From: Haladaptatus sp. R4
GTDB lineage: Archaea; Halobacteriota; Halobacteria; Halobacteriales; Haladaptataceae
Reading direction: 5' to 3'
Assembly (NCBI RefSeq): GCF_001625445.1
Contig: NZ_LWHG01000021.1
Location: forward strand, 744,001-808,000
DNA length: 64,000 nt
Part shown: positions 1 to 64,000 of the stretch, in pieces
Layout: every line of letters begins with the position of its first letter
How positions within the stretch are numbered: the first letter of the stretch is position 1
Translations under genes and position numbers: made by a program
The notes under the pieces: model-generated
Told to the model about the DNA's origin: nothing
What the model saw: only the letters and a program-made list of their open reading frames with translations
Database searches by the model: none

Positions 1-723
1 CTCATCGAGACGTACGAGAACGGCGAGCTGGAATCGCTTCCGGGTCGAACCGTGGACGAGACGTTGGAGATGAAGATCATGCAGACGCTCGGCAAGGCGC
101 GTGACTCGGCCGGTGACATCGCGGAGGATCACTTCGCGAGCGACAACCCGGCAGTCATCATGGCCGACTCCGGTGCTCGTGGGTCGCTGCTCAACCTGAC
201 CCAGATGGCCGGCTGTGTCGGACAGCAGGCAGTTCGGGGCGAGCGCATCAACCGCGGGTACGAGGACCGTACGCTCTCGCACTACCAAGCCGACGACCTG
301 TCCGCGGACGCCCACGGGTTCGTGGAGCACTCCTACACCGGCGGTCTGACCCCGCTGGAGTTCTTCTTCCACGCGATGGGTGGCCGGGAAGGGCTGGTGG
401 ACACGGCAGTCCGGACCTCCAAGTCCGGGTACCTTCAGCGTCGTCTCATCAACGCCCTGTCCGAACTCGAAACGCAGTACGACGGAACGGTGCGCGACAC
501 CAGCGACACCATCGTCCAGTTCGAGTTCGGTGAGGACGGCACCTCGCCGGTTCAGGTCTCCTCGTCCGAGGAGAACCCGATAGACGTGGATAGCATCGCA
601 GACCAGATTCTCGACGAGGAGTTCGACAGCGAGACCCGCAAGCTCGAATTCCTCGGCGACCGACAGCCGCCGACGAATCTGTCCGAACACGCAGACGCAC
701 GGCAGGTGGAGTCAGATGACTAA
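1..723 (+). CDS. rpoA1: DNA-directed RNA polymerase subunit A' (C-terminal part, 5' end outside the window)
   Basis: The reading frame is open from base 1, so this is the 3' end of a gene that starts outside the window; the GTG at 52 is internal. The protein is the end of archaeal RNA polymerase A', equivalent to the first two-thirds of bacterial beta'. The conserved stretch around [20 protein letters not shown] (about bases 380-440) belongs to the bridge-helix and trigger-loop region near the active centre. The gene overlaps rpoA2 by 8 bases, as usual where the A subunit is split in two. The C-terminal tail is acidic, typical of salt-in archaea. Identification is secure. Confidence 0.97.
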
Positions 724-1897
724 CGTAACAGACGATATGGAAGCCATCGTCGAGGATACGGACCTTCCCCGACGACTCAAGGACGAAGTGTACGAGACCA
801 TCGAATCCCGCGATGGCGTCTCGCTCGAACAGGTAACGGACATCGCCAAAGCGGTCGAACACCGCTACCTCGACACCCGTGTCGACCCGCTCGACCCCGT
901 GGGGACGGTGAGTGCCCAATCCATCGGGGAACCGGGAACGCAGATGACGATGAACACGTTCCACTACGCTGGTGTGGCGGAGATGGACGTGACACAGGGG
1001 CTTCCGCGCCTCATCGAACTGGTGGACGCACGGAAGACGCCCGACACGCCCATCATGACGGTGTACCTCGAAGACGAGTACGCCGAAAACCGAGAGAAGG
1101 CTCACGAAGTCGTCTGGAACATCGAGGCGACGAAAATCCTCGCGCTCGGTGACATCTCGACGAACGTCGCCGACATGATCGTGTCCATCAACCTGAACGA
1201 GGACACGCTCGAAGAGCGGATGATCACCCCGGACGAGGTCGCCTCCATCATCGAGGACAGCCTGGGCGTGCAGACGACCCAGCAGGGAACTGTCATCGAG
1301 TTCGGTCCCGACCAGCCGAGTTACCGCAAGCTACTCCAGTTGGTCGAGGAACTCCGCGAAATCGTGTTCAAGGGAATCGAGGAGATCTCCCGCGTCGTCA
1401 TCCGCCGCGAATCGCTCGACGACGGCGAGGAGTTCGTCCTCTACACGGAAGGGTCGGCGTTCGCCGACGCGCTCGAAATCGAGGGCGTGGATGCCTCCCG
1501 AACGACGTGTAACAACATCCACGAGATCTATCGGACGCTCGGCGTGGAGGCGGCCCGCGAGTCCATCATCGAGGAGACGATGGACACGCTCGAAGAGCAG
1601 GGTCTCGACGACGTGAACGTTCGTCACCTGATGCTCGTGTCCGACATCATGACCAACCGCGGGACGATCGAGTCCATCGGTCGTCACGGTATCTCCGGCA
1701 GCAAGGAGTCCGTCCTCGCGCGTGCAGCGTTCGAGGTGACGGTGAACCACCTGCTCGACGCCGCCATCCACGGCGAAATCGACGACTTGAACGGCGTCAT
1801 CGAGAACGTCATCGTCGGCAAGCCGATCAAACTCGGAACCGGTGACGTGAACCTCCGGATGGGCTCGGTTAGTCGCGGCGCGGAACCCTCCGACTGA
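716..1897 (+). CDS. rpoA2: DNA-directed RNA polymerase subunit A''
   Basis: This 393-residue protein is the C-terminal piece of the largest RNA polymerase subunit. It contains the hallmark [20 protein letters not shown] (about residues 62-81), part of the trigger-loop region, and the later conserved [10 protein letters not shown] and [19 protein letters not shown] segments. Length and order (A', A'', NusA) match the conserved archaeal rpo operon. Its ATG lies inside the end of rpoA1, and its TGA overlaps the nusA ATG as ATGA, so the three genes are probably translationally coupled. No intein or frameshift is visible. Confidence 0.98.
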
Positions 1898-2334
1898 TGA
1901 CGGTCACACTCACCGATACGGCACGGCAGTACATCGCCCTCTTCGAGGACGAGACGGGTGCGACCGCCCGCGACTGTGTCGTACTCGGTGACGATGGAGA
2001 CGACGAGGAGGAGAAACGCGTCATCTTCGTCGTCAAACCGGGGGAGATGGGACAAGCCATCGGCCCGGGAGGCGCGAACGTCCGCACGGTCGAGGAGGAA
2101 CTCGACGCGGACGTGGAACTCGTCGAGGACGCGGACGACCCGGCGCGATTCGTCATCAACGCGCTCGCCCCGGCGGAAGTTCACCACGTCACTATCAGCG
2201 AGAACAACGATACGGTCGCCTACGCCGAGGTGGCACAGCAGGACACCGGCGTTGCCATCGGAACGAACGGTCGCAACATCGAAGCCGCGAAACTGCTCGC
2301 GCGCGCCACTTCGACGTCGACGACATCCAGTTGA
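1897..2334 (+). CDS. nusA: NusA-like transcription termination/antitermination factor (3' end frameshifted)
   Basis: A 145-residue reading frame with two KH-type RNA-binding modules: GEMGQAIGPGGANVR (about residue 48) and VAIGTNGRNIEAAK (about residue 115). It corresponds to the archaeal NusA-like protein, the usual last gene of the rpo cluster. The annotated end (RATSTSTTSS) is not haloarchaeal in character. Restoring one base near 2305 changes frame and gives a tail H-F-D-V-D-D-I-Q-L-T with TAA at 2337-2339, the acidic ending expected for this family. I infer a one-base deletion in the sequence. The true gene probably ends at 2339. Confidence 0.92.
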   Translation: MTVTLTDTARQYIALFEDETGATARDCVVLGDDGDDEEEKRVIFVVKPGEMGQAIGPGGANVRTVEEELDADVELVEDADDPARFVINALAPAEVHHVTISENNDTVAYAEVAQQDTGVAIGTNGRNIEAAKLLARATSTSTTSS

Positions 2335-2339
2335 CCTAA

Positions 2340-2799
2340 ACCACCTTTTACGACGGTCGAAAGCCAGCGGTCGCGTGCCGTAGCGCGCGACGCTGGCAGT
2401 CTCCCTGTAAAAGCTGGACCAAAAGCACTCCTCCTTCGCTTCACTCCGGAAGACGCATCGCGTCTTCCGTGCCCTCGTTCGTTTCACTCACGAGGACTTC
2501 GTTCCGCTCAGTCGTTGGCCCGCTCGCTGTCGCTACGCTCCTGCTCGCGGCGAGTGTTCGACTCTTGCGATGGGGTGACATCCTGTTCGGGTAGTTTGCG
2601 GACGCCATCTCACGCTCGTTACGGACGAATTCCTTGACCGGTCAATGACACAGTCCGGTTCGAACGAACCATTTGACTCGGCTTAGAATCATTGAAACGC
2701 GCTCAGATCGCTTTATCGACCCCTTTCGAGCGACCTGCGGGCGTCTCTTCGCTTCCAAAAGGGGACGCTTAAGTACCTTCGTCGGATAGTCCACAGCAT
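2340..2799. other. 460-bp intergenic stretch with two strong stem-loops and the rps12 promoter
   Basis: No gene is supported here. Two hairpins follow nusA. One at 2364-2396 pairs CCAGCG and a TCGCG arm with their complements around a short loop. The other, at 2447-2469, is a perfect 10-bp stem (CGGAAGACGC) with a 3-base loop. Between 2470 and 2560 the sequence is a low-complexity run of tcgttcg/tcgctc-like words of the kind common in haloarchaeal spacers. The hairpins could end the rpo transcript, although no clear T-run follows them. Confidence 0.55.
2766..2776 (+). promoter_or_regulatory. TATA-like box of the rps12-rps7 unit
   Basis: The word gcttaagtacc lies about 28 bases before the rps12 ATG at 2800. 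Haloarchaeal TATA boxes sit about 25-27 bases before the transcription start, so the mRNA would have a leader of only a few bases. This means S12 and S7 can be transcribed separately from the rpo genes. Confidence 0.5.
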
Positions 2800-3228
2800 A
2801 TGGCGAACGGCAAGTACGCAGCTCGTAAGCTGAAGAAGGACCGCCAGAAGCATCGGTGGTCTGACTCCGATTACGCCCGACGTGAGCGTGGTCTCGGGGA
2901 GAAATCCGATCCCCTCGAAGGCGCGCCGCAGGGCCGAGGTATCGTGCTGGAGAAAGTGGGCATCGAAGCGAAGCAGCCCAACTCCGCGATCCGAAAGTGT
3001 GTTCGTGTCCAGCTCATCAAGAACGGAAAGCAGGTCTCCGCGTTCTGTCCCGGTGACGGCGCGATTTCGTTCATCGACGAGCACGACGAGGTCACCATCG
3101 CCGGTATCGGTGGTGCGAAAGGTCGTGCGATGGGTGACATCTCCGGTGTCAACTACAAGGTCGAGAAGGTCAACGGCGTGAGCCTGAAAGAACTGGTTCG
3201 CGGAAACGCGGAGAAACCGGTCCGATAA
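2800..3228 (+). CDS. rps12: 30S ribosomal protein S12 (uS12)
   Basis: The 142-residue protein is archaeal/eukaryal-type uS12, part of the decoding centre of the small subunit. The conserved [19 protein letters not shown] block (about residues 57-75) carries the universally conserved PNSA loop that monitors codon-anticodon pairing. Length is normal for archaea. It is followed after two bases by rps7, so the two are surely co-transcribed. Start at the ATG 2800, close to the predicted transcription start. Confidence 0.98.
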
Positions 3229-3230
3229 CC

Positions 3231-3857
3231 ATGAGTGCAGAAGAAGAAGAACAACCGGAAGCGGAAGCGGAAGAGGAAGTCGGCACCGAAGGCGACGAGA
3301 TGGCGGCGAAGCTGTTCGGTACGTGGGACGTCTCGAACATCGAGTTCAACGACCCCAGCACCGAGCGCTACATCAACATCACGCCCGTCGCGCACACGAT
3401 GGGCCGCCACGCATCGAAGCAGTTCCAGAAGAGCGAGGTCAGCATCGTCGAGCGCCTCATCAACCGTCTCATGCAGACGGAGGAGAACACGGGCAAGAAA
3501 CAGCAGACGATGAAAATCGTCCGCTCCGCGTTCGACATCGTTCACGACCGTACCGAGGAGAACCCCGTTCAGGTTCTCGTCCGTGCAGTCGAGAACGCCG
3601 CCCCGCGTGAGGAGACCGTCCGCCTGAAGTACGGTGGTATCTCGGTCCCGAAGGCAGTCGACGTCGCGCCCCAGCGCCGCGTCGACCAGTCCCTGAAATT
3701 CATCGCGGAAGGCGCGCTCGGCGCGTCCTTCAAGACGTCCACCGACGCTGAAGAGGCACTCGCCTCCCAGCTTATCGGCGCTGCGGACTACGACGTCCAG
3801 ACCTACGCGGTCAACCAGAAAGAAGAGAAAGAGCGCGTCGCCGCCGCGGCCCGCTAA
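3231..3857 (+). CDS. rps7: 30S ribosomal protein S7 (uS7)
   Basis: The 208-residue protein is archaeal uS7, which nucleates assembly of the small-subunit head. The N-terminal 25 residues are a run of Glu-rich sequence (MSAEEEEQPEAEAEEE), a haloarchaeal acidic extension. The family core follows (VERLINRLMQTEENTGKKQ and ENAAPREETVRLKYGGISVP). It starts 2 bases after rps12. In most haloarchaea EF-2 follows closely; here an SDR/HxlR pair and a DUF5781 gene lie between. Confidence 0.98.
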   Translation: MSAEEEEQPEAEAEEEVGTEGDEMAAKLFGTWDVSNIEFNDPSTERYINITPVAHTMGRHASKQFQKSEVSIVERLINRLMQTEENTGKKQQTMKIVRSAFDIVHDRTEENPVQVLVRAVENAAPREETVRLKYGGISVPKAVDVAPQRRVDQSLKFIAEGALGASFKTSTDAEEALASQLIGAADYDVQTYAVNQKEEKERVAAAAR

Positions 3858-3969
3858 ATTTCTCCCGGATATTCTCTCGTTTATCGCTCCTTGAGTGACG
3901 AGTTCGGAGACGACGGTGCCGACGTTCCGTGACAACTGCTTTACTATCGCTTCTTCGTGGAGAAAGCGT

Positions 3970-4767
3970 TCACCACTGGAGTCCGTGCTCTTCCTCGAAG
4001 TACTCCGATGGACCGATGAACTGTCCCGACGGTCCATCCGCCGGAAGGGTTGCCGCACGGACGACGAACGACGCTCCCTCTTCGACGGGACGACCGCCGC
4101 TGAAATCGTGGAGCGCGGTCGAGGTGTAGCCGGGAGCCGCCGCGTTCACGAGAACCGCGTCGCGCAGTTCGGCGGCATAGACAAGCGTCATCGCGTTCAC
4201 CGCTGCTTTCGACGAATTGTACGCCAGTTCGTTGAACCGGTTTTTCGAACTGGCGAGGAGCGCCATGGATCCGAGCTCGCTCGATACGTTCACTATCCGT
4301 CCGGCTGGTGCCCGGCGAAGCAACGGAAGCATCGCATGCGTCACGGCAACGACCCCGAAGACGTTGACTTCGTACGTCCGTCGCATCATCCCGTCGGTAA
4401 CCTCGCTGGGGGGTCGTTCCCCCTCGTTGGAATTACCGCCAAGGCTGACCCCGGCGTTGTTTACTAAGACATCGAGTCGGCCGAATTCGTCTTCGATGCT
4501 CCGTACCGCGGCCTCGATGGTGGCTTCGTCAGTCACGTCGAGCCGAACGAAGCGTGCATCGATTCCATCCTCCCGAAGCGTCTCCGTCGCTTCCTCGCCA
4601 CGCTGTTCGTGACGCGCCGAGACGAAAACCGTCATCCCTCGTTCGCCTAACTGCCGAGCAGTTTCGTATCCGATTCCCTTGTTCGCGCCGGTGATCAGTG
4701 CGACTTCGCTTTGCTCAGCATCAGATTCAGCGGAGGAATCCGAGTTGACCACGTGAGTACGATCCAT
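3970..4767 (-). CDS. SDR family NAD(P)-dependent oxidoreductase
   Basis: A 265-residue classical short-chain dehydrogenase. The cofactor motif is TGANKGIG (about residues 26-33), followed by NNAG and the catalytic Y-N-S-S-K (YxxxK) with an upstream NVSSELG serine. I place the start at the ATG at 4767 instead of the in-frame TTG two codons upstream. It is transcribed away from an HxlR-type regulator 131 bases upstream, an arrangement usual for a redox enzyme under a dedicated regulator. The substrate cannot be read from sequence. It interrupts the translation-gene cluster, suggesting later insertion. Confidence 0.9.
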   Translation of the reverse strand: MDRTHVVNSDSSAESDAEQSEVALITGANKGIGYETARQLGERGMTVFVSARHEQRGEEATETLREDGIDARFVRLDVTDEATIEAAVRSIEDEFGRLDVLVNNAGVSLGGNSNEGERPPSEVTDGMMRRTYEVNVFGVVAVTHAMLPLLRRAPAGRIVNVSSELGSMALLASSKNRFNELAYNSSKAAVNAMTLVYAAELRDAVLVNAAAPGYTSTALHDFSGGRPVEEGASFVVRAATLPADGPSGQFIGPSEYFEEEHGLQW

Positions 4768-4898
4768 GTGCAACTACGCCTCGGATCGGTGCATGAATAA
4801 GTTGTCAAGACCCAAGCATGAAAGCAAGGCCCAAGCTCGGGTGTTGCTTCGTCACTTGGACCAATAGCCGTATTAGAAACCGTCTCGATAGTGAATCC

Positions 4899-5321
4899 GT
4901 GAGCCAACACGAACGTGAGGCGGACTGGAGTGGTCTCCTCTCGGATATCGATGCTCAAATACCTCCCGCGGAGGGTGTCCCCGAAGCGAGGTCCAACGAG
5001 AAATCGGATTTGCTCACCTTTTTGGGCAGCGCATACATGCTCAAGGTCCTGCACGAGTTCGTACTGGACCCCGGCCCGTGGCGGTTCAACGAACTTCGGG
5101 AGCGGCTGGACGTTCCCCCGACGACGCTCACGAACCGGTTGAAGGAGTTGACGGACGCGGGGCTCGTCGTACGCGAGTCGTACGACGAGATTCCACCGCG
5201 AGTCGAGTACACGGCAACCGAGAAGCTGCTCGATTTCAGGCCCGTATTCGGCTGTCTCGGGATATGGGTGGAGAAGCACGGCTGGGAGGAGGTTCGTTCA
5301 GAGGCTCCGGAAGAATCGTAA
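4899..5321 (+). CDS. HxlR-family winged-helix transcriptional regulator
   Basis: About 140 residues with the HxlR/MarR-like winged helix: WRFNELRERLDVPPTTLTNR as the recognition part, then LKELTDAGLVVRE and the wing YDEIPPRVEYTATEKL. An in-frame ATG at 4818 would add 27 basic residues unlike haloarchaeal protein, so I prefer the GTG at 4899 (VSQHERE). It lacks the N-terminal sensor cysteine of some HxlR proteins; its only cysteine is in FGCLGIW near the C-terminus. The divergent SDR gene is the likely target, by inference from position. Confidence 0.85.
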   Translation: MSQHEREADWSGLLSDIDAQIPPAEGVPEARSNEKSDLLTFLGSAYMLKVLHEFVLDPGPWRFNELRERLDVPPTTLTNRLKELTDAGLVVRESYDEIPPRVEYTATEKLLDFRPVFGCLGIWVEKHGWEEVRSEAPEES

Positions 5322-5399
5322 TCCCTACCGAGTCCATCTCGTAGCGAACGTCGTATTCCGCCGTCCGAAAGAATTCGGTTCCCTAATCCGCTCGATTCC

Positions 5400-6161
5400 C
5401 TAGTCCGCCGCTTGTTCGGAACCACCTTCTTCGCCACCGAGGACGTATTCACGGGCGGCGTCGACCAGCGCTTTTCGGTACTCGCTCTCGGTGGGGTCGT
5501 CGCCGAGCGAGAGGAAGCGGTATTTGAACCCCTGTACGTCAACGGACGGAGCGTCACGGGAAGCGGTTCGGGCGAGGTCGTAGAGGCGGTGGTCCCGCTC
5601 GACGAGGTCGTGGCGCTCGACCATGGCGAGCGCGAACGCGGCGTTGACGGCCGTCATCTCGGGGTCGGAGGTCGCGGTCAGTCGGCGGCCCGGAAGTCGT
5701 TGCGGACGGTCGGCGACCAGCGCCGCGAGTTGCGATTCGAGGAAGGTGACGAGTTTGTCGCTCGGACCGAGGTCGAGCGTGATGTCGTCGGCGTAGATGT
5801 CCTTCATGTGATTGGCGATCTGGTAGCAGTGAGTGAGTTTCCGACGCTCGACCGACCGACCCGCGAAGGCGAGGAACAGCGCCTCGGCGGTCGATTGGGT
5901 GTGTGAGGGGTGGGACTGCTCGTTACGGGCCATGTGCGAGTACTCGTGGAGTGCAAGTTCGCGGGCCATCACGCTGGTCGCGGCCTGCCGGGAGATGTTG
6001 AGGACGTGGTGGCCGTCGGGGTGGGCGGTCCACGTTCGTTCGTCCGGATCGTCGCGCACACGAACGTGAACGGGTCGTTCGAGGTCGAGTTCGGTTTCGA
6101 AGAGGTCGGAGGCACTGAGGAACGGGTTGGGGGACGTAGAACCGTGTACTCGAATATCCAT
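5400..6161 (-). CDS. DUF5781 family protein with HExxH metallopeptidase-like motif
   Basis: A 253-residue haloarchaeal protein of unknown function that I recall as DUF5781. From the ATG at 6161 (MDIRVHGSTSPNPF), residues 72-76 read HEYSH, a zincin HExxH, followed by a glutamate at about 93 in STAEALFLA that could be a third zinc ligand. No signal peptide or membrane helix is visible, so it should be cytoplasmic. It is divergent from EF-2 across 141 bases. An in-frame ATG 10 codons upstream (6191) is less likely. Peptidase activity is inferred from the motif only. Confidence 0.82.
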   Translation of the reverse strand: MDIRVHGSTSPNPFLSASDLFETELDLERPVHVRVRDDPDERTWTAHPDGHHVLNISRQAATSVMARELALHEYSHMARNEQSHPSHTQSTAEALFLAFAGRSVERRKLTHCYQIANHMKDIYADDITLDLGPSDKLVTFLESQLAALVADRPQRLPGRRLTATSDPEMTAVNAAFALAMVERHDLVERDHRLYDLARTASRDAPSVDVQGFKYRFLSLGDDPTESEYRKALVDAAREYVLGGEEGGSEQAAD

Positions 6162-6293
6162 GCGTGCTGTTGTCACGCTCTGAATGGGCATTACTCTTGT
6201 GCCATATGTGACTGTTTAGCAGGGTAATGGGCCGTTTCCAGCCGTTTTGTGGGCGGGAAAACACTACGCTTTTCAACCTCGTACAGGTAGGGA

Positions 6294-6309
6294 TACCCAT
6301 ATATGGGTA
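6294..6309 (+). promoter_or_regulatory. Perfect 16-bp palindrome across the EF-2 start codon
   Basis: The sequence TACCCATATATGGGTA is its own reverse complement and contains the EF-2 ATG (6303-6305). In RNA it could fold into a short hairpin that hides the start codon; in DNA it could bind a dimeric protein. It lies about 25 bases downstream of a TATA-like gcttttcaac at 6278-6287, so it would be at or near the mRNA 5' end. Confidence 0.6.
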
Positions 6310-8489
6310 GACGAAAGAAAATCGTCGAACAGTGTGAGCGGCTCATGGACAAGCCGGAACAGATCCGGAACATCGCCATCGCCGCCCACGTCGACCACGG
6401 TAAAACGACGCTGACGGACAACCTTCTCGCTGGTGCGGGCATGATCGCCGACCAAGGCGAAGCCACCCAGTTGATGATGGACACGGAGGAGGACGAGCAG
6501 GAACGCGGTATCACCATCGACGCGGCAAACGTCTCGATGACCCACGAGTACGAGGACAAAGACCACCTCATCAACCTCATCGACACGCCGGGTCACGTCG
6601 ACTTCGGTGGCGACGTGACCCGTGCGATGCGTGCCGTCGACGGTGCGCTCGTCGTCGTGGACGCTGTCGAAGGCGCAATGCCGCAGACGGAGACCGTCGT
6701 CCGACAGGCGCTCCGCGAGGGCGTTAAGCCAGCCCTGTTCATCAACAAAGTGGACCGACTCATCTCGGAACTCCAAGAGGGTCCCGAGGAGATGCAACGC
6801 CGCCTGCTCAACGTCATCGACGACGTGAACGAGCTGATCCGCGGCATGACCGAGGACATGGACGACGTGGACGACTGGACCGTCTCCGTCGAAGAGGGAA
6901 CCGTCGGATTCGGGTCGGCACTCTACAAGTGGGGTGTCTCCATGCCGTCGATGCAAGCGACGGGCATGGACTTCGGGGACATCATGGACCTCGAACGCAA
7001 CGACAAGCGCCAAGAACTCCACGAGCGAACGCCGCTGTCGGACGTCATCCTCGACATGGTCTGTGAACACTTCCCGGACCCCATCGAGGCGCAACCGCGA
7101 CGTATCCCACGCGTCTGGCGTGGTGACGACGAGTCCGAACTCGCAGAGCAGATGCGACTCGTGGACCCGGACGGCGAAGTCGTCCTGATGGCCACCGACA
7201 TCGGTATCGACCCGCACGCTGGCGAAATCGCCGCCGGTCGTGTCTTCTCCGGAACGCTGGAGAAAGGCCAAGACCTCTACGTCTCGGGAACCGCCGGAAC
7301 GAACCGCGTTCAGAGCGTCGGTATCTACATGGGTGGCGAACGCGAGGAAGTGGAGCGCGTCCCTGCCGGGAACATCGCGGCAGTCACCGGTCTGAAAGAC
7401 GCTATCGCCGGTTCGACGGTATCGAGCGTGGAGATGACGCCGTTCGAGTCCATCGAACACATCAGCGAACCCGTCATCACGAAGTCCGTCGAGGCAAAGA
7501 GCATGGACGACCTGCCGAAACTCATCGAGACGCTTCGACAGGTCTCCAAAGAGGACCCGACCATCCAGATCGACATCAACGAGGACACGGGTGAACACCT
7601 CATCAGCGGACAGGGTGAACTCCACCTCGAAGTCATCACCCAGCGTATCGAGCGCAACCAGGGAATTCCGGTGACGACTGGTGAGCCTATCGTCGTCTTC
7701 CGCGAGAAGGTCCAAGGAGCGACCACCGAAGTCGAAGGTATCTCCCCGAACCGCCACAACCGGTTCTACCTCACGGTTGAACCGCTGTCGGACGATATCG
7801 TCGAGAAGCTGAAACTCGGGGAGGTTTCGATGGACATGCCCGAACAGGAGCGCCGTGAAGTGCTCCAAGAGGCTGGCATGGACAAGGATATCAGCCAGAA
7901 TGTCGAGGAGATTCACGGGTCGAACATCCTCATCGACAACACGAAAGGTATCCAGCACCTGAACGAGACGATGGAACTCGTCATCGAAGGTCTGGAAGAG
8001 GCGCTCGACAACGGTCCGCTCGCTGGCGAACCCGTCGAGGGAACGCTCATCAAGCTCAACGACGCACGTCTCCACGAGGACACCATCCACCGTGGTCCGG
8101 CACAGGTCATCCCTGCGGTCCGGCAAGCAGTGCACAACGCACTCATCCACGGTCACGTCAAACTCCTCGAACCGATTCAGAACGTCCGTATCGACGTTCC
8201 GAACGACCACATGGGTGCCGCGTCCGGCGAGATTCAGGGTCGCCGTGGCCGCGTGGACGACATGTACCAAGAGGGTGACCTCATGGTCGTCGAGGGTATC
8301 GCGCCCGTCGACGAGATGATCGGGTTCTCCTCGGACATCCGCAGTGCGACGGAAGGTCGTGCGTCGTGGAACACGGAGAACGCCGGGTTCCGCTTTATGG
8401 CGGACAACCTCCAGCGCGAGACCATCATGGAGATCCGAGAGCGCAAAGGCATGAAGTTGGAACTCCCGCAGGCCGTCGATTACTTCTAA
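6303..8489 (+). CDS. fusA: Translation elongation factor 2 (EF-2)
   Basis: The 728-residue GTPase translocates the ribosome. It shows G1 AHVDHGKT (about residues 29-36), G3 [11 protein letters not shown]4 NKVDR, and the domain IV tip [10 protein letters not shown], where His596 is the residue expected to become diphthamide. Length is normal for archaeal EF-2 and no frameshift is seen. The ATG at 6303 lies inside a palindrome. It is separated from rps7 here by a 2.4-kb insertion, so it probably uses its own promoter. Confidence 0.98.
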
Positions 8490-8573
8490 TCGAGGACTCC
8501 CTCGAACGTCCTTTCTTTCGTGCAGTCACGAACCGAGGAGCTGACGCCCTGCGCTGCTGTTCGATGGATATCT

Positions 8574-8612
8574 CACCGCGTAGAATCATCGCCATCGCAC
8601 CGCGTAGAATCA
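8574..8612. repeat. 15-bp direct repeat with 24-bp period
   Basis: The word caccgcgtagaatca occurs at 8574-8588 and again at 8598-8612. It lies in the spacer between EF-2 and the small zinc-finger gene. No open frame covers it convincingly, so it may be an operator pair or a chance duplication. Confidence 0.6.
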
Positions 8613-8709
8613 CTGCCGTTTCACTGCACGTGGCTGTGGAGTCGCTAGCATCGCTCGCCGAGCGTTTTCAGATCGGTGAGAAGGTACCGTCAGTTACAGC
8701 CGCGAACAG

Positions 8710-8859
8710 CTATCGGTCCCCCCGGAAGACGATCTCCGCGTCGCACACGGGGCACACTTGGTTTCGACTGTCGAACGCGGTCTGGCAGAACGCACAGACG
8801 TGATCCTGCTTTCGACTCGTACCGGAACTACTCGCACCGACTGCATCGGTAAATCTCAT
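8710..8859 (-). CDS. Small two-CxxC zinc-finger protein (49 aa)
   Basis: A 49-residue open frame from ATG 8857-8859 to TAG 8710-8712. It contains two CxxC knuckles, VCAFC at residues 21-25 and VCPVC at 35-39, ten residues apart, enough for one zinc site. It resembles the many small CPxCG-type zinc-finger proteins of haloarchaea, which are usually missed because of their size. The first 20 residues are Ser/Gly-rich and probably disordered. No partner is indicated by the neighbours (EF-2 upstream, ACT-hom downstream). Confidence 0.7.
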   Translation of the reverse strand: MRFTDAVGASSSGTSRKQDHVCAFCQTAFDSRNQVCPVCDAEIVFRGDR

Positions 8860-9048
8860 GTTCTATCACCGATTCGTCGGTTCACCCTCCATGGATATTA
8901 CTACGACCCCGTTAACTACTGTCACAGGAACTGACTAACACCGGTTTCGCACCGTTTTGCTCCGTTGCATCCCGTCCCCCGCTTGCGATTGGATAATTTT
9001 GCGACCGTCTGAAGGCTTATACTGCTCCATCACCCCACTCCAGTCATC

Positions 9049-9588
9049 ATGGCGGATCACGACGAGGGGCGCGTACAAGCATACACGGTTCGGCTGGAAC
9101 TATCGGACGAACCGGGTCAACTGCTCCGTGCCTTGAAACCTATCGCCGACCACGGTGGCAACTTGCTCAGCGTCTTTCACGAACGCGGGTCGCTCACACC
9201 ACGCGGCAACATTCCGGTCGAAGTGGATTTCGAATGTCATCCGAACCGGTTCGAGACCATCGTCGCGGCGCTTCGAACCGCGAGCATCAACGTCATTCGA
9301 GCGGGTGCGGAACGATACGACGAGGAGATTACCGTCATCCTCACGGGGCATATCATCGATACCGACGTTTCGGACACGCTCTCCAGAATCACGACGGAAT
9401 CGAACGCTTCCGTCGTCGATATCTCTCTGTCCGCACCCGAAGGGACGAGCGACGTGTCGAGTGCTCGACTGCGCCTCGCCACGGATTCCACCGAGACGAA
9501 CGACGTTCTCGACACGGTGGCCACCATCGCCGGTGAGAAGGAATTACGCGTCATCCAGCCGCTGACGGACGGGGAGGCGGTAGCATGA
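9049..9588 (+). CDS. ACT-domain amino-acid-binding protein, partner of homoserine dehydrogenase
   Basis: A 179-residue protein with an N-terminal ACT fold (YTVRLELSDEPGQLLRALKPIADHGGNLLSVFH reads as the beta-alpha-beta start with the ligand-loop DEPGQLL) and a possible second ACT-like half (EITVILTGHIIDTDVSDTL). Its ATGA overlap with hom couples the two genes. Many homoserine dehydrogenases carry a C-terminal ACT domain for allosteric control, but the Hom here lacks one. The separate ACT protein is therefore likely its regulatory partner, sensing threonine or methionine. That role is inferred from pairing. Confidence 0.88.
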   Translation: MADHDEGRVQAYTVRLELSDEPGQLLRALKPIADHGGNLLSVFHERGSLTPRGNIPVEVDFECHPNRFETIVAALRTASINVIRAGAERYDEEITVILTGHIIDTDVSDTLSRITTESNASVVDISLSAPEGTSDVSSARLRLATDSTETNDVLDTVATIAGEKELRVIQPLTDGEAVA

Positions 9589-10535
9589 AACTCGCGGTGT
9601 TCGGAGCCGGTGCTGTCGGTCGGTCCGTAGCCGAACTGGCGGCCGAGTACGGCCACACGGTGACGGCGCTCACTGATTCGTCGGGTGCCGTCGTGGACGC
9701 GGACGGTATCGGTGTGGAGTCTGTACTCGCGCGCAAGCAGAGCGACGGAACCGTCGGGGACGCCGACCCCGAAACGGCGCTCGAAAGCGAGTACGACGTG
9801 CTCGTCGAGGCGACGCCGACCACCCTCGGCGATGCACAACCCGGTTTCGGCCACGCGCGCGAAGCGTTCGCCAGGGACCGTCACGTCGTGCTGGCGAACA
9901 AGGGACCGGTGGCGGAACGATACGACGAACTGCGTGCGCACGAACGCGACAGCGAAGGAAGTCTCCTGTTCGAAGCGACTGTCGGCGGTGCGATTCCCGT
10001 ACTCTCGACCATCGAGGACGTCGGCGCGGACAACGTCACGGCCGTTCGCGGCGTACTCAACGGGACGGCCAACTTCGTTCTCTCGCGGATGGCCACCGAG
10101 CGACTGAGCTACGAACACGTCCTCGCCGAAGCACAGGATTTGGGAGTGGCCGAAGCCGACCCATCGTTCGACGTGGACGGGACGGACGCCGCGCTGAAAT
10201 GCGCCATCCTCGCCAACGTACTGTTCGACGGTGGACACACGCTTTCGGACGCGGACGTCGATGGAATCCGCGATTTGCCGGGGAGTGCGCTCGAACTGGC
10301 GGCCGAGGACGGGTGGACCATTCGGCTGGTCGGCGAAGTCGCCCGGGACGGTGTCAGCGTCGGTCCGCGTCTCGTCCCCGAAAACGGGACGCTCGCGGTG
10401 TCCGGAACCCGGAATATCGTCCAATTCGAGACGAAGTACGCCGGACGACTCAACATCAGCGGACGCGGTGCGGGCGGCCCCGAAACGGCGACGGCAGTGC
10501 TGGCCGACGTGACGCGGCTCGAACGCGAATCGTAG
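9585..10535 (+). CDS. hom: Homoserine dehydrogenase
   Basis: The 316-residue enzyme reduces aspartate semialdehyde to homoserine, the branch point to threonine and methionine. It starts with a Rossmann motif MKLAVFGAGAVGRSVAEL (GxGxxG at residues 7-12). The signature VRGVLNGTANFVLSRM (about residue 150) and the following EADPSFDVDGTDAALKCAIL contain the catalytic region. Length matches the short form without ACT domain. It is translationally coupled to the upstream ACT protein. Confidence 0.95.
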   Translation: MKLAVFGAGAVGRSVAELAAEYGHTVTALTDSSGAVVDADGIGVESVLARKQSDGTVGDADPETALESEYDVLVEATPTTLGDAQPGFGHAREAFARDRHVVLANKGPVAERYDELRAHERDSEGSLLFEATVGGAIPVLSTIEDVGADNVTAVRGVLNGTANFVLSRMATERLSYEHVLAEAQDLGVAEADPSFDVDGTDAALKCAILANVLFDGGHTLSDADVDGIRDLPGSALELAAEDGWTIRLVGEVARDGVSVGPRLVPENGTLAVSGTRNIVQFETKYAGRLNISGRGAGGPETATAVLADVTRLERES

Positions 10536-10611
10536 CCGCCCCCGTGTTCATTTTCACCATGACATCTGTTGCCATTAACCGCCAGACGGCGGCGAGATGG
10601 CTCGCATAGCG

Positions 10612-10628
10612 TATCGAAATGGTTTTAA
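10612..10628 (+). promoter_or_regulatory. BRE/TATA promoter of the EF-1alpha-S10 unit
   Basis: A purine-rich element (tatcgaaatgg) runs directly into ttttaac at about 10622-10628, a strong haloarchaeal TATA box. A start about 25 bases downstream gives a leader of roughly 30 bases before the ATG at 10680. Confidence 0.6.
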
Positions 10629-10679
10629 CCGCTTCTGCCAAATAATTCCTCCAGAGCGCATCTGCGCGTGAGATATACA

Positions 10680-11945
10680 ATGAGCGACAAACCACACCAG
10701 AACTTGGCCGTCATCGGCCACGTCGACCACGGTAAAAGCACGATGGTCGGGCGACTCCTCTTCGAGACAGGGAGCGTCCCGGAGCACGTTATCGAACAGC
10801 ACCGCGAAGAAGCGGAAGAGAAGGGTAAAGGCGGCTTCGAGTTCGCCTACGTGATGGACAACCTCGCAGAGGAGCGAGAGCGTGGTGTCACCATCGACAT
10901 CGCCCACCAAGAGTTCGACACCGACGAGTACTACTTCACCATCGTCGACTGTCCGGGCCACCGTGACTTCGTGAAGAACATGATCACGGGCGCATCGCAG
11001 GCAGACAACGCTGTCCTCGTCGTCGCCGCAGACGACGGTGTCGCGCCCCAGACCCAGGAGCACGTCTTCCTCTCGAAGACGCTCGGTATCAACGAGCTCA
11101 TCATCGCGGTCAACAAGATGGACGTCGTCGACTACAAGGAAGACACCTACGACGACGTCAAAGAGCAGGTTTCGAAGCTCCTCAAGCAGGTCAACTTCAA
11201 GTCCGACGACGCGACGTTCGTCCCCACCTCGGCGTTCGAGGGTGACAACGTCTCCGAGTCCTCGGACAACACGCCTTGGTACGACGGCCCGACGCTGCTC
11301 GAGGCCCTCAACGACCTCGACGCACCCGAGCCGCCAACGGACGCAGACCTCCGTCTGCCCATCCAGGACGTCTACACGATTTCCGGAATCGGTACGGTTC
11401 CGGTCGGACGTGTCGAGACGGGTACGCTCAACGTGGGCGACAACGTCTCGTTCCAGCCGAGCGACGTCGGTGGCGAAGTGAAGACCGTCGAGATGCACCA
11501 CGAGGAAGTTCCGAAAGCGGAACCCGGCGACAACGTCGGTTTCAACGTGCGTGGCATCGGCAAGGACGACATCCGTCGCGGTGACGTGTGTGGCCCGGCC
11601 GACAACCCGCCGAAAGTGGCCGACACGTTCCAGGCTCGCATCGTCGTGATGCAGCACCCGAGCGTCATCACGGCCGGTTACACGCCGGTCTTCCACGCCC
11701 ACACGGCGCAGGTCGCGTGTACCATCGAGTCCATCGACGCGAAGATCAACCCGTCCACCGGTGAAATCGCGGAGGAGAACCCCGACTTCATCAAGTCCGG
11801 TGACGCAGCAACCGTCACGGTCCGACCGCAAAAGCCACTCAGCATCGAGCCTGCGGGCGAGATTCCGGAACTCGGTTCGTTCGCAATCCGTGACATGGGT
11901 CAGACCGTGGCAGCAGGTCAGGTCCTCGAAGTCAACGAGAAGTAA
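10680..11945 (+). CDS. tuf: Translation elongation factor 1 alpha
   Basis: The 421-residue GTPase delivers aminoacyl-tRNA to the ribosome. G1 is GHVDHGKS (about residues 13-20), G3 DCPGHRDF, G4 NKMD. Domains II and III follow ([26 protein letters not shown]). The in-frame GTG at 10668 would add MRYT; the ATG at 10680 ([14 protein letters not shown]) is the family start. S10 follows after 3 bases, the conserved archaeal tuf-rps10 pair. Confidence 0.98.
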
Positions 11946-11948
11946 ACG

Positions 11949-12257
11949 ATGCAGCAAGCACGTGTCCGACTCGCAGGAGCCAACCCCTCGGACCTCGACG
12001 ACATCTGCGACGATGTCCGTGAGATCGCCGAGAAGACCGGCGTCTCCCTGAGCGGTCCGATTCCGCTCCCGACGAAGACGCTGGAGATCCCGACGCGCAA
12101 GTCGCCCGACGGAGAGGGCACTGCGACGTGGGAACACTGGGAGATGCGCGTCCACAAGCGCCTCATCGACCTCGACGCCGATGAACGCGCGCTTCGACAG
12201 TTGATGCGCATTCAGGTTCCGAACGACGTCAGCATCGAGATCGTCCTCGAAGACTGA
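11949..12257 (+). CDS. rps10: 30S ribosomal protein S10 (uS10)
   Basis: A 102-residue small-subunit protein that also acts in transcription complexes in other organisms. The conserved core [20 protein letters not shown] (about residues 31-50) and [19 protein letters not shown]-like segment are clear. Length is normal. It is co-transcribed with EF-1alpha, starting three bases after its stop. Confidence 0.98.
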
Positions 12258-12412
12258 ACCGAGGAACTCACCGGTTGCGCGGATACCCGCGCGACGGAAA
12301 TCTTTGCAAATCTTCTTTCGTTTTTCACCCATCGACCAGCGGTTGTGCCGTCACGACGACGAGCGGTCGTCCCGTGGTGTCATTTTTTGTGGTCTCGGTG
12401 ACGAGTAGTGGT

Positions 12413-13030
12413 ATGCGTCTTTCCCGCTCACCGACGATTCAGACGCTCGCCGTCTGTCTCGTCGTCTTCGTCGTCCAATCCGCGGTTCGGTTCGTCAGCC
12501 CCGCGTTGGCGCTGGGGCTGTTCGCGCTCTCGCCGCCCGTGGCGGGCCACGTGTGGACGCTGCCGCTGAGCGTGTACTCACACGCCGGGTTCGCCCACCT
12601 CTTCTCCAACGCCGTCGCGCTGGTGCTCGTCGGGTTCATCGTCGAGCGCGGGACGACGACGGCCCGCTATCACGCCTTCTTCCTCACGGTGGGGATGGCG
12701 GCCGGACTGGTGCAGGTGTGGGTGACGGAACTGTTCAGCAGTCAGGTCCCCGCCGTCCTCGGAGCCAGCGGCGCGATTCTCGGCCTGTACGGCTACCTCA
12801 TCGCCAGCAACGACATCTCGGAGGCCGTGTTCGGCCGCCTACGCCTCTCGCGCCGCGCGCAGGTCCTCATCGTCGTCGTCTTCACGACCCTCGTCACGCT
12901 GATGACAGCGGCTCCTGGCGTCGCCCTGCTCGCCCACTTCACCGGCTTCGCACTGGGGCTAATCGCGGGACGCCTTCACATCCTCCGCACCGAAACACAA
13001 GCTACAAGTAACGCACGGATGGTACAATAA
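12413..13030 (+). CDS. Rhomboid-family intramembrane serine protease
   Basis: About 205 residues with roughly six membrane helices. The catalytic pair is visible: Ser119 in VLGASGAILGLYG (GxSG) and His175 in ALLAHFTGFALG; His62 and Asn66 in HAGFAHLFSN fit the oxyanion region. Rhomboids cut substrate helices within the membrane. The longer in-frame start at 12275 adds a non-haloarchaeal-looking leader, so I take the ATG at 12413. It ends five bases before the tRNA-Ala gene. The substrate is unknown. Confidence 0.9.
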   Translation: MRLSRSPTIQTLAVCLVVFVVQSAVRFVSPALALGLFALSPPVAGHVWTLPLSVYSHAGFAHLFSNAVALVLVGFIVERGTTTARYHAFFLTVGMAAGLVQVWVTELFSSQVPAVLGASGAILGLYGYLIASNDISEAVFGRLRLSRRAQVLIVVVFTTLVTLMTAAPGVALLAHFTGFALGLIAGRLHILRTETQATSNARMVQ

Positions 13031-13035
13031 TTCGA

Positions 13036-13107
13036 GGGCTCGTAGATCAGTGGCAGATCGCTTCCTTCGCAAGGAAGAGGCCCCGGGTTCAAATCCCGGC
13101 GAGTCCA
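13036..13107 (+). tRNA. tRNA-Ala, anticodon CGC
   Basis: All four stems fold. The acceptor is GGGCTCG with CGAGTCC (one G-U pair), the D arm GATC-agtggca-GATC, the anticodon arm CTTCC-ttCGCaa-GGAAG, and the T arm CCGGG-ttcaaat-CCCGG, with discriminator A at 13107. The anticodon CGC reads the alanine codon GCG. CCA is not encoded. Integrase-related and accessory genes lie directly downstream, so this tRNA was probably an integration target. Confidence 0.96.
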
Positions 13108-13283
13108 TCGAAGTTTCACTTTCCTGCGAAGGCACCAAAAACTGAAGAGAGACAGCGTAGCGTCCCCGTTTCACGACGGCACCGAGTGAGAAGAAGACCC
13201 GTTTCTGATAGAGTTCGAGTGGCGACTCCAACCGGGTCGAAGCCGTCACCCGATTGGGTCGAAGGATCGCGGGGGTAGTCGGC

Positions 13284-13613
13284 ATGAGTGGGCGTCACGG
13301 AGAGAGGCGCACGAGAGTTGATGTTGACCTCGACGAGAACGAGGCGACCGTCGAAGTCGTCAAGCGTCGCCAAGTAACTGACCTCTTCGACGAGAACGGC
13401 GAACTGCGGCTGTGGCAAGATGCCGCCGGATGGAGCGGGTATTTGGTTGAAGATGGCAACTTTTTCGAGGTCAATTGGCACCGACACAGCGAAGGGTGGA
13501 TCAAGTTCGATGAGGTCGATGCGGAGACCGTCGTCGAGGCGATTCGTGATCACATCAAGGACCCAGCAGCGGGAGAAGCTGGTGTCTTCGTCAGGAGGTG
13601 TTCGCCTCCATGA
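13284..13613 (+). CDS. Small acidic hypothetical protein of the tRNA-linked element
   Basis: A 109-residue soluble protein starting at ATG 13284 (MSGRHGERRTRVDVDLDENE). I do not recognise the family. It is rich in aromatic residues in the middle (LRLWQDAAGWSGYLVEDGNFFEVNWHR) and ends with a short helix (ETVVEAIRDHIK). It overlaps the SWIM-protein gene by 4 bases and shares its strand. The AGGAGGTG Shine-Dalgarno of the next gene lies within its end. Probably an accessory gene of the integrated element behind tRNA-Ala. Confidence 0.6.
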   Translation: MSGRHGERRTRVDVDLDENEATVEVVKRRQVTDLFDENGELRLWQDAAGWSGYLVEDGNFFEVNWHRHSEGWIKFDEVDAETVVEAIRDHIKDPAAGEAGVFVRRCSPP

Positions 13614-14116
13614 GCGCTATCTCTCAAAAAGACGCCGAGACTGGCGACCTGCTGAATTTCTCGGTGCTGGCCCGCAACAAGCGGAGTTCGTGGGAACGTG
13701 CGGACCCGAAAAACGCTGCCATCGACCCGATTAGCAGCTACGGCTGGCGCGTGATTCTCCCTGGTGGAAATGTTCATGTGGTGGCGCTCGCCAAGCAGCG
13801 AGACCGCTACGTTGGCCGGTGTGACTGCAAAGGATTCCAGTTCCACGAGGGGGCGTGTGCACATCTGTGCACCCTCAGGAAAGCCGACTTCGTCGGTGCC
13901 AAGGACATCTACGGCGACCCGGTGAAGATCGCCACCACGGAGGTCAAAGAGTCGCCTCCGACGCCCGACCTGTCCGTACTCACTCGTGCCGAGAGAAACG
14001 CCTACGTCGCTACGAGAATCGGCGATGTCGGCGTGCGAGTCGAGCTGGCGATTCCCACTCCCAATTTCCGGGGTAATTGTTTTGAACCTACACCCCCAAC
14101 CTATCAGTATGTCTGA
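13610..14116 (+). CDS. SWIM zinc-finger protein
   Basis: About 168 residues from ATG 13610, chosen because AGGAGGTG lies about 10 bases before it. Residues 71-85 give CDC-(9)-CAH, the C-x-C-xn-C-x-H pattern of a SWIM zinc finger, a fold for DNA or protein binding. Positive patches (ARNKRSSWER; AKQRDRY) flank it. The C-terminal 40 residues have no recognisable domain and overlap the start of the VapB-like gene by 8 bases. Such proteins occur often in haloarchaeal proviruses and integrative elements. The specific role is unknown. Confidence 0.75.
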   Translation: MSAISQKDAETGDLLNFSVLARNKRSSWERADPKNAAIDPISSYGWRVILPGGNVHVVALAKQRDRYVGRCDCKGFQFHEGACAHLCTLRKADFVGAKDIYGDPVKIATTEVKESPPTPDLSVLTRAERNAYVATRIGDVGVRVELAIPTPNFRGNCFEPTPPTYQYV

Positions 14117-14348
14117 ATTCGAAACGACGGTGAATAGCAGCTACTCGGCGACGATCCCCGCCGAGGTACGCGAACAGATCGACCTCGAACCCGGCGACCG
14201 GTTGCATTGGACCGTGGACGAAGATGGCCGACTCGTGGCCGAAATCATCCGCGAACGCATGGGGCACATGGCCGACATGGAACCCATCGACATGGGCGAA
14301 ACCGACGCTGTGGAGGAAACTGAAGTGCGCTCCTACGAGTACGACTGA
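14109..14348 (+). CDS. vapB: AbrB/MazE-type antitoxin (VapB-like)
   Basis: A 79-residue protein. Residues 1-45 form a swapped-hairpin AbrB DNA-binding domain (TVNSSYSATIPAEVREQIDLEPGDRLHWTVD). The acidic Met-rich tail (MGHMADMEPIDMGETDAVEE) is the likely toxin-binding part. The ATG at 14109 lies about 15 bases after a TTTTGAA-like AT-rich patch. It overlaps the downstream PIN toxin gene as TGATG, a standard toxin-antitoxin arrangement. Autoregulation by the pair is expected from the family. Confidence 0.85.
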   Translation: MSEFETTVNSSYSATIPAEVREQIDLEPGDRLHWTVDEDGRLVAEIIRERMGHMADMEPIDMGETDAVEETEVRSYEYD

Positions 14349-14785
14349 TGGGAGGGGAAGCTCTCGTAGACGCGAACGTGCTGCTCGGCTGGCGCTCGAA
14401 GCGCGACCAGTGGCACGACGAAGCGAAACCAATCGTCGAGGCGATTGATCGAGGCGACCTCCCGCGCGGCGTCGTCACATCGCCCAACCTCATGGAGACC
14501 ATCACGCCAATTCAGCACCGTGCGGGCGGCAAGGAGGGCGTGAAAGTGCTCAACGCCATTACCAAGAGCGGCGGCTTTCGAATCCGTCACATCGCCCAGG
14601 AGGACTTCGACCGAGCACAAGCGCTCATCCGACGGTATCCCGACGTTGAACTCCCTGACCTCACGACCGTCGCACATATGCAGCGAACCGACATCGAGTA
14701 CATCTATTCTTTTGACGACGACCTCGACCGTTTCGAGGAAATCACCCGACTCACCACTGCGACGAATCCCTACTCTCCTGAATAA
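14348..14785 (+). CDS. vapC: PIN-domain ribonuclease toxin (VapC-like)
   Basis: A 145-residue PIN-domain protein. Candidate acidic metal ligands are Asp8 (ALVDANVLL), Glu50 (SPNLMETIT), Asp104 (ELPDLTTVAH) and Asp123-125 (YSFDDDLD), so the active site looks complete. VapC toxins cut tRNA or rRNA, and the cognate VapB blocks them. It sits one base into the antitoxin stop codon. The pair may stabilise, or be the last functional part of, the element inserted at tRNA-Ala. Confidence 0.87.
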   Translation: MGGEALVDANVLLGWRSKRDQWHDEAKPIVEAIDRGDLPRGVVTSPNLMETITPIQHRAGGKEGVKVLNAITKSGGFRIRHIAQEDFDRAQALIRRYPDVELPDLTTVAHMQRTDIEYIYSFDDDLDRFEEITRLTTATNPYSPE

Positions 14786-14806
14786 ACCAAATCCCCTTCA
14801 AAGTGA

Positions 14807-15022
14807 ACGAGGTTAGGCCATCTGCTCGACTTCTTCGACGAGCGAGGGATCGACGATACGACGGTCCTCTCGGGGAGGACGCTGTCGGACTTCGTGGCGT
14901 GGCGACGCGACGAAATCGCGCCGATCACGTTGCAGAAGCAACTGACGACGGTGCGCGTCTTTTTGCAGTGGCTGGCGGACATCGACGCGGTGCGTGATGG
15001 ACTCGCCGTAGTCCCCCCCCCT
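14807..15022 (+). pseudogene. Truncated tyrosine recombinase/integrase (core-binding domain only)
   Basis: The frame from 14807 reads LLDFFDERGIDDTTVLSGRT then LSDFVAWRRDEI, LQKQLTTVRVFLQWLADIDA, VRDGL. This is the SAM-like N-terminal DNA-binding domain of haloarchaeal phage-type integrases. There is no upstream start, and the frame loses similarity at a run of nine C (15013-15021). The catalytic domain with the R-H-R-Y residues is absent. It follows VapC directly and supports the view that 13.1-15.1 kb is a decayed integrative element. Confidence 0.75.
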
Positions 15023-15295
15023 CGCTCACTTCGTTCGCTTGGTGGCGAGGCGATTGGTGAGTGTTCCGCAGGACTCGCCACCGGACCGCCGCCCGTTCGG
15101 AAAAGCCGAAGCGAGTATCGACAAGGAGTCGGTAACAGCCAGTAGTTTCACGGAATCGAATACGTAGTAGTTCCCTGATTCATCTGGACAGCGCCTGGGG
15201 ACGATGGTTGAAAAGGCCTGACTCGAAAACGATGGGTATAGTAAATATATGCCTCGGTCGTACTCGTTCTCCGCCACCTCCGACGGCGAAGAACG

Positions 15296-15700
15296 ATGAC
15301 GTTTCCAGCCCAGCGCCTTCCGGACGGGAACATTCTGGCTCCGCACCACCTCTACATCGGTGTGTTAGCGGCGTACATCGTCTGCTGGGTAGCCTCGAAC
15401 CGCATGCCCAAACGAGAGGCATGGGCCACCGTGACAGCGCTGACGGTGGCGCTGTTCGGCTTCCTCTTCGTGTGGCCGGATTACCCCGCCACAGGAGCGT
15501 TGCTGACACTATCGGGTATCGTAGGTGCGTTACTGGCGGTGGTGTTCCGTTCGTTCTGGTCGGACAGCGCGTCCGATCTCCGGTTGGCGGCGCTGTTTGG
15601 CGTGCTCATCGCGCTCGATGACGCCGTGTCCCACTCCTTCGGCGTTTGGACGCCGCTCGATTGGTTCTGGCACGTCTATCTGATTCATCTCGTTACTTGA
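15296..15700 (+). CDS. Small integral membrane protein
   Basis: 134 residues with about four hydrophobic helices (YIGVLAAYIVCWVAS; WATVTALTVALFGFLF; LLTLSGIVGALLAVVF; LFGVLIALDDAVSHSFG). The ATG is at 15296-15298. I do not recognise a named family; similar small membrane proteins encoded by mobile haloarchaeal genomes exist. A conserved-looking patch DDAVSHSFGVWTPLDWFW lies in the last third. It is just downstream of the integrase remnant and may mark the outer side of the inserted element. Confidence 0.6.
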   Translation: MTFPAQRLPDGNILAPHHLYIGVLAAYIVCWVASNRMPKREAWATVTALTVALFGFLFVWPDYPATGALLTLSGIVGALLAVVFRSFWSDSASDLRLAALFGVLIALDDAVSHSFGVWTPLDWFWHVYLIHLVT

Positions 15701-15814
15701 CGGCTTCTCGATTCATTTCGACGATATAGTGAGTTCAGGAACCGCAAGGACCCATCTTCGCGAGTCAACTACCACCGTTTACGACGAGTACAAGCGAGAG
15801 TGGCGAGTGGGAGG

Positions 15815-16396
15815 TTATTCGCGAACGACGTGGTAAACCAAGCCGCCGAGTGAACCGACGACGAGGGGGAGCAGGAGGCCCATGAACAGGAGCGTGTCGA
15901 GGTACCTCGGACCGACGCGCGCGGTCACGCCGATGGCGGAGACGTGTTTCGAGGCGATGTACGCGCCGACGAGACTGATCGGCAGGTAGCCGACGACGAC
16001 GTGTGCGCCGTTCAGTGCCGCGTGCGGGGCCGTCCGGGCGCGACCCAGGTGAGAGGCGAGGAGAACGCCACCGATGAAGATGACGACGAGCGGGAGGAGA
16101 TGGAGGAACTGGATATACGGATCCGAGGAGTTGGCGATCAGATCGACGCTGTTCCGAAGGTAGTCGGAGTCATCGGAACCGGAGATGGTTTGGGAGATTT
16201 CGACGAATTGCGCGTTGTAGAAGTACCACGTGACGACTTGCCACTTCTCGGCGGCGAACGAAAAGGTCGGCAACTCGTCGAGCGTGACGAAAGCCCACGT
16301 CAAGCCATAGCCGCCGAGAAACGCCCCCACACCGGCTAAAAGCCCGGAGATTAGCCGGTTTCGGTAGGTATGGTTTATCCGCCTCGTTGCTTGCAT
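15815..16396 (-). CDS. Haloarchaeal membrane protein of unknown function
   Basis: 193 residues with about four membrane helices: residues 14-35 (ISGLLAGVGAFLGGYGLTWAF), 99-115 (LLPLVVIFIGGVLLAS), 130-150 and 170-190 (LLFMGLLLPLVVGSLGGLVY). The outside loop 55-90 is polar. The family is not recognised. Start taken at the ATG 16396. It has no operon partner: the gene upstream faces the other way after 600 bases and the next one on the left converges on it. Confidence 0.7.
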   Translation of the reverse strand: MQATRRINHTYRNRLISGLLAGVGAFLGGYGLTWAFVTLDELPTFSFAAEKWQVVTWYFYNAQFVEISQTISGSDDSDYLRNSVDLIANSSDPYIQFLHLLPLVVIFIGGVLLASHLGRARTAPHAALNGAHVVVGYLPISLVGAYIASKHVSAIGVTARVGPRYLDTLLFMGLLLPLVVGSLGGLVYHVVRE

Positions 16397-16996
16397 GGTG
16401 AGTGGAGTATTCTATCAACCCATAAGCCTTGTCGAGTCGTGGGAAATTCCAAATCAATAAGTGTGACATATTATCCTCCCAAATCGAGAGCGATACCCAC
16501 GACCGTTCTCCCGAAACGATCCGTAGCACTCGATTCGACGCTCGGTTCTCTTCGACCCACTCGTGTTTCCGATGGGTCCGGCGGGCGGAGAAGTCCGGAT
16601 GCCCGACGATCCTCTCAACACGACAGACAAGAGGATTGTTCAGTAAAATCCATCATTTCTCGGACCGTTTCACGGCCCAAACCCCGCGAAAACCGGCTGC
16701 AAACCGGAATTTGACCGACACGGGAAATCCGGTCCGGCCACCGTTTCACCGAGTTTTTCCGAGGACGCCTCGCTTATTCGGAATATAATAAAGGGGGTAG
16801 CGGTGTTCGTATGAAATACGCCCGAAGCCCGGGTGTACTACTAGGCAAGTGTTCGACGGTGCCGGAGGCTCTGGTGGCGAGTTGGCTTCTCGCCATGTTT
16901 CGGCCATGCCTCCCACGAAAGTTTGTCATCTCGAACGCGTGCCGACTTTTTAGGAACAGGATACGAATAGTGAGAAGCGGTTTCGATAACAAACCA
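16397..16996. other. 600-bp spacer with a strong TATA-like box, no supported gene
   Basis: Open frames here are basic and low-complexity and look non-coding. An AT-rich box, ggaatataataaaggg (16780-16795), is the best promoter-like signal. An ATG lies 25 bases beyond it at 16811 in frame with the Lrp gene, but the intervening 62 codons (MKYARSPGVLL...) do not look haloarchaeal. A second, weaker AT-rich word (gacttttta, about 16941-16949) is closer to the Lrp ATG at 16997. Confidence 0.5.
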
Positions 16997-17472
16997 ATGA
17001 GCAACGACACACTGGACGACGTAGACCGGGGCATCCTTCACTTGCTCCAAGAGGACGCACGCAACATGACGACGACGGAAATCGGGGACGCTGTGGGTGT
17101 CTCCGCCAGTACCGTCGGAAATCGACTCCAACGTCTCGAAGAGGCGGGAGTCATCAGAGGCTATCACCCACAGATCGACTACCACGAGGCGGGATTCCCG
17201 CTCCGCGTTCTCTTCATCTGCACCGCTCCGATTCCCGAGCGCGAGGAACTGGCGGCGGAGGCACTCGACGCGTCGGGCGTCGTCAACGTCAAGGAGATCA
17301 TGGTCGGCGTGCAGAACCTCCACGTCGAGGCGTCGCGACGACCCGCGAGGACGCGACCGAGGTCAGCAAACAACTCGACGACATGGGTCTGGACGTCGTC
17401 GATCAACTGCTGGTGAAAGACGAACACATGCAACCGTACGACCACTTCGGTCAGAAGGACGTCTCCGACTGA
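16997..17472 (+). pseudogene. Lrp/AsnC-family transcriptional regulator, interrupted by a one-base deletion
   Basis: The start at 16997 gives MSNDTLDDVDRGILHLLQED then an AsnC-type helix-turn-helix (TTTEIGDAVGVSASTVGNRL). A ligand-domain segment follows (PLRVLFICTAPIPEREELAAEAL). After NLHVEA (about 17332) the frame breaks. Shifting by one base continues as TTREDATEVSKQLDDMGLDV and ends KDVSD with TGA at 17470-17472. A missing G in gcg(g)tc explains it. As written the product ends at 17416 with an unrelated tail. Sequencing error and true mutation cannot be separated here. Confidence 0.82.
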
Positions 17473-17578
17473 CACCGGGAATTATTTCGAAATTGGGGAA
17501 ATACTATCTTTAGGATGGGATTCACACAGATTTATCCGACATACTTAACCATTGACGAATCTTAAGGGAAGTACTGGA

Positions 17579-17884
17579 ATGGAACATACTTCCTACCATT
17601 TGCAGGACGGCGAGCGGCCCAGTACCGCCGTCGTCAATGCGATCGCGGACCACGAGGACGCGTCACCCGACGAGATCGGTCCACGTCTATACGACGCTGT
17701 CGACCCCGATGCATTGGATTCGTTGTTTCGGCCGCGAGTCGATGGGCAGGTTCGGATCGGCGGCAAAGCGGTATTTAGCTACCGTGGGTACGAGATCACG
17801 TACGAAAGCGACGGGATGATACACATCACGGACGACACGGACACACCGTCCGGTGCATCCGAAACTGCACCTGCAGACGAGTGA
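17579..17884 (+). CDS. HalOD1 output-domain protein
   Basis: 101 residues. The middle (STAVVNAIADHEDASPDEIG, PRLYDAVDPDALDSLF, VFSYRGYEITYESDGMIHI) matches the HalOD1 domain, a haloarchaea-specific module usually found as output of two-component systems and in stand-alone proteins. Start at ATG 17579. An AT-rich acttaacc (17543-17550) lies about 30 bases before it. Its stop (TGA) directly abuts the stop of the convergent uracil-DNA glycosylase gene, forming TGATCA with no spacer. The molecular role is unknown. Confidence 0.88.
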   Translation: MEHTSYHLQDGERPSTAVVNAIADHEDASPDEIGPRLYDAVDPDALDSLFRPRVDGQVRIGGKAVFSYRGYEITYESDGMIHITDDTDTPSGASETAPADE

Positions 17885-18493
17885 TCAAACCAACGCCGAG
17901 AGTTCGGAACCGATAGCCGCAACGTATTCCGGTCGGTCGTAGCCGAGTCGCTTCCGCCAGACGTTCTCGTAGGATGGATGAAGCAGTGGCAATGCCGTTA
18001 CGCCGAGCCGTTCGCATTCGACCGGCGAAAGCACGCGGTCGAGAAAGCCGTTCATTCGAATCGACTCGAAGTCGAACAGGAGTTTCGTGGCGTGTTTTCC
18101 CGTCGTGACGACGACGGACGGGTCGACCCGTTCGATTTCCGTTTGCAAGTGATCGAAGCAGTTCGCCAACTCCTCGGCACGCGGCTCGCGGTTCGAGCCG
18201 TCGTCTCCCTCGGGAAAGCACTTCACGGCGTTGGTGAAGTAGGCGTCGTAGCCGAGTTCGACGAACAGTCCCCGGATTTTTCGACCCGAGTGCCGCGTGG
18301 TGTAGGCCATTCCCGTCCAGTTGCCCCCCTGCCACAGTTCGGCGTCGGGTTCCCCGGCACCGGGCGCTTCGCCCACGACCATCACGTCGGCATCCACTGG
18401 ACCGGTCCCCCACGAAATCCGGTTTCGACACGCGACGAGTTCGGGACAGCGCGAGCAGTTCGGTTCGAGGACGTTACGGGAGTCGGGGAACAT
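17885..18493 (-). CDS. Uracil-DNA glycosylase family protein (family 4/5-like, 4Fe-4S)
   Basis: 202 residues. Motif 1 is GEAPG (residues 41-45) and motif 2 is HPS (172-174), the two loops that handle uracil. Cys13 and Cys16 (NCSRCPEL), Cys92 (VKCFP) and Cys112 (ANCFDHL) fit the iron-sulfur cluster of thermophile-type glycosylases. The enzyme removes uracil from DNA after cytosine deamination. The motif 1 wording (GEAPGAGEPD) is nearer family 4. It lies nine bases downstream of the RNB ribonuclease gene on the same strand, so a shared transcript is likely. Confidence 0.9.
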   Translation of the reverse strand: MFPDSRNVLEPNCSRCPELVACRNRISWGTGPVDADVMVVGEAPGAGEPDAELWQGGNWTGMAYTTRHSGRKIRGLFVELGYDAYFTNAVKCFPEGDDGSNREPRAEELANCFDHLQTEIERVDPSVVVTTGKHATKLLFDFESIRMNGFLDRVLSPVECERLGVTALPLLHPSYENVWRKRLGYDRPEYVAAIGSELSALV

Positions 18494-18502
18494 CGATCGC
18501 GT

Positions 18503-19786
18503 CTACTCGTCGTCCTCGACGACCTCGATGCCGCGGTTGTTGACCGCGTTGGGGTCGAGCCCGACCTCTTCGAGGAACTGTTTGTACTCGCGCTCACAGG
18601 CTTCCGCGTCGGCCTGTTTGTCGCTCGCGCGGTCACAGAGCGCCACGAGGTCCTCGGGCACGTCGTTGGTGTAGACGATCCAGTGGTTGATGAGGTCCGA
18701 CAGCCGACGGATGGGACTGGTGAAGTGGCCGTAAATCTCGAAGTTCAGCGCGTGGTGGCCGCCGAACGGATCGCTCATGTAGCGAGCGCGGGGCATCACC
18801 TTCATCACGGCCCACTGGATCTTGTCGAGTTGTCGCCCCGGCGCTTCCTCCAGCGTGGCGTTGACGGCCATCCGCGGGTCGTCCCACGTACTACCCGGAA
18901 TCGAAACGCCGTTCAAGTCCTGAATCTCCTGGAGCGCCTTGCCCCACTCGTCGGGCGTCGGTTGCGGGTGAACTCGGTACATCGCCTCGACGCCGCGGCC
19001 CCACATCAGTTCGTGCGTGACGGCCTTGTTCGCCTTCAGCATCGACTCCTCGATGATGGTGTGGGCGCGGTCACGTCGCGGGTTCAGGACGAGACTGCCG
19101 TCCTCCTTTCGCTGCTCGTGCATCCGGTCGGCGAGTTCGAAGGAGAGTTTACACTCCTCGTGGAGCGGGGCGTCCTCGTCGTCAAGTCGCTCCTCGGCCT
19201 GCGAGTAGGTGAGTCGCTCGTCGCTCCGGATGACGGATTTGTAGATGTCGATGGTCTCGTACGAGAGGTTCTCCTTGTCGAGGTGCATCTCGACGGTGTG
19301 GGCGAGTCGGTCCTCGTCGGGGACCAGAGAACAGACCGTCTCGGCCAGCATCGGCGGGAGCATGTGAATCGTGTAGGCAGGGAGATACACCGTGTTCCCG
19401 CGTTTGACCGCTTCTTCCCACATGTTCGATTCGGGGTGGACGTAGTGGGTCACGTCGGCGATGTGGACCCAGAGGACGTACTCGTCCTCGTGCTCCTCGA
19501 CGGAAATCGCGTCGTCGAAGTCCTGTGCGTCGACGGGGTCGGTCGTCCACGTCGTCATCTCACGCAGGTCCTTGCGCTCGTCGGCCTCGTCCTGAATCTC
19601 CTGTTGAATGTTCTCGGTCCGCTTCTCGGCCTCCGTCATCACGGGGCCGGGAAACCCGTCCCTGATTTCGAACTTCTCGAACAACTGTTCGCGCTTGCTG
19701 TCGAGTCGCTCGGCGAGATCTTCGGAGATTTCGACCGGCCCTTGGCCTTCGGCGGTGCCCGCCTCGGCCTGTGCGTCGCTCGTCAT
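18503..19786 (-). CDS. rnr: RNB-domain ribonuclease (RNase R/II family)
   Basis: 427 residues. The RNB catalytic centre is seen in VDAQDFDDAISVEEHEDEYV, with the clustered Asp residues that bind two Mg ions, followed by WVHIADVTHYVHPES. Downstream is the family segment FGGHHALNFEIYGHFTSPIRR. It lacks the cold-shock and S1 domains of bacterial RNase R, as is normal for the haloarchaeal short form. The enzyme degrades RNA 3' to 5'. The acidic start MTSDAQAEAGTAEG is plausible. The uracil-DNA glycosylase gene follows after nine bases. Confidence 0.94.
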   Translation of the reverse strand: MTSDAQAEAGTAEGQGPVEISEDLAERLDSKREQLFEKFEIRDGFPGPVMTEAEKRTENIQQEIQDEADERKDLREMTTWTTDPVDAQDFDDAISVEEHEDEYVLWVHIADVTHYVHPESNMWEEAVKRGNTVYLPAYTIHMLPPMLAETVCSLVPDEDRLAHTVEMHLDKENLSYETIDIYKSVIRSDERLTYSQAEERLDDEDAPLHEECKLSFELADRMHEQRKEDGSLVLNPRRDRAHTIIEESMLKANKAVTHELMWGRGVEAMYRVHPQPTPDEWGKALQEIQDLNGVSIPGSTWDDPRMAVNATLEEAPGRQLDKIQWAVMKVMPRARYMSDPFGGHHALNFEIYGHFTSPIRRLSDLINHWIVYTNDVPEDLVALCDRASDKQADAEACEREYKQFLEEVGLDPNAVNNRGIEVVEDDE

Positions 19787-19828
19787 GCCCGCCGATAAGG
19801 GAGTTAGGAAGTTAGGCGTATCGACTGA

Positions 19829-20131
19829 CTATCCTTCCCGTTCTTCCAGCGGGCCGTATCGGTCTCGGATGGCGGTTTCGTACCGGGCTAAAAACTCGTC
19901 CTGTTCGACGTGGTCGGCGTCCATCTCCACGAGAAGCCCCTCCAACTCGTCGCGGGGCTGATGACACAACTCGCGGTGACACGCCTTACAGAGGTGCTCG
20001 AAGGTCTTTCCGTTGCGCTCCCAACGGTTCCCCTCCTTGTCGTACTCGCGCGCCGCGGAGCGCCGAACGGCATCGCCACACGCGATACAGTCGACCGACT
20101 TTCTCTCCCGGGTCCACCGGGAACCCCACAT
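19829..20131 (-). CDS. Small zinc-binding protein, HNH-like cysteine spacing
   Basis: 100 residues. Two knuckles, CIAC (residues 16-19) and CKAC followed by H (about 48-52, LCKACHRELCHQ), could hold one zinc. The N-terminus MWGSRWTRERKSVDCIACG is a form I recall from haloarchaeal proteins of unknown function. The pattern CxxC...CxxCH resembles the zinc core of HNH nucleases, but the catalytic HN...H is not clear. The C-terminal half is an acidic helix (ELEGLLVEMDADHVEQDEFL). Function unknown. Confidence 0.75.
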   Translation of the reverse strand: MWGSRWTRERKSVDCIACGDAVRRSAAREYDKEGNRWERNGKTFEHLCKACHRELCHQPRDELEGLLVEMDADHVEQDEFLARYETAIRDRYGPLEEREG

Positions 20132-20189
20132 ATCACGTCCTTCGACGCCCTCACACTTCGCCTTTTTGCCGGGAACGTTTCGGGTCCGA

Positions 20190-20669
20190 TCAGACTACGA
20201 ATTCGTAGAGGTCGTCCCCAACGAAATGGACCGACTCGACCACCTTTCCGGAGTCGCCGACCATCTCGTCGCCGTCCGTCTTCGCACGCCCGATGGCGAG
20301 CACCTTGCCGTGGGTCTCCTCGGCGATGGCCACGAGGTCACCCGATTCGATGTCGTCGCTCGCTTCCACGATTCCGGGGCGCATCACGTCGGCACCGTCG
20401 CTGACGAACGAGACGGCACCCGCGTCCACGGTGACGACGCGCTTCGTCGGCGGGTAGGCGTTCGCACCCTGAACGGTGAGGAACGGTTCGTCGTCGGTGT
20501 AGAAGACCGTCGGTTCCCCGTCCACGAGGACGATGTCGAACTCCGAATCCTCCAGTTCCACGAGTTCGTAGGTGTCGGCATCGAGTTCGACGCCGAGGGT
20601 GTCTTCGAGCGCCGCGTCGATCTCCCGAACCTCGTCGCTCCGGAGATGATGGCGAGATTTGACTTCCAT
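20190..20669 (-). CDS. PUA-domain RNA-binding protein (MCT-1-like)
   Basis: About 159 residues from the ATG at 20669 (MEVKSRHHLRSDEVREID). The N-terminal third is a pre-PUA domain and the C-terminal half is a PUA domain (VVTVDAGAVSFVSDGADVM then RPGIVEASDDIESGDLVAI). Archaeal members of this family resemble eukaryotic MCT-1/density-regulated protein, which act in translation re-initiation and ribosome recycling. A longer start at 20729 adds 20 residues but has no support. No operon partner: the DUF1028 gene on the same strand starts further upstream. Confidence 0.87.
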   Translation of the reverse strand: MEVKSRHHLRSDEVREIDAALEDTLGVELDADTYELVELEDSEFDIVLVDGEPTVFYTDDEPFLTVQGANAYPPTKRVVTVDAGAVSFVSDGADVMRPGIVEASDDIESGDLVAIAEETHGKVLAIGRAKTDGDEMVGDSGKVVESVHFVGDDLYEFVV

Positions 20670-20744
20670 AATCCGTCGTGCGTTCGTCTCGTCTATAAAC
20701 CCACCCGTTTCGACCGGCATCGTCCGCATCGAGGGTCGTACGTG

Positions 20745-21449
20745 CTACGTATCGTCGTTCCCGTCATCGTTCGCCGCTTCGTAGCGCTCGACGGCGGCGG
20801 TGAACCCGTCACCGGCGAGTTCGTAGGCCTCCCGTAGGTCCCTGATCGGCGTTTCGGTCGCGTCCACGCGCAGGTCGTTGTAGTACGGGTCCGTCTCCTC
20901 GGGTTCGGTCGTCTCGATCAACAGCGCGGCGCTCTGGACGTTCAGTTCCTCACGCTTGTCCCCGCCTTCGGCGTAGCCCGCGGCCAGCGCGTCGATGAGT
21001 CGTTGGGCGAGCGGCCGGTCCTCGTCCGCGCTCTCGCGGTACGCGCGTGCCGTCTCGGCGACGACGGATTCGCCGGTCAGCAGGTTCCCGGCGACGGTGT
21101 AGTTCTCGCCGCTCTCGTGGCCGTACCAGCCGTGACACTCCTCCCCGGAGAAGGTGAACGTCCCCTCGGCATCCACGCCGTGCAGTTGCCGGTTCTCCGC
21201 GCCGTCGTCGGCGTTGAGCAGCGCCGTGAGCGCGTCGTCGATCGCGAGGCCGTCGTCCACGTACTCGATACCCTTCCGTCCGAGTTCGACGTTGACGAGG
21301 CTCTGGGTGGCAATCGCCCCGTTTTCGCTGGCGAATGGACAGAGCGTTCCGACCCCCGGGAGGCGTGTCGTCACCGCGACGCCGAACCGCGTCTGGTCGT
21401 CCCCGTTTTCGTCCGTGTACCCCTCTCGGACGCAGATGCTGAACGTCAT
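20745..21449 (-). CDS. DUF1028 family protein (Ntn-hydrolase-like fold)
   Basis: 234 residues from the ATG at 21449 (MTFSICVREGYTD). The early core GVAVTTRLPGVGTLCPFASE and ATQSLVNVELGRKGIEY, and the later TVAGNLLTGESVV, match DUF1028, a family with an N-terminal-nucleophile-hydrolase-like fold whose substrates are unknown. The open frame extends 82 codons upstream but that part is basic and overlaps sepF on the other strand, so it is not used. A few bacterial relatives carry peptidoglycan-binding domains; this one does not. Confidence 0.87.
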   Translation of the reverse strand: MTFSICVREGYTDENGDDQTRFGVAVTTRLPGVGTLCPFASENGAIATQSLVNVELGRKGIEYVDDGLAIDDALTALLNADDGAENRQLHGVDAEGTFTFSGEECHGWYGHESGENYTVAGNLLTGESVVAETARAYRESADEDRPLAQRLIDALAAGYAEGGDKREELNVQSAALLIETTEPEETDPYYNDLRVDATETPIRDLREAYELAGDGFTAAVERYEAANDDGNDDT

Positions 21450-21530
21450 GGAGAGGCGAACACAGCGTGCGAGCAAAAAAGCGCGTTTTTCGACTGCTCT
21501 ACGTGCTCGCTCGTTGCTCCGTCTGACGTA

Positions 21531-21540
21531 AGAACTATAC
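21531..21540 (+). promoter_or_regulatory. TATA-like box of sepF
   Basis: The word aactatactc lies about 28 bases before the sepF ATG (21564), giving a nearly leaderless mRNA. The spacer to the divergent DUF1028 start (21449) is only 114 bases. Confidence 0.45.
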
Positions 21541-21563
21541 TCGTTCGATTGCCCCGTAGTTCT

Positions 21564-21923
21564 ATGGGATTCATGAATAAGATTCTCGGCGAGACGCAAT
21601 CGGGAAGCGCCGGGGATTATGTCGAGCTGGATTTGGACGACTTCGAGACCACACCCAGCGAGTCGGGATTGAACGTTCACATCGCCGAGATCCAAGGACA
21701 GCAGGACGTTATCGCCATCAAAGACGCCGTCTACGACGGCGACATCGTTATCGCTGACATCACTCGACTTCGGACGCAGGACACCACCGTCGAGCGCATC
21801 ACTGACGAGCTTCAGCAGGTCGCCCGCGAGGTCAACGGCGACATCGTTCAGAAAGGTGATGATCAGCTTATCGTGACGCCGACCGGTGTCAACGTCAGTC
21901 GAACAAAACTCGGTCGGAATTAG
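21564..21923 (+). CDS. sepF: Cell division protein SepF
   Basis: 119 residues. The N-terminus MGFMNKILGE is the short amphipathic membrane-targeting helix of archaeal SepF. It is followed by an acidic linker with the DYVELDLDDFET motif, then the SepF core (VHIAEIQGQQDVIAIKDAVY and ADITRLRTQDTTVERI). SepF anchors FtsZ1/FtsZ2 rings to the membrane at midcell. The start ATG at 21564 preserves the membrane anchor. Its stop overlaps by 4 bases the stop of the convergent DUF5611 gene. Confidence 0.96.
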   Translation: MGFMNKILGETQSGSAGDYVELDLDDFETTPSESGLNVHIAEIQGQQDVIAIKDAVYDGDIVIADITRLRTQDTTVERITDELQQVAREVNGDIVQKGDDQLIVTPTGVNVSRTKLGRN

Positions 21924-22312
21924 ACGTTATCCGGCGTGTCCGCGTCGTCTTCGACGGTTCGCTTCAACGAGTCACGGCGTGCCTTCGCGTCGCGGCCGGT
22001 CGCTTCGAGAAGGAACTCGTTTTTCTTGCTCACCGCGTCGGCGGCAGCGTCGGCGTTCCCCTCCGCGATGACGTCCTCGGCGGGACGCTCCTCGAAGTCA
22101 ACGGCGAGTTTGTCCTTCTTTCCGCTGTACGATGCGGCACCGGCCACGATTCGCTTGAAAACGGGGTTGTCCGGTTCTTCGACCACGTAGAGTTCGTGTC
22201 CGTTGAAATCCTCGGTATCCGTTATGGGACCGAAGTAGTCCTCGATGCTCGCTTTCAGGTCGGGCATTCTGTCTTCGAGATGCTCACCGCGTCGCATTTT
22301 GTATTCTTTCAT
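21920..22312 (-). CDS. DUF5611 family protein
   Basis: 130 residues with the opening MKEYKMRRGEHLEDRMPDLK and FGPITDTEDFNGHELYVVEE, which I recognise as DUF5611, a conserved haloarchaeal family beside sepF. No catalytic motif is evident. The C-terminal 30 residues are highly charged and probably disordered. It lies about 50 bases after the divergent start of no other gene and is convergent with sepF. The repeated neighbourhood suggests but does not prove a link to cell division. Confidence 0.82.
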   Translation of the reverse strand: MKEYKMRRGEHLEDRMPDLKASIEDYFGPITDTEDFNGHELYVVEEPDNPVFKRIVAGAASYSGKKDKLAVDFEERPAEDVIAEGNADAAADAVSKKNEFLLEATGRDAKARRDSLKRTVEDDADTPDNV

Positions 22313-22362
22313 GAGTTGGACCCAGATTAGAGGGGTGGATGTTTACCCTTTTCGCGTCGCGT

Positions 22363-23247
22363 CTACTCGTGTTCGCTCAGGTATCCTTTCCGACATTCCG
22401 GACAGATGTCTCCCGCACGGAGTGACGAACCCGAGGCAGCACCGCCGAACTGCCCGCATTCGGGACAAATGAGTTCCGCGCTCGGACTCGATTCCGAGGC
22501 TTGGTCCGGTTGGGGTGCCTCCCGTGCGCGTGTGAATCCCGTTTCCCGCTGTGGTTCGGGCCGCGTGGTCCGCACGAACCCCGTTTCCTCACTGGTGTCG
22601 GCCTCCACAACCTCGGCACCGTCCTCCGCGTGAGGCGTGCTTTCCGGCGTCAATCCGCCACCGAAGCTCACCTCGACGTCGCTCCCGTCATCGACTTGTG
22701 CGTCGAACCCCTCGTCATCGAGTCCGGTATCGGGCCAGTCCGTCGACCCGCGGGCCGACTCGTCCACGTTCGTGTCCTCGGGGTCGGGCCACTCGCCGTG
22801 ACCGCGGCCCTGTTCCTCGACCTCGTCGTCTTCGTCGTCGAGGATGACGCCGTCGTCCTCGTCCGCGCTCTCCGGCGGATGGAAGTCATCATCGTTGAAA
22901 CCGACCGGTTCCGGGTCCGACTCGACCGTTTCGTCGATGATTTCCGTCTCGGATTCCGGTCCGGTCGTCATCGGTTCGACCGATTCCTGTTCGGTCGGTG
23001 TCGGTTCGGCCGATGCCGATGCCGCTAGCCCCTCTTCCGTCCTGCTTTCAATCGGTTCCGGCGTCGGTTCCGGTTCCTCGATAGTCGTGACTTCCTTGTT
23101 CTCGCTGATGACGCTTTCGGCGCCACAGCGCTGACATTTCTCGAACTCCCGAACCGCGACCACCACTTCGTTACCTTGCTCTTCGCGCTCGCGCTCGATT
23201 TCGGACTCGCCGTAGTCGTGACCTAACAGCGAACATCTGAGACCCAT
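22363..23247 (-). CDS. Acidic protein with two terminal zinc ribbons and a long disordered linker (DUF7093-like)
   Basis: 294 residues. The N-terminus MGLRCSLLGHDYGESEIERE followed by KCQRCGAE forms one zinc site (Cys5, Cys38, Cys41 region). The C-terminus has ICPECGQFGG and ICPECRKGY as a second four-cysteine ribbon. Between them lie about 180 residues rich in Glu, Asp, Pro, Ser and Thr (for example EEPEPTPEPIES) with no predicted fold. I recall this layout from haloarchaeal DUF7093 proteins. Two rigid ends on a flexible acidic tether suggest a scaffold; that is inference. Confidence 0.75.
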   Translation of the reverse strand: MGLRCSLLGHDYGESEIEREREEQGNEVVVAVREFEKCQRCGAESVISENKEVTTIEEPEPTPEPIESRTEEGLAASASAEPTPTEQESVEPMTTGPESETEIIDETVESDPEPVGFNDDDFHPPESADEDDGVILDDEDDEVEEQGRGHGEWPDPEDTNVDESARGSTDWPDTGLDDEGFDAQVDDGSDVEVSFGGGLTPESTPHAEDGAEVVEADTSEETGFVRTTRPEPQRETGFTRAREAPQPDQASESSPSAELICPECGQFGGAASGSSLRAGDICPECRKGYLSEHE

Positions 23248-23299
23248 TAAGTGAGGGTTATTTTCACGGTGTGATAAAAGGGTACTGTTTTTTTGGACC

Positions 23300-23938
23300 T
23301 CAGCCGAAGTTTTCGGACTTCGCCTCGTCCGGGTCGTGCCCGACCGTCGCCAGAACGTCCCGTGCTTCCGTCAGGAACGGCGTGAATCCGTAGATAAATA
23401 CCTGTCCGTCCGCGCGCGAGAGAACCGTCCGCGCGTTCTCGCTCTCGGGAAGCGGTTCGTCGGTGATGACGACCGTCGCACCGCCCGCTTCCAGTTCCCG
23501 CAGTCGTTCCTCGTGGACGGGGGCGTCGTCCTGATAGACGATGGTCACGTCGCCGCCCGCCGCGAGCGCGCGCTCTCCGATTCCGACTGCCGGGCCGACA
23601 CCCGGTCCGCCCGCGAGAACGACGACGCTCGGTTCGCCCTCGTAGTACGACCGCCCGAACGGACCGGCGATTTCGACGGTCTCTCCGGCATCGCGCGCCG
23701 CGAGCCAGGGGCCGAGTTCGCCGTCCGGGTCGACGGCGACCGTGATCTCGAACGTCCCCTCCGCGTCGGGCGACGAAAGGGTGTAGTGGCGCGTAATCTC
23801 CTCGCCATCGACGGTTCCCGCGACTTGCAGGAACTGTCCCGGCCGAGCCGAAAAGTCCGAAGGTGCCTCGATCTCCAACGCGATTGTATTTCCGCCGACA
23901 TTACTCACCGACTTCACTTCGACCTCAGTTCCATCCAT
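23300..23938 (-). CDS. FAD-dependent oxidoreductase, ferredoxin-reductase (FNR)-like
   Basis: 212 residues. Residues 1-95 form the FAD-binding barrel with RHYTLSSP (the R-x-Y-S/T-L motif that binds flavin). Residues 100-212 form the NAD(P)-binding half (VVVLAGGPGVGPAVGIGERA). There is no iron-sulfur domain. Such proteins move electrons between NAD(P)H and ferredoxin or other carriers. It is divergent from korA, whose product makes reduced ferredoxin, with about 93 bases between starts, so a functional link is plausible. Confidence 0.88.
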   Translation of the reverse strand: MDGTEVEVKSVSNVGGNTIALEIEAPSDFSARPGQFLQVAGTVDGEEITRHYTLSSPDAEGTFEITVAVDPDGELGPWLAARDAGETVEIAGPFGRSYYEGEPSVVVLAGGPGVGPAVGIGERALAAGGDVTIVYQDDAPVHEERLRELEAGGATVVITDEPLPESENARTVLSRADGQVFIYGFTPFLTEARDVLATVGHDPDEAKSENFG

Positions 23939-24031
23939 ATCCTACCTTTGGCCGTAAGTACCAAATTCCTTGCCGATTCACCGAGTCCGCTTCAGAAGGC
24001 TTTTGATTTGCCACCGGGTAGCCTAGCAACG

Positions 24032-25786
24032 ATGCAAGACCTGAACTGGGCCATCGGCGGCGAAGCCGGCGATGGAATCGATTCGACCGGGAAAATCTTT
24101 GCGCAAGCACTCTCCCGGGCGGGCCGACATGTCTTCACGTCGAAGGATTTCGCGTCCCGTATCCGAGGTGGGTACACCGCGTACAAGATTCGGTCGTCTA
24201 CCGACCGAATCGAGAGCGTCGTGGACCGATTGGACATTCTCGTAGCACTGACCCAGCGGACGATCGACGAGAACCTCGATGAACTTCACGAGGACAGCGT
24301 CATCATCTACGACGGGGAACGAACGGAGATGGAGGACGTCGACATTCCCGAGGAGATGATCGGGCTGGCCGTTCCGCTCCGCAGCCTCGCGAAGGACGCT
24401 GGCGGAACCATCATGCAGAACATCGTCGCGCTCGGCGCTGCCTGCGAAGTAACGAACTTCCCCATCGAGAACCTCGACAGCGCACTCGAGAAGAAGTTCG
24501 GTTCCAAAGGTGAGGCCATCGTCGAGAACAACAAGAAAGCCGCCCTTCTCGGGCAGGAGTACGTCCAGGAGGAGTACGATCACGACTTCGATTACGACGT
24601 CGAGACGACGGACAACGACTACGTCCTGCTCAACGGTGACGAGGCCATCGGGATGGGCGCACTCGCCGCGGGATGTCGGTTCTACTCCGGCTACCCGATC
24701 ACGCCGGCGACGAACGTCATGGAGTATCTCACGGGCCGAATCGAGCACTTCGGCGGCACCGTGATGCAGGCCGAGGACGAACTGTCGGCCATCAACATGG
24801 CGCTCGGCGCGGCGCGCGCAGGCGCACGTTCGATGACGGCGACGTCCGGTCCGGGTATCGACCTGATGACCGAGACGTTCGGCCTCATCGCACAGAGCGA
24901 GACGCCGCTCGTCATCTGTGACGTGATGCGCTCCGGTCCATCGACCGGGATGCCGACCAAGCAGGAACAGGGCGATTTGAACATGACGCTGTACGGTGGC
25001 CACGGCGAGATTCCGCGGTTCGTCGTCGCACCGACGAACATCGCAGAGTGTTTCCACAAGACCATCGAGGCGTTCAACTTCGCCGAGAAGTACCAGACGC
25101 CGGTCTTCCTGCTCGCCGACCTCGCGATGGCGGTCACCGAGCAGACGTTCGCGCCCGAGGAGTTCGACATGGACGCGGTCGAAATCGACCGCGGAAACGT
25201 CGTGGACGAGGACGACATCGACGCGTGGACGGACGAACAGGACAGGTTCCAACCCCACTTCCCGACCGCGGACGGCATCAGCCCCCGCGCGTTCCCCGGA
25301 ACGAAGGGCGGTGCCCACATGTCCACCGGTCTCGAACACAACTCGCTCGGTCGCCGGACGGAAGACACCGAGATTCGTGTCGAGCAGGTCGACAAACGCA
25401 ACCGCAAGGTCGAGACGGCCAAGGAAGAGGAGGACTTGACGCCGCGCGAGTTCGGTGACTCCGACTCGGACACGCTCGTCATCTCGTGGGGGTCGAACGA
25501 AGGGCCGATGCGTGAAGCCCTCGACTTCCTCGAAGCGGACGACGTGAGCGTTCGGTTCCTCTCGGTTCCGTACATCTTCCCGCGTCCCGACCTCACCGAG
25601 GACATCGAGTCCGCGGACACGGTCATCGTGGTCGAGTGTAACGCCACCGGGCAGTTCGCGGACGTTCTCGAACACGACGCGCTTACCCGTGTCGAGCGGA
25701 TAAACAAGTACAACGGTATCCGATTCAAGGCCGACGAACTGGCTGACGATATCAAGGCGAAACTCGGACAGGAGATAGAAGCATGA
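24032..25786 (+). CDS. korA: 2-oxoacid:ferredoxin oxidoreductase alpha subunit (KorA type)
   Basis: 584 residues, a fusion of the gamma domain (NWAIGGEAGDGIDSTGKIFA at the N-terminus) with the alpha domain (about residue 200 on, FYSGYPITPATNVMEYL). With KorB it oxidatively decarboxylates a 2-oxoacid using CoA and ferredoxin in place of a pyruvate or 2-oxoglutarate dehydrogenase complex. Length (584) fits haloarchaeal KorA better than PorA (about 630). The start ATG at 24032 is supported by the family N-terminus. korB overlaps its stop as ATGA. Confidence 0.93.
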   Translation: MQDLNWAIGGEAGDGIDSTGKIFAQALSRAGRHVFTSKDFASRIRGGYTAYKIRSSTDRIESVVDRLDILVALTQRTIDENLDELHEDSVIIYDGERTEMEDVDIPEEMIGLAVPLRSLAKDAGGTIMQNIVALGAACEVTNFPIENLDSALEKKFGSKGEAIVENNKKAALLGQEYVQEEYDHDFDYDVETTDNDYVLLNGDEAIGMGALAAGCRFYSGYPITPATNVMEYLTGRIEHFGGTVMQAEDELSAINMALGAARAGARSMTATSGPGIDLMTETFGLIAQSETPLVICDVMRSGPSTGMPTKQEQGDLNMTLYGGHGEIPRFVVAPTNIAECFHKTIEAFNFAEKYQTPVFLLADLAMAVTEQTFAPEEFDMDAVEIDRGNVVDEDDIDAWTDEQDRFQPHFPTADGISPRAFPGTKGGAHMSTGLEHNSLGRRTEDTEIRVEQVDKRNRKVETAKEEEDLTPREFGDSDSDTLVISWGSNEGPMREALDFLEADDVSVRFLSVPYIFPRPDLTEDIESADTVIVVECNATGQFADVLEHDALTRVERINKYNGIRFKADELADDIKAKLGQEIEA

Positions 25787-26646
25787 GTTCAGAGGTTCGA
25801 TTCACCGACTTCAAGTCGGACAAGCAACCGACGTGGTGTCCCGGATGCGGTGACTTCGGGACGATGAACGGGATGATGAAAGCACTCGCCGAAACCGGCA
25901 ACACGCCGGACGACACGTTCGTCGTCGCCGGTATCGGCTGCTCCGGTAAGATCGGGACGTTCATGCACTCCTACGCCATCCACGGCGTTCACGGACGTGC
26001 GCTCCCGGTCGGCACGGGTGTCAAACTCGCCAACCCCGACCTCGAAGTGATGGTCGCGGGTGGTGACGGTGACGGGTACTCCATCGGTGTGGGTCACTTC
26101 ATCCACGCAGTTCGACGCAACGTGGACATGTCCTACGTCGTCATGGACAACCGCATCTACGGACTGACGAAGGGACAGGCCTCGCCGACCAGCCGCGAGG
26201 ACTTCGAAACGAGCACGACGCCGGAAGGCCCCAAACAGCCGCCGGTCAACCCGCTCGCGCTCGCGCTCTCGGCGGGCGCGACGTTCATCGCACAGTCCTT
26301 CTCGACGGACGCACAGCGTCATGCGGAAATCGTCCAGAAGGCCATCGAGCACGACGGCTTCGGCTTCGTGAACGTCTTCTCGCCGTGTGTCACGTTCAAC
26401 GACGTGGACACGTACGACTACTACCGCGACGCCATCGTCGACCTCGCGGACGAGGGTCACGACCCGCACGACTACGACGCGGCAAAGGAGAAAATCCTCG
26501 ACGCCAGCAAGGAGTATCAGGGCGTCATCTACCAGGACGAGGACAGCGTCCCGTACGGCGAACTCCACGGTCTCGGGAAGAACATGACCGAGATTCCGGA
26601 CGGCGCACCCGAGGACGCGATGGACCTCGTGCGCGAGTTCTACTGA
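25783..26646 (+). CDS. korB: 2-oxoacid:ferredoxin oxidoreductase beta subunit (KorB type)
   Basis: 287 residues, the thiamine-diphosphate subunit. The TPP/Mg motif is GDGDGYSIGVGHFIHAV with Asn123 downstream (VVMDNRIYGLTKGQASPTS). Cys19 and Cys22 (WCPGCGDFG) and Cys53 (GIGCSGKIG) can ligate the 4Fe-4S cluster, with a fourth ligand further on (SPCVTFN). Coupled to korA by a 4-base overlap. The size and the GLTKGQ sequence support a 2-oxoglutarate-type (Kor) assignment over pyruvate. Confidence 0.94.
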   Translation: MSSEVRFTDFKSDKQPTWCPGCGDFGTMNGMMKALAETGNTPDDTFVVAGIGCSGKIGTFMHSYAIHGVHGRALPVGTGVKLANPDLEVMVAGGDGDGYSIGVGHFIHAVRRNVDMSYVVMDNRIYGLTKGQASPTSREDFETSTTPEGPKQPPVNPLALALSAGATFIAQSFSTDAQRHAEIVQKAIEHDGFGFVNVFSPCVTFNDVDTYDYYRDAIVDLADEGHDPHDYDAAKEKILDASKEYQGVIYQDEDSVPYGELHGLGKNMTEIPDGAPEDAMDLVREFY

Positions 26647-26823
26647 AGCAGTTCGGGTTCCATTTCGATTTTGTTTTTTCCGCAACGACCAGCCAACCCG
26701 CTGTCGACCGGCCATGGTAGTGTGAGACACAGACACATCTGACCATCCGCTCACGACGAAAACCCGGTTCATCAAGCCGTTTGCGCCTGTTTTTTATGAG
26801 ATGAACGGTAAGAAGGTATAGAG
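26647..26823. other. Spacer after korB with T-rich run and TATA-like box
   Basis: A T-rich patch (cgattttgttttttccgc, about 26666-26683) just after korB is a likely transcription terminator. Further on, gttttttatgag (26790-26801) lies about 26 bases before the ATG of the small open frame at 26824 and is a TATA-like box. Nothing else is recognised. Confidence 0.5.
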
Positions 26824-27009
26824 ATGACTGCGGACATGTGTACTGTCGTTAGCGGCACCGGGTGTTCCCCCGCCGTGACGACATTCGACTCTTATGACAC
26901 TGGCCGACGCTGCGACGGAACCGACGGCCGTTCGACCGCCGATTCCCCCTCATTGCAAGCGTTCGAAACGGAGGAACCCTCCTCATGTGCGACGAAGGTG
27001 ACGGCATGA
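26824..27009 (+). CDS. Possible small cysteine-containing protein (61 aa) coupled to the GGR-family gene
   Basis: The ATG at 26824 lies about 26 bases after a TATA-like box, the position of a leaderless start. The 61-residue product is mildly acidic, with cysteines at about 6, 14, 30 and 55. Its TGA overlaps the ATG of the next gene (27006) as ATGA. That geometry is typical of coupled haloarchaeal genes. I do not recognise the sequence and third-position GC is only moderate, so it could be a translated leader or a non-coding 5' region. Confidence 0.35.
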   Translation: MTADMCTVVSGTGCSPAVTTFDSYDTGRRCDGTDGRSTADSPSLQAFETEEPSSCATKVTA

Positions 27010-28238
27010 GCGAGCACTACGATGTGATCATCGCAGGTGCGGGCCCCGCCGGTGCGCAGTGTGCGCGGGACTTGGCCCAGCGTGGCTACGAGGTCGTCGT
27101 CCTCGAAGCCGAGAAGGAAGACGGCTTCCCACAACAGAGCAACAAATCGACCGCTGGGACGTTCTCGTCGATGATGGCGGCGTTCGGCATCCCGGACGAA
27201 GTCGTGATGAACTACACCGACAACGTCGTCCTCGAATCCCCGAACGAGTACTTCGCCAAGTCCCAACCGGGTGCGGTTCTCGAATTCGCCGATTTCAAGC
27301 GCTTCTTGGTGGAAGACAGCCGGGAGGAAGGTGCCGAATACTGGTTTGGCTCCCGCGTCGCGAAGCCGATCATGGAGCACAACGAGATCGTCGGGGTTCG
27401 CTACTCCGGCAATCAGGAAGTGTACGGCGACATCATCATCGACGCGACCGGTCCGAGCGCCCCGCTCGCAAAGCATCTCGGCGTGAGCGACCTCAAGCGC
27501 GAAAATCAGGCCATCGGCGTCGAGTTCGAGATGGAAGGCGTCGATATCGACCCCGAGGGGTACGCCGACCTCACGGACGCGATGATGCTTCGACTCGATC
27601 ACGACCTCGCGCCCGGCGGCTACTCGTGGATCTTCCACACGGGCGAGGACACGGCGAAAGTCGGACTCTGTTACATCCAGAACGAGAGCCACAGCGACTA
27701 CGCCAAGGAGGGCATGGGCATCGACGACTACCTCCAGTACTGGCTCGACAACGACCCACGGTTCGCGAACGCGGAGCGAATCGAAGGCAAGCAACACCGT
27801 GGCTCCGCCCACATCCAGACGCCGGGCGCGCTCTCCACGGACAACTTCATGGCCATCGGCGACACCGTTCCGACTATCGACCCGCTCTGGGGCGAGGGTA
27901 TCCACGTCGGCATGAAGTCCGCACGCGCGGCGGCGATAACCGCCGACCGCTGTTTCATGACGACCACCCCCGACACGTCGGCGGACAACATGTCCATCTA
28001 CGACAACCTCTGGCACAGCAACGTGGCACCCAACGCCCGGATGCGCCTGCTGATGACGCAACTGCTCTACCTCGCCGAAAACGAGCGCTACGACACGCTG
28101 ATTCGCGACCTCAAACAGCTCAGCCACAGCACGCTGGCGAACGCGAACAACGGCCAGATTCGCGGCATGCTGAAGCTGATTCACCGGGAGGACATCCCGC
28201 TCCTCAAGCGGTTCGCCAAAGAGCGGCTTCCGCTGTAA
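27006..28238 (+). CDS. Geranylgeranyl reductase family FAD-dependent protein
   Basis: About 410 residues. Starts with an FAD-binding Rossmann motif DVIIAGAGPAGAQCARDLAQ (GAGPAG at 11-16), has the family middle (DATGPSAPLAKHLGV) and the second FAD contact FMAIGDTVPTIDPLWGEGIH. The family reduces geranylgeranyl chains of archaeal lipids, menaquinone or similar isoprenoids; the substrate is not determined here. An alternative ATG seven codons upstream (26985) has a GGAGG 10 bases before it, so the start is uncertain by 7 residues. Confidence 0.88.
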   Translation: MSEHYDVIIAGAGPAGAQCARDLAQRGYEVVVLEAEKEDGFPQQSNKSTAGTFSSMMAAFGIPDEVVMNYTDNVVLESPNEYFAKSQPGAVLEFADFKRFLVEDSREEGAEYWFGSRVAKPIMEHNEIVGVRYSGNQEVYGDIIIDATGPSAPLAKHLGVSDLKRENQAIGVEFEMEGVDIDPEGYADLTDAMMLRLDHDLAPGGYSWIFHTGEDTAKVGLCYIQNESHSDYAKEGMGIDDYLQYWLDNDPRFANAERIEGKQHRGSAHIQTPGALSTDNFMAIGDTVPTIDPLWGEGIHVGMKSARAAAITADRCFMTTTPDTSADNMSIYDNLWHSNVAPNARMRLLMTQLLYLAENERYDTLIRDLKQLSHSTLANANNGQIRGMLKLIHREDIPLLKRFAKERLPL

Positions 28239-28285
28239 CGGTCGGATCTCGAAGTACTCTCCGTTTTACTCGGTTCTCGAAGTGC

Positions 28286-28609
28286 TCACTTGTCGAAATC
28301 AGTTTCCGCTTTCGACATCGCGCTTCCGCTCTCGTGAATCCGCTCCCGATACTTTTCGAGCGCTTCGTCCAAGGCGTCGCCCGCGTCCACGTCGAGGGCG
28401 TTCGCCACCGCGAGCAGCGAGAACAGCGCATCGCCGATTTCGTCCGACTTCACGTCGAGCGCTTCCGAATCAGCCCCCCATTTCGATGATTTCGTCGCGT
28501 CGGCCGCGATTTCGCCAACTTCGGCCGCCAAGTCGAGAATCTGGAACTCCGGGTCGCACGTCATGCCGTGCTCTTCCATGAACGCGGCGACGGTTTGCTG
28601 TTCGTCCAT
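28286..28609 (-). CDS. MazG-like nucleotide pyrophosphohydrolase
   Basis: 107 residues from ATG 28609 (MDEQQTVAAFMEEHG). The metal-binding helices of the MazG-like all-alpha NTP pyrophosphatase fold are visible as LDLAAEVGEIAADA and SDEIGDALFSLLAVANAL (E-x2-E ... D/E-x3-D pattern). The enzyme would split a nucleoside triphosphate or a modified nucleotide to the monophosphate. It converges on the GGR-family gene and is divergent from the Nudix-eIF2B gene. Both it and the Nudix protein could sanitise nucleotides; that is inference. Confidence 0.87.
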   Translation of the reverse strand: MDEQQTVAAFMEEHGMTCDPEFQILDLAAEVGEIAADATKSSKWGADSEALDVKSDEIGDALFSLLAVANALDVDAGDALDEALEKYRERIHESGSAMSKAETDFDK

Positions 28610-28783
28610 GTTCACAGTCAACGACAGTTCGAAGTAAATTTTCGGGGTGTTGCTTCGATGATAAGTACGACGCGGTCGGCATCGTTTCGGAGAACCGACC
28701 TCGTCGGTTCCGCCAAGACAATTACTCTACTCGTCGTCGCGTTCGCCCACAGGTTGAACTCCCGCGCTCTCGTCGCTTCGCTC

Positions 28784-30046
28784 ATGGACGAAACCCACGT
28801 CGTGACCTGCATGCTGCGCAACCGTGGGGAGGTGTTGCTCCTCCGGCGAAGCGAGGAGGTGGGGTCGTACTCCGGGCAGTGGGGAGGGGTGGCCGGACAC
28901 GCGGAGGGGAACCCCGACGCCCTCGCGCGCGAGGAAATCGAGGAGGAGACCGGACTGCTGGACGACTGCACGTTCGTCCGAGCGGGCGACCCGTTCGAGG
29001 TGGACGACGAATCGCTGGACAAACGCTGGGTCGTGCATCCGTACCTGTTCGACTGTACGAACCGGGACGTACGGATCGACTGGGAGACGACCGAGGCGGA
29101 GTGGGTCCAGCCGACGGAAATCCTTCGTCGAGAGACGGTTCCGGACCTCTGGACCTCCTACGACCGCGTCGCGCCGACGGTCGAATCGGTCGGCGAGGAC
29201 GCCGAACACGGGTCGGCGTATATCTCCGTCCGGGCGCTCGAAGTCCTTCGGGACCGAGCGGGAACGTGTGCGGTTCGCAGGGAGAGCAACAGCAGAGACT
29301 GGAACGAACTCGCCGCCCTCGCCCGCGACTTGCTCGACGCCCGTCCGAGCATGGCCGCGCTGGGAAACCGCGTGAATCGCGCCATAGCCGACGCGAGCAG
29401 GGGAGCGGACCCCGAGACGGTCGAACGCGCCGCTATCGAGGGCATCGAACGAGCCTACCGCGTGGACGAGGACGCGACGGAAAACGCCCGTGAGGAAATC
29501 GCCGACGCCGCGGTGCTCACGCTCTCGCGCTCGGGGACCGTGCTCGATGCGCTCCGGAACGCGGCGCGCGTGTTCGTCGCCGAATCGCGTCCCGCGAACG
29601 AGGGAGTGGGCGTGGCGGAGGCGCTGGCCGAGGGAACCGACGTAACCCTGCACACCGACGCCGCGACGGCGCACGTGCTGGCGACCGAAGAAATCGACTG
29701 CGTCGTCGTCGGCGCGGATTCGGTGCTCCCGAGCGGCGACGTGGTGAACAAGACCGGAACGCGGGGCGCGGCGCTCGCGGCGAACCGGGAGGACGTCCCC
29801 GTTCTCGTCGTCACCGCGACCGACAAGGTTCGGACGACGGACGAACCCGTGCTGGAAGACGGCTCACCGAATGCGGTGTACGACGGCGATGCGGACCTGT
29901 CGGTGGTGAATCCGACCTTCGACGTGACGGCCGCCGAACTCGTTTCCGGCTACGTGACCGAGCGCGGTATCCTGGACCGCGGGGGAATCGGTTCGGTGGC
30001 CGAGAAACTGGAAGGTCTCTCACAGTGGACCGACGACCGTTCCTGA
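28784..30046 (+). CDS. Nudix hydrolase fused to an eIF-2B alpha-like domain
   Basis: 420 residues. Residues 1-145 are a Nudix domain (GVAGHAEGNPDALAREEIEE then ETGL; the Nudix box is slightly off canonical). Residues 165-420 are an eIF-2B alpha/beta/delta-like domain (VFVAESRPANEGVGVAEAL, VVVGADSVLPSGDVVNKTGT), the same fold as ribose-1,5-bisphosphate isomerase. A combined nucleotide/sugar-phosphate role is possible. The start ATG 28784 is preferred over an upstream frame extension that lacks acidic character. Confidence 0.85.
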   Translation: MDETHVVTCMLRNRGEVLLLRRSEEVGSYSGQWGGVAGHAEGNPDALAREEIEEETGLLDDCTFVRAGDPFEVDDESLDKRWVVHPYLFDCTNRDVRIDWETTEAEWVQPTEILRRETVPDLWTSYDRVAPTVESVGEDAEHGSAYISVRALEVLRDRAGTCAVRRESNSRDWNELAALARDLLDARPSMAALGNRVNRAIADASRGADPETVERAAIEGIERAYRVDEDATENAREEIADAAVLTLSRSGTVLDALRNAARVFVAESRPANEGVGVAEALAEGTDVTLHTDAATAHVLATEEIDCVVVGADSVLPSGDVVNKTGTRGAALAANREDVPVLVVTATDKVRTTDEPVLEDGSPNAVYDGDADLSVVNPTFDVTAAELVSGYVTERGILDRGGIGSVAEKLEGLSQWTDDRS

Positions 30047-30171
30047 GCTGAATCAGCGGGAAACAGCGTTTGGCTGATGTACGAGGAAGAGTTCGCCGAA
30101 CTTGTCGAAATGGCTCGACCGAGTAATTGTCGGTGAGTAATTACTAATGTTTTGACCAGAGAGATTTGCCA

Positions 30172-31044
30172 ATGAAGCTCCATACGGAAAATCTCGGAAA
30201 GCAGTACTCGGAGCAAGTCTGGGGAATCCGTGACGTCACCCTGGAGATGCACGACGGGATTCACGGTCTGTTAGGCCCGAACGGAGCGGGGAAATCGACC
30301 CTCATGAGCGTTCTCACGACCGTGATGAAACCGACGACCGGCACGGCATACTGGAACGATACAGATATCGTCGAATCGCCGGGAGCCGTTCGACCCGTTC
30401 TCGGCTATCTCCCGCAGGATTTCGGCGTCTACCCGGACCTCAAACTCGAAGAGTTTCTCGACTACGTCGCCGCCCTCCGTGGACTCGACAGCGAGACGGC
30501 GAGTGCCCGTATCGACGAGCTGTTGACCCTCGTAAATCTGGTCGATGTCAGGGGACGAAAGCTCAAGACGTTCTCGGGTGGCATGCGTCAGCGCGTCGGT
30601 ATCGCACAGGCGTTGCTCAACGACCCGGACCTCCTCGTCGTGGACGAACCGACGGTCGGGCTGGACCCCGAAGAGCGCGTTCGGTTGCGGAGCGCCTTGG
30701 CGAACACCGCCAGCGACCGTATCGTCATCCTCTCGACGCACATCGTTCCGGACGTCGAAGCGACGGCCAACAAAATAGCGCTGCTGGACGACGGCCGACT
30801 GGTCACGCACGCGAGCGTCGAGGAACTCATCGATCGCGTTGCCGGTGACGTGTACGAGTGCATCGTGTCGCAATCGGAGCTGAACGCGTTACGCGAGGAG
30901 TATCCGATCTGTAGTACCGTCCAGCGGTCGGACGGGGTCAAAGTTCGGCTGATCGCCGAGACGCCGCCGACCGACGCCGAACCGGTAACCCCGACGCTCG
31001 AAGACGCGTATCTCGAAACGGTCGAACACCGGCACGGGAGCTAA
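30172..31044 (+). CDS. ABC transporter ATP-binding protein (ABC-2 type exporter)
   Basis: About 290 residues. Walker A is GPNGAGKST (residues 35-43), the signature is TFSGGMRQRVGIAQ, Walker B is LLVVDEPTVGLDP and the switch is STHIV. Its layout matches CcmA/NatA-like ATPases that power ABC-2 permeases. The ATG at 30172 is preferred to a start 2 codons upstream. The permease follows one base after the stop. The promoter area has a 10-bp palindrome AGTAATTACT (about 30134-30143) that may be the TATA region or an operator. Confidence 0.93.
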   Translation: MKLHTENLGKQYSEQVWGIRDVTLEMHDGIHGLLGPNGAGKSTLMSVLTTVMKPTTGTAYWNDTDIVESPGAVRPVLGYLPQDFGVYPDLKLEEFLDYVAALRGLDSETASARIDELLTLVNLVDVRGRKLKTFSGGMRQRVGIAQALLNDPDLLVVDEPTVGLDPEERVRLRSALANTASDRIVILSTHIVPDVEATANKIALLDDGRLVTHASVEELIDRVAGDVYECIVSQSELNALREEYPICSTVQRSDGVKVRLIAETPPTDAEPVTPTLEDAYLETVEHRHGS

Positions 31045-31045
31045 G

Positions 31046-32764
31046 ATGACACGAACGACCGGGACGCGGACGAAGCTACGACAGTCCTACCACGTCGCGC
31101 GGGCCGATTTCCTTCAGCGAGCACGCTCACGTCGCCTACTGGTCGTGTTGGCCGTGATCGCGTACGTCGGATACCTGGTCAACGTGGGGGGAATCAAGCT
31201 CGCGTACCAGATACACCGCGACGGGACGATGACGGCTTTCCACGGGGAGCCGACGGCAGCGTACATCGGGTTGAAAGCAGGGCTGACAGGATCAGTGGTG
31301 CTGTTGTTCGTCGGATTTTATCTGATGAAGAACGTGCTCGACCGCGACCGAAAGTACGAGGTTACACGGCTGGTCGCGAGCACCCCAATTTCGGACCGAA
31401 CGTATCTCGTCGGAAAGTGGCTGAGTAACGTCGCGCTCGGCGTCGTCATCGTCGTGACGCTCGGGTTGTCCACCATCGCAAACCACGCGGTCAACGGCGT
31501 CGGTCCGACGAACCCGATTTCGCTCCTGTTCCCGCTGTTCGTCTTCGCGCTTCCCCTCTGTGCGCTCGTCGGGGCAGTTTCGCTCCTCTTCGAAACCGTC
31601 GATACGTTGAACGGCACGTTCGGAAACATCTGCTATTTTTTGCTCGTTCCGATGGTGTTGGGAACGACACTCTCGCCGGTCGGGAGCACGCTGCCGAGCG
31701 AACTCCCCCTCTGGACGAAAGGGTTCGACGTCATGGGCTATCTCGCAGTGTACTCGCTGACGGCGGGCGCGCTGCTCGCCCAACAACCGATGTACGACGG
31801 GGGTCTTCCGTCGGTCGGCACGCTCGAAGCACAGAAGACGTTCTTTTGGAACGGCGGAGCGTGGCCACATTGGGTGTTCCCACAACGTCTCGGATTGGTG
31901 CTTCTCGGACTTCTCGTGGTCTTCCTTTCGACCGTTCCGTTCGACCGCTTGTCATCGACCGAACCATCGAGTGGCGGGGGGTGGTTCCCACGGCTCCGCG
32001 TTGGCGTGCCGACGTTCGGCGTGCCGTCTCGAATACGGGCTTCGATACCCGTCGTCGGCGGAACCGATAGTTCGACATCTCCGACCGGAGGGCAGACGGT
32101 CGAATCGGTATCCCTGACCCCCGTCGAGAGTCGGGGTTCCGGTGAAATCCGTCAACTGGCCGTCGCCGAGTTGCGGCTCGCGCTTCGGGGACGACGGTGG
32201 TGGTGGTACTGTGGGGCCGCCCTCCTGGTCGCGATTCCGCTCGGCAGCCTTCTGACTGCCGGTGTCACGCAGGTCCCGGTCGATGCCTTCCGCACGTCGG
32301 TGTACCCGTTGGCGTTCGTCTGGCCGCTGTTGATCTGGTCCGAGATGGGGGTCCGAACGGTTCGCCATCGGATGATGCCGCTGGTACTCGCTTCGACGAA
32401 TCCGATTCGACAACTCGTCGCGGAGTGGCTCGCCGGCGTCCTCGTCGCGGTTGCCGTCGGGAGCGGCATGCTCGTGGTGTTCGTCGTTACCGGACGAACC
32501 GCGTTACTGGCCGGATTCGCGAGTGGCGTGCTGCTCCCCCCCTCGTTGGCGAGCGCGGCCGGAGGTTGGAGTCGGACGTCCACTCTGTTCGAGCTCTCGT
32601 ATCTGGCGCTCTGGTACGTCGGCCCGCTCAACGGCGGTTCCCTCCTCGACTTCATCGGTGTGACCACGGACAGCGTTGCGATGGGTGTGCCGTTCGCCTT
32701 CATCGGAGTTAGCGCCGTCCTCTTCGGACTTGCGTTGTTCCGCCGGAAGCTGGAAATCGAATAG
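31046..32764 (+). CDS. ABC-2 type transporter permease with two membrane halves
   Basis: 572 residues with about twelve membrane helices in two groups: residues 35-320 (for example AVIAYVGYLVNVGG and LSNVALGVVIVVTLGLSTIA) and 390-570 (WWWYCGAALLVAIPLGSLLT and ending VSAVLFGLALFRRKLE). A polar linker of about 60 residues lies between. It appears to carry both permease units in one chain. It starts one base after the ATPase stop, forming a two-gene transporter. The exported substrate is unknown. Confidence 0.88.
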   Translation: MTRTTGTRTKLRQSYHVARADFLQRARSRRLLVVLAVIAYVGYLVNVGGIKLAYQIHRDGTMTAFHGEPTAAYIGLKAGLTGSVVLLFVGFYLMKNVLDRDRKYEVTRLVASTPISDRTYLVGKWLSNVALGVVIVVTLGLSTIANHAVNGVGPTNPISLLFPLFVFALPLCALVGAVSLLFETVDTLNGTFGNICYFLLVPMVLGTTLSPVGSTLPSELPLWTKGFDVMGYLAVYSLTAGALLAQQPMYDGGLPSVGTLEAQKTFFWNGGAWPHWVFPQRLGLVLLGLLVVFLSTVPFDRLSSTEPSSGGGWFPRLRVGVPTFGVPSRIRASIPVVGGTDSSTSPTGGQTVESVSLTPVESRGSGEIRQLAVAELRLALRGRRWWWYCGAALLVAIPLGSLLTAGVTQVPVDAFRTSVYPLAFVWPLLIWSEMGVRTVRHRMMPLVLASTNPIRQLVAEWLAGVLVAVAVGSGMLVVFVVTGRTALLAGFASGVLLPPSLASAAGGWSRTSTLFELSYLALWYVGPLNGGSLLDFIGVTTDSVAMGVPFAFIGVSAVLFGLALFRRKLEIE

Positions 32765-32965
32765 CGCGAATCGGAAACCCATCGCGGTTCGTCGGACGGG
32801 GTACCACAGCGGGCAGGGCCACTACGTGACCCTTTTCACCCCCTACCCTCTACCATCGGTCGGTGGTGATGACGAGATGTTACCCCCACTGAGCCCCTTG
32901 TGATGATGGGTTTAACACCGAACCACCGCTTCGATTCACGACGGACGTGACTTCTCGTTCCGATC

Positions 32966-33538
32966 TTATACGCCTTCGAGCACCGCGACAGCCACCGCGC
33001 CGACGACGAGCGTCGTCCGCGGAATCGCGCCCGGTCGGTCGATGCGCACGTCGTAGATGGTCCGGGGATGAATTCGCTTCCCGAGAGTGCCGATGTGTTC
33101 GCCGTTCGAGGCCGTGATGGAGAACGTACGGGGGAACGGAGAGACGAGTTTCGTGACGCCGTTCAACGCGCCGAAGACGCCCCGTCGGGAATCGAGTTCG
33201 GCGAGCGTCTCGCCGTCCGGTCGTTCGATGGTCCAGTGGCGACTGCCAAGGTCGAACTCCTTCGTGAGGACGAGTCGAGGTTCCTCGGTTCCGGCTTCGA
33301 CGACGGTGAACTCCCCGGCGATATCGTAGGTCTGTCCCGAATCGACGTGGAAGACGGGATTGCCATCCGAATCCTCGAACGGGAACGTCGCTTTTCCGCC
33401 CGCGACCCCTCGTTCGGTGGCGAGCACCGTTTCGCCGTCCGCGTCGTTCACCCATAGCTCCTCGCGGAGAAAGTGTCGCTTGACCGTGCACTGTTTCGGC
33501 TCGAACGACCAACCGCCGATGGCACCGCGTCCAGTCAT
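32966..33538 (-). CDS. LURP-one/phospholipid-scramblase-like beta-barrel protein
   Basis: 190 residues from ATG 33538 (MTGRGAIGGWSFEPKQCTVK). The repeated short strands (ATFPFEDSDGNPVFHVDSGQ; LTKEFDLGSRHWTIERPDGE) match the LURP-one-related/scramblase fold, a twelve-strand barrel with a central helix. A hydrophobic C-terminal tail (TTLVVGAVAVAVLEGV) could insert in the membrane. The much longer open frame on this strand runs antisense to the dehydrogenase gene and is a shadow. The upstream side contains the 30-bp tandem repeat. Ligand unknown. Confidence 0.8.
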   Translation of the reverse strand: MTGRGAIGGWSFEPKQCTVKRHFLREELWVNDADGETVLATERGVAGGKATFPFEDSDGNPVFHVDSGQTYDIAGEFTVVEAGTEEPRLVLTKEFDLGSRHWTIERPDGETLAELDSRRGVFGALNGVTKLVSPFPRTFSITASNGEHIGTLGKRIHPRTIYDVRIDRPGAIPRTTLVVGAVAVAVLEGV

Positions 33539-33543
33539 CGTGC

Positions 33544-33603
33544 CCGATTTGGTACCGGGGTGACAGGAAACCACCGATCTGGTACCGGGGTGACAGGAAA
33601 CTA
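33544..33603. repeat. Two 30-bp tandem repeats between divergent genes
   Basis: The unit begins ccgat(t/c)tggtaccggggtg and continues acaggaaac(c/t)a. It occurs at 33544-33573 and 33574-33603 with two differences. It lies 5 bases upstream of the LURP-one start and about 65 bases upstream of the dehydrogenase ATG, where a shared operator would be expected. Each copy contains GGTACC and a TGACAGGAAA box. Confidence 0.8.
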
Positions 33604-33667
33604 TCGGCGATCCCGATCCGACTGCCGCCGTCCGAAGATTCATCCTGTCGCCGTGGGTACCCCCTCC

Positions 33668-34603
33668 ATGGAGATATCTCACCTCGGTGTCCACGAGTCC
33701 GTTCGCGCCATCTTCCCTCCCGCACAGTTGCGGGATGCGCTTTCGTCCGTCGACCCGACGGTCGTCGTCGTGGGCGACGACCCGGACGAGTTGGCAGACT
33801 GCGACGCGCTCGTCACCTTCGCGTACCGTGATTCGTTTGTCGATGCCGACCTCGAATGGATCCACTCGGTTCAGGCCGGATACGACCGCTTCCCGCTGGA
33901 CGAGTTCGAGGACGCGGGGATCATTCTGACGAACAGCACGGGGATTCACGGCACCAGCGTCGGGGAGACCGTGTTGGGGACGATGCTCCAACTCGCCCGC
34001 CACCTGCACGTCTACACCCGCCAGCAGGTCGACCACGAGTGGAGTCGCCCGGACTGGGACGAACCGTTCACGCTGCAGGGCGAATCGCTCTGCGTGGTGG
34101 GTCTCGGCACGCTCGGACAGGGAATCGCCAAACGGGCCGACGCTATCGGTATGCACGTCACCGGCGTCCGCCGCTCGGCCGAGTCGGTTCCCCACGTCCG
34201 GACCGTCTACGCGGACGACCACCTCCACGAGGCCATCTCGAACGCCCGCTTCGTCGCGCTGGCTACCCCGCTCACCGCCGAGACGGAAGGGTTGATGGGC
34301 GAAGCGGAGTTCGACGCCATGCGGGACGACGCCTACTTCATCAACGTCGCCCGTGGACCCTGCGCCGATCAGGATGCCTTGGTTGCCGCCCTGCAAGACG
34401 GGGGCATCGCCGGTGGCGCACTCGACGTGTTCGAGGAGGAGCCGTTGCCCGAGGACTCGCCGCTCTGGGACATGGACGACGTCATCATCACGCCGCACGC
34501 CTCCGCGATGGAGGTGGATTACTACGATCACATCGCGGAACTGGTCCGGGAGAACGTCCAGCACATCGACGCCGACGAACAACTCACGAACCGCGTCGTC
34601 TGA
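33668..34603 (+). CDS. D-2-hydroxyacid dehydrogenase
   Basis: 311 residues. The NAD-binding motif is LCVVGLGTLGQGIAKRADAIG (GLGTLG, about residues 143-148). The family signature INVARGPCADQDALVAAL contains the conserved Arg, and catalytic Glu and His appear as ALDVFEEEPLP and ITPHASA. It reduces a 2-oxoacid to the D-hydroxyacid or the reverse. Start at ATG 33668. It shares a 129-base spacer with the divergent LURP-one gene. Substrate cannot be assigned. Confidence 0.92.
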   Translation: MEISHLGVHESVRAIFPPAQLRDALSSVDPTVVVVGDDPDELADCDALVTFAYRDSFVDADLEWIHSVQAGYDRFPLDEFEDAGIILTNSTGIHGTSVGETVLGTMLQLARHLHVYTRQQVDHEWSRPDWDEPFTLQGESLCVVGLGTLGQGIAKRADAIGMHVTGVRRSAESVPHVRTVYADDHLHEAISNARFVALATPLTAETEGLMGEAEFDAMRDDAYFINVARGPCADQDALVAALQDGGIAGGALDVFEEEPLPEDSPLWDMDDVIITPHASAMEVDYYDHIAELVRENVQHIDADEQLTNRVV

Positions 34604-34702
34604 GTCGTGACTGGGCAGTCGATGTCCATCTCCCGGGAACTGCAATCACGAAAAATACGGCGGATCGAGAAACCCCAACTCGGTCCCCATTCGCCACTGC
34701 CC

Positions 34703-35815
34703 CTACAGTCGCTCGGCGGTGTTCAGGTAGATTCGGTAACAGCGCTCCAGCACGTCGATGCCGACGCTCTCGTTCTTCGTGTGGGCTTCACCGGGTTCGG
34801 AGGCACCGCAGACCACGCACGTCACGCCCGCTTGTGCCAACCAGCCCGCGTCCGTGGCGTGGGGTTTCGTCACCTGTTCGGGGTCGCTGTCCTGTGCGTC
34901 TTCCGCCGCCGCGAGCACCGTGTCGGCGAAGTCGGCGTCGTCGCACTCCATCGGTGGCAAGTCCTGTTCGACGGACCACTCGACGCCGTCGATTTCCTCG
35001 ACCGCTTCGAGGGCGGCGCGTTCGCCGGGGACGGTGCGCTCGTCGATGGTGACGTCACAGGTCGCGGGAATGACGTTCCACGCGCTACCGCCCTCGATTT
35101 CGGTGGCGACGACGCTCCCCGAGAGTTCGTTCCCGAGGACGGAGACGGTAGGAACCGAACAGTCGCGCACGATGTCCACGGCGTCGGTGGCGCGGTAAAT
35201 CGCGTTTTCGCCCGCTTCGGGTTCGCTGGCGTGGGCGGCCGTTCCGTGTGCCGTGATGGTGCTCGCCCGACGGCCCCGGTGGGCGACGACGACGTCCGTG
35301 ACGTCCGCTTTCGAATAGTTCGTGGAGCCTTCGGCGATGATAGCACAGTCCGGCGCGAAGTCGTGGTCGATGGCGTAGCGTGCACCGGTCCCGCCGATTT
35401 CCTCGCCGACGAAGCTTGCGAAGACGAGGTCGCAGGTCGGGTCGGCGTCGCGGAACGCGAGCATCGAGGCGGCGACGGAACCTTTCATGTCCGCCGCGCC
35501 GCGCCCGTACAGGCGTCCATCGCGCTCTTCGACCACGTAGTCGCCGCCGTCGGTCTGGGAGTCGTCCGGCGGAACGACGTCGTGGTGGCCGACGAACGCG
35601 AGGGACGTATCGGTCGTTCCGTCGTCCGTCGTTCCGCCGGACTGCGTCTGGGAGCCAGTCGCTCTTCGAGCGATCACGTTTCCTTTTCCGTCGCGGGTGA
35701 CGTCGGCGTCCGTCTCCGACCGGAGCCATTCCTCGATACGGTCCCCCGCCGCCGTCTCGTCCTCGTGACTCGGAATCGAGACGAGGTCGCGGGTCAACTC
35801 GACCAGTTCGTCCAT
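34703..35815 (-). CDS. M20-family metallopeptidase/deacylase (ArgE/DapE/succinyl-diaminopimelate type)
   Basis: 370 residues. The metal ligands are visible: FVGHHDVVPP (His, Asp), GRGAADMKGSVAA (bridging Asp), FVGEEIGG (catalytic and metal Glu) and GEAHTKNESVG (His near the C-terminus). Acts on an N-acyl amino acid or dipeptide. The N-terminal half has an acidic/Gly/Thr-rich insertion (SQTQSGGTTDDGTTDTS) before the metal centre. Stand-alone gene on the minus strand. The substrate remains open between the ArgE, DapE and carboxypeptidase types. Confidence 0.9.
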   Translation of the reverse strand: MDELVELTRDLVSIPSHEDETAAGDRIEEWLRSETDADVTRDGKGNVIARRATGSQTQSGGTTDDGTTDTSLAFVGHHDVVPPDDSQTDGGDYVVEERDGRLYGRGAADMKGSVAASMLAFRDADPTCDLVFASFVGEEIGGTGARYAIDHDFAPDCAIIAEGSTNYSKADVTDVVVAHRGRRASTITAHGTAAHASEPEAGENAIYRATDAVDIVRDCSVPTVSVLGNELSGSVVATEIEGGSAWNVIPATCDVTIDERTVPGERAALEAVEEIDGVEWSVEQDLPPMECDDADFADTVLAAAEDAQDSDPEQVTKPHATDAGWLAQAGVTCVVCGASEPGEAHTKNESVGIDVLERCYRIYLNTAERL

Positions 35816-35896
35816 ACACCCATCTGTTCGGCGGGGGGCTTAGTATCCAGCAACTCGGCAAGAACGGATCCGGAACTCACGTCGGGAGCGGTAGTT

Positions 35897-36208
35897 TCAC
35901 GAGGTGAACTCGTCGGGACAGCATTCGATGATTCGTTCCAAAAACGGGGTTTCCCGATATCGAACCGTCTCAGTCCGATCGTCGTAATCGACCATCGCGG
36001 TGTCCCGGAGATACGGAATGTGAACGTGTCGAAGACGTATTTCGGTTTGCTGTGCATTCCCCCCGAGTAGTTCGATCAGTTCTTCGACCGTCGCGGTACC
36101 ATCCGATGATTCGGAGAGGTAGTACAACAGTCGTCGCCGTTGTTCGTCCGAAAGCGTCTCGAACGTTTCGTCGAGACTCGCGGACGTGAGTGCTACCATC
36201 TCGCGCAT
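35897..36208 (-). CDS. DUF7344-like winged-helix protein
   Basis: 103 residues. The opening FETLSDEQRRRLLYYLSES is typical of the haloarchaeal DUF7344 winged-helix regulators, with VEELIELLGG and IRLRHVHIPYLRDTAMVDYD as the recognition helix and wing. The tail (ERIIECCPDEF) has paired cysteines. Such proteins are usually found as single-copy regulators or in phosphorelay clusters. It lies 17 bases downstream of another small gene on the same strand and may share its transcript. Target unknown. Confidence 0.82.
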   Translation of the reverse strand: MREMVALTSASLDETFETLSDEQRRRLLYYLSESSDGTATVEELIELLGGNAQQTEIRLRHVHIPYLRDTAMVDYDDRTETVRYRETPFLERIIECCPDEFTS

Positions 36209-36225
36209 TTTGTTCTGTTATCCTT

Positions 36226-36459
36226 CTAATTTTGGCGCTTGCGATAGCAAGTGGCTTTGGCAGCAAGTGACGAAACTCGGAAGCGAACGGCGGAACCGTC
36301 AGATTCCACAGTCATCGACGTATTCGTACTCCGCGTAGCGTCGAGTTTCCGCTCGACGGCGTCGAGAAGCCACTCCTCGACTGTTTCGTCCGTGAGGTCG
36401 GCTTCGATTCGGTCGCGCGTCTCGGCGTCGACGGTGAGAACGAGGTGGGCGTGACGCAT
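36226..36459 (-). CDS. Small hypothetical protein, RHH-like N-terminus
   Basis: 77 residues from ATG 36459 (MRHAHLVLTVDAETRDRIEA). The first 45 residues (short beta strand then two acidic helices, WLLDAVERKL) could form a ribbon-helix-helix-like or regulator fold. The C-terminal part is basic (AKATCYRKRQ). It starts 82 bases upstream of the divergent PIN-ATPase gene and precedes a DUF7344-like gene by 17 bases. I do not recognise the family; an in-frame start 11 codons earlier is less likely. Confidence 0.5.
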   Translation of the reverse strand: MRHAHLVLTVDAETRDRIEADLTDETVEEWLLDAVERKLDATRSTNTSMTVESDGSAVRFRVSSLAAKATCYRKRQN

Positions 36460-36540
36460 CGACCCACATACGTTACCGACTACCAAAAGCATGACTCACA
36501 CGCTGAAACCCTTATCAGGCTACCGCACGAACCGAGAGAC

Positions 36541-38373
36541 ATGAACGTAGTGCCGGATACGAGCGCCGTCGTCGATGGCCGAGTTTCCCAGAAAGTCGGT
36601 GACGGTGACTTTGCCGGGGCGACGGTTCTCATCCCCGAAGCCGTCGTTAGCGAACTCGAATCGCAGGCGAACAAAGGAGAGGAGAGCGGATGGGACGGTC
36701 TGTCGGAACTGCAGCGACTCGCGGACTTCGCGGACGCGGGCGACATCGACCTCGATTACGTCGGGGTGCGCCCCGGACCCGAAGAGCAGGGGTACGCCCA
36801 CCGCGGCGAGATAGACGCACTCATCCGCGAACTGGCCGAGGAACACGACGCCACCTTCGTCACGAGCGACCTCGTGCAGAGCGAGGTGGCGAAGGCCAAG
36901 GGGTTGGACGTGGAGTACATCGCGCCGAAGACCGAGGACGTCGGCCGACTCAGTATCGAGGATTTCTTCGACGAGCAGACGATGAGCGTCCACCTCCGGT
37001 CGCGGATGCCGCCGATGGCCAAGCGCGGCGAGATCGGCGACATGCACTATCAGAAGATCCGCGACGACCCCTCGACCGACGAGGATCTCAAGGAGTACGC
37101 ACAGGAGATCATCCAGAGCGCGAAACAGAGCAACGAGGGCTTCATCGAGATCGACGAACCGGGCATGACCATCGTCCAGTTCCGCGACTACCGTATCGCC
37201 ATCGCGGAACCGCCGTTCGCTGACGCGTGGGAGATCACGGCGGTCCGACCCATCGTCAAGACCTCGCTGGACGACTACGAGCACGCGGACGAACTCCGCG
37301 GGCGACTCCTCGAACGCCAGCGCGGCGTTCTCATCTCCGGTGCGCCCGGTGCCGGGAAATCCACCTTCGCACAGGCCGTCGCGGAGTTCCTCGCGGACAA
37401 CGACTTCGCCGTGAAGACGATGGAGAAACCCCGCGACCTGCAGGTCGGCCCGGAGGTCACCCAGTACACCGAACTGGCTGGCGAGATGGAGAAGACCGCC
37501 GACTCCCTGCTGATGGTGCGGCCGGACTACACCATCTACGACGAGGTGCGGAAGACGAACGACTTCGAGGTGTTCGCCGACATGCGTCTCGCGGGCGTCG
37601 GCATGGTCGGCGTCGTTCACGCCACTCGCCCCATCGACGCGCTCCAGCGACTCATCGGCCGGGTCGAACTCGGCATGATTCCGCAGATCGTGGACACCGT
37701 CGTCTACATCGAGGCCGGGCAGATCGAGAAGGTGTACGACGTTCGGACGGAGGTCAAGGTGCCCGCGGGCATGACCGAGGAGGACCTCGCCCGCCCCGTC
37801 ATCCTCGTGGAGGAGTTCGAGACCGGAACACCGGAGTACGAGATTTACACCTTCAACCGGCAGGTCGTCACGGTCCCTTTGGAGGACGGTGACGAGAAGG
37901 AGACCGGCGTCTCCCGACTCGCCCGACAGGAGATCGAGCGCGAAATACAGTCCGTCTCGCGCGGGCACGTCGACGTCGACCTCCAAGGCCAGAACAAGGC
38001 CGTCGTCTACGTGGACGAAAACGACATCTCCTACGTCATCGGCAAGGGCGGCGGGCGCATCGACGACATCGAGAACCGCCTCGGCATCGACATCGACGTG
38101 CGGACCCACGACGAGAAACCGTCCTCGGTCGGGACGACGGCGGTGGCTCCAAAGGGGAACGTCGTTACCCCCGAAATCACGTCGCGTCACGTCATCATCC
38201 CGCTCGACGGCCACGCCGGGGAGACCGTCGAGGTGCAGGCCGACGGCGAGTACCTGTTCACCGCGACGGTCGGCCGCGGCGGCGATATTCAGGTTTCCCG
38301 CGGCAGCGCCATCGCGGAGGAACTGGAGTACGCCATCGACCGGGAACGCCAGATTACCGTCGTTTCGGCGTAA
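36541..38373 (+). CDS. PIN-domain/ATPase/KH fusion protein (PINc-VapC family ATPase)
   Basis: 610 residues in three parts. Residues 1-150 form a PIN ribonuclease domain (VPDTSAVVDGR with Asp5; EIDALIREL; FVTSDLV). Residues 230-430 form a PilT/VirB11-like ATPase with Walker A GAPGAGKST (about 265) and the segment LMVRPDYTIYDEVRKTND. A KH domain follows (YVIGKGGGRIDDIENRLGID, about 498-517). It is conserved across archaea and thought to act in RNA processing. Start at ATG 36541. An in-frame start 32 codons upstream is disregarded. Confidence 0.93.
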   Translation: MNVVPDTSAVVDGRVSQKVGDGDFAGATVLIPEAVVSELESQANKGEESGWDGLSELQRLADFADAGDIDLDYVGVRPGPEEQGYAHRGEIDALIRELAEEHDATFVTSDLVQSEVAKAKGLDVEYIAPKTEDVGRLSIEDFFDEQTMSVHLRSRMPPMAKRGEIGDMHYQKIRDDPSTDEDLKEYAQEIIQSAKQSNEGFIEIDEPGMTIVQFRDYRIAIAEPPFADAWEITAVRPIVKTSLDDYEHADELRGRLLERQRGVLISGAPGAGKSTFAQAVAEFLADNDFAVKTMEKPRDLQVGPEVTQYTELAGEMEKTADSLLMVRPDYTIYDEVRKTNDFEVFADMRLAGVGMVGVVHATRPIDALQRLIGRVELGMIPQIVDTVVYIEAGQIEKVYDVRTEVKVPAGMTEEDLARPVILVEEFETGTPEYEIYTFNRQVVTVPLEDGDEKETGVSRLARQEIEREIQSVSRGHVDVDLQGQNKAVVYVDENDISYVIGKGGGRIDDIENRLGIDIDVRTHDEKPSSVGTTAVAPKGNVVTPEITSRHVIIPLDGHAGETVEVQADGEYLFTATVGRGGDIQVSRGSAIAEELEYAIDRERQITVVSA

Positions 38374-38552
38374 TTGGACAGCGTTCAGTCACTATTTGCT
38401 CGTGGGAAATCAGCCATCCGCGTCGATTTACGCAATTTTCACGAGCCGTCGTGGTGCTATCTCAAGAATATCCGTTCGAGTAGCTATCGTCCATCAGTAA
38501 ACGTATCAATCAAAAATATTTATTCTGGTGTGTGTGCTAGATACAAGCTGCC

Positions 38553-38801
38553 ATGCCACTATACATGGACGTACACCGGGGGGTAGAAGGGACCGCCGAA
38601 GACGTGGCGAGGGCACACGAGCAGGACATCGAGACCCAGGAGGAACACGGGGTGGAGTACAAGACCTATTGGGCAGGCGAGGACGAGGGAGTGGTCTTCT
38701 GCCTCTTCGAGGCACCGAACAAAGAAGCAGGCGAGAAGGTTCACCGGGAGGCACACGGACTCGTCGCCGACGAAATCTTCGAAGTCGAAGAAGGCGAGTG
38801 A
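38553..38801 (+). CDS. DUF4242 family protein (SCO4226-like, possible nickel-binding)
   Basis: 82 residues (MPLYMDVHRGVEGTAEDVA ... FEAPNKEAGEKVHREAHGL), a ferredoxin-like-fold DUF4242 protein. A Streptomyces relative, SCO4226, is described as a nickel-binding protein. His and Glu residues in DVHRG and HREAHGL could bind metal here. An AT-rich aaaatatttattc (38512-38524) lies about 30 bases upstream and is its likely TATA box. Single gene. Confidence 0.85.
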   Translation: MPLYMDVHRGVEGTAEDVARAHEQDIETQEEHGVEYKTYWAGEDEGVVFCLFEAPNKEAGEKVHREAHGLVADEIFEVEEGE

Positions 38802-38864
38802 TCGTTCGTCTGTGCACCTCTGTTTTTAGTCGTGATCGATTCAGGGACCCGGTTTTTATCCGTT

Positions 38865-39889
38865 TTACCGATACTCCGCTAGCTCTGCGACCACGTCCGA
38901 GGTCGCCACGCGCCACTCCTCGATGAGCGCGTCCTCGAACGGTTCTTCGTCCCAGTCGTCTATCTCGTCGTTCTCCTCCAACCACTCGACGGTCCGGGCG
39001 ACGCCGGTCTCGAAGTCGACCGTGTACTCGTGGTTCAGATCGCGTTTCGCCTTGCCGTTGTCGAACGTCGTGGCGAACTGGAAGTGATCGCGGAGCATGC
39101 CGGTCCGCTCCGGGACACCGACGTGAGCACGTCGGTCGGGATGTGGACGAGTTCCGGTTCGGGCGCGCCGATGGCGCTGGCGACGCGGCGGTGGTACTGG
39201 TTCCACGTGATGAACTCCTCGCTGGTGACGTGGTAGGCCTCGCCGTACGCGGCCTCGTTGCCGACGGCGTTCACGAACGCGCGGGCCACGTCGTCACGGT
39301 GGCAGGGTCCCCAAATCGAGGTGCCGTCGCCGTGGACGACGATAGGTTTTCCCGCCCGAAGGCGGTCGAGGTAGTACGTGTCGTCGCCGAAGGTGTGGAG
39401 GACGCCGCCGCCCTCGCCGTAGGTGCTCCACGGACGGATGACGGTCGTTTCGAACTTCCCGTCCTCGTGAGCGCCCATGAACACGTCCTCGGCGTCGGCC
39501 TTGTTGCGACCGTAGTCGCTCACGTTCGGGTGTCTGTCGGCGTCCTCGGTTATCGGGTTGCGCTCCGGTGGGCGGTGGTAGACATCGACGGTGCTACAGA
39601 AGACGTACTGGTCGATGTGGGGCGCGACCGCATCGACGGTCTTCCGCGCCGTCTCGGGCGAGAAACAGACCATGTCGACCAGCGCGTCCGGGTCGGCGTC
39701 CGCGACCGCCGCTTCGAGGGCGTCCGTGTCGTGTCGGTCCCCCTGTACGTGCGTCACGGTCTCCGGCAGTTCGCCGTCGCCGTCGTGGTTCCCGCGCGTG
39801 AAGACCGTCACGGACCGGTCGTCCGCGACGAGTTGCGTGACGATGCCGGTGCTGATGAGTCCGGTACCGCCGATAACGAACACGTTCAT
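38865..39889 (-). pseudogene. NAD-dependent epimerase/dehydratase family protein, one-base frameshift
   Basis: From ATG 39889 the protein begins MNVFVIGGTGLISTGIVTQL (GxxGxxS Rossmann) with the family regions CFSPETARKTV and STVDVYHRPPE. It breaks near 39114 after IPTDVLTSV. A one-base shift continues as VPERTGMLRDHFQFATTFDN and ends DVVAELAEYR at 38865. The intact protein would be about 340 residues. It resembles the NAD-dependent epimerases of the extended SDR type that act on nucleotide sugars or modified isoprenoids. A missing G in gtg(g)tcc explains the break. Confidence 0.83.
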
Positions 39890-39995
39890 ACCGTGTCGTT
39901 CGTGCGTGAGAACTAATGGATGCGGGTAGCGGCGAGCGAATCGAACCATCGCAGTCGGCAAAAGGAAAAACGAAAATTGGGAGAGATGAGCGGGG

Positions 39996-40274
39996 TTATT
40001 CGGCACACTGGGCGTCGACGGACTGGTCCGTCTCCGCCTCGGTCGGGACGTTGATTTCGTAGAGGTTCTGTCGCGCGTCGGCGAAGTAGATGTCTTCGTC
40101 CACGACGCCGATGTCTTCGAGTCGTTCGAGCGCGTAGCGGACCGTCCGTGCTGACAGCATCGATTCGTCCACGATCTGTTTCTGCGTCAGCGATCCCTTG
40201 TATTCGAGAACTTTGAAAACTAATTTCGCACTGGGTGGTAGGTCGTCGATTTCCTCCCGTTCAGTTTGGCTCAT
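39996..40274 (-). CDS. MarR-type helix-turn-helix protein
   Basis: 92 residues from the ATG at 40274 (MSQTEREEIDDLPPSAKLVF). Winged helix with SLTQKQIVDESMLSARTVRY as recognition part and LERLEDIGVVDEDIYFADAR as wing. A common haloarchaeal stand-alone regulator. The C-terminal 25 residues are acidic and contain one cysteine. The three Met codons at the N-terminus leave the exact start open by a few residues. Targets unknown. Confidence 0.83.
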   Translation of the reverse strand: MSQTEREEIDDLPPSAKLVFKVLEYKGSLTQKQIVDESMLSARTVRYALERLEDIGVVDEDIYFADARQNLYEINVPTEAETDQSVDAQCAE

Positions 40275-40612
40275 CATCGTTACGAATCGAAACACCCCAT
40301 CGCCATAAAACTATTGAGACGGAGTGACACGGAAAGGGCACGCGTGGCCACTACGACGGTCGTTTTCGGGGGACGAAACGGGTCTCGAAGCGTTTTTGCC
40401 GACAGCGCAGCGTCGGCATTGATACTGTTTCACATACACATCGTAAAAGTCATCCACCGTCTGTATTCGGGGGTCGTTCTCCCGAGGGTTTCGTCCCACT
40501 TCGGCTTCCCTACGAAACGGCGTTCTCCCGCGTGACGGAGTCGCCTCTGGAGAAACGGCGAGGGATATGGACAAGCGAACATCTTTTGAGGTAGGATACC
40601 CGATTGCCACGC
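40275..40612. other. 338-bp spacer without supported gene
   Basis: An open frame at 40266-40535 is basic and of low coding quality and I do not accept it. A pyrimidine-rich stretch and several short AT-rich words are present. The region just before the EMC6-like ATG (40613) contains acatcttttgag (40578-40589), a possible TATA box about 30 bases upstream. Confidence 0.4.
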
Positions 40613-40924
40613 ATGGCGACTGAAAAGGCATCTGAGCAACGGGCGTCCCATCTCCGTAGTATTACTATTACGTCGCTCGCGTCGATTGCAGGAATCATCG
40701 CCGGAGTGGCCTCCGCCATGGTGGCGGGGACCACGGCCACGGCGGCGAAGGATCAGATGGGATTGGTCATTATGCTCGCGTTCGTGGTAGTGCAACTGCC
40801 ACTGCTGTATCTCATCGGTTACGAACTGGACGGTGTGAAAGACGCGCTCTTCGTGGCGTTCATGACGTTCTCGCTCTGGTTCATTACGTGGGGAATTCTC
40901 CTGATTAACCAAGTGAGGATCTGA
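40613..40924 (+). CDS. EMC6-like membrane protein
   Basis: 103 residues with three hydrophobic segments (ITSLASIAGIIAGVASAMVA, LVIMLAFVVVQLPLLYLIG, FMTFSLWFITWGILL). I recall this as the haloarchaeal EMC6-like family, related to a subunit of the eukaryotic ER membrane complex that inserts membrane proteins. Start at ATG 40613 (MATEKASEQRASHLRS). It is two bases upstream of the ABCE1 gene, so the two are co-transcribed. A link between membrane insertion and ribosome recycling is suggested by position only. Confidence 0.82.
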   Translation: MATEKASEQRASHLRSITITSLASIAGIIAGVASAMVAGTTATAAKDQMGLVIMLAFVVVQLPLLYLIGYELDGVKDALFVAFMTFSLWFITWGILLINQVRI

Positions 40925-40926
40925 GA

Positions 40927-42738
40927 ATGGCAGACGACAGTATCGCGGTCGTGGACCTTGAGCGGTGCTCACCCGACCGTTGCAACTACGAGTGTAAGAA
41001 CTTCTGCCCGCCGAACCGGACGGGCAAGGAGTGCATCACGCTCCGCGGCGAGGACACGACCGAAGGACAGCCCGACCAGGTCCACATCAGCGAGGAGATC
41101 TGTCTCGGCGAGACGTGCGGTATCTGTGTCGAGAAGTGTCCGTTCGACGCCATCGAGATCATCAACCTACCGAGCGAACTGCAGGAGGACCCCGTCCACC
41201 GTTACGGGGAAAACGCCTTTTCGCTCTACGGACTGCCGGTTCCACAGGAAGGGCAGGTCACGGGTATTCTCGGTCCGAACGGGAGCGGGAAAACGACCGC
41301 GGTGAAGATTCTGGCGGGCGAACTCGCGCCGAACCTCGGCCAGTTCGACGACCCGCCGGGATGGGACACCATCCTCGAACGCTATCGCGGGACGGAACTA
41401 CAGGACTACCTCGGCGATGTGCGAGACGGCGACGTGACCGTCGCCCGAAAACCGCAGTACGTGGACAAGATTCCGGACCGATTCGACGGGAGCACCGCCG
41501 AGTTGCTCACCCGAACCGACGAGCGCGGCGTGCTGGACGACCTCCTTTCCCGCCTCGAAATCGAGCACGTCATGGAACAGGACATCGACAGCCTGTCCGG
41601 CGGTGAACTCCAACGCGTCGCGCTGACGGCGGCACTCGCTCGGGACGCGGACTTCTACTTCCTCGACGAAATCACGCCGTATCTCGACATCAGCCAGCGC
41701 GTCACGGTCGCCCGCCTGCTACAGGAGATGGCAAACGAGCAGGGTCGCTCCATGCTCGTGGTCGAACACGACCTCGCCATCCTCGACTTGGTGGCCGACA
41801 ACCTCCACGTCGCGTACGGCGAGCCCGGCGCGTACGGTGTCATCACGACGCCGAAATCGGTCCGCAACGGCATCAACGAGTACCTCAAGGGCTATCTCAA
41901 CAACGAGAATATGCGGATCCGCCCGAACGCCATCGAGTTCGACGCACACGCCCCGCGCGAGACGGTCACGGCCGACCCGCTCGTGGAGTACCCGGACCTC
42001 AGAAAATCGTACGGCGAGGGCGAGTTCTCGCTCGACGTGGAGGGCGGGACGATCTACGAGAACGAAGTGTTGGGCATCGTCGGTCCGAACGGCATCGGGA
42101 AATCGACGTTCGCGCGACTGCTCGCAGGGCGACTCGAACCGGACGAGGGCGACGTTGACTTCGCGCTGGATATCTCGTACAAACCTCAGTACATCGAGAT
42201 CGACCAACCGATGCGCGTGGACGTCTTCCTGTCGTCGCTGACCGACGACATGGGGACCTCCTACTGGGACACGGAAATCTCCCAACCGCTCCAACTCGAA
42301 CGCATCATGGAGCAGGACCTGACCGACCTCTCCGGCGGCGAGCGCCAGCGAGTCGCCATCGCGGCCTGTCTGTCGAAACCCGCCGATCTCTACCTGCTGG
42401 ACGAGCCATCGGCGTACCTCGACGTCGAACAGCGCGTCCGCGCGACGCGCGCCATCCGCCGCTACGCCGAGATTCAGGACGCCACCGTGTTGGTCATCGA
42501 CCACGACACGTACATGATCGACCTGCTCTCGGACCGCCTGATGGTGTTCGACGGCGAACCCGCCGAGCACGGTCACGCCGGACGCCCGAAGGGAATGCGC
42601 GACGGCATGAACGACTTCCTCGCCAACCTCGACATCACGTTCCGCCGCGACGAGAACGTGGGTCGCCCGCGCATCAACAAACCCGGCAGCCAACTCGACC
42701 GCCAACAGAAGAACGAGGGCGAGTACTACTACAGCTAG
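40927..42738 (+). CDS. abcE: ABCE1/Rli1 ribosome-recycling ATPase
   Basis: 603 residues. The N-terminal two 4Fe-4S ferredoxin-like motifs are CSPDRCNYECKNFC with a later Cys, and CLGETCGICVEKCPFDAIEI. Two ABC ATPase units follow with Walker A GPNGSGKTT (about 120) and GPNGIGKST (about 385), and signatures LSGGELQRVAL and LSGGERQRVAI. This protein splits ribosomes after termination together with aRF1 and stalled-ribosome factors. Full length and no defects. EMC6-like gene is directly upstream. Confidence 0.97.
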   Translation: MADDSIAVVDLERCSPDRCNYECKNFCPPNRTGKECITLRGEDTTEGQPDQVHISEEICLGETCGICVEKCPFDAIEIINLPSELQEDPVHRYGENAFSLYGLPVPQEGQVTGILGPNGSGKTTAVKILAGELAPNLGQFDDPPGWDTILERYRGTELQDYLGDVRDGDVTVARKPQYVDKIPDRFDGSTAELLTRTDERGVLDDLLSRLEIEHVMEQDIDSLSGGELQRVALTAALARDADFYFLDEITPYLDISQRVTVARLLQEMANEQGRSMLVVEHDLAILDLVADNLHVAYGEPGAYGVITTPKSVRNGINEYLKGYLNNENMRIRPNAIEFDAHAPRETVTADPLVEYPDLRKSYGEGEFSLDVEGGTIYENEVLGIVGPNGIGKSTFARLLAGRLEPDEGDVDFALDISYKPQYIEIDQPMRVDVFLSSLTDDMGTSYWDTEISQPLQLERIMEQDLTDLSGGERQRVAIAACLSKPADLYLLDEPSAYLDVEQRVRATRAIRRYAEIQDATVLVIDHDTYMIDLLSDRLMVFDGEPAEHGHAGRPKGMRDGMNDFLANLDITFRRDENVGRPRINKPGSQLDRQQKNEGEYYYS

Positions 42739-42890
42739 AGTCGCGTTTCTTTCATCTCACGCGTTTTCGATCCGCATCAGCGGCGGTCGCTCCGTGCGAC
42801 TGGTGACAAACGACCCGACGCAGAGCGACGGGACCCATCCCCCGAGAACAGACGAAAGGTACTCAATCCAGAAGTCCGAAGGGTACGAAA

Positions 42891-43577
42891 ATGGGTCTCT
42901 CACGGCGACGACTTCTCCAGGCGACCGGCGTGACCGGCGTAGCCGCCCTCGGCGGGTGTCTCAGTCTCGGTCAGAGCGGCGATTCGAACGGCGACTACAA
43001 TGTCGCGGACGCCCCGATTCCCGATAATCCGGGCAAACACACGTACGCGATTGCGGGAACGGGCAACGCCGATACGACGGTGCAGTACTTCAGCAACTGG
43101 AAGTGTCCGTACTGCGCGCAGTTCAGCACGGGCTTTCTGCACACGGTGATGTCCGACTACGTCGAACCGGGGAAGATCGACCTCGAATTCCGGTCGCTCG
43201 CGTACTACAACGGCAAACCGTTCCTCGGGGCGGACGCACCACGCGCCTCCGAGGCGGGACTCGCGGTGTGGAACGTCGATCCGCAGTCGTTCTGGAAGTA
43301 CTACGAGCAGGTGTTCTCCAACCAGCCTTCCGAACAGAAGCAGTGGGCGACGACGGACAAACTGCTCTCGTTCATGAAGAAAGCGGGCGTGAAACACCGG
43401 GACGAGATCAAGTCACAGATAGAGTCGAAAAAATACGAATCGGAGCTACAGAAGACCGATCAGGCGGCCCAGAAAGCGGGCGTCAACAGCACGCCGATGT
43501 TGATCATCGACGGTCAAACGGTCGCCGCTCTCAAGACGGACAAGGTAACCAAACTGTTGGATTCCGCGACGAACTGA
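42891..43577 (+). CDS. DsbA-like thioredoxin-fold Tat lipoprotein
   Basis: 228 residues. The N-terminus MGLSRRRLLQATGVTGVAAL has a Tat SRRRLL motif and a lipobox ending GGC (Cys23), so it should be exported folded and anchored by lipid on the outside. The active-site CPYC at residues 72-75 (NWKCPYCAQF) and the cis-proline region NSTPMLIIDG match DsbA/DSBA oxidoreductases. It would form or shuffle disulfides outside the cell. Start ATG 42891. The arylsulfotransferase-like gene follows after 45 bases. Confidence 0.9.
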   Translation: MGLSRRRLLQATGVTGVAALGGCLSLGQSGDSNGDYNVADAPIPDNPGKHTYAIAGTGNADTTVQYFSNWKCPYCAQFSTGFLHTVMSDYVEPGKIDLEFRSLAYYNGKPFLGADAPRASEAGLAVWNVDPQSFWKYYEQVFSNQPSEQKQWATTDKLLSFMKKAGVKHRDEIKSQIESKKYESELQKTDQAAQKAGVNSTPMLIIDGQTVAALKTDKVTKLLDSATN

Positions 43578-43622
43578 CCCGAAACCGAATCCCTTTTTCC
43601 CCCGTCTGCGTAGGGAGGAGTA

Positions 43623-44882
43623 GTGATTTCCACGCTCTCCTCGTGGCTTTCTCTCTCGGACAACCGCGCAAAGTTGTTCGCCGCCCTCACGGTCGTTCTG
43701 TTCGCCACCGCAGGAGTCGGGGCGCTCACCGCGCCCGACGGCCCCCACCTGACCGTCGATCAGCAGCGCCCGGCCAACAACACCTACATCGCGTTGCAGG
43801 GCTACCAACACGAGGGACGCGCCATCGAGGTCAACCCCGCAGGAAAGATCGTCTGGCAGTACACGAAAGCGGACGACGTGTTCGACATCGAAGCGCTCGG
43901 ACCGAACCGGGTACAGATCGCAACCGCCGAAGAGATTCCCGACGAAAACTGTCCCGCGAAGTACCGGAACGACGGGTACGAAAACTGCGTTCGTGATTCG
44001 CTCCGAATCGTGGAGAAGAGCACGAAGAAGACCCTGTGGAACTACTCGTGGTACGACGCCAAACTCCAGCACCACGAACTCCACGACGCCGACCACTACG
44101 TCGTCGACGGCGAGGACCGCTGGGTGATGGTCGATATGGGCAACAACCGCGTGTTCGCCGTGAACCGCGACAAACAGATCGTCTGGCAGTGGAACGCCAC
44201 CGACACCTACGAATTCCCGGACGGGATGGACAAGGAAGGGGACTGGACGCACGTCAACGACGTGGACCGCATCCGACCGGGCGTCTTCCGGATCAGCCTC
44301 CGCAACTTCGATACGGTCGCGGACCTGCACGTGCAGGGGAACGGATCGGTCACTGTCACCCCCGTGGTCGGGCCGAATTCGTACTCGAAATCCGGGAAGA
44401 TCCTATACGAACAGCACAACCCCGACACGCTGGCCAACGACACCCTGCTCGTGGCCGACAGCGAACACGACCGCGTGGTCGAGATTCGAAACAACACGAC
44501 CACTTGGACGTACGGAGGGAGCGGCATGTTCGACTGGCCCCGTGACGCCGACCGCCTGTCCAACGGCCACACGCTCATCACCGACTCGTACAACGACCGC
44601 GTCGTGGAAATCGACCAAAACGGGAAAGTCGTCTGGGCCATCAAAACCGGGTCGCTTCCCTACGAGGCGGACCGAGTGCCAGGCGAGGGAAGCAACGGTC
44701 CGACGGCCAGTCAACTCGGGATTCCGAATCGCACCGAGGGAACGTCCGTCGTGAACGAACGGGTCGATTGGGGCGTCGCGATGGCCAAGTACGTCCTGCC
44801 GAACGACCTCGCACAACAGTTGGTCACGATGCTCTTCGGCCTGTTGGCGCTCGTCGGGGCCGTCATCGAACGCCTGCGCTAA
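43623..44882 (+). CDS. Arylsulfotransferase-like beta-propeller membrane protein
   Basis: 419 residues starting at GTG 43623. An N-terminal hydrophobic helix (FAALTVVLFATAGVGALTA) and a C-terminal one (VTMLFGLLALVGAVIERL) flank a six-bladed propeller with repeats such as GKIVWQY, KQIVWQW, GKVVWAI. The family (ASST) transfers sulfate between phenols without PAPS in bacteria. The haloarchaeal members may only bind or act on other substrates. Its histidine-rich loop QHHELHDADHYVV is a candidate active site. Two cysteines (DENC, YENC) outside could be oxidised by the upstream DsbA-like protein. Its stop overlaps the convergent P450 stop. Confidence 0.85.
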   Translation: MISTLSSWLSLSDNRAKLFAALTVVLFATAGVGALTAPDGPHLTVDQQRPANNTYIALQGYQHEGRAIEVNPAGKIVWQYTKADDVFDIEALGPNRVQIATAEEIPDENCPAKYRNDGYENCVRDSLRIVEKSTKKTLWNYSWYDAKLQHHELHDADHYVVDGEDRWVMVDMGNNRVFAVNRDKQIVWQWNATDTYEFPDGMDKEGDWTHVNDVDRIRPGVFRISLRNFDTVADLHVQGNGSVTVTPVVGPNSYSKSGKILYEQHNPDTLANDTLLVADSEHDRVVEIRNNTTTWTYGGSGMFDWPRDADRLSNGHTLITDSYNDRVVEIDQNGKVVWAIKTGSLPYEADRVPGEGSNGPTASQLGIPNRTEGTSVVNERVDWGVAMAKYVLPNDLAQQLVTMLFGLLALVGAVIERLR

Positions 44883-46246
44883 CGGGTTCGAACCGACATT
44901 TCTATCGGTTCCGTGGGTTCGAGCGTCGTTCCCATCCGCACGTCGAGACCGTTTTCGGAGCGTCGGTCTAACGCGACTCGCTGTGCTATCGTCGCCAACA
45001 CGAGTCTGAGTTCCGCGTTCGCAAACCGCATTCCGATGCAGTGACGCGGCCCGCCGCCGAACGGGAAGTAGGCGTAGTCTGGAAGGTCGGCTTTCATTTC
45101 TGCCGTCCAGCGTTCGGGTCTGAACTCGTCGGGGTCGTCGTACCACCGACCGTCATTGTGAATCACGAACTGCGGAAGCGTCAACGAAGTCCCTTCGGGA
45201 ATCGTGTAGCCACCAACCACCGCGTCCTCGGTCGTCTCGCGGAAGATGACGTAGGCGGGCGAGTACCGACGGAGCGCTTCGGTGACGACTTTGTCGGTGT
45301 ATTCGAGATTTTCGAGGTCGGCCATCGTCGGCCGCCGACCGTCCAACACGGAATCGAGTTCGTCGTGGAGCTTTCGGCGAACGTCGGGGTTCGTCGAGAG
45401 CAGATACCAACAGTAAGTCAGCGCCAGCGCGGTCGTTTCGTGGCCCGCGAAGAGGAACGTCGCCATCTCGTCGCGGAGCGCTTTGGGCGACATCTTCTCG
45501 CCGTTCTCGTCCGTCGCGTGGAGGAGCATCGAGAGGAAATCGTCCCCCGGGTCGTCGCGCCGTTCCTCGATGAGGGTGTGGATGGCGTCGTCGAACCGCG
45601 CTATTGCGCGTCGATACCGACGGTTGGTAGCGGTCGGAATCCACTCGGGAATCAGCGAACCGACCGACCCTGCGTCGCTCTTCTCGTTGATGGCCCGAGT
45701 GATACCGATTGCGGCGTCACGAACTGGGGAGCGTTCGTCACGGATGTCGTGGTCGAACAGCGCTTTCGAGAGGATTCGAAGCGTCAACTCCGCCATCGTC
45801 TCGCGGAGTCGAATCGTCTCGCCGTCGTCCCACGAATCGGCCGTTTCGGCGGGGAAATCGACCATCGGTTCGGTGTAGGTGTCGATTCGCTCGCGGTAGA
45901 ACGCGGGTTGCATCATCGTCCGCTGGCGTCGCCAGAACTCGCCTTCGCTCACGACGAGTCCGTTTCCGACGAACTTCGCTCCGCCGTCCCGAATGAACTC
46001 GCTCTTGCCGAACTTCGATTCCTCGGTCACGAGCACCTGCTCGACGTAGTCGGGGTGGAGGACGGTGCAGAAATCCTCGCCCGCAACCGAGTACGACACC
46101 ACGTCGCCGTACTGGGCTAGTCCGTCGTAGAACGCGAACGGGTCGCGGAGAAATCCGAGCGTGTTTCCGATACCGGGATACGATTTCGGTCCCGGCGGAA
46201 GCGGAAACTCCGCCGGTCGGTTCGCCGTGAATTTTGACGCGGTCAT
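44879..46246 (-). CDS. Cytochrome P450
   Basis: 455 residues from ATG 46246 (MTASKFTANRPAEFPLPPGP). The I-helix is FLFAGHETTALALTYC, the K-helix ExxR is EALRR, and the haem loop FGGGPRHCIG puts the Cys403 thiolate on the iron. It resembles CYP class B/CYP4/CYP102-like enzymes; no redox partner is encoded nearby. Its promoter faces the Bat-type HTH gene (81-base spacer). The substrate is unknown; fatty acids or carotenoids are common for such proteins in haloarchaea. Confidence 0.94.
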   Translation of the reverse strand: MTASKFTANRPAEFPLPPGPKSYPGIGNTLGFLRDPFAFYDGLAQYGDVVSYSVAGEDFCTVLHPDYVEQVLVTEESKFGKSEFIRDGGAKFVGNGLVVSEGEFWRRQRTMMQPAFYRERIDTYTEPMVDFPAETADSWDDGETIRLRETMAELTLRILSKALFDHDIRDERSPVRDAAIGITRAINEKSDAGSVGSLIPEWIPTATNRRYRRAIARFDDAIHTLIEERRDDPGDDFLSMLLHATDENGEKMSPKALRDEMATFLFAGHETTALALTYCWYLLSTNPDVRRKLHDELDSVLDGRRPTMADLENLEYTDKVVTEALRRYSPAYVIFRETTEDAVVGGYTIPEGTSLTLPQFVIHNDGRWYDDPDEFRPERWTAEMKADLPDYAYFPFGGGPRHCIGMRFANAELRLVLATIAQRVALDRRSENGLDVRMGTTLEPTEPIEMSVRTR

Positions 46247-46296
46247 GAACGAACGTGGTCGCGCCAATCCGAAGTCGATTCTGTCGAATTCACTAG

Positions 46297-46306
46297 AGAT
46301 TTTATA
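46297..46306 (+). promoter_or_regulatory. TATA box for the Bat-type regulator
   Basis: The word attttataag at 46297-46306 lies about 25 bases before the ATG at 46328, giving a leaderless transcript. It lies in the 81-base spacer shared with the divergent P450 gene. Confidence 0.55.
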
Positions 46307-46327
46307 AGCAGAGACGTATCTTTCCGT

Positions 46328-46987
46328 ATGAAATACGTTCGGCTCACGCTCCGCCATCCACGGGAGATGCGAAACCCAATGCAGTCGTTCATCATGGACC
46401 ACGAGTCGATGGAGCGGGCGGAACTGCTGAACTGGAACCTATCGCACTCCGACCGGGATTACGTCCTCTTTCGAATCGTCGGCGAACTCGAAGCGTACGA
46501 CGAGGCGGTCGCAAACGCGTCGCTGATTCTCGACTACGAGTTGACGCCGCTCGACGGAACCTCGTTTTACGCGTACATCGAACACGAAAAGCGCGACGTG
46601 GATAGCGACTTTCGAACCGCGTTCGCGGGGACGAGCATTCTCGTGATTCCCCCCATCACGTACACAAGCGACGGTGCGATGTGCATGGAACTCGTGGGGA
46701 GGGCTGGCGACATGCGAACCGCGATGGCGGAGATGGATACCGACATCGACGTCTCGGTCGAACAGGTCGGCGAGTACGACTCGCCGTGGATGGGACTGTG
46801 GGCAAGATTGACCGAGCGTCAGCGGTCGGCACTCGAAACGGCAGTCGAAGTCGGCTACTACGATGTCCCGCGTGAGTCCGGTGTCGAAGCGGTGGGTGAA
46901 AAACTCGACTGTGCGCCGAGTACGGCCTCGACACATCTGCGAAACGCGGAATCGAGAATAATGCGGGAACTCGTTCAGAGCACTTGA
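46328..46987 (+). CDS. Bacterio-opsin-activator-type helix-turn-helix regulator (HTH-10)
   Basis: 219 residues. The C-terminus has the HTH_10 domain (LTERQRSALETAVEVGYYDV then PRESGVEAVGEKLDCAPSTA and STHLRNAESRIMREL) of Bat-like regulators. Residues 1-155 form an uncharacterised ligand domain, with cysteines only in the centre (AMCMEL). It is divergent from the P450 gene, so it is the probable P450 regulator. The gene converges on archaemetzincin with a 13-base overlap. Confidence 0.88.
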   Translation: MKYVRLTLRHPREMRNPMQSFIMDHESMERAELLNWNLSHSDRDYVLFRIVGELEAYDEAVANASLILDYELTPLDGTSFYAYIEHEKRDVDSDFRTAFAGTSILVIPPITYTSDGAMCMELVGRAGDMRTAMAEMDTDIDVSVEQVGEYDSPWMGLWARLTERQRSALETAVEVGYYDVPRESGVEAVGEKLDCAPSTASTHLRNAESRIMRELVQST

Positions 46988-47511
46988 CGCTGACAGGTAC
47001 CGCAGAGGTTCTCCTCTTTGACGTCCACTTCGCGGACGGTCGGGGAGAAGTTCATCACACAGCGGTTGTTGTCGCAGTGTTCGAGACCGAGGGTGTGCCC
47101 GATTTCGTGGACGACTTCCTTTCGAACCCGGTCGGAGAACACCTCTTCGGTCGGTTTGGTCGTGATACCGCCGTCGGAGGAGAGGCCGTCCTTCGTGGGT
47201 TCCAGTCGATAGGTGGAGATGACGCTGCCGCGTCCGTCGAGATACGCGAGGCCGAATACGTAGTTCCGGCGACGATAGAAGAGGTCCTCCGGGGTGATGG
47301 CGATGTTTTTCTCACCCGTCCCGATACGACTGGCTAGCTCGATGAACCCCTCGGCGCGATACTGGTCGCGGTTCGGGTCGTGGGTCCCGGAGGGAATTTC
47401 CTGTCGCTCGTGCACCATTACGTCGCAATCGTAAATCGTCCGAAGGGCCGCTGAAGCCTCGCGTTTGACCCGCCCCGTGACGTCCCCCACGGGGACGATG
47501 TCAATCAACAT
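46975..47511 (-). CDS. amzA: Archaemetzincin metalloprotease
   Basis: 178 residues from ATG 47511. The extended zinc motif HEIGHTLGLEHC has His135, Glu136, His139 and His145, followed by a Cys4-type second zinc site (Cys146, Cys151, Cys170, Cys173), and the Met of the met-turn in CVMNFSP. It is a small cytosolic metzincin. Its promoter would lie in the start of UPF0146: a TATA-like ataaac (minus strand gtttat) at about 47536-47541 within the first codons of that gene. The spacer between starts is only 21 bases. Confidence 0.95.
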   Translation of the reverse strand: MLIDIVPVGDVTGRVKREASAALRTIYDCDVMVHERQEIPSGTHDPNRDQYRAEGFIELASRIGTGEKNIAITPEDLFYRRRNYVFGLAYLDGRGSVISTYRLEPTKDGLSSDGGITTKPTEEVFSDRVRKEVVHEIGHTLGLEHCDNNRCVMNFSPTVREVDVKEENLCGTCQRQVL

Positions 47512-47532
47512 GGCAACTTCTATGAGCGGACG

Positions 47533-47940
47533 ATGCATAAACATCCCGCCGTGGACCCGAAACCCCGTGACGAAATCGTTATGCGGCTCGCCAACTATCA
47601 GCGCGCCGTCGAGATCGGAATCGGAAATCGACCGGACGTCGCGGGCGAACTCGCGGCGGCCGGTGTCGCCGTCACCGCGACCGATATCGTCCCACGACGA
47701 GTGCCCGACGGCGTCGGATTTCATCTGGACGACGTGACGAAGCCGAAACTGGAACTGTATTCGGGGTCCGACCTGCTGTACGCCCGGAACTTGCCGCCGG
47801 AACTCCACCGACCCGCCCTCGCCGTCGCGAAGGAGTGTGACGCCGACTTCGTCTTCACGACCCTCGGCGGCGACGGGCCGTCCGTGCCGGTTCGGCGGGA
47901 GACGATTCCGGGCGAGACGCTGTTCTGGGCGCGCGAGTGA
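47533..47940 (+). CDS. UPF0146 family protein
   Basis: 135 residues. It has the UPF0146 pattern (EIGIGNRPDVAGELAAAGVA, ATDIVPRR, SGSDLLYARNLPPELHRPAL). The fold is a shortened Rossmann methyltransferase-like unit; no substrate is known. It starts at ATG 47533, divergent from amzA. It probably lacks a separate ribosome-binding site and is nearly leaderless. Confidence 0.9.
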   Translation: MHKHPAVDPKPRDEIVMRLANYQRAVEIGIGNRPDVAGELAAAGVAVTATDIVPRRVPDGVGFHLDDVTKPKLELYSGSDLLYARNLPPELHRPALAVAKECDADFVFTTLGGDGPSVPVRRETIPGETLFWARE

Positions 47941-47972
47941 GTATAAAAATATCCGTTCTTCGTTCCTGGCGC

Positions 47973-48176
47973 TTACTCCGCTACGTCGTAGCCGATTTCG
48001 GTGATGGCCTGTCGAACGCGGGATTCCGTCGCTGGTTCCCCCTGAACGACGACTTCGTTGGCTCGTGCGTCCGGATCGACGCTGCTCACGCCCCGCAGTC
48101 CCGTCACCTCGCTTCGGACGATGTTTTCACAGCTCTTGCAACTCATGCCGATGACTCGGAGGGTGTATCGTTCCAT
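47973..48176 (-). CDS. Heavy-metal-associated (HMA) metallochaperone
   Basis: 67 residues from ATG 48176 (MERYTLRVIGMSCKSCENIV). The GMSCKSC motif (Cys13, Cys16) binds Cu(I) or a similar soft metal. The protein would hand copper to a P-type ATPase, which is not in this window. Convergent on UPF0146 with a 32-base spacer. It is a stand-alone copper chaperone. Confidence 0.93.
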   Translation of the reverse strand: MERYTLRVIGMSCKSCENIVRSEVTGLRGVSSVDPDARANEVVVQGEPATESRVRQAITEIGYDVAE

Positions 48177-48287
48177 CTGCACTCGAAGGGAGGGCGGGAA
48201 TTTAGTTAATTCCTTGACACCGTGCAGATATATTGACTATTCGGCTGAAAAACGTTCGAAGGGACGAACGACGACGACGATGACCGT

Positions 48288-48899
48288 CTACGCTTCGGGT
48301 TTCGCCACGACGATGGTTTCCGCGGCGTGCTGATGTGGTTCCCCGCCGGACTCGTCGTCGAAAACGAACTCGTCTTCCTTCAACAGTTCCCAGTCGTCGT
48401 AGTAGCTTCCGAGTTCGCCCTGTTCGTAGAAGAATTCGTTGTCACCCCAGTCGGGTGCGGTCGGAATCTCGGGATGGTCCACGAAGGCGAACAGGACGTG
48501 AATCCCGCCGTCCGTGGTCGCGGTTTTGAACCGCTCGAACTGCGATTCGCGGTTGTCCGGGCGGAGATACTGGAGCGCACCGCAGGAGTAGACGACGTCC
48601 ATCGCGGGGAAATCGAGGTCGTTGATGTCGGCCGCGCGGGTCTGAATGTGGACGTCGCGCTCCTCGGCGAGTCGTTCGGCCTTTCGTAGCCCGTTCGGCA
48701 CGGGATCGACCGCGAGAACGCCGTATCCCTGTTCGGCGAGATACACCGCGTCCCGACCCTCGCCGCTCCCGATATCGACCGCTGCGGGTGCCGTTCGTTC
48801 GGGTGCGAACTCCAGTACCGTCTCCACCAACCCGTTGGGATCGGTCCCCCAATAAAATTCGTCGCTCCCGTAAAGTCGCTGGAGTTCGTCGTGATCCAT
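48288..48899 (-). CDS. Class I SAM-dependent methyltransferase (TehB-like)
   Basis: 203 residues from ATG 48899 (MDHDELQRLYGSDEFYWGTD). The AdoMet motif I is AVDIGSGEGRDAVYLAEQGY; motif II is VYSCGALQYLRPDN. It resembles TehB/thiopurine-type methyltransferases that act on small molecules or metalloids. A substrate cannot be assigned. Stand-alone gene between the HMA protein and a HAD hydrolase. An in-frame start 15 codons upstream (48944) is not preferred. Confidence 0.9.
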   Translation of the reverse strand: MDHDELQRLYGSDEFYWGTDPNGLVETVLEFAPERTAPAAVDIGSGEGRDAVYLAEQGYGVLAVDPVPNGLRKAERLAEERDVHIQTRAADINDLDFPAMDVVYSCGALQYLRPDNRESQFERFKTATTDGGIHVLFAFVDHPEIPTAPDWGDNEFFYEQGELGSYYDDWELLKEDEFVFDDESGGEPHQHAAETIVVAKPEA

Positions 48900-49023
48900 G
48901 CACGGACCATGAGAGCGAACGACCATAGTCGGTTCGACAGTCACGCGTTACCGCGGGTGGTGATCGACGATGGGTTCTCCCTCGATTCGGCACATCCTTA
49001 TCGCCGCGGACGAACGCGATGGT

Positions 49024-49896
49024 ATGAACGCCGACGCTGTCGTGCTGGATATCGACGGGGTGCTCGTGGACGTGGCAAACTCCTACCGGCGGGCGATACT
49101 CGAATCCGTCGAGCGGGTCTACGACGACACGGTGCCCAAGGACGCCATCCAGTCGTTCAAGGACGCATCGGGATTCAACAACGACTGGGAACTCACCTAC
49201 GCGGTGGCGCTGTACGTCCTCGCGTCCCGTGAGAGCCTCGATGACACCATCGAGGAGTTCACCGACCGAATCGCCGCGAACGGGGGCGGATTGGACGCCG
49301 CAGAACGGGTGGTCGAGGAGGAACTGCCCGAGGACGACCACGACCGAGTGCGCACCGAATGGGACCCCGCGACGCTCCGCGAGGTGTTCCAGCAACTGTA
49401 CCTCGGCGCGGACCTGTACGCCGACCTCGAAGGGGACGACCCGACGCTGGACACGCGAGGGTACATCAACGACGAACCGGTCCTCATCTCGGCCGAGACG
49501 GTAGAAACGCTCACCGCGAACTATCCCGTCGGCGTCGTGACGGGCAGGCCGAGTGCCGAGGCGGACATCGCCCTCGAACGCGTCGGACTGGACGTTTCGG
49601 ACGACCGCCGGTTCACGATGGACGACTGGGAGCAGGGCAAACCGCACCCGCACGCGCTGGTGACCCTCGCCGAGCGGTTCGACGCCGAACGAGTCGTCTT
49701 CGTTGGGGACACGCTGGACGACATCCAGACGGCCGTGAACGCCGCGGAAGCCGACCCCGACCGTGAGTACTTCGGCGTCGGCGTGCTGACCGGAGGATTG
49801 ACGGGCGACTCCGGGCGTCGGAAGTACGAATCGGCGGACGCGGCGGCGGTCATCGACTCCGTCGATGACCTGCCCGCGCTGTTGGCGGAACGCTAG
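49024..49896 (+). CDS. HAD superfamily hydrolase (TIGR01548 type)
   Basis: 290 residues starting at ATG 49024. Motif I is DIDGVLVDV (residues 9-17), motif II is [11 protein letters not shown], motif III is [11 protein letters not shown] and motif IV is [12 protein letters not shown]. It matches the haloarchaeal and cyanobacterial HAD subfamily IA group TIGR01548, of unknown substrate, sometimes seen near histidine genes. A tccttatcg word about 28 bases upstream is a plausible TATA box. Confidence 0.92.
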
Positions 49897-50018
49897 TACT
49901 GTGCGGTGTGGTTCGCCGTCGCGATTCCCTTCGCGAGACGGGTCACCCCTCGATCCCAAAACGCGGTTTTCGCCGAAGGAACGGCCTAAGCGGCCCGCAG
50001 GTGGCCCATAACAAAGGC

Positions 50019-50081
50019 AATCACGACTGTCTCGGAAATCGGTAGAGCACGCACATCGCGTGCTATCGGAGAATCGTGATT
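50019..50081. promoter_or_regulatory. Nested inverted repeats before the PKD-protein gene
   Basis: An outer arm AATCACGA (50019-50026) pairs with TCGTGATT (50074-50081). An inner arm AGCACGC (50046-50052) pairs with GCGTGCT (50058-50064) around a 5-base loop. The PKD protein starts at 50135, so the structure lies 54 bases before the ATG. It could be a 5'-UTR hairpin, a terminator of another transcript, or a two-site operator. Confidence 0.6.
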
Positions 50082-50134
50082 ATGACGTATCCAGCCACAC
50101 AGACGCAGTATCGCATTCGGAGGCGACCGGTGCA

Positions 50135-51583
50135 ATGAAGCTTCGCCCCGTGCTTATCGCCCTCCTCGTCCTCTGCTCGGTCGGGACCGCCGTCGCGCTC
50201 CCCCCACCGGGAATTCCCAACGGCCCTCTCCCCGACGCGCCGACGAATCATCACAGCACCTACGCCGTCGAGCAGGGCGGATCGTGTACGCAGGTGTCGC
50301 CGATTCACGGCAGCAAGAACGTCGTCGACTTCTACGATTACGAGTCCCCGTACACGAACAAGAGCAGTTGGGCCTACGGCTCCTTCGGGACGAAATCCGT
50401 CACGCACGAGAACGGGAGCACGATGTTCCTCTATCAGGCCCCGAGCGGCGTGATAAGTCTCGTGATGATTCACGACCGGATGAACAAAAGCCGGACCGGC
50501 GGCAGTCTCCCGATCAGCACGGTGACGTTCAAATTCAGCGGCCTGCCGAGTTCGGGCAAGTGGGTGCTGATGGACGATACGTATCCGCACCGGGACGACA
50601 AGTGGTCCCGCAACGAGTTGGACTGGATGTGGGCCGGGTCGCGCACCGACGGCGGCGTCTTCCGCGGTCTGCCGGGTGACTCGAACATCACCGTCACGCC
50701 CTCGTGGAACCGGGACGCGGCACTGTACAACCCCTCGGAAGCGCACGAGAACGTCACGTCGTGGTCCTTCCTCACGGGCAGCGTTTCGAACCCCGATTCG
50801 AAACAACTCGATATGGACGAACCCGTGAGCATCCACGCCGGAACGTGTGGTGAGTCGCTCAACCCCGTCGTGGGCGTCAGCGGCACGGCCGGTGCCGGAA
50901 ATCCCGTTTCCTTCGACGCGAGTCAAACGAGCGATTCGGGTGGCTCGCCGACGAAGTACCACTGGGACTTCGACAACGACGGAACGGTCGATCAGACGAC
51001 GACCCGTCCCACGACCACGCACGTCTACGAAACCCCCGGAAACTACATCGCTCACGTGACGGTTGAGGATAACAACGGCCGCCACGCCGGTACGACGGTT
51101 CCCGTGACGGTGAAGAAGACGAAGTCGAACATCCGGGTCACGGGCGCGTCGCTCGACAAACAACAGGTCTCGAAGGGGGACACCGTGACGGTCACCGCGA
51201 CGCTCAAAAACACGGGCGACGGTGCCGGGGAGATTCCGACCGTCCTCGCGGTCGGTGACTCCGTCGGTGACAGAAAACGGGTGCAGGTCGGAGCGGGGGC
51301 GACGAAGAAGGTCACCTACAGCTACGAGGCGACCTCGTCCGGGAAACAGGAGGTAGCCGTCAACGGGGTGAAAGCGGGAACGCTCGACGTGCAAACCCCG
51401 ACGACGCAGCAGAAGACGACGACACAGCAGACGACCACGCACTCGAAGCCGAGCGGGACGACACACGGAACGACCGACGACAACACGTTGCCGGGACCGA
51501 ACATCGTGTTCAAACATCCCGGTGTGAGCGGTCTCATCGCCGCACTCGTGCTCCTCGGGGCGGCGATAGTGATCCGTCGCTGA
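50135..51583 (+). CDS. Exported PKD-domain surface protein with Thr-rich stalk and C-terminal anchor
   Basis: 482 residues. Residues 1-22 are a Sec signal peptide (RPVLIALLVLCSVGTAVA). The first 250 residues form an unidentified extracellular domain. About 255-340 is a PKD domain (GNPVSFDASQTS, YHWDFDNDG, VYETPGNYIAHVTV). A CARDB-like domain follows (about 345-430, VTVTATLKNTGDGAG), then a Thr/Gln stalk (TTQQKTTTQQTTTH). A C-terminal hydrophobic helix with Arg (LIAALVLLGAAIVIRR) acts as anchor. Start taken at ATG 50135. It is likely glycosylated and held at the cell surface. Confidence 0.87.
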   Translation: MKLRPVLIALLVLCSVGTAVALPPPGIPNGPLPDAPTNHHSTYAVEQGGSCTQVSPIHGSKNVVDFYDYESPYTNKSSWAYGSFGTKSVTHENGSTMFLYQAPSGVISLVMIHDRMNKSRTGGSLPISTVTFKFSGLPSSGKWVLMDDTYPHRDDKWSRNELDWMWAGSRTDGGVFRGLPGDSNITVTPSWNRDAALYNPSEAHENVTSWSFLTGSVSNPDSKQLDMDEPVSIHAGTCGESLNPVVGVSGTAGAGNPVSFDASQTSDSGGSPTKYHWDFDNDGTVDQTTTRPTTTHVYETPGNYIAHVTVEDNNGRHAGTTVPVTVKKTKSNIRVTGASLDKQQVSKGDTVTVTATLKNTGDGAGEIPTVLAVGDSVGDRKRVQVGAGATKKVTYSYEATSSGKQEVAVNGVKAGTLDVQTPTTQQKTTTQQTTTHSKPSGTTHGTTDDNTLPGPNIVFKHPGVSGLIAALVLLGAAIVIRR

Positions 51584-51653
51584 CGAGAATCGGTGCCGTC
51601 GCGTCGCGACGGTGACGAGGTGTTTTTATTCGCGCCCTCCATATCGCCCGCCA

Positions 51654-52202
51654 ATGACGAAAATCCTCGTCGTGGACAACCACGGACAGTTCACCCACCT
51701 CGAACACCGGGCGCTCCGTGACATGGGAATCGACACCGAACTCATCGACAACGATACGCCGCCGGAGGATATCGACGCGGACGGCCTCGTCCTCTCGGGC
51801 GGCCCGTCGATGGACGACATCGGAAACTGCGCGGAGTACCTCGAACTCGATATTCCGGTGCTCGGTATCTGCTTGGGCATGCAAGTGATGGCACACGTCC
51901 TCGACGGCGAAGTGGGCGAGGGCGAGTACGGCGGCTACGCCGACGTGACCGTCGAAATTGACAACGAGAACGACCCGCTCGTCGGATCGCTCGCGCCGGA
52001 AACCCGCGTGTGGGCCAGCCACGCCGACGAAGTGAAGCAGGTTCCGACCGGGTTCGAGCGCACCGGGGCCAGCGATGTGTGCGGTATCGAGTCGATGAGC
52101 GACACCGACCGCGACCTGTACGGCGTGCAGTGGCATCCTGAGGTCGCACATACCGAAGAGGGCGAGGAAGTGTTCGAAAACTTCCAGGATCTCTGCGAGT
52201 AG
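51654..52202 (+). CDS. guaAA: GMP synthase subunit A (glutamine amidotransferase)
   Basis: 182 residues. Class I glutamine amidotransferase with the nucleophile Cys73 in LGICLGMQVM and the His-Glu pair in QWHPEVAHTEEG. In archaea GMP synthase is split; this half makes ammonia from glutamine for the ATP-pyrophosphatase subunit (GuaB/PPase), which is encoded elsewhere. Start at ATG 51654, with AT-rich word tgtttttattcg (51620-51631) about 25 bases upstream as TATA box. Stand-alone transcript is likely. Confidence 0.95.
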   Translation: MTKILVVDNHGQFTHLEHRALRDMGIDTELIDNDTPPEDIDADGLVLSGGPSMDDIGNCAEYLELDIPVLGICLGMQVMAHVLDGEVGEGEYGGYADVTVEIDNENDPLVGSLAPETRVWASHADEVKQVPTGFERTGASDVCGIESMSDTDRDLYGVQWHPEVAHTEEGEEVFENFQDLCE

Positions 52203-52237
52203 CATCCTTTAACTCTTCGCGGCGTAGCTTTTCGCCA

Positions 52238-54091
52238 ATGACAGCGACCCAGAGCGACCTGGCGAGCCTGTCCCGGTACATCTTCCGTGCCCCGCAGTGG
52301 TACGCGAGCATCGCGTTTGCGCTCCTCATCGCCGCGATTGCGGGTGTCGGGGCATTCGACTCCCAGTATATCCTGCAGGACGCGTGGGAAGGCATCTTCT
52401 TCATCGGGGTGCCGACAGTCATCGCGAGCGTCTTCACGACGCCGGTTGACCGCCGCCTGAGCGGCCAGTTGACCTACAATCGGTCGTCGCTGCTCGCGCT
52501 GACGTGTGAGATCATCGTCGTCGCCGTCCTGTCGATAGCGGGTATCATCGCCGCGCTCACGAAACTGGATCAGCAGTTCGTCTTCGACGTGCTCCTCTTC
52601 AGCCTCGCGTCCGTCTTTGCATTTCGGTTGCTCATCGTGATGGCCGTCTCGCGAACGTCGTTTCTGGTCTCCCTGATTCCGGCCGGGATCCAAACCGGCA
52701 CCGCCGCCGTCCTCTTTTTCATCTACAGCGAGACGATTCGCGTCTTCGAAGTCGGCGGACCGCTGGTGCAGAAATTCCTCGCACGGGGGGACAAGGCACC
52801 GGCCGCACTCGGTATCATCACGCCGCGCGATTTCATCGTGCTCGGGATCATCAGCGGGATGTACGCCCTCGCGGTGTACGGCTTTCTCGTCGTCATCGAC
52901 CGCCCGTGGCGGCGCAGTCTCGGCGTCAGCGCGCTCGACTTCCTTCGGGGATTCATCGGTCACATCGCGGAGGGAACCCGGGAACTGGAGGACTTCTTCG
53001 AGCAGATGGGACAACAAGCCGTCGTCCCCGTCACCGTCCTCTCCTTTCGTCGGGAGGGCGGCAGCGAGAAGGCACGGTTCGTCCTCCCGATGATTCACCC
53101 GGGTCCGATGGGCGAAATCGGCGGCGGCAACCTCCCCCGCCGCGTCGCCGCCCAGTCGGAGGGACTCGCGTTCCCGCCGCACGCCACCGCCGGACACGAT
53201 TTCAACCTCGTCACCGAGCGCGAGGTCGATACCCTCCTCGAAACGGCCCAAGAAGCCTACGAACGGATCGAGTACAGCGACGACGCCAGTCGGAGCGTTC
53301 GAACGCAGGAAGGTGACGCCAAACTGCTCGGACAGGCGTTCGGCGACGACGCGCTCCTCGTCGCCACCTACTCCCCGGAGTACGCCGACGACGTGGAGTA
53401 CGCGGTCGGTCTCGCCGCCGCCGCCGAGGCCCGATCGAGCGGGTTGGACGACGTGATGCTGGTGGACGCACACAACTGCAACAACGGGCTTCAAGGCGAG
53501 GACATCGGCCACATCTACCCCGGCAGCGAGCGCTCGTTCCACATGATTCAGGCCGCGAAAGGAACGGCGAAGGAACTCGGGATGACGAAACGCGGCCGTC
53601 CGAAACTCGGTGTCGCGTGGGACAAAACGGAGTGGCTGCCAGCGGACGGTATCGGCCCGCTCGGCGTCCGCGTCGCGGTGCTCGACGTTGCGGACCAGCG
53701 GACGGCCTACGTCCTCGTGGACGGTAACAACATGGAACCCGGCCTCCGTGACAGAATCGTGGAAACCGTGGAGGCGGACGAGGTGGAAGTGATGACCACG
53801 GACACGCACATCGTGAACATGGTCGAGTCCTCGAATCAGGTCGGCGGCGCAATCGACCACGACGAACTCATCGGTCTCGTCACGCGATTGGTCGACGACG
53901 CCACCGCCGACCTCGAACCCGTGGAGGCCGGAATGGAGAGCGAGTACGCGGAGGTCACCGTCTTCGGCAACGACCGCACCGAGACGCTGGCCAGTCACGC
54001 GAACGCCGTCATCGCCATGGGCGCGGCGCTCGCTGGTGCGGTTATCCTCGCCGTGACGGCCATCGCCGTTCTCGTCTTCTTCCTCGCCTGA
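52238..54091 (+). CDS. DUF2070 family membrane protein
   Basis: 617 residues. About seven hydrophobic helices in residues 20-230, a large soluble part (235-590) with the family motifs VLPMIHPGPMGEIGGGNLP, AHNCNNGLQGEDIGHI, and a last helix (AMGAALAGAVILAVTAIAV). It is the DUF2070 family of archaea. Histidines and aspartates in HPGPMGEIGG and LVDAHNCNN suggest metal or nucleotide binding. The gene begins 35 bases after guaAA. Function unknown. Confidence 0.93.
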   Translation: MTATQSDLASLSRYIFRAPQWYASIAFALLIAAIAGVGAFDSQYILQDAWEGIFFIGVPTVIASVFTTPVDRRLSGQLTYNRSSLLALTCEIIVVAVLSIAGIIAALTKLDQQFVFDVLLFSLASVFAFRLLIVMAVSRTSFLVSLIPAGIQTGTAAVLFFIYSETIRVFEVGGPLVQKFLARGDKAPAALGIITPRDFIVLGIISGMYALAVYGFLVVIDRPWRRSLGVSALDFLRGFIGHIAEGTRELEDFFEQMGQQAVVPVTVLSFRREGGSEKARFVLPMIHPGPMGEIGGGNLPRRVAAQSEGLAFPPHATAGHDFNLVTEREVDTLLETAQEAYERIEYSDDASRSVRTQEGDAKLLGQAFGDDALLVATYSPEYADDVEYAVGLAAAAEARSSGLDDVMLVDAHNCNNGLQGEDIGHIYPGSERSFHMIQAAKGTAKELGMTKRGRPKLGVAWDKTEWLPADGIGPLGVRVAVLDVADQRTAYVLVDGNNMEPGLRDRIVETVEADEVEVMTTDTHIVNMVESSNQVGGAIDHDELIGLVTRLVDDATADLEPVEAGMESEYAEVTVFGNDRTETLASHANAVIAMGAALAGAVILAVTAIAVLVFFLA

Positions 54092-54157
54092 GGATATCGA
54101 ACGATTGCAGTCGCATTTATCGACGCCGCTCGCCTACTCTGATTGGGGGAGGGAAAA

Positions 54158-55555
54158 ATGGCGACCGAAACGGCAGAAATCGGAGTGGAAACGCTTCGAG
54201 CGGAACTCAAAGGCGACCTCGTCACGCCGGAGGACGAACCGGCGTACGACGATGCTCGCCGGGTCTGGAACGGGATGATAAACAAGCGTCCGGCGATGGT
54301 GGCTCGCTGTGAGGGCGTCGCGGACGTTCGGGCGGCCGTGAATTTCGCCCGCGACCACGACTATCCGATTGCGGTACGCGGCGGCGGTCACGGCGTCGCC
54401 GGACGGGCGGTGGTCGACGACGGCCTCGTCATCGAGCCTCGAACCGATGAACTGGGTGCACGTCACGCCCGAAGCGGGACGCGTTCGCGTCGGTGCCGGG
54501 GCGACGTGGGGGGACGTCGACCGCGAGACGCAAGCGTTCGGACTGGCGGTTCCGGGCGGCGTCGTCTCGGACACCGGAATCGCGGGGCTGACCCTCGGCG
54601 GCGGGATGGGACACCTCCGGCGGAAGTACGGCCTCTCGTGTGACAACCTCGTTTCCGCCGACGTGGTGACCGCCGACGGGGAGTTCCTCACGGCGAGCGA
54701 GGACTCACACGAGGAACTGTTCTGGGCGCTCCGCGGCGGCGGGGGCAACTTCGGCGTCGTCACGGCGTTCGAGTACGACTGCCATCCGGTCGGGCCGGAC
54801 GTCGCCACGTGCTTCGTCTGGTTCGACGGCGCGGAGGCACCCGACGTCCTCCGTTCGTTCCGCGAATACGCGCCGGACGCTCCGGACGAGGTGAGCCTGC
54901 TCCCGTTCTACGCGTGGGTTCCGGAACTGCCCGAGTTCCCCGAAGCGTCGTGGGGGGACCCGGCAATCGCCGTCCTCGGATGCTACGCGGGAACGCCGGA
55001 GAAAGGCGAGGAGGAACTGCAAACGGTTCGTGCGTTCGCGGAACCGGTCGCGGATTTCAGCGGGACGATTTCCTACGTCGAACTCCAGACGATGCTGGAC
55101 GAGGACTACCCGAGCGGGCGGTTCTACTACTGGAAGTCGCTGTATCTGGACGCGTTGAACGACGACGTGATCGACGCCGTCGTCGCCTGCGCCGAGCGGT
55201 GTCCGGTGGCGCTCTCGACCGTGGACATCTGGCAGGGCGGCGGCGCGTCTCCCGCGTCGGGGAGACGGAGACGGCGTTCGCACACCGCGACGCGCCGTAC
55301 GGACTCAACTTCGAGGCGAACTGGGACGACCCCAGGGAGACCGAGGCAGCCATCTCGTGGGTGCGCGAATCGATCGACGAGATGGAGGGGTTCCCCGAGG
55401 CCCGAGGGCAGTACGTCAACTTCCCCGGCCTCGAAGAGGAGTCCTCGGAGGTCCCGTTCGGGGAGAACGCGACGCGACTGGCGAAAGTCAAAGCCGACTA
55501 CGATCCGGACGGCGTCTTTCACGCCCACGGCAACCTCAAGCCAAGGGCGGAGTAG
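54158..55555 (+). pseudogene. FAD-binding oxidoreductase (BBE/6-hydroxynicotine-oxidase-like) with two frameshifts
   Basis: The start ATG 54158 gives MATETAEIGVETLRAELKGD and then the PCMH FAD domain (PIAVRGGGHGVAGRAVVDDG, GGVVSDTGIAGLTLGGGMGH, YGLSCDNLVSADVVTADGEF). Frame changes near 54435, where one extra base moves the continuation to the next frame, and again near 55246, where one missing base returns it. Corrected, it is about 465 residues, ending DYDPDGVFHAHGNLKPRAE with the berberine-bridge C-terminal motif. The substrate is not assigned. Confidence 0.85.
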
Positions 55556-56023
55556 TCACTTTTTGTACACCCGATGTGCCGAAAACGGTCCGAAAGCCGA
55601 AACAGCAGCGAATCTATCCTCGTAAACTCCCCGAAAACCGTACCATCCCCGTGCGTCCGAACGCGAGCCTACTCCCCCCCAGCGTCTCCGCCGAGGGTTT
55701 TCGGGTCACCATGTTCGGCGTGTCCCGGCGTGCAGTCGATCGTGTCGGTCCTCGCTGTCTCCCGGCTGGGAGGGCGTTTGCCACTCGATTGCTGCCGGTT
55801 CGCCCGAGGGAAATGTGTCCCGGTCATCGGTTGTCCCGATGGGTGGCGGGTGGGCGGGTCAGCCCCGAAGGCGCTGTCTCACGGCGCGAGGAAAGCGCGC
55901 CGGTTCCGCCGTTTTCGGCGGTCGCCCTCCGGGCGGGCCAGTGACTGGTGACTCGTCACAGTGTTCCTTTTGCACTATCTATTATAATAATTCGGCTTGA
56001 ATAAGCAAGTCGGGAGAGTGACG
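55556..56023. other. Structured GC-rich spacer, no supported gene
   Basis: No open frame in 55556-56023 has haloarchaeal codon or amino-acid character. The stretch from 55689 holds at least seven local inverted repeats in a row, listed as a separate entry. A row of AT-rich bases (tctattataataattc, 55978-55993) may be a TATA box reading left or a separator before DUF3194 (56024). Confidence 0.55.
55689..55959. ncRNA. Candidate structured RNA: seven consecutive hairpins
   Basis: The inverted repeats, by arm, are: CGCCGA/TCGGCG (55689-55720), CTCCC/GGGAG (55759-55772), CATCGG/CCGATG (55825-55841), CGGCGCG/CGCGCCG (55882-55902), CCGCCG/CGGCGG (55906-55921), CGCCC/GGGCG (55923-55935), GTGAC/GTCAC (55948-55959). 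I find no RNase P core motif (GAGGAAAGTCC) and no SRP helix-8 motif, so it is not one of those two RNAs. If transcribed leftward it could start near 55954 from the AT-rich box at about 55980. Nature unknown. Confidence 0.4.
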
Positions 56024-56281
56024 TTATGCCGATTCCTCGGCTTCCGTCTCGGCGAACAGTTCGTCAACCGCCGCGCGGGCGGCCAGTGCAGCATCGTTCG
56101 CCACCTTCTCCTCGTCCCGATCCGCGTTCGGAGCGTTGACGTACACGTCCACTTCGAGGATACCCTCCTCGAACGTGACCGTCACGTCGAAATCCTTGAC
56201 GTTCGACTGCTTGATTCGTTCGAATATGAGGTCCTCGGCCGCTTCCGAGGCAGTCAGGACGACCGCTTCGTCGCTGGGCAT
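56024..56281 (-). CDS. DUF3194 family protein (neighbour of prefoldin beta)
   Basis: 85 residues (MPSDEAVVLTASEAAEDLIF ... VTVTFEEGILEVDVYVNAPN). DUF3194 is a small archaeal family, typically encoded immediately downstream of prefoldin beta, as here (three bases apart). The fold is two-layer alpha/beta by sequence pattern. Its acidic tail is haloarchaeal. It probably supports a chaperone or RNA-related role, but no activity is known. Confidence 0.9.
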   Translation of the reverse strand: MPSDEAVVLTASEAAEDLIFERIKQSNVKDFDVTVTFEEGILEVDVYVNAPNADRDEEKVANDAALAARAAVDELFAETEAEESA

Positions 56282-56284
56282 CGC

Positions 56285-56680
56285 TTACGCGCCGCCAGCG
56301 CCGCCGGGACCGGTCGGGCCGGACGGGCCGCCCGCGCCGCCGCCGAGCATCTCTTGGAGTTCGCCCTGCAGCTTCTCGAACTGGGTTCGGACACGCTCTT
56401 CCTGCTTGTTCAGCGTCTCGACGCGGATTTCGAGGCTGTCGACCTTGTCTTCGAGGTCCTCCTGAGCCTCGTCGTAGCCGGTCTTGACGAACAGTTCGCC
56501 GACTTCGCGGAACATCGTCGCGTCCTCGTCGATGTCTTCGAGTTCTTCGAGCGCGTTCTCCGATTCAGTGAGCTGTGTTTCGGCCTGATTCTTCTGCACG
56601 GCGACCTGCTGTGCCGTATCCTGAAGGTCCTGCAGCTGTTCGAGCTTCTCCTGTGCTTCCGGTGGAAGATTACCCTGCAT
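56285..56680 (-). CDS. pfdB: Prefoldin subunit beta
   Basis: 131 residues from ATG 56680 ([20 protein letters not shown]). Two long coiled-coil helices (residues 1-40 and 75-115) joined by beta strands ([19 protein letters not shown]), which assemble with alpha subunits into the hexameric jellyfish chaperone that holds unfolded proteins. The C-terminal 20 residues are Gly-rich ([19 protein letters not shown]), a haloarchaeal addition. It precedes DUF3194. Confidence 0.95.
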
Positions 56681-56900
56681 ACCCGTCCCTTGTCGTCTGG
56701 ACTGAAAAAGCCCCGCTTTTACTCGCGCGGAGAGAGCCAGAAGGACTTTGGACGGGTTACGCCCGGCACGCTCCGCCGTCGTTTCGACCGGTACTCGAAC
56801 CGGGCGAACATAGTTCGTAGTCGTCACCGGGTCCGAAACGGGAGAACCATCCGGCACACGCGGCAAAACCCGTATTGGCGGGGCGGTCGTGACATCGAGT

Positions 56901-57887
56901 ATGAACGTCTTCGTCGCCGGTGCGACCGGTGTCCTCGGCCGTCGTCTCGTCGCGGAACTCTCGGCACGGAACCATCACGTCGTCGGCCTCGCGCGGGACG
57001 AGCGCGGCGACGAACTCGTTGCGGAGAACGGTGGGGAACCTCGGCGTGGGGACGTTCTCGACCGGGAATCGCTGGTGGAGGCGGCCGACGGCTGTGACGT
57101 GCTGATTCACGTCGCGACTGCCATTCCGACGAGTCTGAAACCGACCGACGAGGAGTGGACGCGGAACGATTTAGTGCGCGTCGAAGGCGCGCGGAACCTC
57201 GTGGCGGTCGCCGACGAAATCGACGCGAAGCGCCTGCTACTCCAGAGTATCGTCTGGGTCGCCCGCCAACCCGACGGCGGTCGATTCGACGAGGACTCGC
57301 CGCCGCATCCCGACCGGGTCACGCGCTCCGCGCTCGAAGCGGAGCGCGTCGTTCGCCGAGGTGGAGAGGAGTACGGATTCGAGGTCGGAATCCTTCGCTG
57401 TGGTTGGTTCTACTCGGCCGACTCGGCGCACACTCGACAGATGGGGGAAGGACTGCTGAACGGGGAGTTCCCGATTCTCGGCGGCGGACTCCTCGGTAGA
57501 CGGGACGCGACGCTCTCGATACTCCACGTCGAAGACGCGGCGCGGGCGTTCGCCACGGCGGCCGAATCGAACGAGAGCGGTCTCTGGCACGTTACAGACG
57601 ACGAACCGGTGACGGTCGCCACGCTGTTCACCGCGTTCGCAGAACGACTCGGCGCCCCGACGCCGCGACGGATACCGGGCTGGCTTGCGCGTCCGCTCGT
57701 TGGGAAGAACTCGGTCGAGTTGCTGACGACATCGATGCCGACCACCAACGATCGATTCCGGGAGACGTTCGACTGGAAACCACGGTATCGAAGCTATCGG
57801 GAAGGCCTCGACGAGGTAGTCGAAACGTGGGACGAAGACGGAACGCTCACGCGAACGCCGGAAGATAGCGTATGGAGCGAAAACTGA
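56901..57887 (+). CDS. NDUFA9-like NAD(P)-binding epimerase-family protein
   Basis: 328 residues from ATG 56901 ([20 protein letters not shown]). Rossmann GATGVLG, then [15 protein letters not shown]. It belongs to the atypical/extended SDR group near complex I subunit NDUFA9; Tyr-Lys catalytic pair is not evident (SIVWVARQ instead), so it may bind the cofactor without dehydrogenase activity. C-terminal 60 residues are Arg/Trp-rich ([19 protein letters not shown]). It is upstream of no partner; the following gene converges on it. Confidence 0.85.
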
Positions 57888-57909
57888 AACGGGGTTCTCG
57901 AACCGTCGT

Positions 57910-58200
57910 CTACTCGCCCTCGAACAGGACGAGTTCGTCGTCGTCGTTATCGTCGTCCAAACAGAGCGGTACCGGCGGCCCCCAGAGATACCGGTGCTGA
58001 CCGCCACACGCGGGACAGTCGTAGGTTGCAACTCCCTCTCCCTCCGGAACGTTCGAATCCCAGTCGTCGGGGTCGGTGTGCTCCGTGGCGATCGGCGTCA
58101 TCGTCTCGGGACATCGGATCTCGATGCGGTGGCCTCGTTTGAAATCCGTTCCACCCGTGCTATCCTTTTTACTCCCGAATGGGTTGAGTCGGTCGAACAC
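57910..58200 (-). CDS. Hypothetical zinc-ribbon-like protein
   Basis: About 96 residues, starting from a GTG at 58200 (VFDRLNPFGSKKDSTGG). Cysteines occur at CPETMTP (about 30) and CPACGGQHR (about 62-65) with another at PLCLDDD, enough for a zinc site. A run of Asp (LDDDNDDDELVL) makes the C-terminus very acidic. I do not recognise the family. The gene converges on the NDUFA9-like gene with a 22-base spacer. An ATG 15 codons upstream adds Arg-rich residues and is not preferred. Confidence 0.6.
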   Translation of the reverse strand: MFDRLNPFGSKKDSTGGTDFKRGHRIEIRCPETMTPIATEHTDPDDWDSNVPEGEGVATYDCPACGGQHRYLWGPPVPLCLDDDNDDDELVLFEGE

Positions 58201-58380
58201 GACTATCGCCCCCCGGCAGGGGTGGTTCGACGCCACGATACGCACTTCGTTCCCGGACTACTTCGGAACACGGTGCTATCGTAAGGAACCCGATGAATAC
58301 AAATGCGTCGATACGGCAAAAAACATATCCGAAAAAGCTAGACTGACAGTCAACTGATCAGACGGTCGAATTTTACCCGT

Positions 58381-58626
58381 TCAGTCGGCGGTTCCGGCGA
58401 CCGTTTCGGCGACCCCGATCAGCGTCTGCCACGTGTTCAGGGCCGCGCGGAGGGCGACGAGGTCCGCCGCTTCGACGGTAACCAGCATCGTCTTCCCGTC
58501 CCGTTCGACGGTCGTCCGCGAGCGCTCGTCGTCGATCTCGCCGATCTCCTGCTCGACGCTTCGGAACACCGTGACGGCACGCTCCTCGGAGTCGTAATCG
58601 AATTCGAGAAACGCGTCGTGAGACAC
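58381..58626 (-). CDS. pcc1: KEOPS complex subunit Pcc1
   Basis: 81 residues from GTG 58626 (VSHDAFLEFDYDSEERAVTV). The Pcc1 fold (two strands, helix, two strands, helix) is readable as TVFRSVEQEIGEIDDERSRT and LVTVEAADLVALRAALNTWQ. With Kae1, Bud32 and Cgi121, Pcc1 supports threonylcarbamoylation of tRNA A37. The gene is 5 bases downstream of rpoP on the same strand, so the L37Ae-RpoP-Pcc1 genes form one operon. No other KEOPS gene is in this window. Confidence 0.9.
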   Translation of the reverse strand: MSHDAFLEFDYDSEERAVTVFRSVEQEIGEIDDERSRTTVERDGKTMLVTVEAADLVALRAALNTWQTLIGVAETVAGTAD

Positions 58627-58631
58627 GGGCG

Positions 58632-58766
58632 TTACCGGACGTGAACTTCCTTGACGTCGCGGCTCCGTTCCTTCAGCAGAACGCGGTGGCCACAGTACGG
58701 ACAGCGGACGCCGCCGTACTCGTCCAGTTCGACATCCCGCTTGCAGCGCGAACACTTGTAGCTCAT
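58632..58766 (-). CDS. rpoP: DNA-directed RNA polymerase subunit P (Rpo12)
   Basis: 44 residues, ATG 58764-58766 to TAA 58632-58634. It reads [19 protein letters not shown] followed by [19 protein letters not shown]. Four cysteines (CSRC, CPYC) form the zinc ribbon of the smallest archaeal RNA polymerase subunit, the counterpart of eukaryotic Rpb12. The size matches exactly. The start overlaps the L37Ae stop by one base (TAATG), so translation is coupled. Confidence 0.96.
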
Positions 58767-59044
58767 TATTCGTCGTCAGCCAATGCGGCGCGGATGGAGC
58801 GCTTGACGGTCTGTCCGGCGGGCGTCTGCGGGCGGTAGGTACCACCGGCGAACGTGTAGCCGCACCGACCGCACTCCCAGATGCCCGTTCCCTGTCGGTC
58901 CACGGTGTCGCTTCCGCAGTCCGGGCAGGTGTGGTTCTCGTTCATGTCCGCTTCGATTTCGGAGATGCGCTTGCGCGCGACGCGACCGTATCGCGCTCCG
59001 AACCGACCGGCACTGCCGGTTCGTGATTTAGAGTCTTCGGCCAT
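58766..59044 (-). CDS. rpl37ae: 50S ribosomal protein L37Ae (eL43)
   Basis: 92 residues from ATG 59044 ([20 protein letters not shown]). The C4 zinc ribbon is CPDCGSDT ... [11 protein letters not shown]; the family segment [20 protein letters not shown] is clear. It is a large-subunit protein found only in archaea and eukaryotes. It heads the L37Ae-RpoP-Pcc1 operon, an arrangement known in archaea. Confidence 0.97.
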
Positions 59045-59087
59045 AGTACCGAGAAATAACCCGAGAGGACAGATAAACCCTTTGAGT

Positions 59088-59243
59088 TCAGACCGGCGGT
59101 CGAGCCAACGCGTACCCGACGACCAACAGCGCCCCGAGCAGACCGAGGATGGCCATCGGGAACGACGTGAACTGCCCGGCCACGTATCCACCGCCCGATA
59201 GCGTCGGAATCGCCGTGAGTATCGCGTCGTAGCGTGAGGCCAT
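59088..59243 (-). CDS. Small membrane protein (51 aa)
   Basis: 51 residues from ATG 59243 ([20 protein letters not shown]). One hydrophobic helix ([18 protein letters not shown]) with an Arg-Pro-Pro tail. The start is immediately beside an AT-rich palindrome that could be its promoter. It lies 43 bases upstream of the L37Ae operon on the same strand. The family is not recognised, although small haloarchaeal membrane proteins of this length are frequent. Confidence 0.5.
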
Positions 59244-59261
59244 GTAATTACATATAATTAC
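59244..59261. promoter_or_regulatory. AT-rich palindrome GTAATTA-CATA-TAATTAC at the small membrane-protein start
   Basis: The arms GTAATTA (59244-59250) and TAATTAC (59255-59261) are exact complements separated by CATA. It directly abuts the small membrane-protein start codon (59243), so a repressor bound here would overlap the start. GTAATTAC-like words also appear before the ABC exporter gene (about 30134-30143). Confidence 0.5.
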
Positions 59262-59504
59262 GCAGGCCCAAAAGGGCTGGGGCTGCGTCAGAAACGGGTG
59301 TAGTTGAATGTAATCGGGAGATTCGACTACAAAAGTTACGGCTGCACGCTGGCGAAGAGTCGCTGATCGTTTCGCCGTGACAGCAAGTACAGACGTCGAT
59401 GAGACCGCAACGCAACCGCGCACAGCACCACGCGCCGGTTAGACAAGGTTGTGCGAGACCAACCGACGGACGCGTCGAACGAAAACCGAAATCCGGTTCG
59501 TGGG

Positions 59505-60220
59505 CTACTGAAATCCGCTCTCCCGTAGCGCCTCGTTCAGATCCTCCCGAATCCGCTCGCCGAGTTCGCGGTCCATCGCGGTGGTGACGACGCGGTTTTC
59601 CTGCACGCTGGAGCCGTCGCGGAGGAGGATACGGACGTTGCCGTTCTCGTCGGCGCGGGTCGCCTTGGCGCGGACGCCGGAGTCCGAACTCGACCCCCCG
59701 GCGCTGATGGGACCGGGGATGACCTTCTTGACGTGCGGGTGGCAAGCGACTTCCCGAATCACCCGCATGCCGTCGTGGTTGCCGATGAGCGTGGTGTGTG
59801 AGCCGCCGAGTTTCTCGCTCGGGTCGAGGTCCACGACTTCGAGCGAGCGCTCCCCTCGGCGGCGAGCACCTCCTCGACCGGGTCCTCGTCCCCGACGCGA
59901 TAGAAGTCGTGGTGGAGTTTCGCCCGAATCGCCCGAATCACGTCGCGGTTGCCCGCCGCGTACACCTCCTCGGGGTGTTTTCGGCGGACTTCGTCGGCGA
60001 TGCGCCCCGCGAAGTTGCGAAGTTCGACGACCTCGTTTTCACCGTCCTCCGGCGTGGTCCGGACGCCGGTCTTCCCCACGACGGTTTCGTCCCGGAGCAT
60101 CGTGAGTTCGGCGTGGTCGCGGGCGACGGTGAGGACGACGGAGTCGGCGTTCTGCGTCCGGCAGACCAGGCAGTAGTCGCCCGGTCGTTCGAGCGAGGAC
60201 GCACACTGCCGACAGTTCAT
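59505..60220 (-). pseudogene. DUF2103 domain protein, one-base frameshift
   Basis: The start at 60220 gives an N-terminal four-cysteine ribbon (MNCRQCASSLERPGDYCLVC) then a helical domain (FAGRIADEVRRKHPEEVYAA). The frame breaks near 59855 (EEVLAAEG). Shifting one base continues as ERSLEVVDLDPSEKLGGSHT and ends LNEALRESGFQ, giving about 238 residues of DUF2103 protein. A missing G in a G5 run explains it. The ribbon may be a small RNA- or protein-binding element. The function is unknown. Confidence 0.8.
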
Positions 60221-60326
60221 GCGCGTTCATTGCCAATCGCGGCGTTTAACGTCGGCGTTTCGGAATCGAGGTCGGTGAGAGAAAGATAAATATCGGATAG
60301 AAGACAACTTCGAGAGGAAACTGAAT

Positions 60327-61444
60327 CTACATTTCTATCGGCGCGCCGCCGAAGACGACGAAGCTGACGACCCAGTAGGCGACGTACAGGCCGAGCAGGA
60401 CGTACCCCTGCCACGGCCGGAGACGACCGGTGTGGATGAAGTACGCCGCGAGCACGGTCCCGACGACGAACACGGGCAGGTGCCAGACGAGGACGGACGA
60501 CCCGATGCCGATGCTCCCCGCCAACGCGATGACCCCGATTTTCCCCGTCACCGAAAAGAGGACGCTCCCGACGACGTTGCCGACGCCAATTTCGGGCGCG
60601 CCGCGCCGGACGGGTTCGATGGTCAAAAAGAGGTCCTCGACGGTCAACACGGCCGTCGCGACGGTCGCCCCGAACACGGTGTCCTCGATGCCGTAGTCGT
60701 GACGATTCCCTCCGTCCCCATCGACATGGCCGAGGCACCGATGACGAGACCGACGAGCGCCACGACCGAGAGACCCAACCACGCGATTCCCGGAAGTTCG
60801 CGGTCGGGGACGAACGGAATGTCGTCGGCGGCGGGGCGGACGACACCACCGTCCAGCATCTCCCGTACCTCCGTATCCCGGAAGACGGGAGTGTTGCGAC
60901 TCGATTCCCGGTACACGATGTAGCCGAAGACGAGGACGAACAGGGCGATGAGGACGACGCCATCGGAGGGCGTCACGCTCCCGGACAGCACGAACGGCAC
61001 CATCACGAACGGCGACAGCGCGAACAGGACGAGGTAGTCGCGGGGAACGTCCACCTCGAAGGGCGTGAAGATGGCGGCCAGCGCGAGCGTGATTCCGGTC
61101 AGCGATAGCGCGGTGCCGAACACGACGCCGAGCGCGACGCCGTCCAAGTTTTCGACGTTGGTCGCGACCCCGAAGACCACGTCGTCGAACTCGATGCCGG
61201 TGAAGAGGATTGCGAGGACGAACAGGGAGAGGTCGAGACCGACGGCGGCCTTGGTAAGAAATCCGATGAGTTTCTCGACGCTGTACACCAACAACGCCGC
61301 TCCGGCGATGAAGACGACTCCGGCGGGGAGTCCGGTCACCATCGGCGCGTCGTCGCCCTCCGCGAGGACGGGCGTGACCGTCGTCGAGACGAAAACGACC
61401 GCGGCGAGCAGTATCGAAATCACCCTTCCCTTGCGACCGGCCAT
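60327..61444 (-). pseudogene. Sodium:calcium antiporter family protein, one-base frameshift
   Basis: The N-terminal half starts MAGRKGRVISILLAAVVFVS (ATG 61444) with several helices and a CaCA family region (LAILFTGIEFDDVVFGVATN). It breaks at about 60700 after SMGTEGIV and continues in the next frame as DYGIEDTVFGATVATAVLTV, EIGVGNVVGSVLFSVTGKIG and so on to 60327. A missing base restores a protein of about 372 residues with about ten membrane helices and two homologous halves. An alternative start 9 codons upstream is possible. The transporter would exchange Na+ for Ca2+. Confidence 0.82.
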
Positions 61445-61553
61445 CGATGGAGTCACGCCGGGGTTCACCATATGCCCTCGGAGCCGTGGAGCGAAGTACG
61501 GTGAAGGATTATACACGCGGCCGGGGCCGCCCCGCTATCCCATCTCCAGCTTG

Positions 61554-62879
61554 TTATCCCATCTCCAACGGGTTCGCCTTCAGGAATTCGCGTAAGAAGA
61601 CCGTGGCGTACGAGCCGGATGGAAGCGAGAATTCGAACGAGAGCGGGTCGTGAGTGAGCGAGAACTCGGAGCCGAGCAGTATCGCACGGCGGGTACCGGT
61701 CGAGTGGAACTCGCCGGGCAGGTTGAAATCGTGCGGTTCGAGGTCGAGGTCGTCGAGGATTTCGCGTTCGATGTCGCCCTGCTCCCCCTCGGCGAGTTCC
61801 GTCTCGGTGCCGACCAGCGGTGCGGTGACGAACGCCCGCCCGCGCCGACAGTGGCGTTCGATGGTCCGAACGCGCTTTTCGCTCACGGTCTGCTGGCGGT
61901 CCATGTCGGGAACGGTGAAGCCGTCTATTTCCTCGGCGAAACAGACCACGTCTCCGGCGACCGGTTTGTCGAACGGAAGCCCACGCCGAAGCCGCTCGCT
62001 CAGGATGCGGTTGAACACGTACGACTGGGCGGCGTTGACGAGCAACCGCTGAAGGTTCGTCGGGAGCGATTCGAGCGCGTCCCGGAAATCCTCGGGGTCC
62101 GTTCCGCCGTTTTCCACGAGTCGGTGAGCCATCGAGCGCTCGAACCCAAGTCGGTTCGGCAGGGCGTCGAGGACGGCGTCCCAATCGGGTGCGCGGTCTT
62201 CGACGCGCTGACGGGCCTCGCGCGTGTCGTCGGGTTCCGTCTCGAACGGGTTGCCGACGTAGGCCATCACCGCGTCCTCCCACTCCTCGTGGACGACGTG
62301 GAGGCCGACCTCGTGCGTGATGGGCCGCAGGCTTCCGAATCGCTGCTGTCCGAAGAAGTTGGGAACGGCGAGGGAATCCTCGCCTCCGGCGAACTCGCAC
62401 AGTTGGTCGGCGATGTCGTCCGCGTTTTCGGGGCGGTCGGGGTCCGAAACCGTGATCTCGAACTCGTTGCCCACGAGGTCGCCGAACAGGAGTTCACGGC
62501 CCGCTCGCCCGACGGGTTCCAGTTCGACGGCTCGCATCTCCGGGAGGTCCTCCGGATCGACTTTCCGGAGGCTGAACAGTTGGGTCGTCACCGCGCGCTT
62601 GTCCTTCGTCCCGGCCCACGACACGCGCTCCCGGCTGATACCGAGCGCGCTGGACAGACTCCGGGCAAAATCGTTCGTATCCCACCCGTGCAGGGTCGCA
62701 CGGACGACGAGATACGGGTACGACCCCGTATCGGAGTCCATCGGCTCCGCGTCGAACCGCTCGATTTCCCGCACCCGGAAATCCTCGTTCGTCTCGCGGA
62801 GCGTTCCCCCCACGCCGTCCGCGTCGCTGACGTAATACTCCATGCCGACCACTCTCTCGATGGGATGTGCCTCGCGCAT
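61554..62879 (-). CDS. truD: tRNA pseudouridine(13) synthase TruD
   Basis: 441 residues. The TruD catalytic region is [17 protein letters not shown] (Asp93), with the TruD insertion ([20 protein letters not shown]-like segment [19 protein letters not shown]). It makes pseudouridine 13 in tRNA(Glu) and, in archaea, also other positions. Length is normal. Start at the ATG 62879 ([20 protein letters not shown]), with an alternative M13. No close partner. Confidence 0.95.
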
Positions 62880-62916
62880 TCGTCCGGAGGTTGTGCCCGA
62901 ACGGAATTAAAAAACC

Positions 62917-63273
62917 CTACTCGACGATGCTGATGCGATCCGTCACCGAATCCATGGACTCACCGGGAAAGACGATTCCCGATTCGGTGTCGTACGTGAC
63001 GAGACCGGCGGCCGCGAGTTTCGGCAGATGGACGTGGTACAGCAAAATCTCCGCCTCGTCGGCGTCGTCGTCTGGAATTTCGGTGATGCTGGAATCCGCA
63101 TCCCACGCCGCGACGTGGTACGCGAGGTCACCGATTTCGGTCGGTGACGTCGCATCTGCGAGATACGAGAGGACGTATCGGCGGTAGGAACTGCTCAGCA
63201 CGTCGAACAGCACCTCTGCCGATAGTTCGGTTCGTTCTCTCGGCGATGTCTCGGTTTTCGTGTGTCTCTCCAT
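62917..63273 (-). CDS. DUF7344-like winged-helix regulator
   Basis: 118 residues from the ATG at 63273. LFDVLSSSYRRYVLSYLADA and TEIGDLAYHVAAWDA are the DUF7344-type winged helix, with VHLPKLAAAGLVTYDTESGI as wing. Two in-frame ATG codons just upstream (63279, 63276) could also be used. It is on the same strand as the Bat-type gene at 63380 and lies 106 bases downstream of that gene, so it may be transcribed with it. Unknown target. Confidence 0.85.
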   Translation of the reverse strand: MERHTKTETSPRERTELSAEVLFDVLSSSYRRYVLSYLADATSPTEIGDLAYHVAAWDADSSITEIPDDDADEAEILLYHVHLPKLAAAGLVTYDTESGIVFPGESMDSVTDRISIVE

Positions 63274-63379
63274 CATCAACCGTGTACTAGTACTTGGGGG
63301 ACAAGTACGCGCTACCTACGTACGTTGGTTGAGTGAGAGTGGTTACCATACCGCAATATCGTGCATAGATGTCCGGAGT

Positions 63380-64000
63380 TCAGTCCGGAGATTCGTCGAA
63401 AAACGACGATGCGAGTTTCCGTTCGGCCTTTCGGAGATGTTGGTGGAGCGTCGCGGGTGCGATACCCATCGACTCGGCGATTTGTTCGGCCGTACTCTCG
63501 CGCGGCCAGTCGTAGTAGCCGGCCAGATACGCGGCTCGAAACGCCGAGCGCTGTCTCGTCGTCAACTCGGTCGAGAGCGCGTCCCTGAAATCCTGTTCGG
63601 AGCGTTCGGTTCGTTCGAGATCGTGTTTCGCGAGGAGTTCGGTGTCGGGATGCGAGGAGCGAATCGACGACATCAACGTCCGAATATCGGTTCCCTTCGG
63701 GACTTCCACGACGATATCTTCCCTCCCGTCGTGTGCGCGTGCCGTCTGCACCTTCGCGCTGGATTCGATGAAACTCTCGACCAGCGACGAGGAAACGGTC
63801 AGCACGAGCAGTCCCTCGTGGTCGTGCACCCAGACGATGCGTGCCTCGTCGATTTTCGGGACCGTCGTGGCGGTTTCGGCCACCCGTTCCGGCGATGCGT
63901 CTTCGACGCGAACGTAGTAGAGATAGCGACCGTCGGACGCCGGGACGGTGCCATCGAGGGTAAGCGTGCAGTCGATTCGGCGCGAGAGATCGACCAGCAG
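63380..64000 (-). CDS. Bacterio-opsin activator-type HTH regulator (5' end outside the window)
   Basis: The frame is open to the end of the window (CTG at 63998-64000), so the gene begins beyond it; the ATG at 63883 is internal. The last 80 residues are an HTH_10 domain (LTTRQRSAFRAAYLAGYYDW, PRESTAEQIAESMGIAPATL, HQHLRKAERKLASSF). Upstream is a ligand-like domain (YYVRVEDASPERVAETAT, VWVHDHEGLLVLTVSSSLVE). It is a Bat-like regulator possibly with a GAF or PAS domain earlier. Lies 106 bases upstream of the DUF7344-like gene. Confidence 0.85.
   Translation of the reverse strand: MLVDLSRRIDCTLTLDGTVPASDGRYLYYVRVEDASPERVAETATTVPKIDEARIVWVHDHEGLLVLTVSSSLVESFIESSAKVQTARAHDGREDIVVEVPKGTDIRTLMSSIRSSHPDTELLAKHDLERTERSEQDFRDALSTELTTRQRSAFRAAYLAGYYDWPRESTAEQIAESMGIAPATLHQHLRKAERKLASSFFDESPD

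Follow-up and report, generated by a model that had tools for sequence, protein, structure and literature searches.

DUF5781, a near-universal haloarchaeal protein often encoded beside EF-2, is a predicted zincin-type metallopeptidase with an M78-like core

In zincins, the glutamate of the HExxH motif binds no metal and activates a water molecule, and in the gluzincins, the third protein ligand of the zinc is a glutamate. Among the described families closest to the one studied here, M78 (IrrE/ImmA, PF06114) has a soluble core with the HExxH motif on a helix that follows a small beta sheet and a Glu-Ala pair in a later helix, features that the protein family DUF5781 appears to share. M61, BlaR1 (M56), and snapalysin (M7) would have the zincin core in common with it, and in CobT/VWA-type phage proteins with an N-terminal HExxH, the motif is followed, as in DUF5781, by a helix with asparagine and acidic residues in comparable phase. 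Unlike M78 proteins, most DUF5781 members score under the M78 cut-off, and they add a conserved helical C-terminal half as well as the invariant residues E81, H84, H87, H118, D121, D125, and D126. From M61, BlaR1, and snapalysin, the family is set apart by the absence of significant sequence similarity and by low global TM-scores, and from the CobT/VWA-type proteins by the lack of a VWA domain (no Pfam match to one in the 253 amino acids), by a different spacing, and by the absence of a profile alignment.

The Pfam entry (PF19093) gives the function of the family as unknown. A literature search found no paper naming DUF5781, none was found for the likely locus tags HVO_0355, HVO_0357, VNG2655/2656, and OE4730-4732, and neither a related tag nor protease terms came up in a search of PMC3287961, which deals with core and unique haloarchaeal proteins. 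An unstudied and near-universal haloarchaeal protein, DUF5781 becomes here a testable enzyme candidate with named catalytic residues. The genetic model Haloferax volcanii also carries the protein, and soluble regulatory proteases of archaea are a poorly known group.

The gene analyzed lies in a stretch of 64,000 nucleotides from Haladaptatus sp. R4 (contig NZ_LWHG01000021.1), referred to here as the window. The gene and the parts of its product are located there as follows.

5400 to 6161, minus strand: DUF5781 protein, predicted zincin-type metallopeptidase of 253 amino acids (translation and match to PF19093, E 6e-129)
5934 to 5948, minus strand: HEYSH motif, residues 72 to 76, with His72 and His76 as predicted ligands and Glu73 as predicted catalytic base; invariant in 158/158 homologues; helix 66 to 81
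5883 to 5885, minus strand: Glu93, predicted third zinc ligand; invariant in 158/158; helix 91 to 99
5901 to 5921, minus strand: second invariant cluster (158/158) of Glu81, His84, Ser86, and His87
5784 to 5822, minus strand: Q114-xx-N117-H118-xx-D121-x-Y123-A-D125-D126 motif in long helix 106 to 131; invariant in 158/158
5400 to 5768, minus strand: C-terminal helical half, residues 132 to 253, with helices 135 to 150, 167 to 183, 192 to 203, 209 to 218, and 225 to 246

PF19093 was the sole Pfam family matched by the window protein, which is a full-length member (429 bits against a cut-off of 25, over residues 1 to 240). An in-frame ATG is present at 6191, 30 bp upstream, but homologues start at the ATG at 6161 instead: Met1 was kept in 156 of the 158 aligned homologues, the remaining 2 being gapped there, and the start codon was ATG at all 130 loci having upstream sequence. 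The maximum Kyte-Doolittle mean over 19-residue windows was 0.89, with no transmembrane or signal-like segment visible, and the pI was 5.3. The hydropathy agrees with the cytosolic, signal-free protein described in an initial annotation of this DNA.

That annotation had also pointed to HEYSH at residues 72 to 76 and to a glutamate 17 residues later, both confirmed in the translation, and had named the invariance of His72, Glu73, His76, and Glu93 as support for a zincin. By itself, an HExxH motif is weak evidence, since 4.5% of same-composition shuffles of the protein hold one (3.4% with a glutamate 11 to 31 residues later). Homologues were drawn from GTDB contigs and whole genomes, divergent ones included, and the resulting alignment of 158 sequences, all haloarchaeal, had a mean pairwise identity of about 68% and a minimum of 47% among 3000 sampled pairs. 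All four named residues were kept in every homologue, and a reading of HEYSH as a chance motif was rejected on its conservation throughout the alignment. Only 30 of the 253 columns were invariant, so that the probability of all four falling among them by chance is 1.6e-4 if columns are taken as equivalent and phylogeny is ignored. Histidine was enriched among the invariant columns (6 of the 13 histidines of the protein; Fisher P = 0.0016, again ignoring phylogeny), while hydrophobic residues were not. Further invariant residues include H52, E81, H84, H87, Q114, N117, H118, D121, Y123, D125, D126, and N173.

AlphaFold2, given 83 aligned sequences from the window and the loci, produced a model with a pLDDT of 90.8 and a pTM of 0.86. 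The N-terminal part consists of a strand (3 to 6), a helix (12 to 21), and three further strands (31 to 36, 44 to 46, and 52 to 57), ahead of the HExxH helix (66 to 81) and a short helix carrying E93 (91 to 99). The long helix 106 to 131 bears N117, H118, D121, and D125, and five more helices follow. In a Foldseek search of the PDB, the top match was an M61 peptidase (E 4.4e-3, probability 0.97), followed by BlaR1 (0.90) and snapalysin (0.98 to 0.99), with many lower matches of low probability. Along similar lines, the search of viral models returned M61, SprT-like, and IrrE-like proteins at 0.97 to 1.00, the SprT-like ones at 1.00; a 110-amino-acid protein of phage S-SCSM1 annotated as IrrE also matched at 1.00, with an rmsd of 2.1 Å over 85 columns. 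No structural match in the PDB or the viral models had an E value below 0.001, and global TM-scores were low; the fold assignment therefore leans on the agreement of several zincin families. In the predicted structure, HExxH lies on a helix preceded by a small sheet, as would be expected of the zincin helix anticipated by the initial annotation. When residues 1 to 150 were folded alone, the snapalysin match was kept (0.97 to 0.99) and the confidence dropped at residues 106 to 132, suggesting that the long helix needs the C-terminal half. For this half, no relatives were found, DUF5781 itself being the only Pfam family matching there. Searches of the PDB by sequence, of NCBIfam, and of PHROGs gave no meaningful match to DUF5781.

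Sequence profiles link the family marginally to M78. The Pfam M78 profile weakly matched 21 of 83 DUF5781 members, over residues 29 to 89 (best E 1.1e-4), and one of them just passed the gathering score (22.5 versus 22); a genome-wide M78 search also recovered some DUF5781 genes, at 22 to 22.8 bits. The window protein had no Pfam M78 match, and its genome had none at threshold. The S-SCSM1 IrrE-like protein (P0002) itself exceeds the M78 cut-off, and hhalign aligned it nearly without gaps to residues 16 to 86 of DUF5781, at a probability of 3%. If this alignment is extended by eye, again without gaps, E93-A94 meets the Glu-Ala of the ENEAY motif of the phage protein, at +17 from the second histidine in both. 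With haloarchaeal M78 proteins, the HExxH helix alone aligned, and hhalign probabilities against M78 proteins were 2 to 3% overall. Given this restricted alignment, the 3% probability, and the window protein lacking a match, we do not file DUF5781 under M78. Most likely, it is a new zincin family with an M78-like core, which would work as that of M78 does, and a haloarchaea-specific helical half bearing an invariant QxxNHxxDxYADD. Haloarchaea also encode proteins of ca. 310 to 330 amino acids that by eye combine an ArdC-like N-terminal domain with a C-terminal M78-type HEYAH...EAEA domain (L143 to L172).

Together, the invariant HExxH and Glu93, the model, the zincin-dominated fold matches, and the marginal M78 profile match support the zincin-type protease proposed in the initial annotation. 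We consider it probable that DUF5781 is a soluble cytosolic zinc-dependent zincin peptidase made of an IrrE/M78-like N-terminal core and a haloarchaea-specific C-terminal half. In the catalytic core, a strand and a helix would be followed by a small beta sheet and then by the helix with HExxH and the one with the glutamate, and the C-terminal helical half would wall the active-site cleft. His72, His76, and Glu93 would hold one zinc ion, and Glu73 would activate the water that cuts the peptide bond. Since DUF5781 has no ATPase, signal, or membrane segment, specific cleavage seems most likely: independently of ATP, the enzyme would cut a single cytosolic target or a small set of them rather than degrade proteins in bulk.

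Within this scheme, Glu93 is the likely third zinc ligand, as judged from the sequences. H84, H87, D121, and D125 are all candidate ligands as invariant as Glu93 (158/158), and because the homologues are all haloarchaeal and fairly alike, conservation does not single out Glu93 among the invariant acidic residues and histidines. The third ligand could thus be Asp121 or Asp125 of the long helix, as is maybe the case in CobT/VWA-type proteins (N-x-x-E-D-x-R-I-E after HExxH), leaving Glu93 a structural role. N, H, D, Y, A, and D are invariant in N117-H-M-K-D121-I-Y-A-D125, a stretch resembled by the HEVGH...NVVEDARIE of a CobT-like "midasin" of phage S-SCSM1, and CobT/VWFA proteins had the top query TM-scores among the viral models (0.50 and 0.46). 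However, hhalign leaves the N117-D125 region unaligned with that CobT-like protein, the spacing from HExxH to the asparagine differs by about 23 residues between the two, and the equally invariant Glu93 has the +17 spacing of the IrrE-like phage protein. We regard an aspartate ligand as unlikely and retain Glu93; the Q114...D126 motif possibly contributes to a substrate cleft or provides alternative metal ligands. A bolder proposal builds on the same residues, namely, a regulatory protease that defines the haloarchaeal lineage and has a second, unique lobe and perhaps a further metal site (H84, H87, H118, D121, D125, and D126). By cleaving a specific factor, e.g., EF-2, a repressor, or a protein associated with the ribosome, it would switch the translation or stress state. 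This proposal strikes us as quite unlikely.

DUF5781 might also be a catalytically dead relative of zincins that binds metal or acts as a scaffold, an alternative already raised in the initial annotation. The extra invariant histidines and aspartates could bind a structural metal, and activity of DUF5781 is known in no case. Nevertheless, Glu73, which as the glutamate of HExxH would not bind the metal, is invariant throughout the 158 homologues, which favors an active enzyme, and we consider a dead relative improbable.

The position of the gene beside EF-2 raises the question of a link to translation. Its flanking genes in the window are as follows.

6303 to 8489, plus strand: EF-2, divergent neighbor, open reading frame of 728 amino acids
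3231 to 3857, plus strand: rps7, flank on the other side, open reading frame

The start codons of DUF5781 and EF-2 are 141 bp apart. EF-2 was the immediate divergent neighbor at 97 of 132 loci and stood on the same side but further away at 11; at the remaining loci, it was outside the fetched stretch, several of these stretches being short. The rps7 cluster was downstream of DUF5781 in 70 loci. At the Halorubrum and Halobellus loci, DUF5781 was found among other genes, by eye a CorC-like membrane protein and a YrdC/Sua5-like protein.

Immediately upstream of the gene, we found a conserved element.

6162 to 6201, minus strand: conserved core promoter of DUF5781, directly adjoining its start codon (-40 to -1; 130 loci compared)

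Over these loci, relocated copies included, conservation was strong from -40 to -1 and absent beyond -44. T-14 was conserved in 98%, G-13 in 92%, A-10 in 95%, and C-1 in 98%, and C-16, T-14, and G-13 each exceeded 90%. The 40-bp sequence (CAAGAGTCATA...CnTGnTAnnnnTAnnCATG) is conserved across the order and moves with the gene on relocation. Without mismatches, it occurred in the window's genome solely at the DUF5781 gene, and of eight genomes searched with 0 to 1 mismatch, none had more than one match; for the four in which the place of the gene is known (G000, G152, G191, and G380), this match was the promoter of DUF5781. The element looks like DUF5781's own archaeal promoter, presumably in a leaderless arrangement, and a dedicated regulator of it is possible.

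Of 392 Halobacteriales genomes, 372 had the gene according to the Pfam model (337 among the 345 good genomes); the match was single in nearly every case, with 2 or 3 aligned pieces in a few genomes. Neither the Pfam model nor a profile of our own (E up to 10) gave a credible match outside Halobacteriales in 393 genomes of the phylum, and there was none in viral contigs, plasmids, or phages. A conserved candidate protease confined to haloarchaea among the phylum genomes sampled may mark a haloarchaea-specific physiology. Some absences extend over entire families (f38, f41, and f6) or genera (g3 and g153), and others concern single genomes, so that DUF5781 can be described as a losable core gene of haloarchaea. 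In two g3 genomes without it (L140 and L141), rps7 is followed directly by EF-2. One genome (G388) retains a decayed C-terminal remnant beside EF-2 (L138, 3547 to 3729, minus strand), while another of the same genus (G285) has an intact divergent copy, which is a recent loss.

These data bear on the suggestion that DUF5781 is coupled by position to translation elongation and, in its strongest form, that it directly regulates EF-2 or elongation and is a neighbor for that reason. The adjacency itself was widespread, but the gene lies on the strand opposite to rps7 and EF-2 and has a conserved promoter of its own that travels with it, which argues against coregulation with EF-2. Moreover, it is no longer next to EF-2 in Halorubrum, and some lineages with an intact EF-2 lack it, one of them retaining a decayed remnant. 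The expectation that the gene stays beside EF-2 thus held at most loci and failed in these lineages. Inherited gene order can yield a shared position and accounts well enough for the adjacency; the case for coupling to translation is weak, and we give direct regulation of EF-2 little credence. Least probable of all is a zincin-like fold serving a nonproteolytic role such as YbeY-like RNA cleavage, which would fit the place between rps7 and EF-2 and the ribosomal neighborhood in most genomes, because that neighborhood is not universal, the catalytic glutamate of HExxH is kept, and the YbeY structures among the weak matches to the core (0.16 to 0.25) had rmsd values of 10 to 14 Å and probabilities under those of the peptidases.

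In the window, the gap between rps7 and DUF5781 (3970 to 5321) holds, by eye, a short-chain dehydrogenase-like gene on the minus strand and an HxlR-type regulator-like gene on the plus strand, which break up the ribosomal and elongation cluster there.
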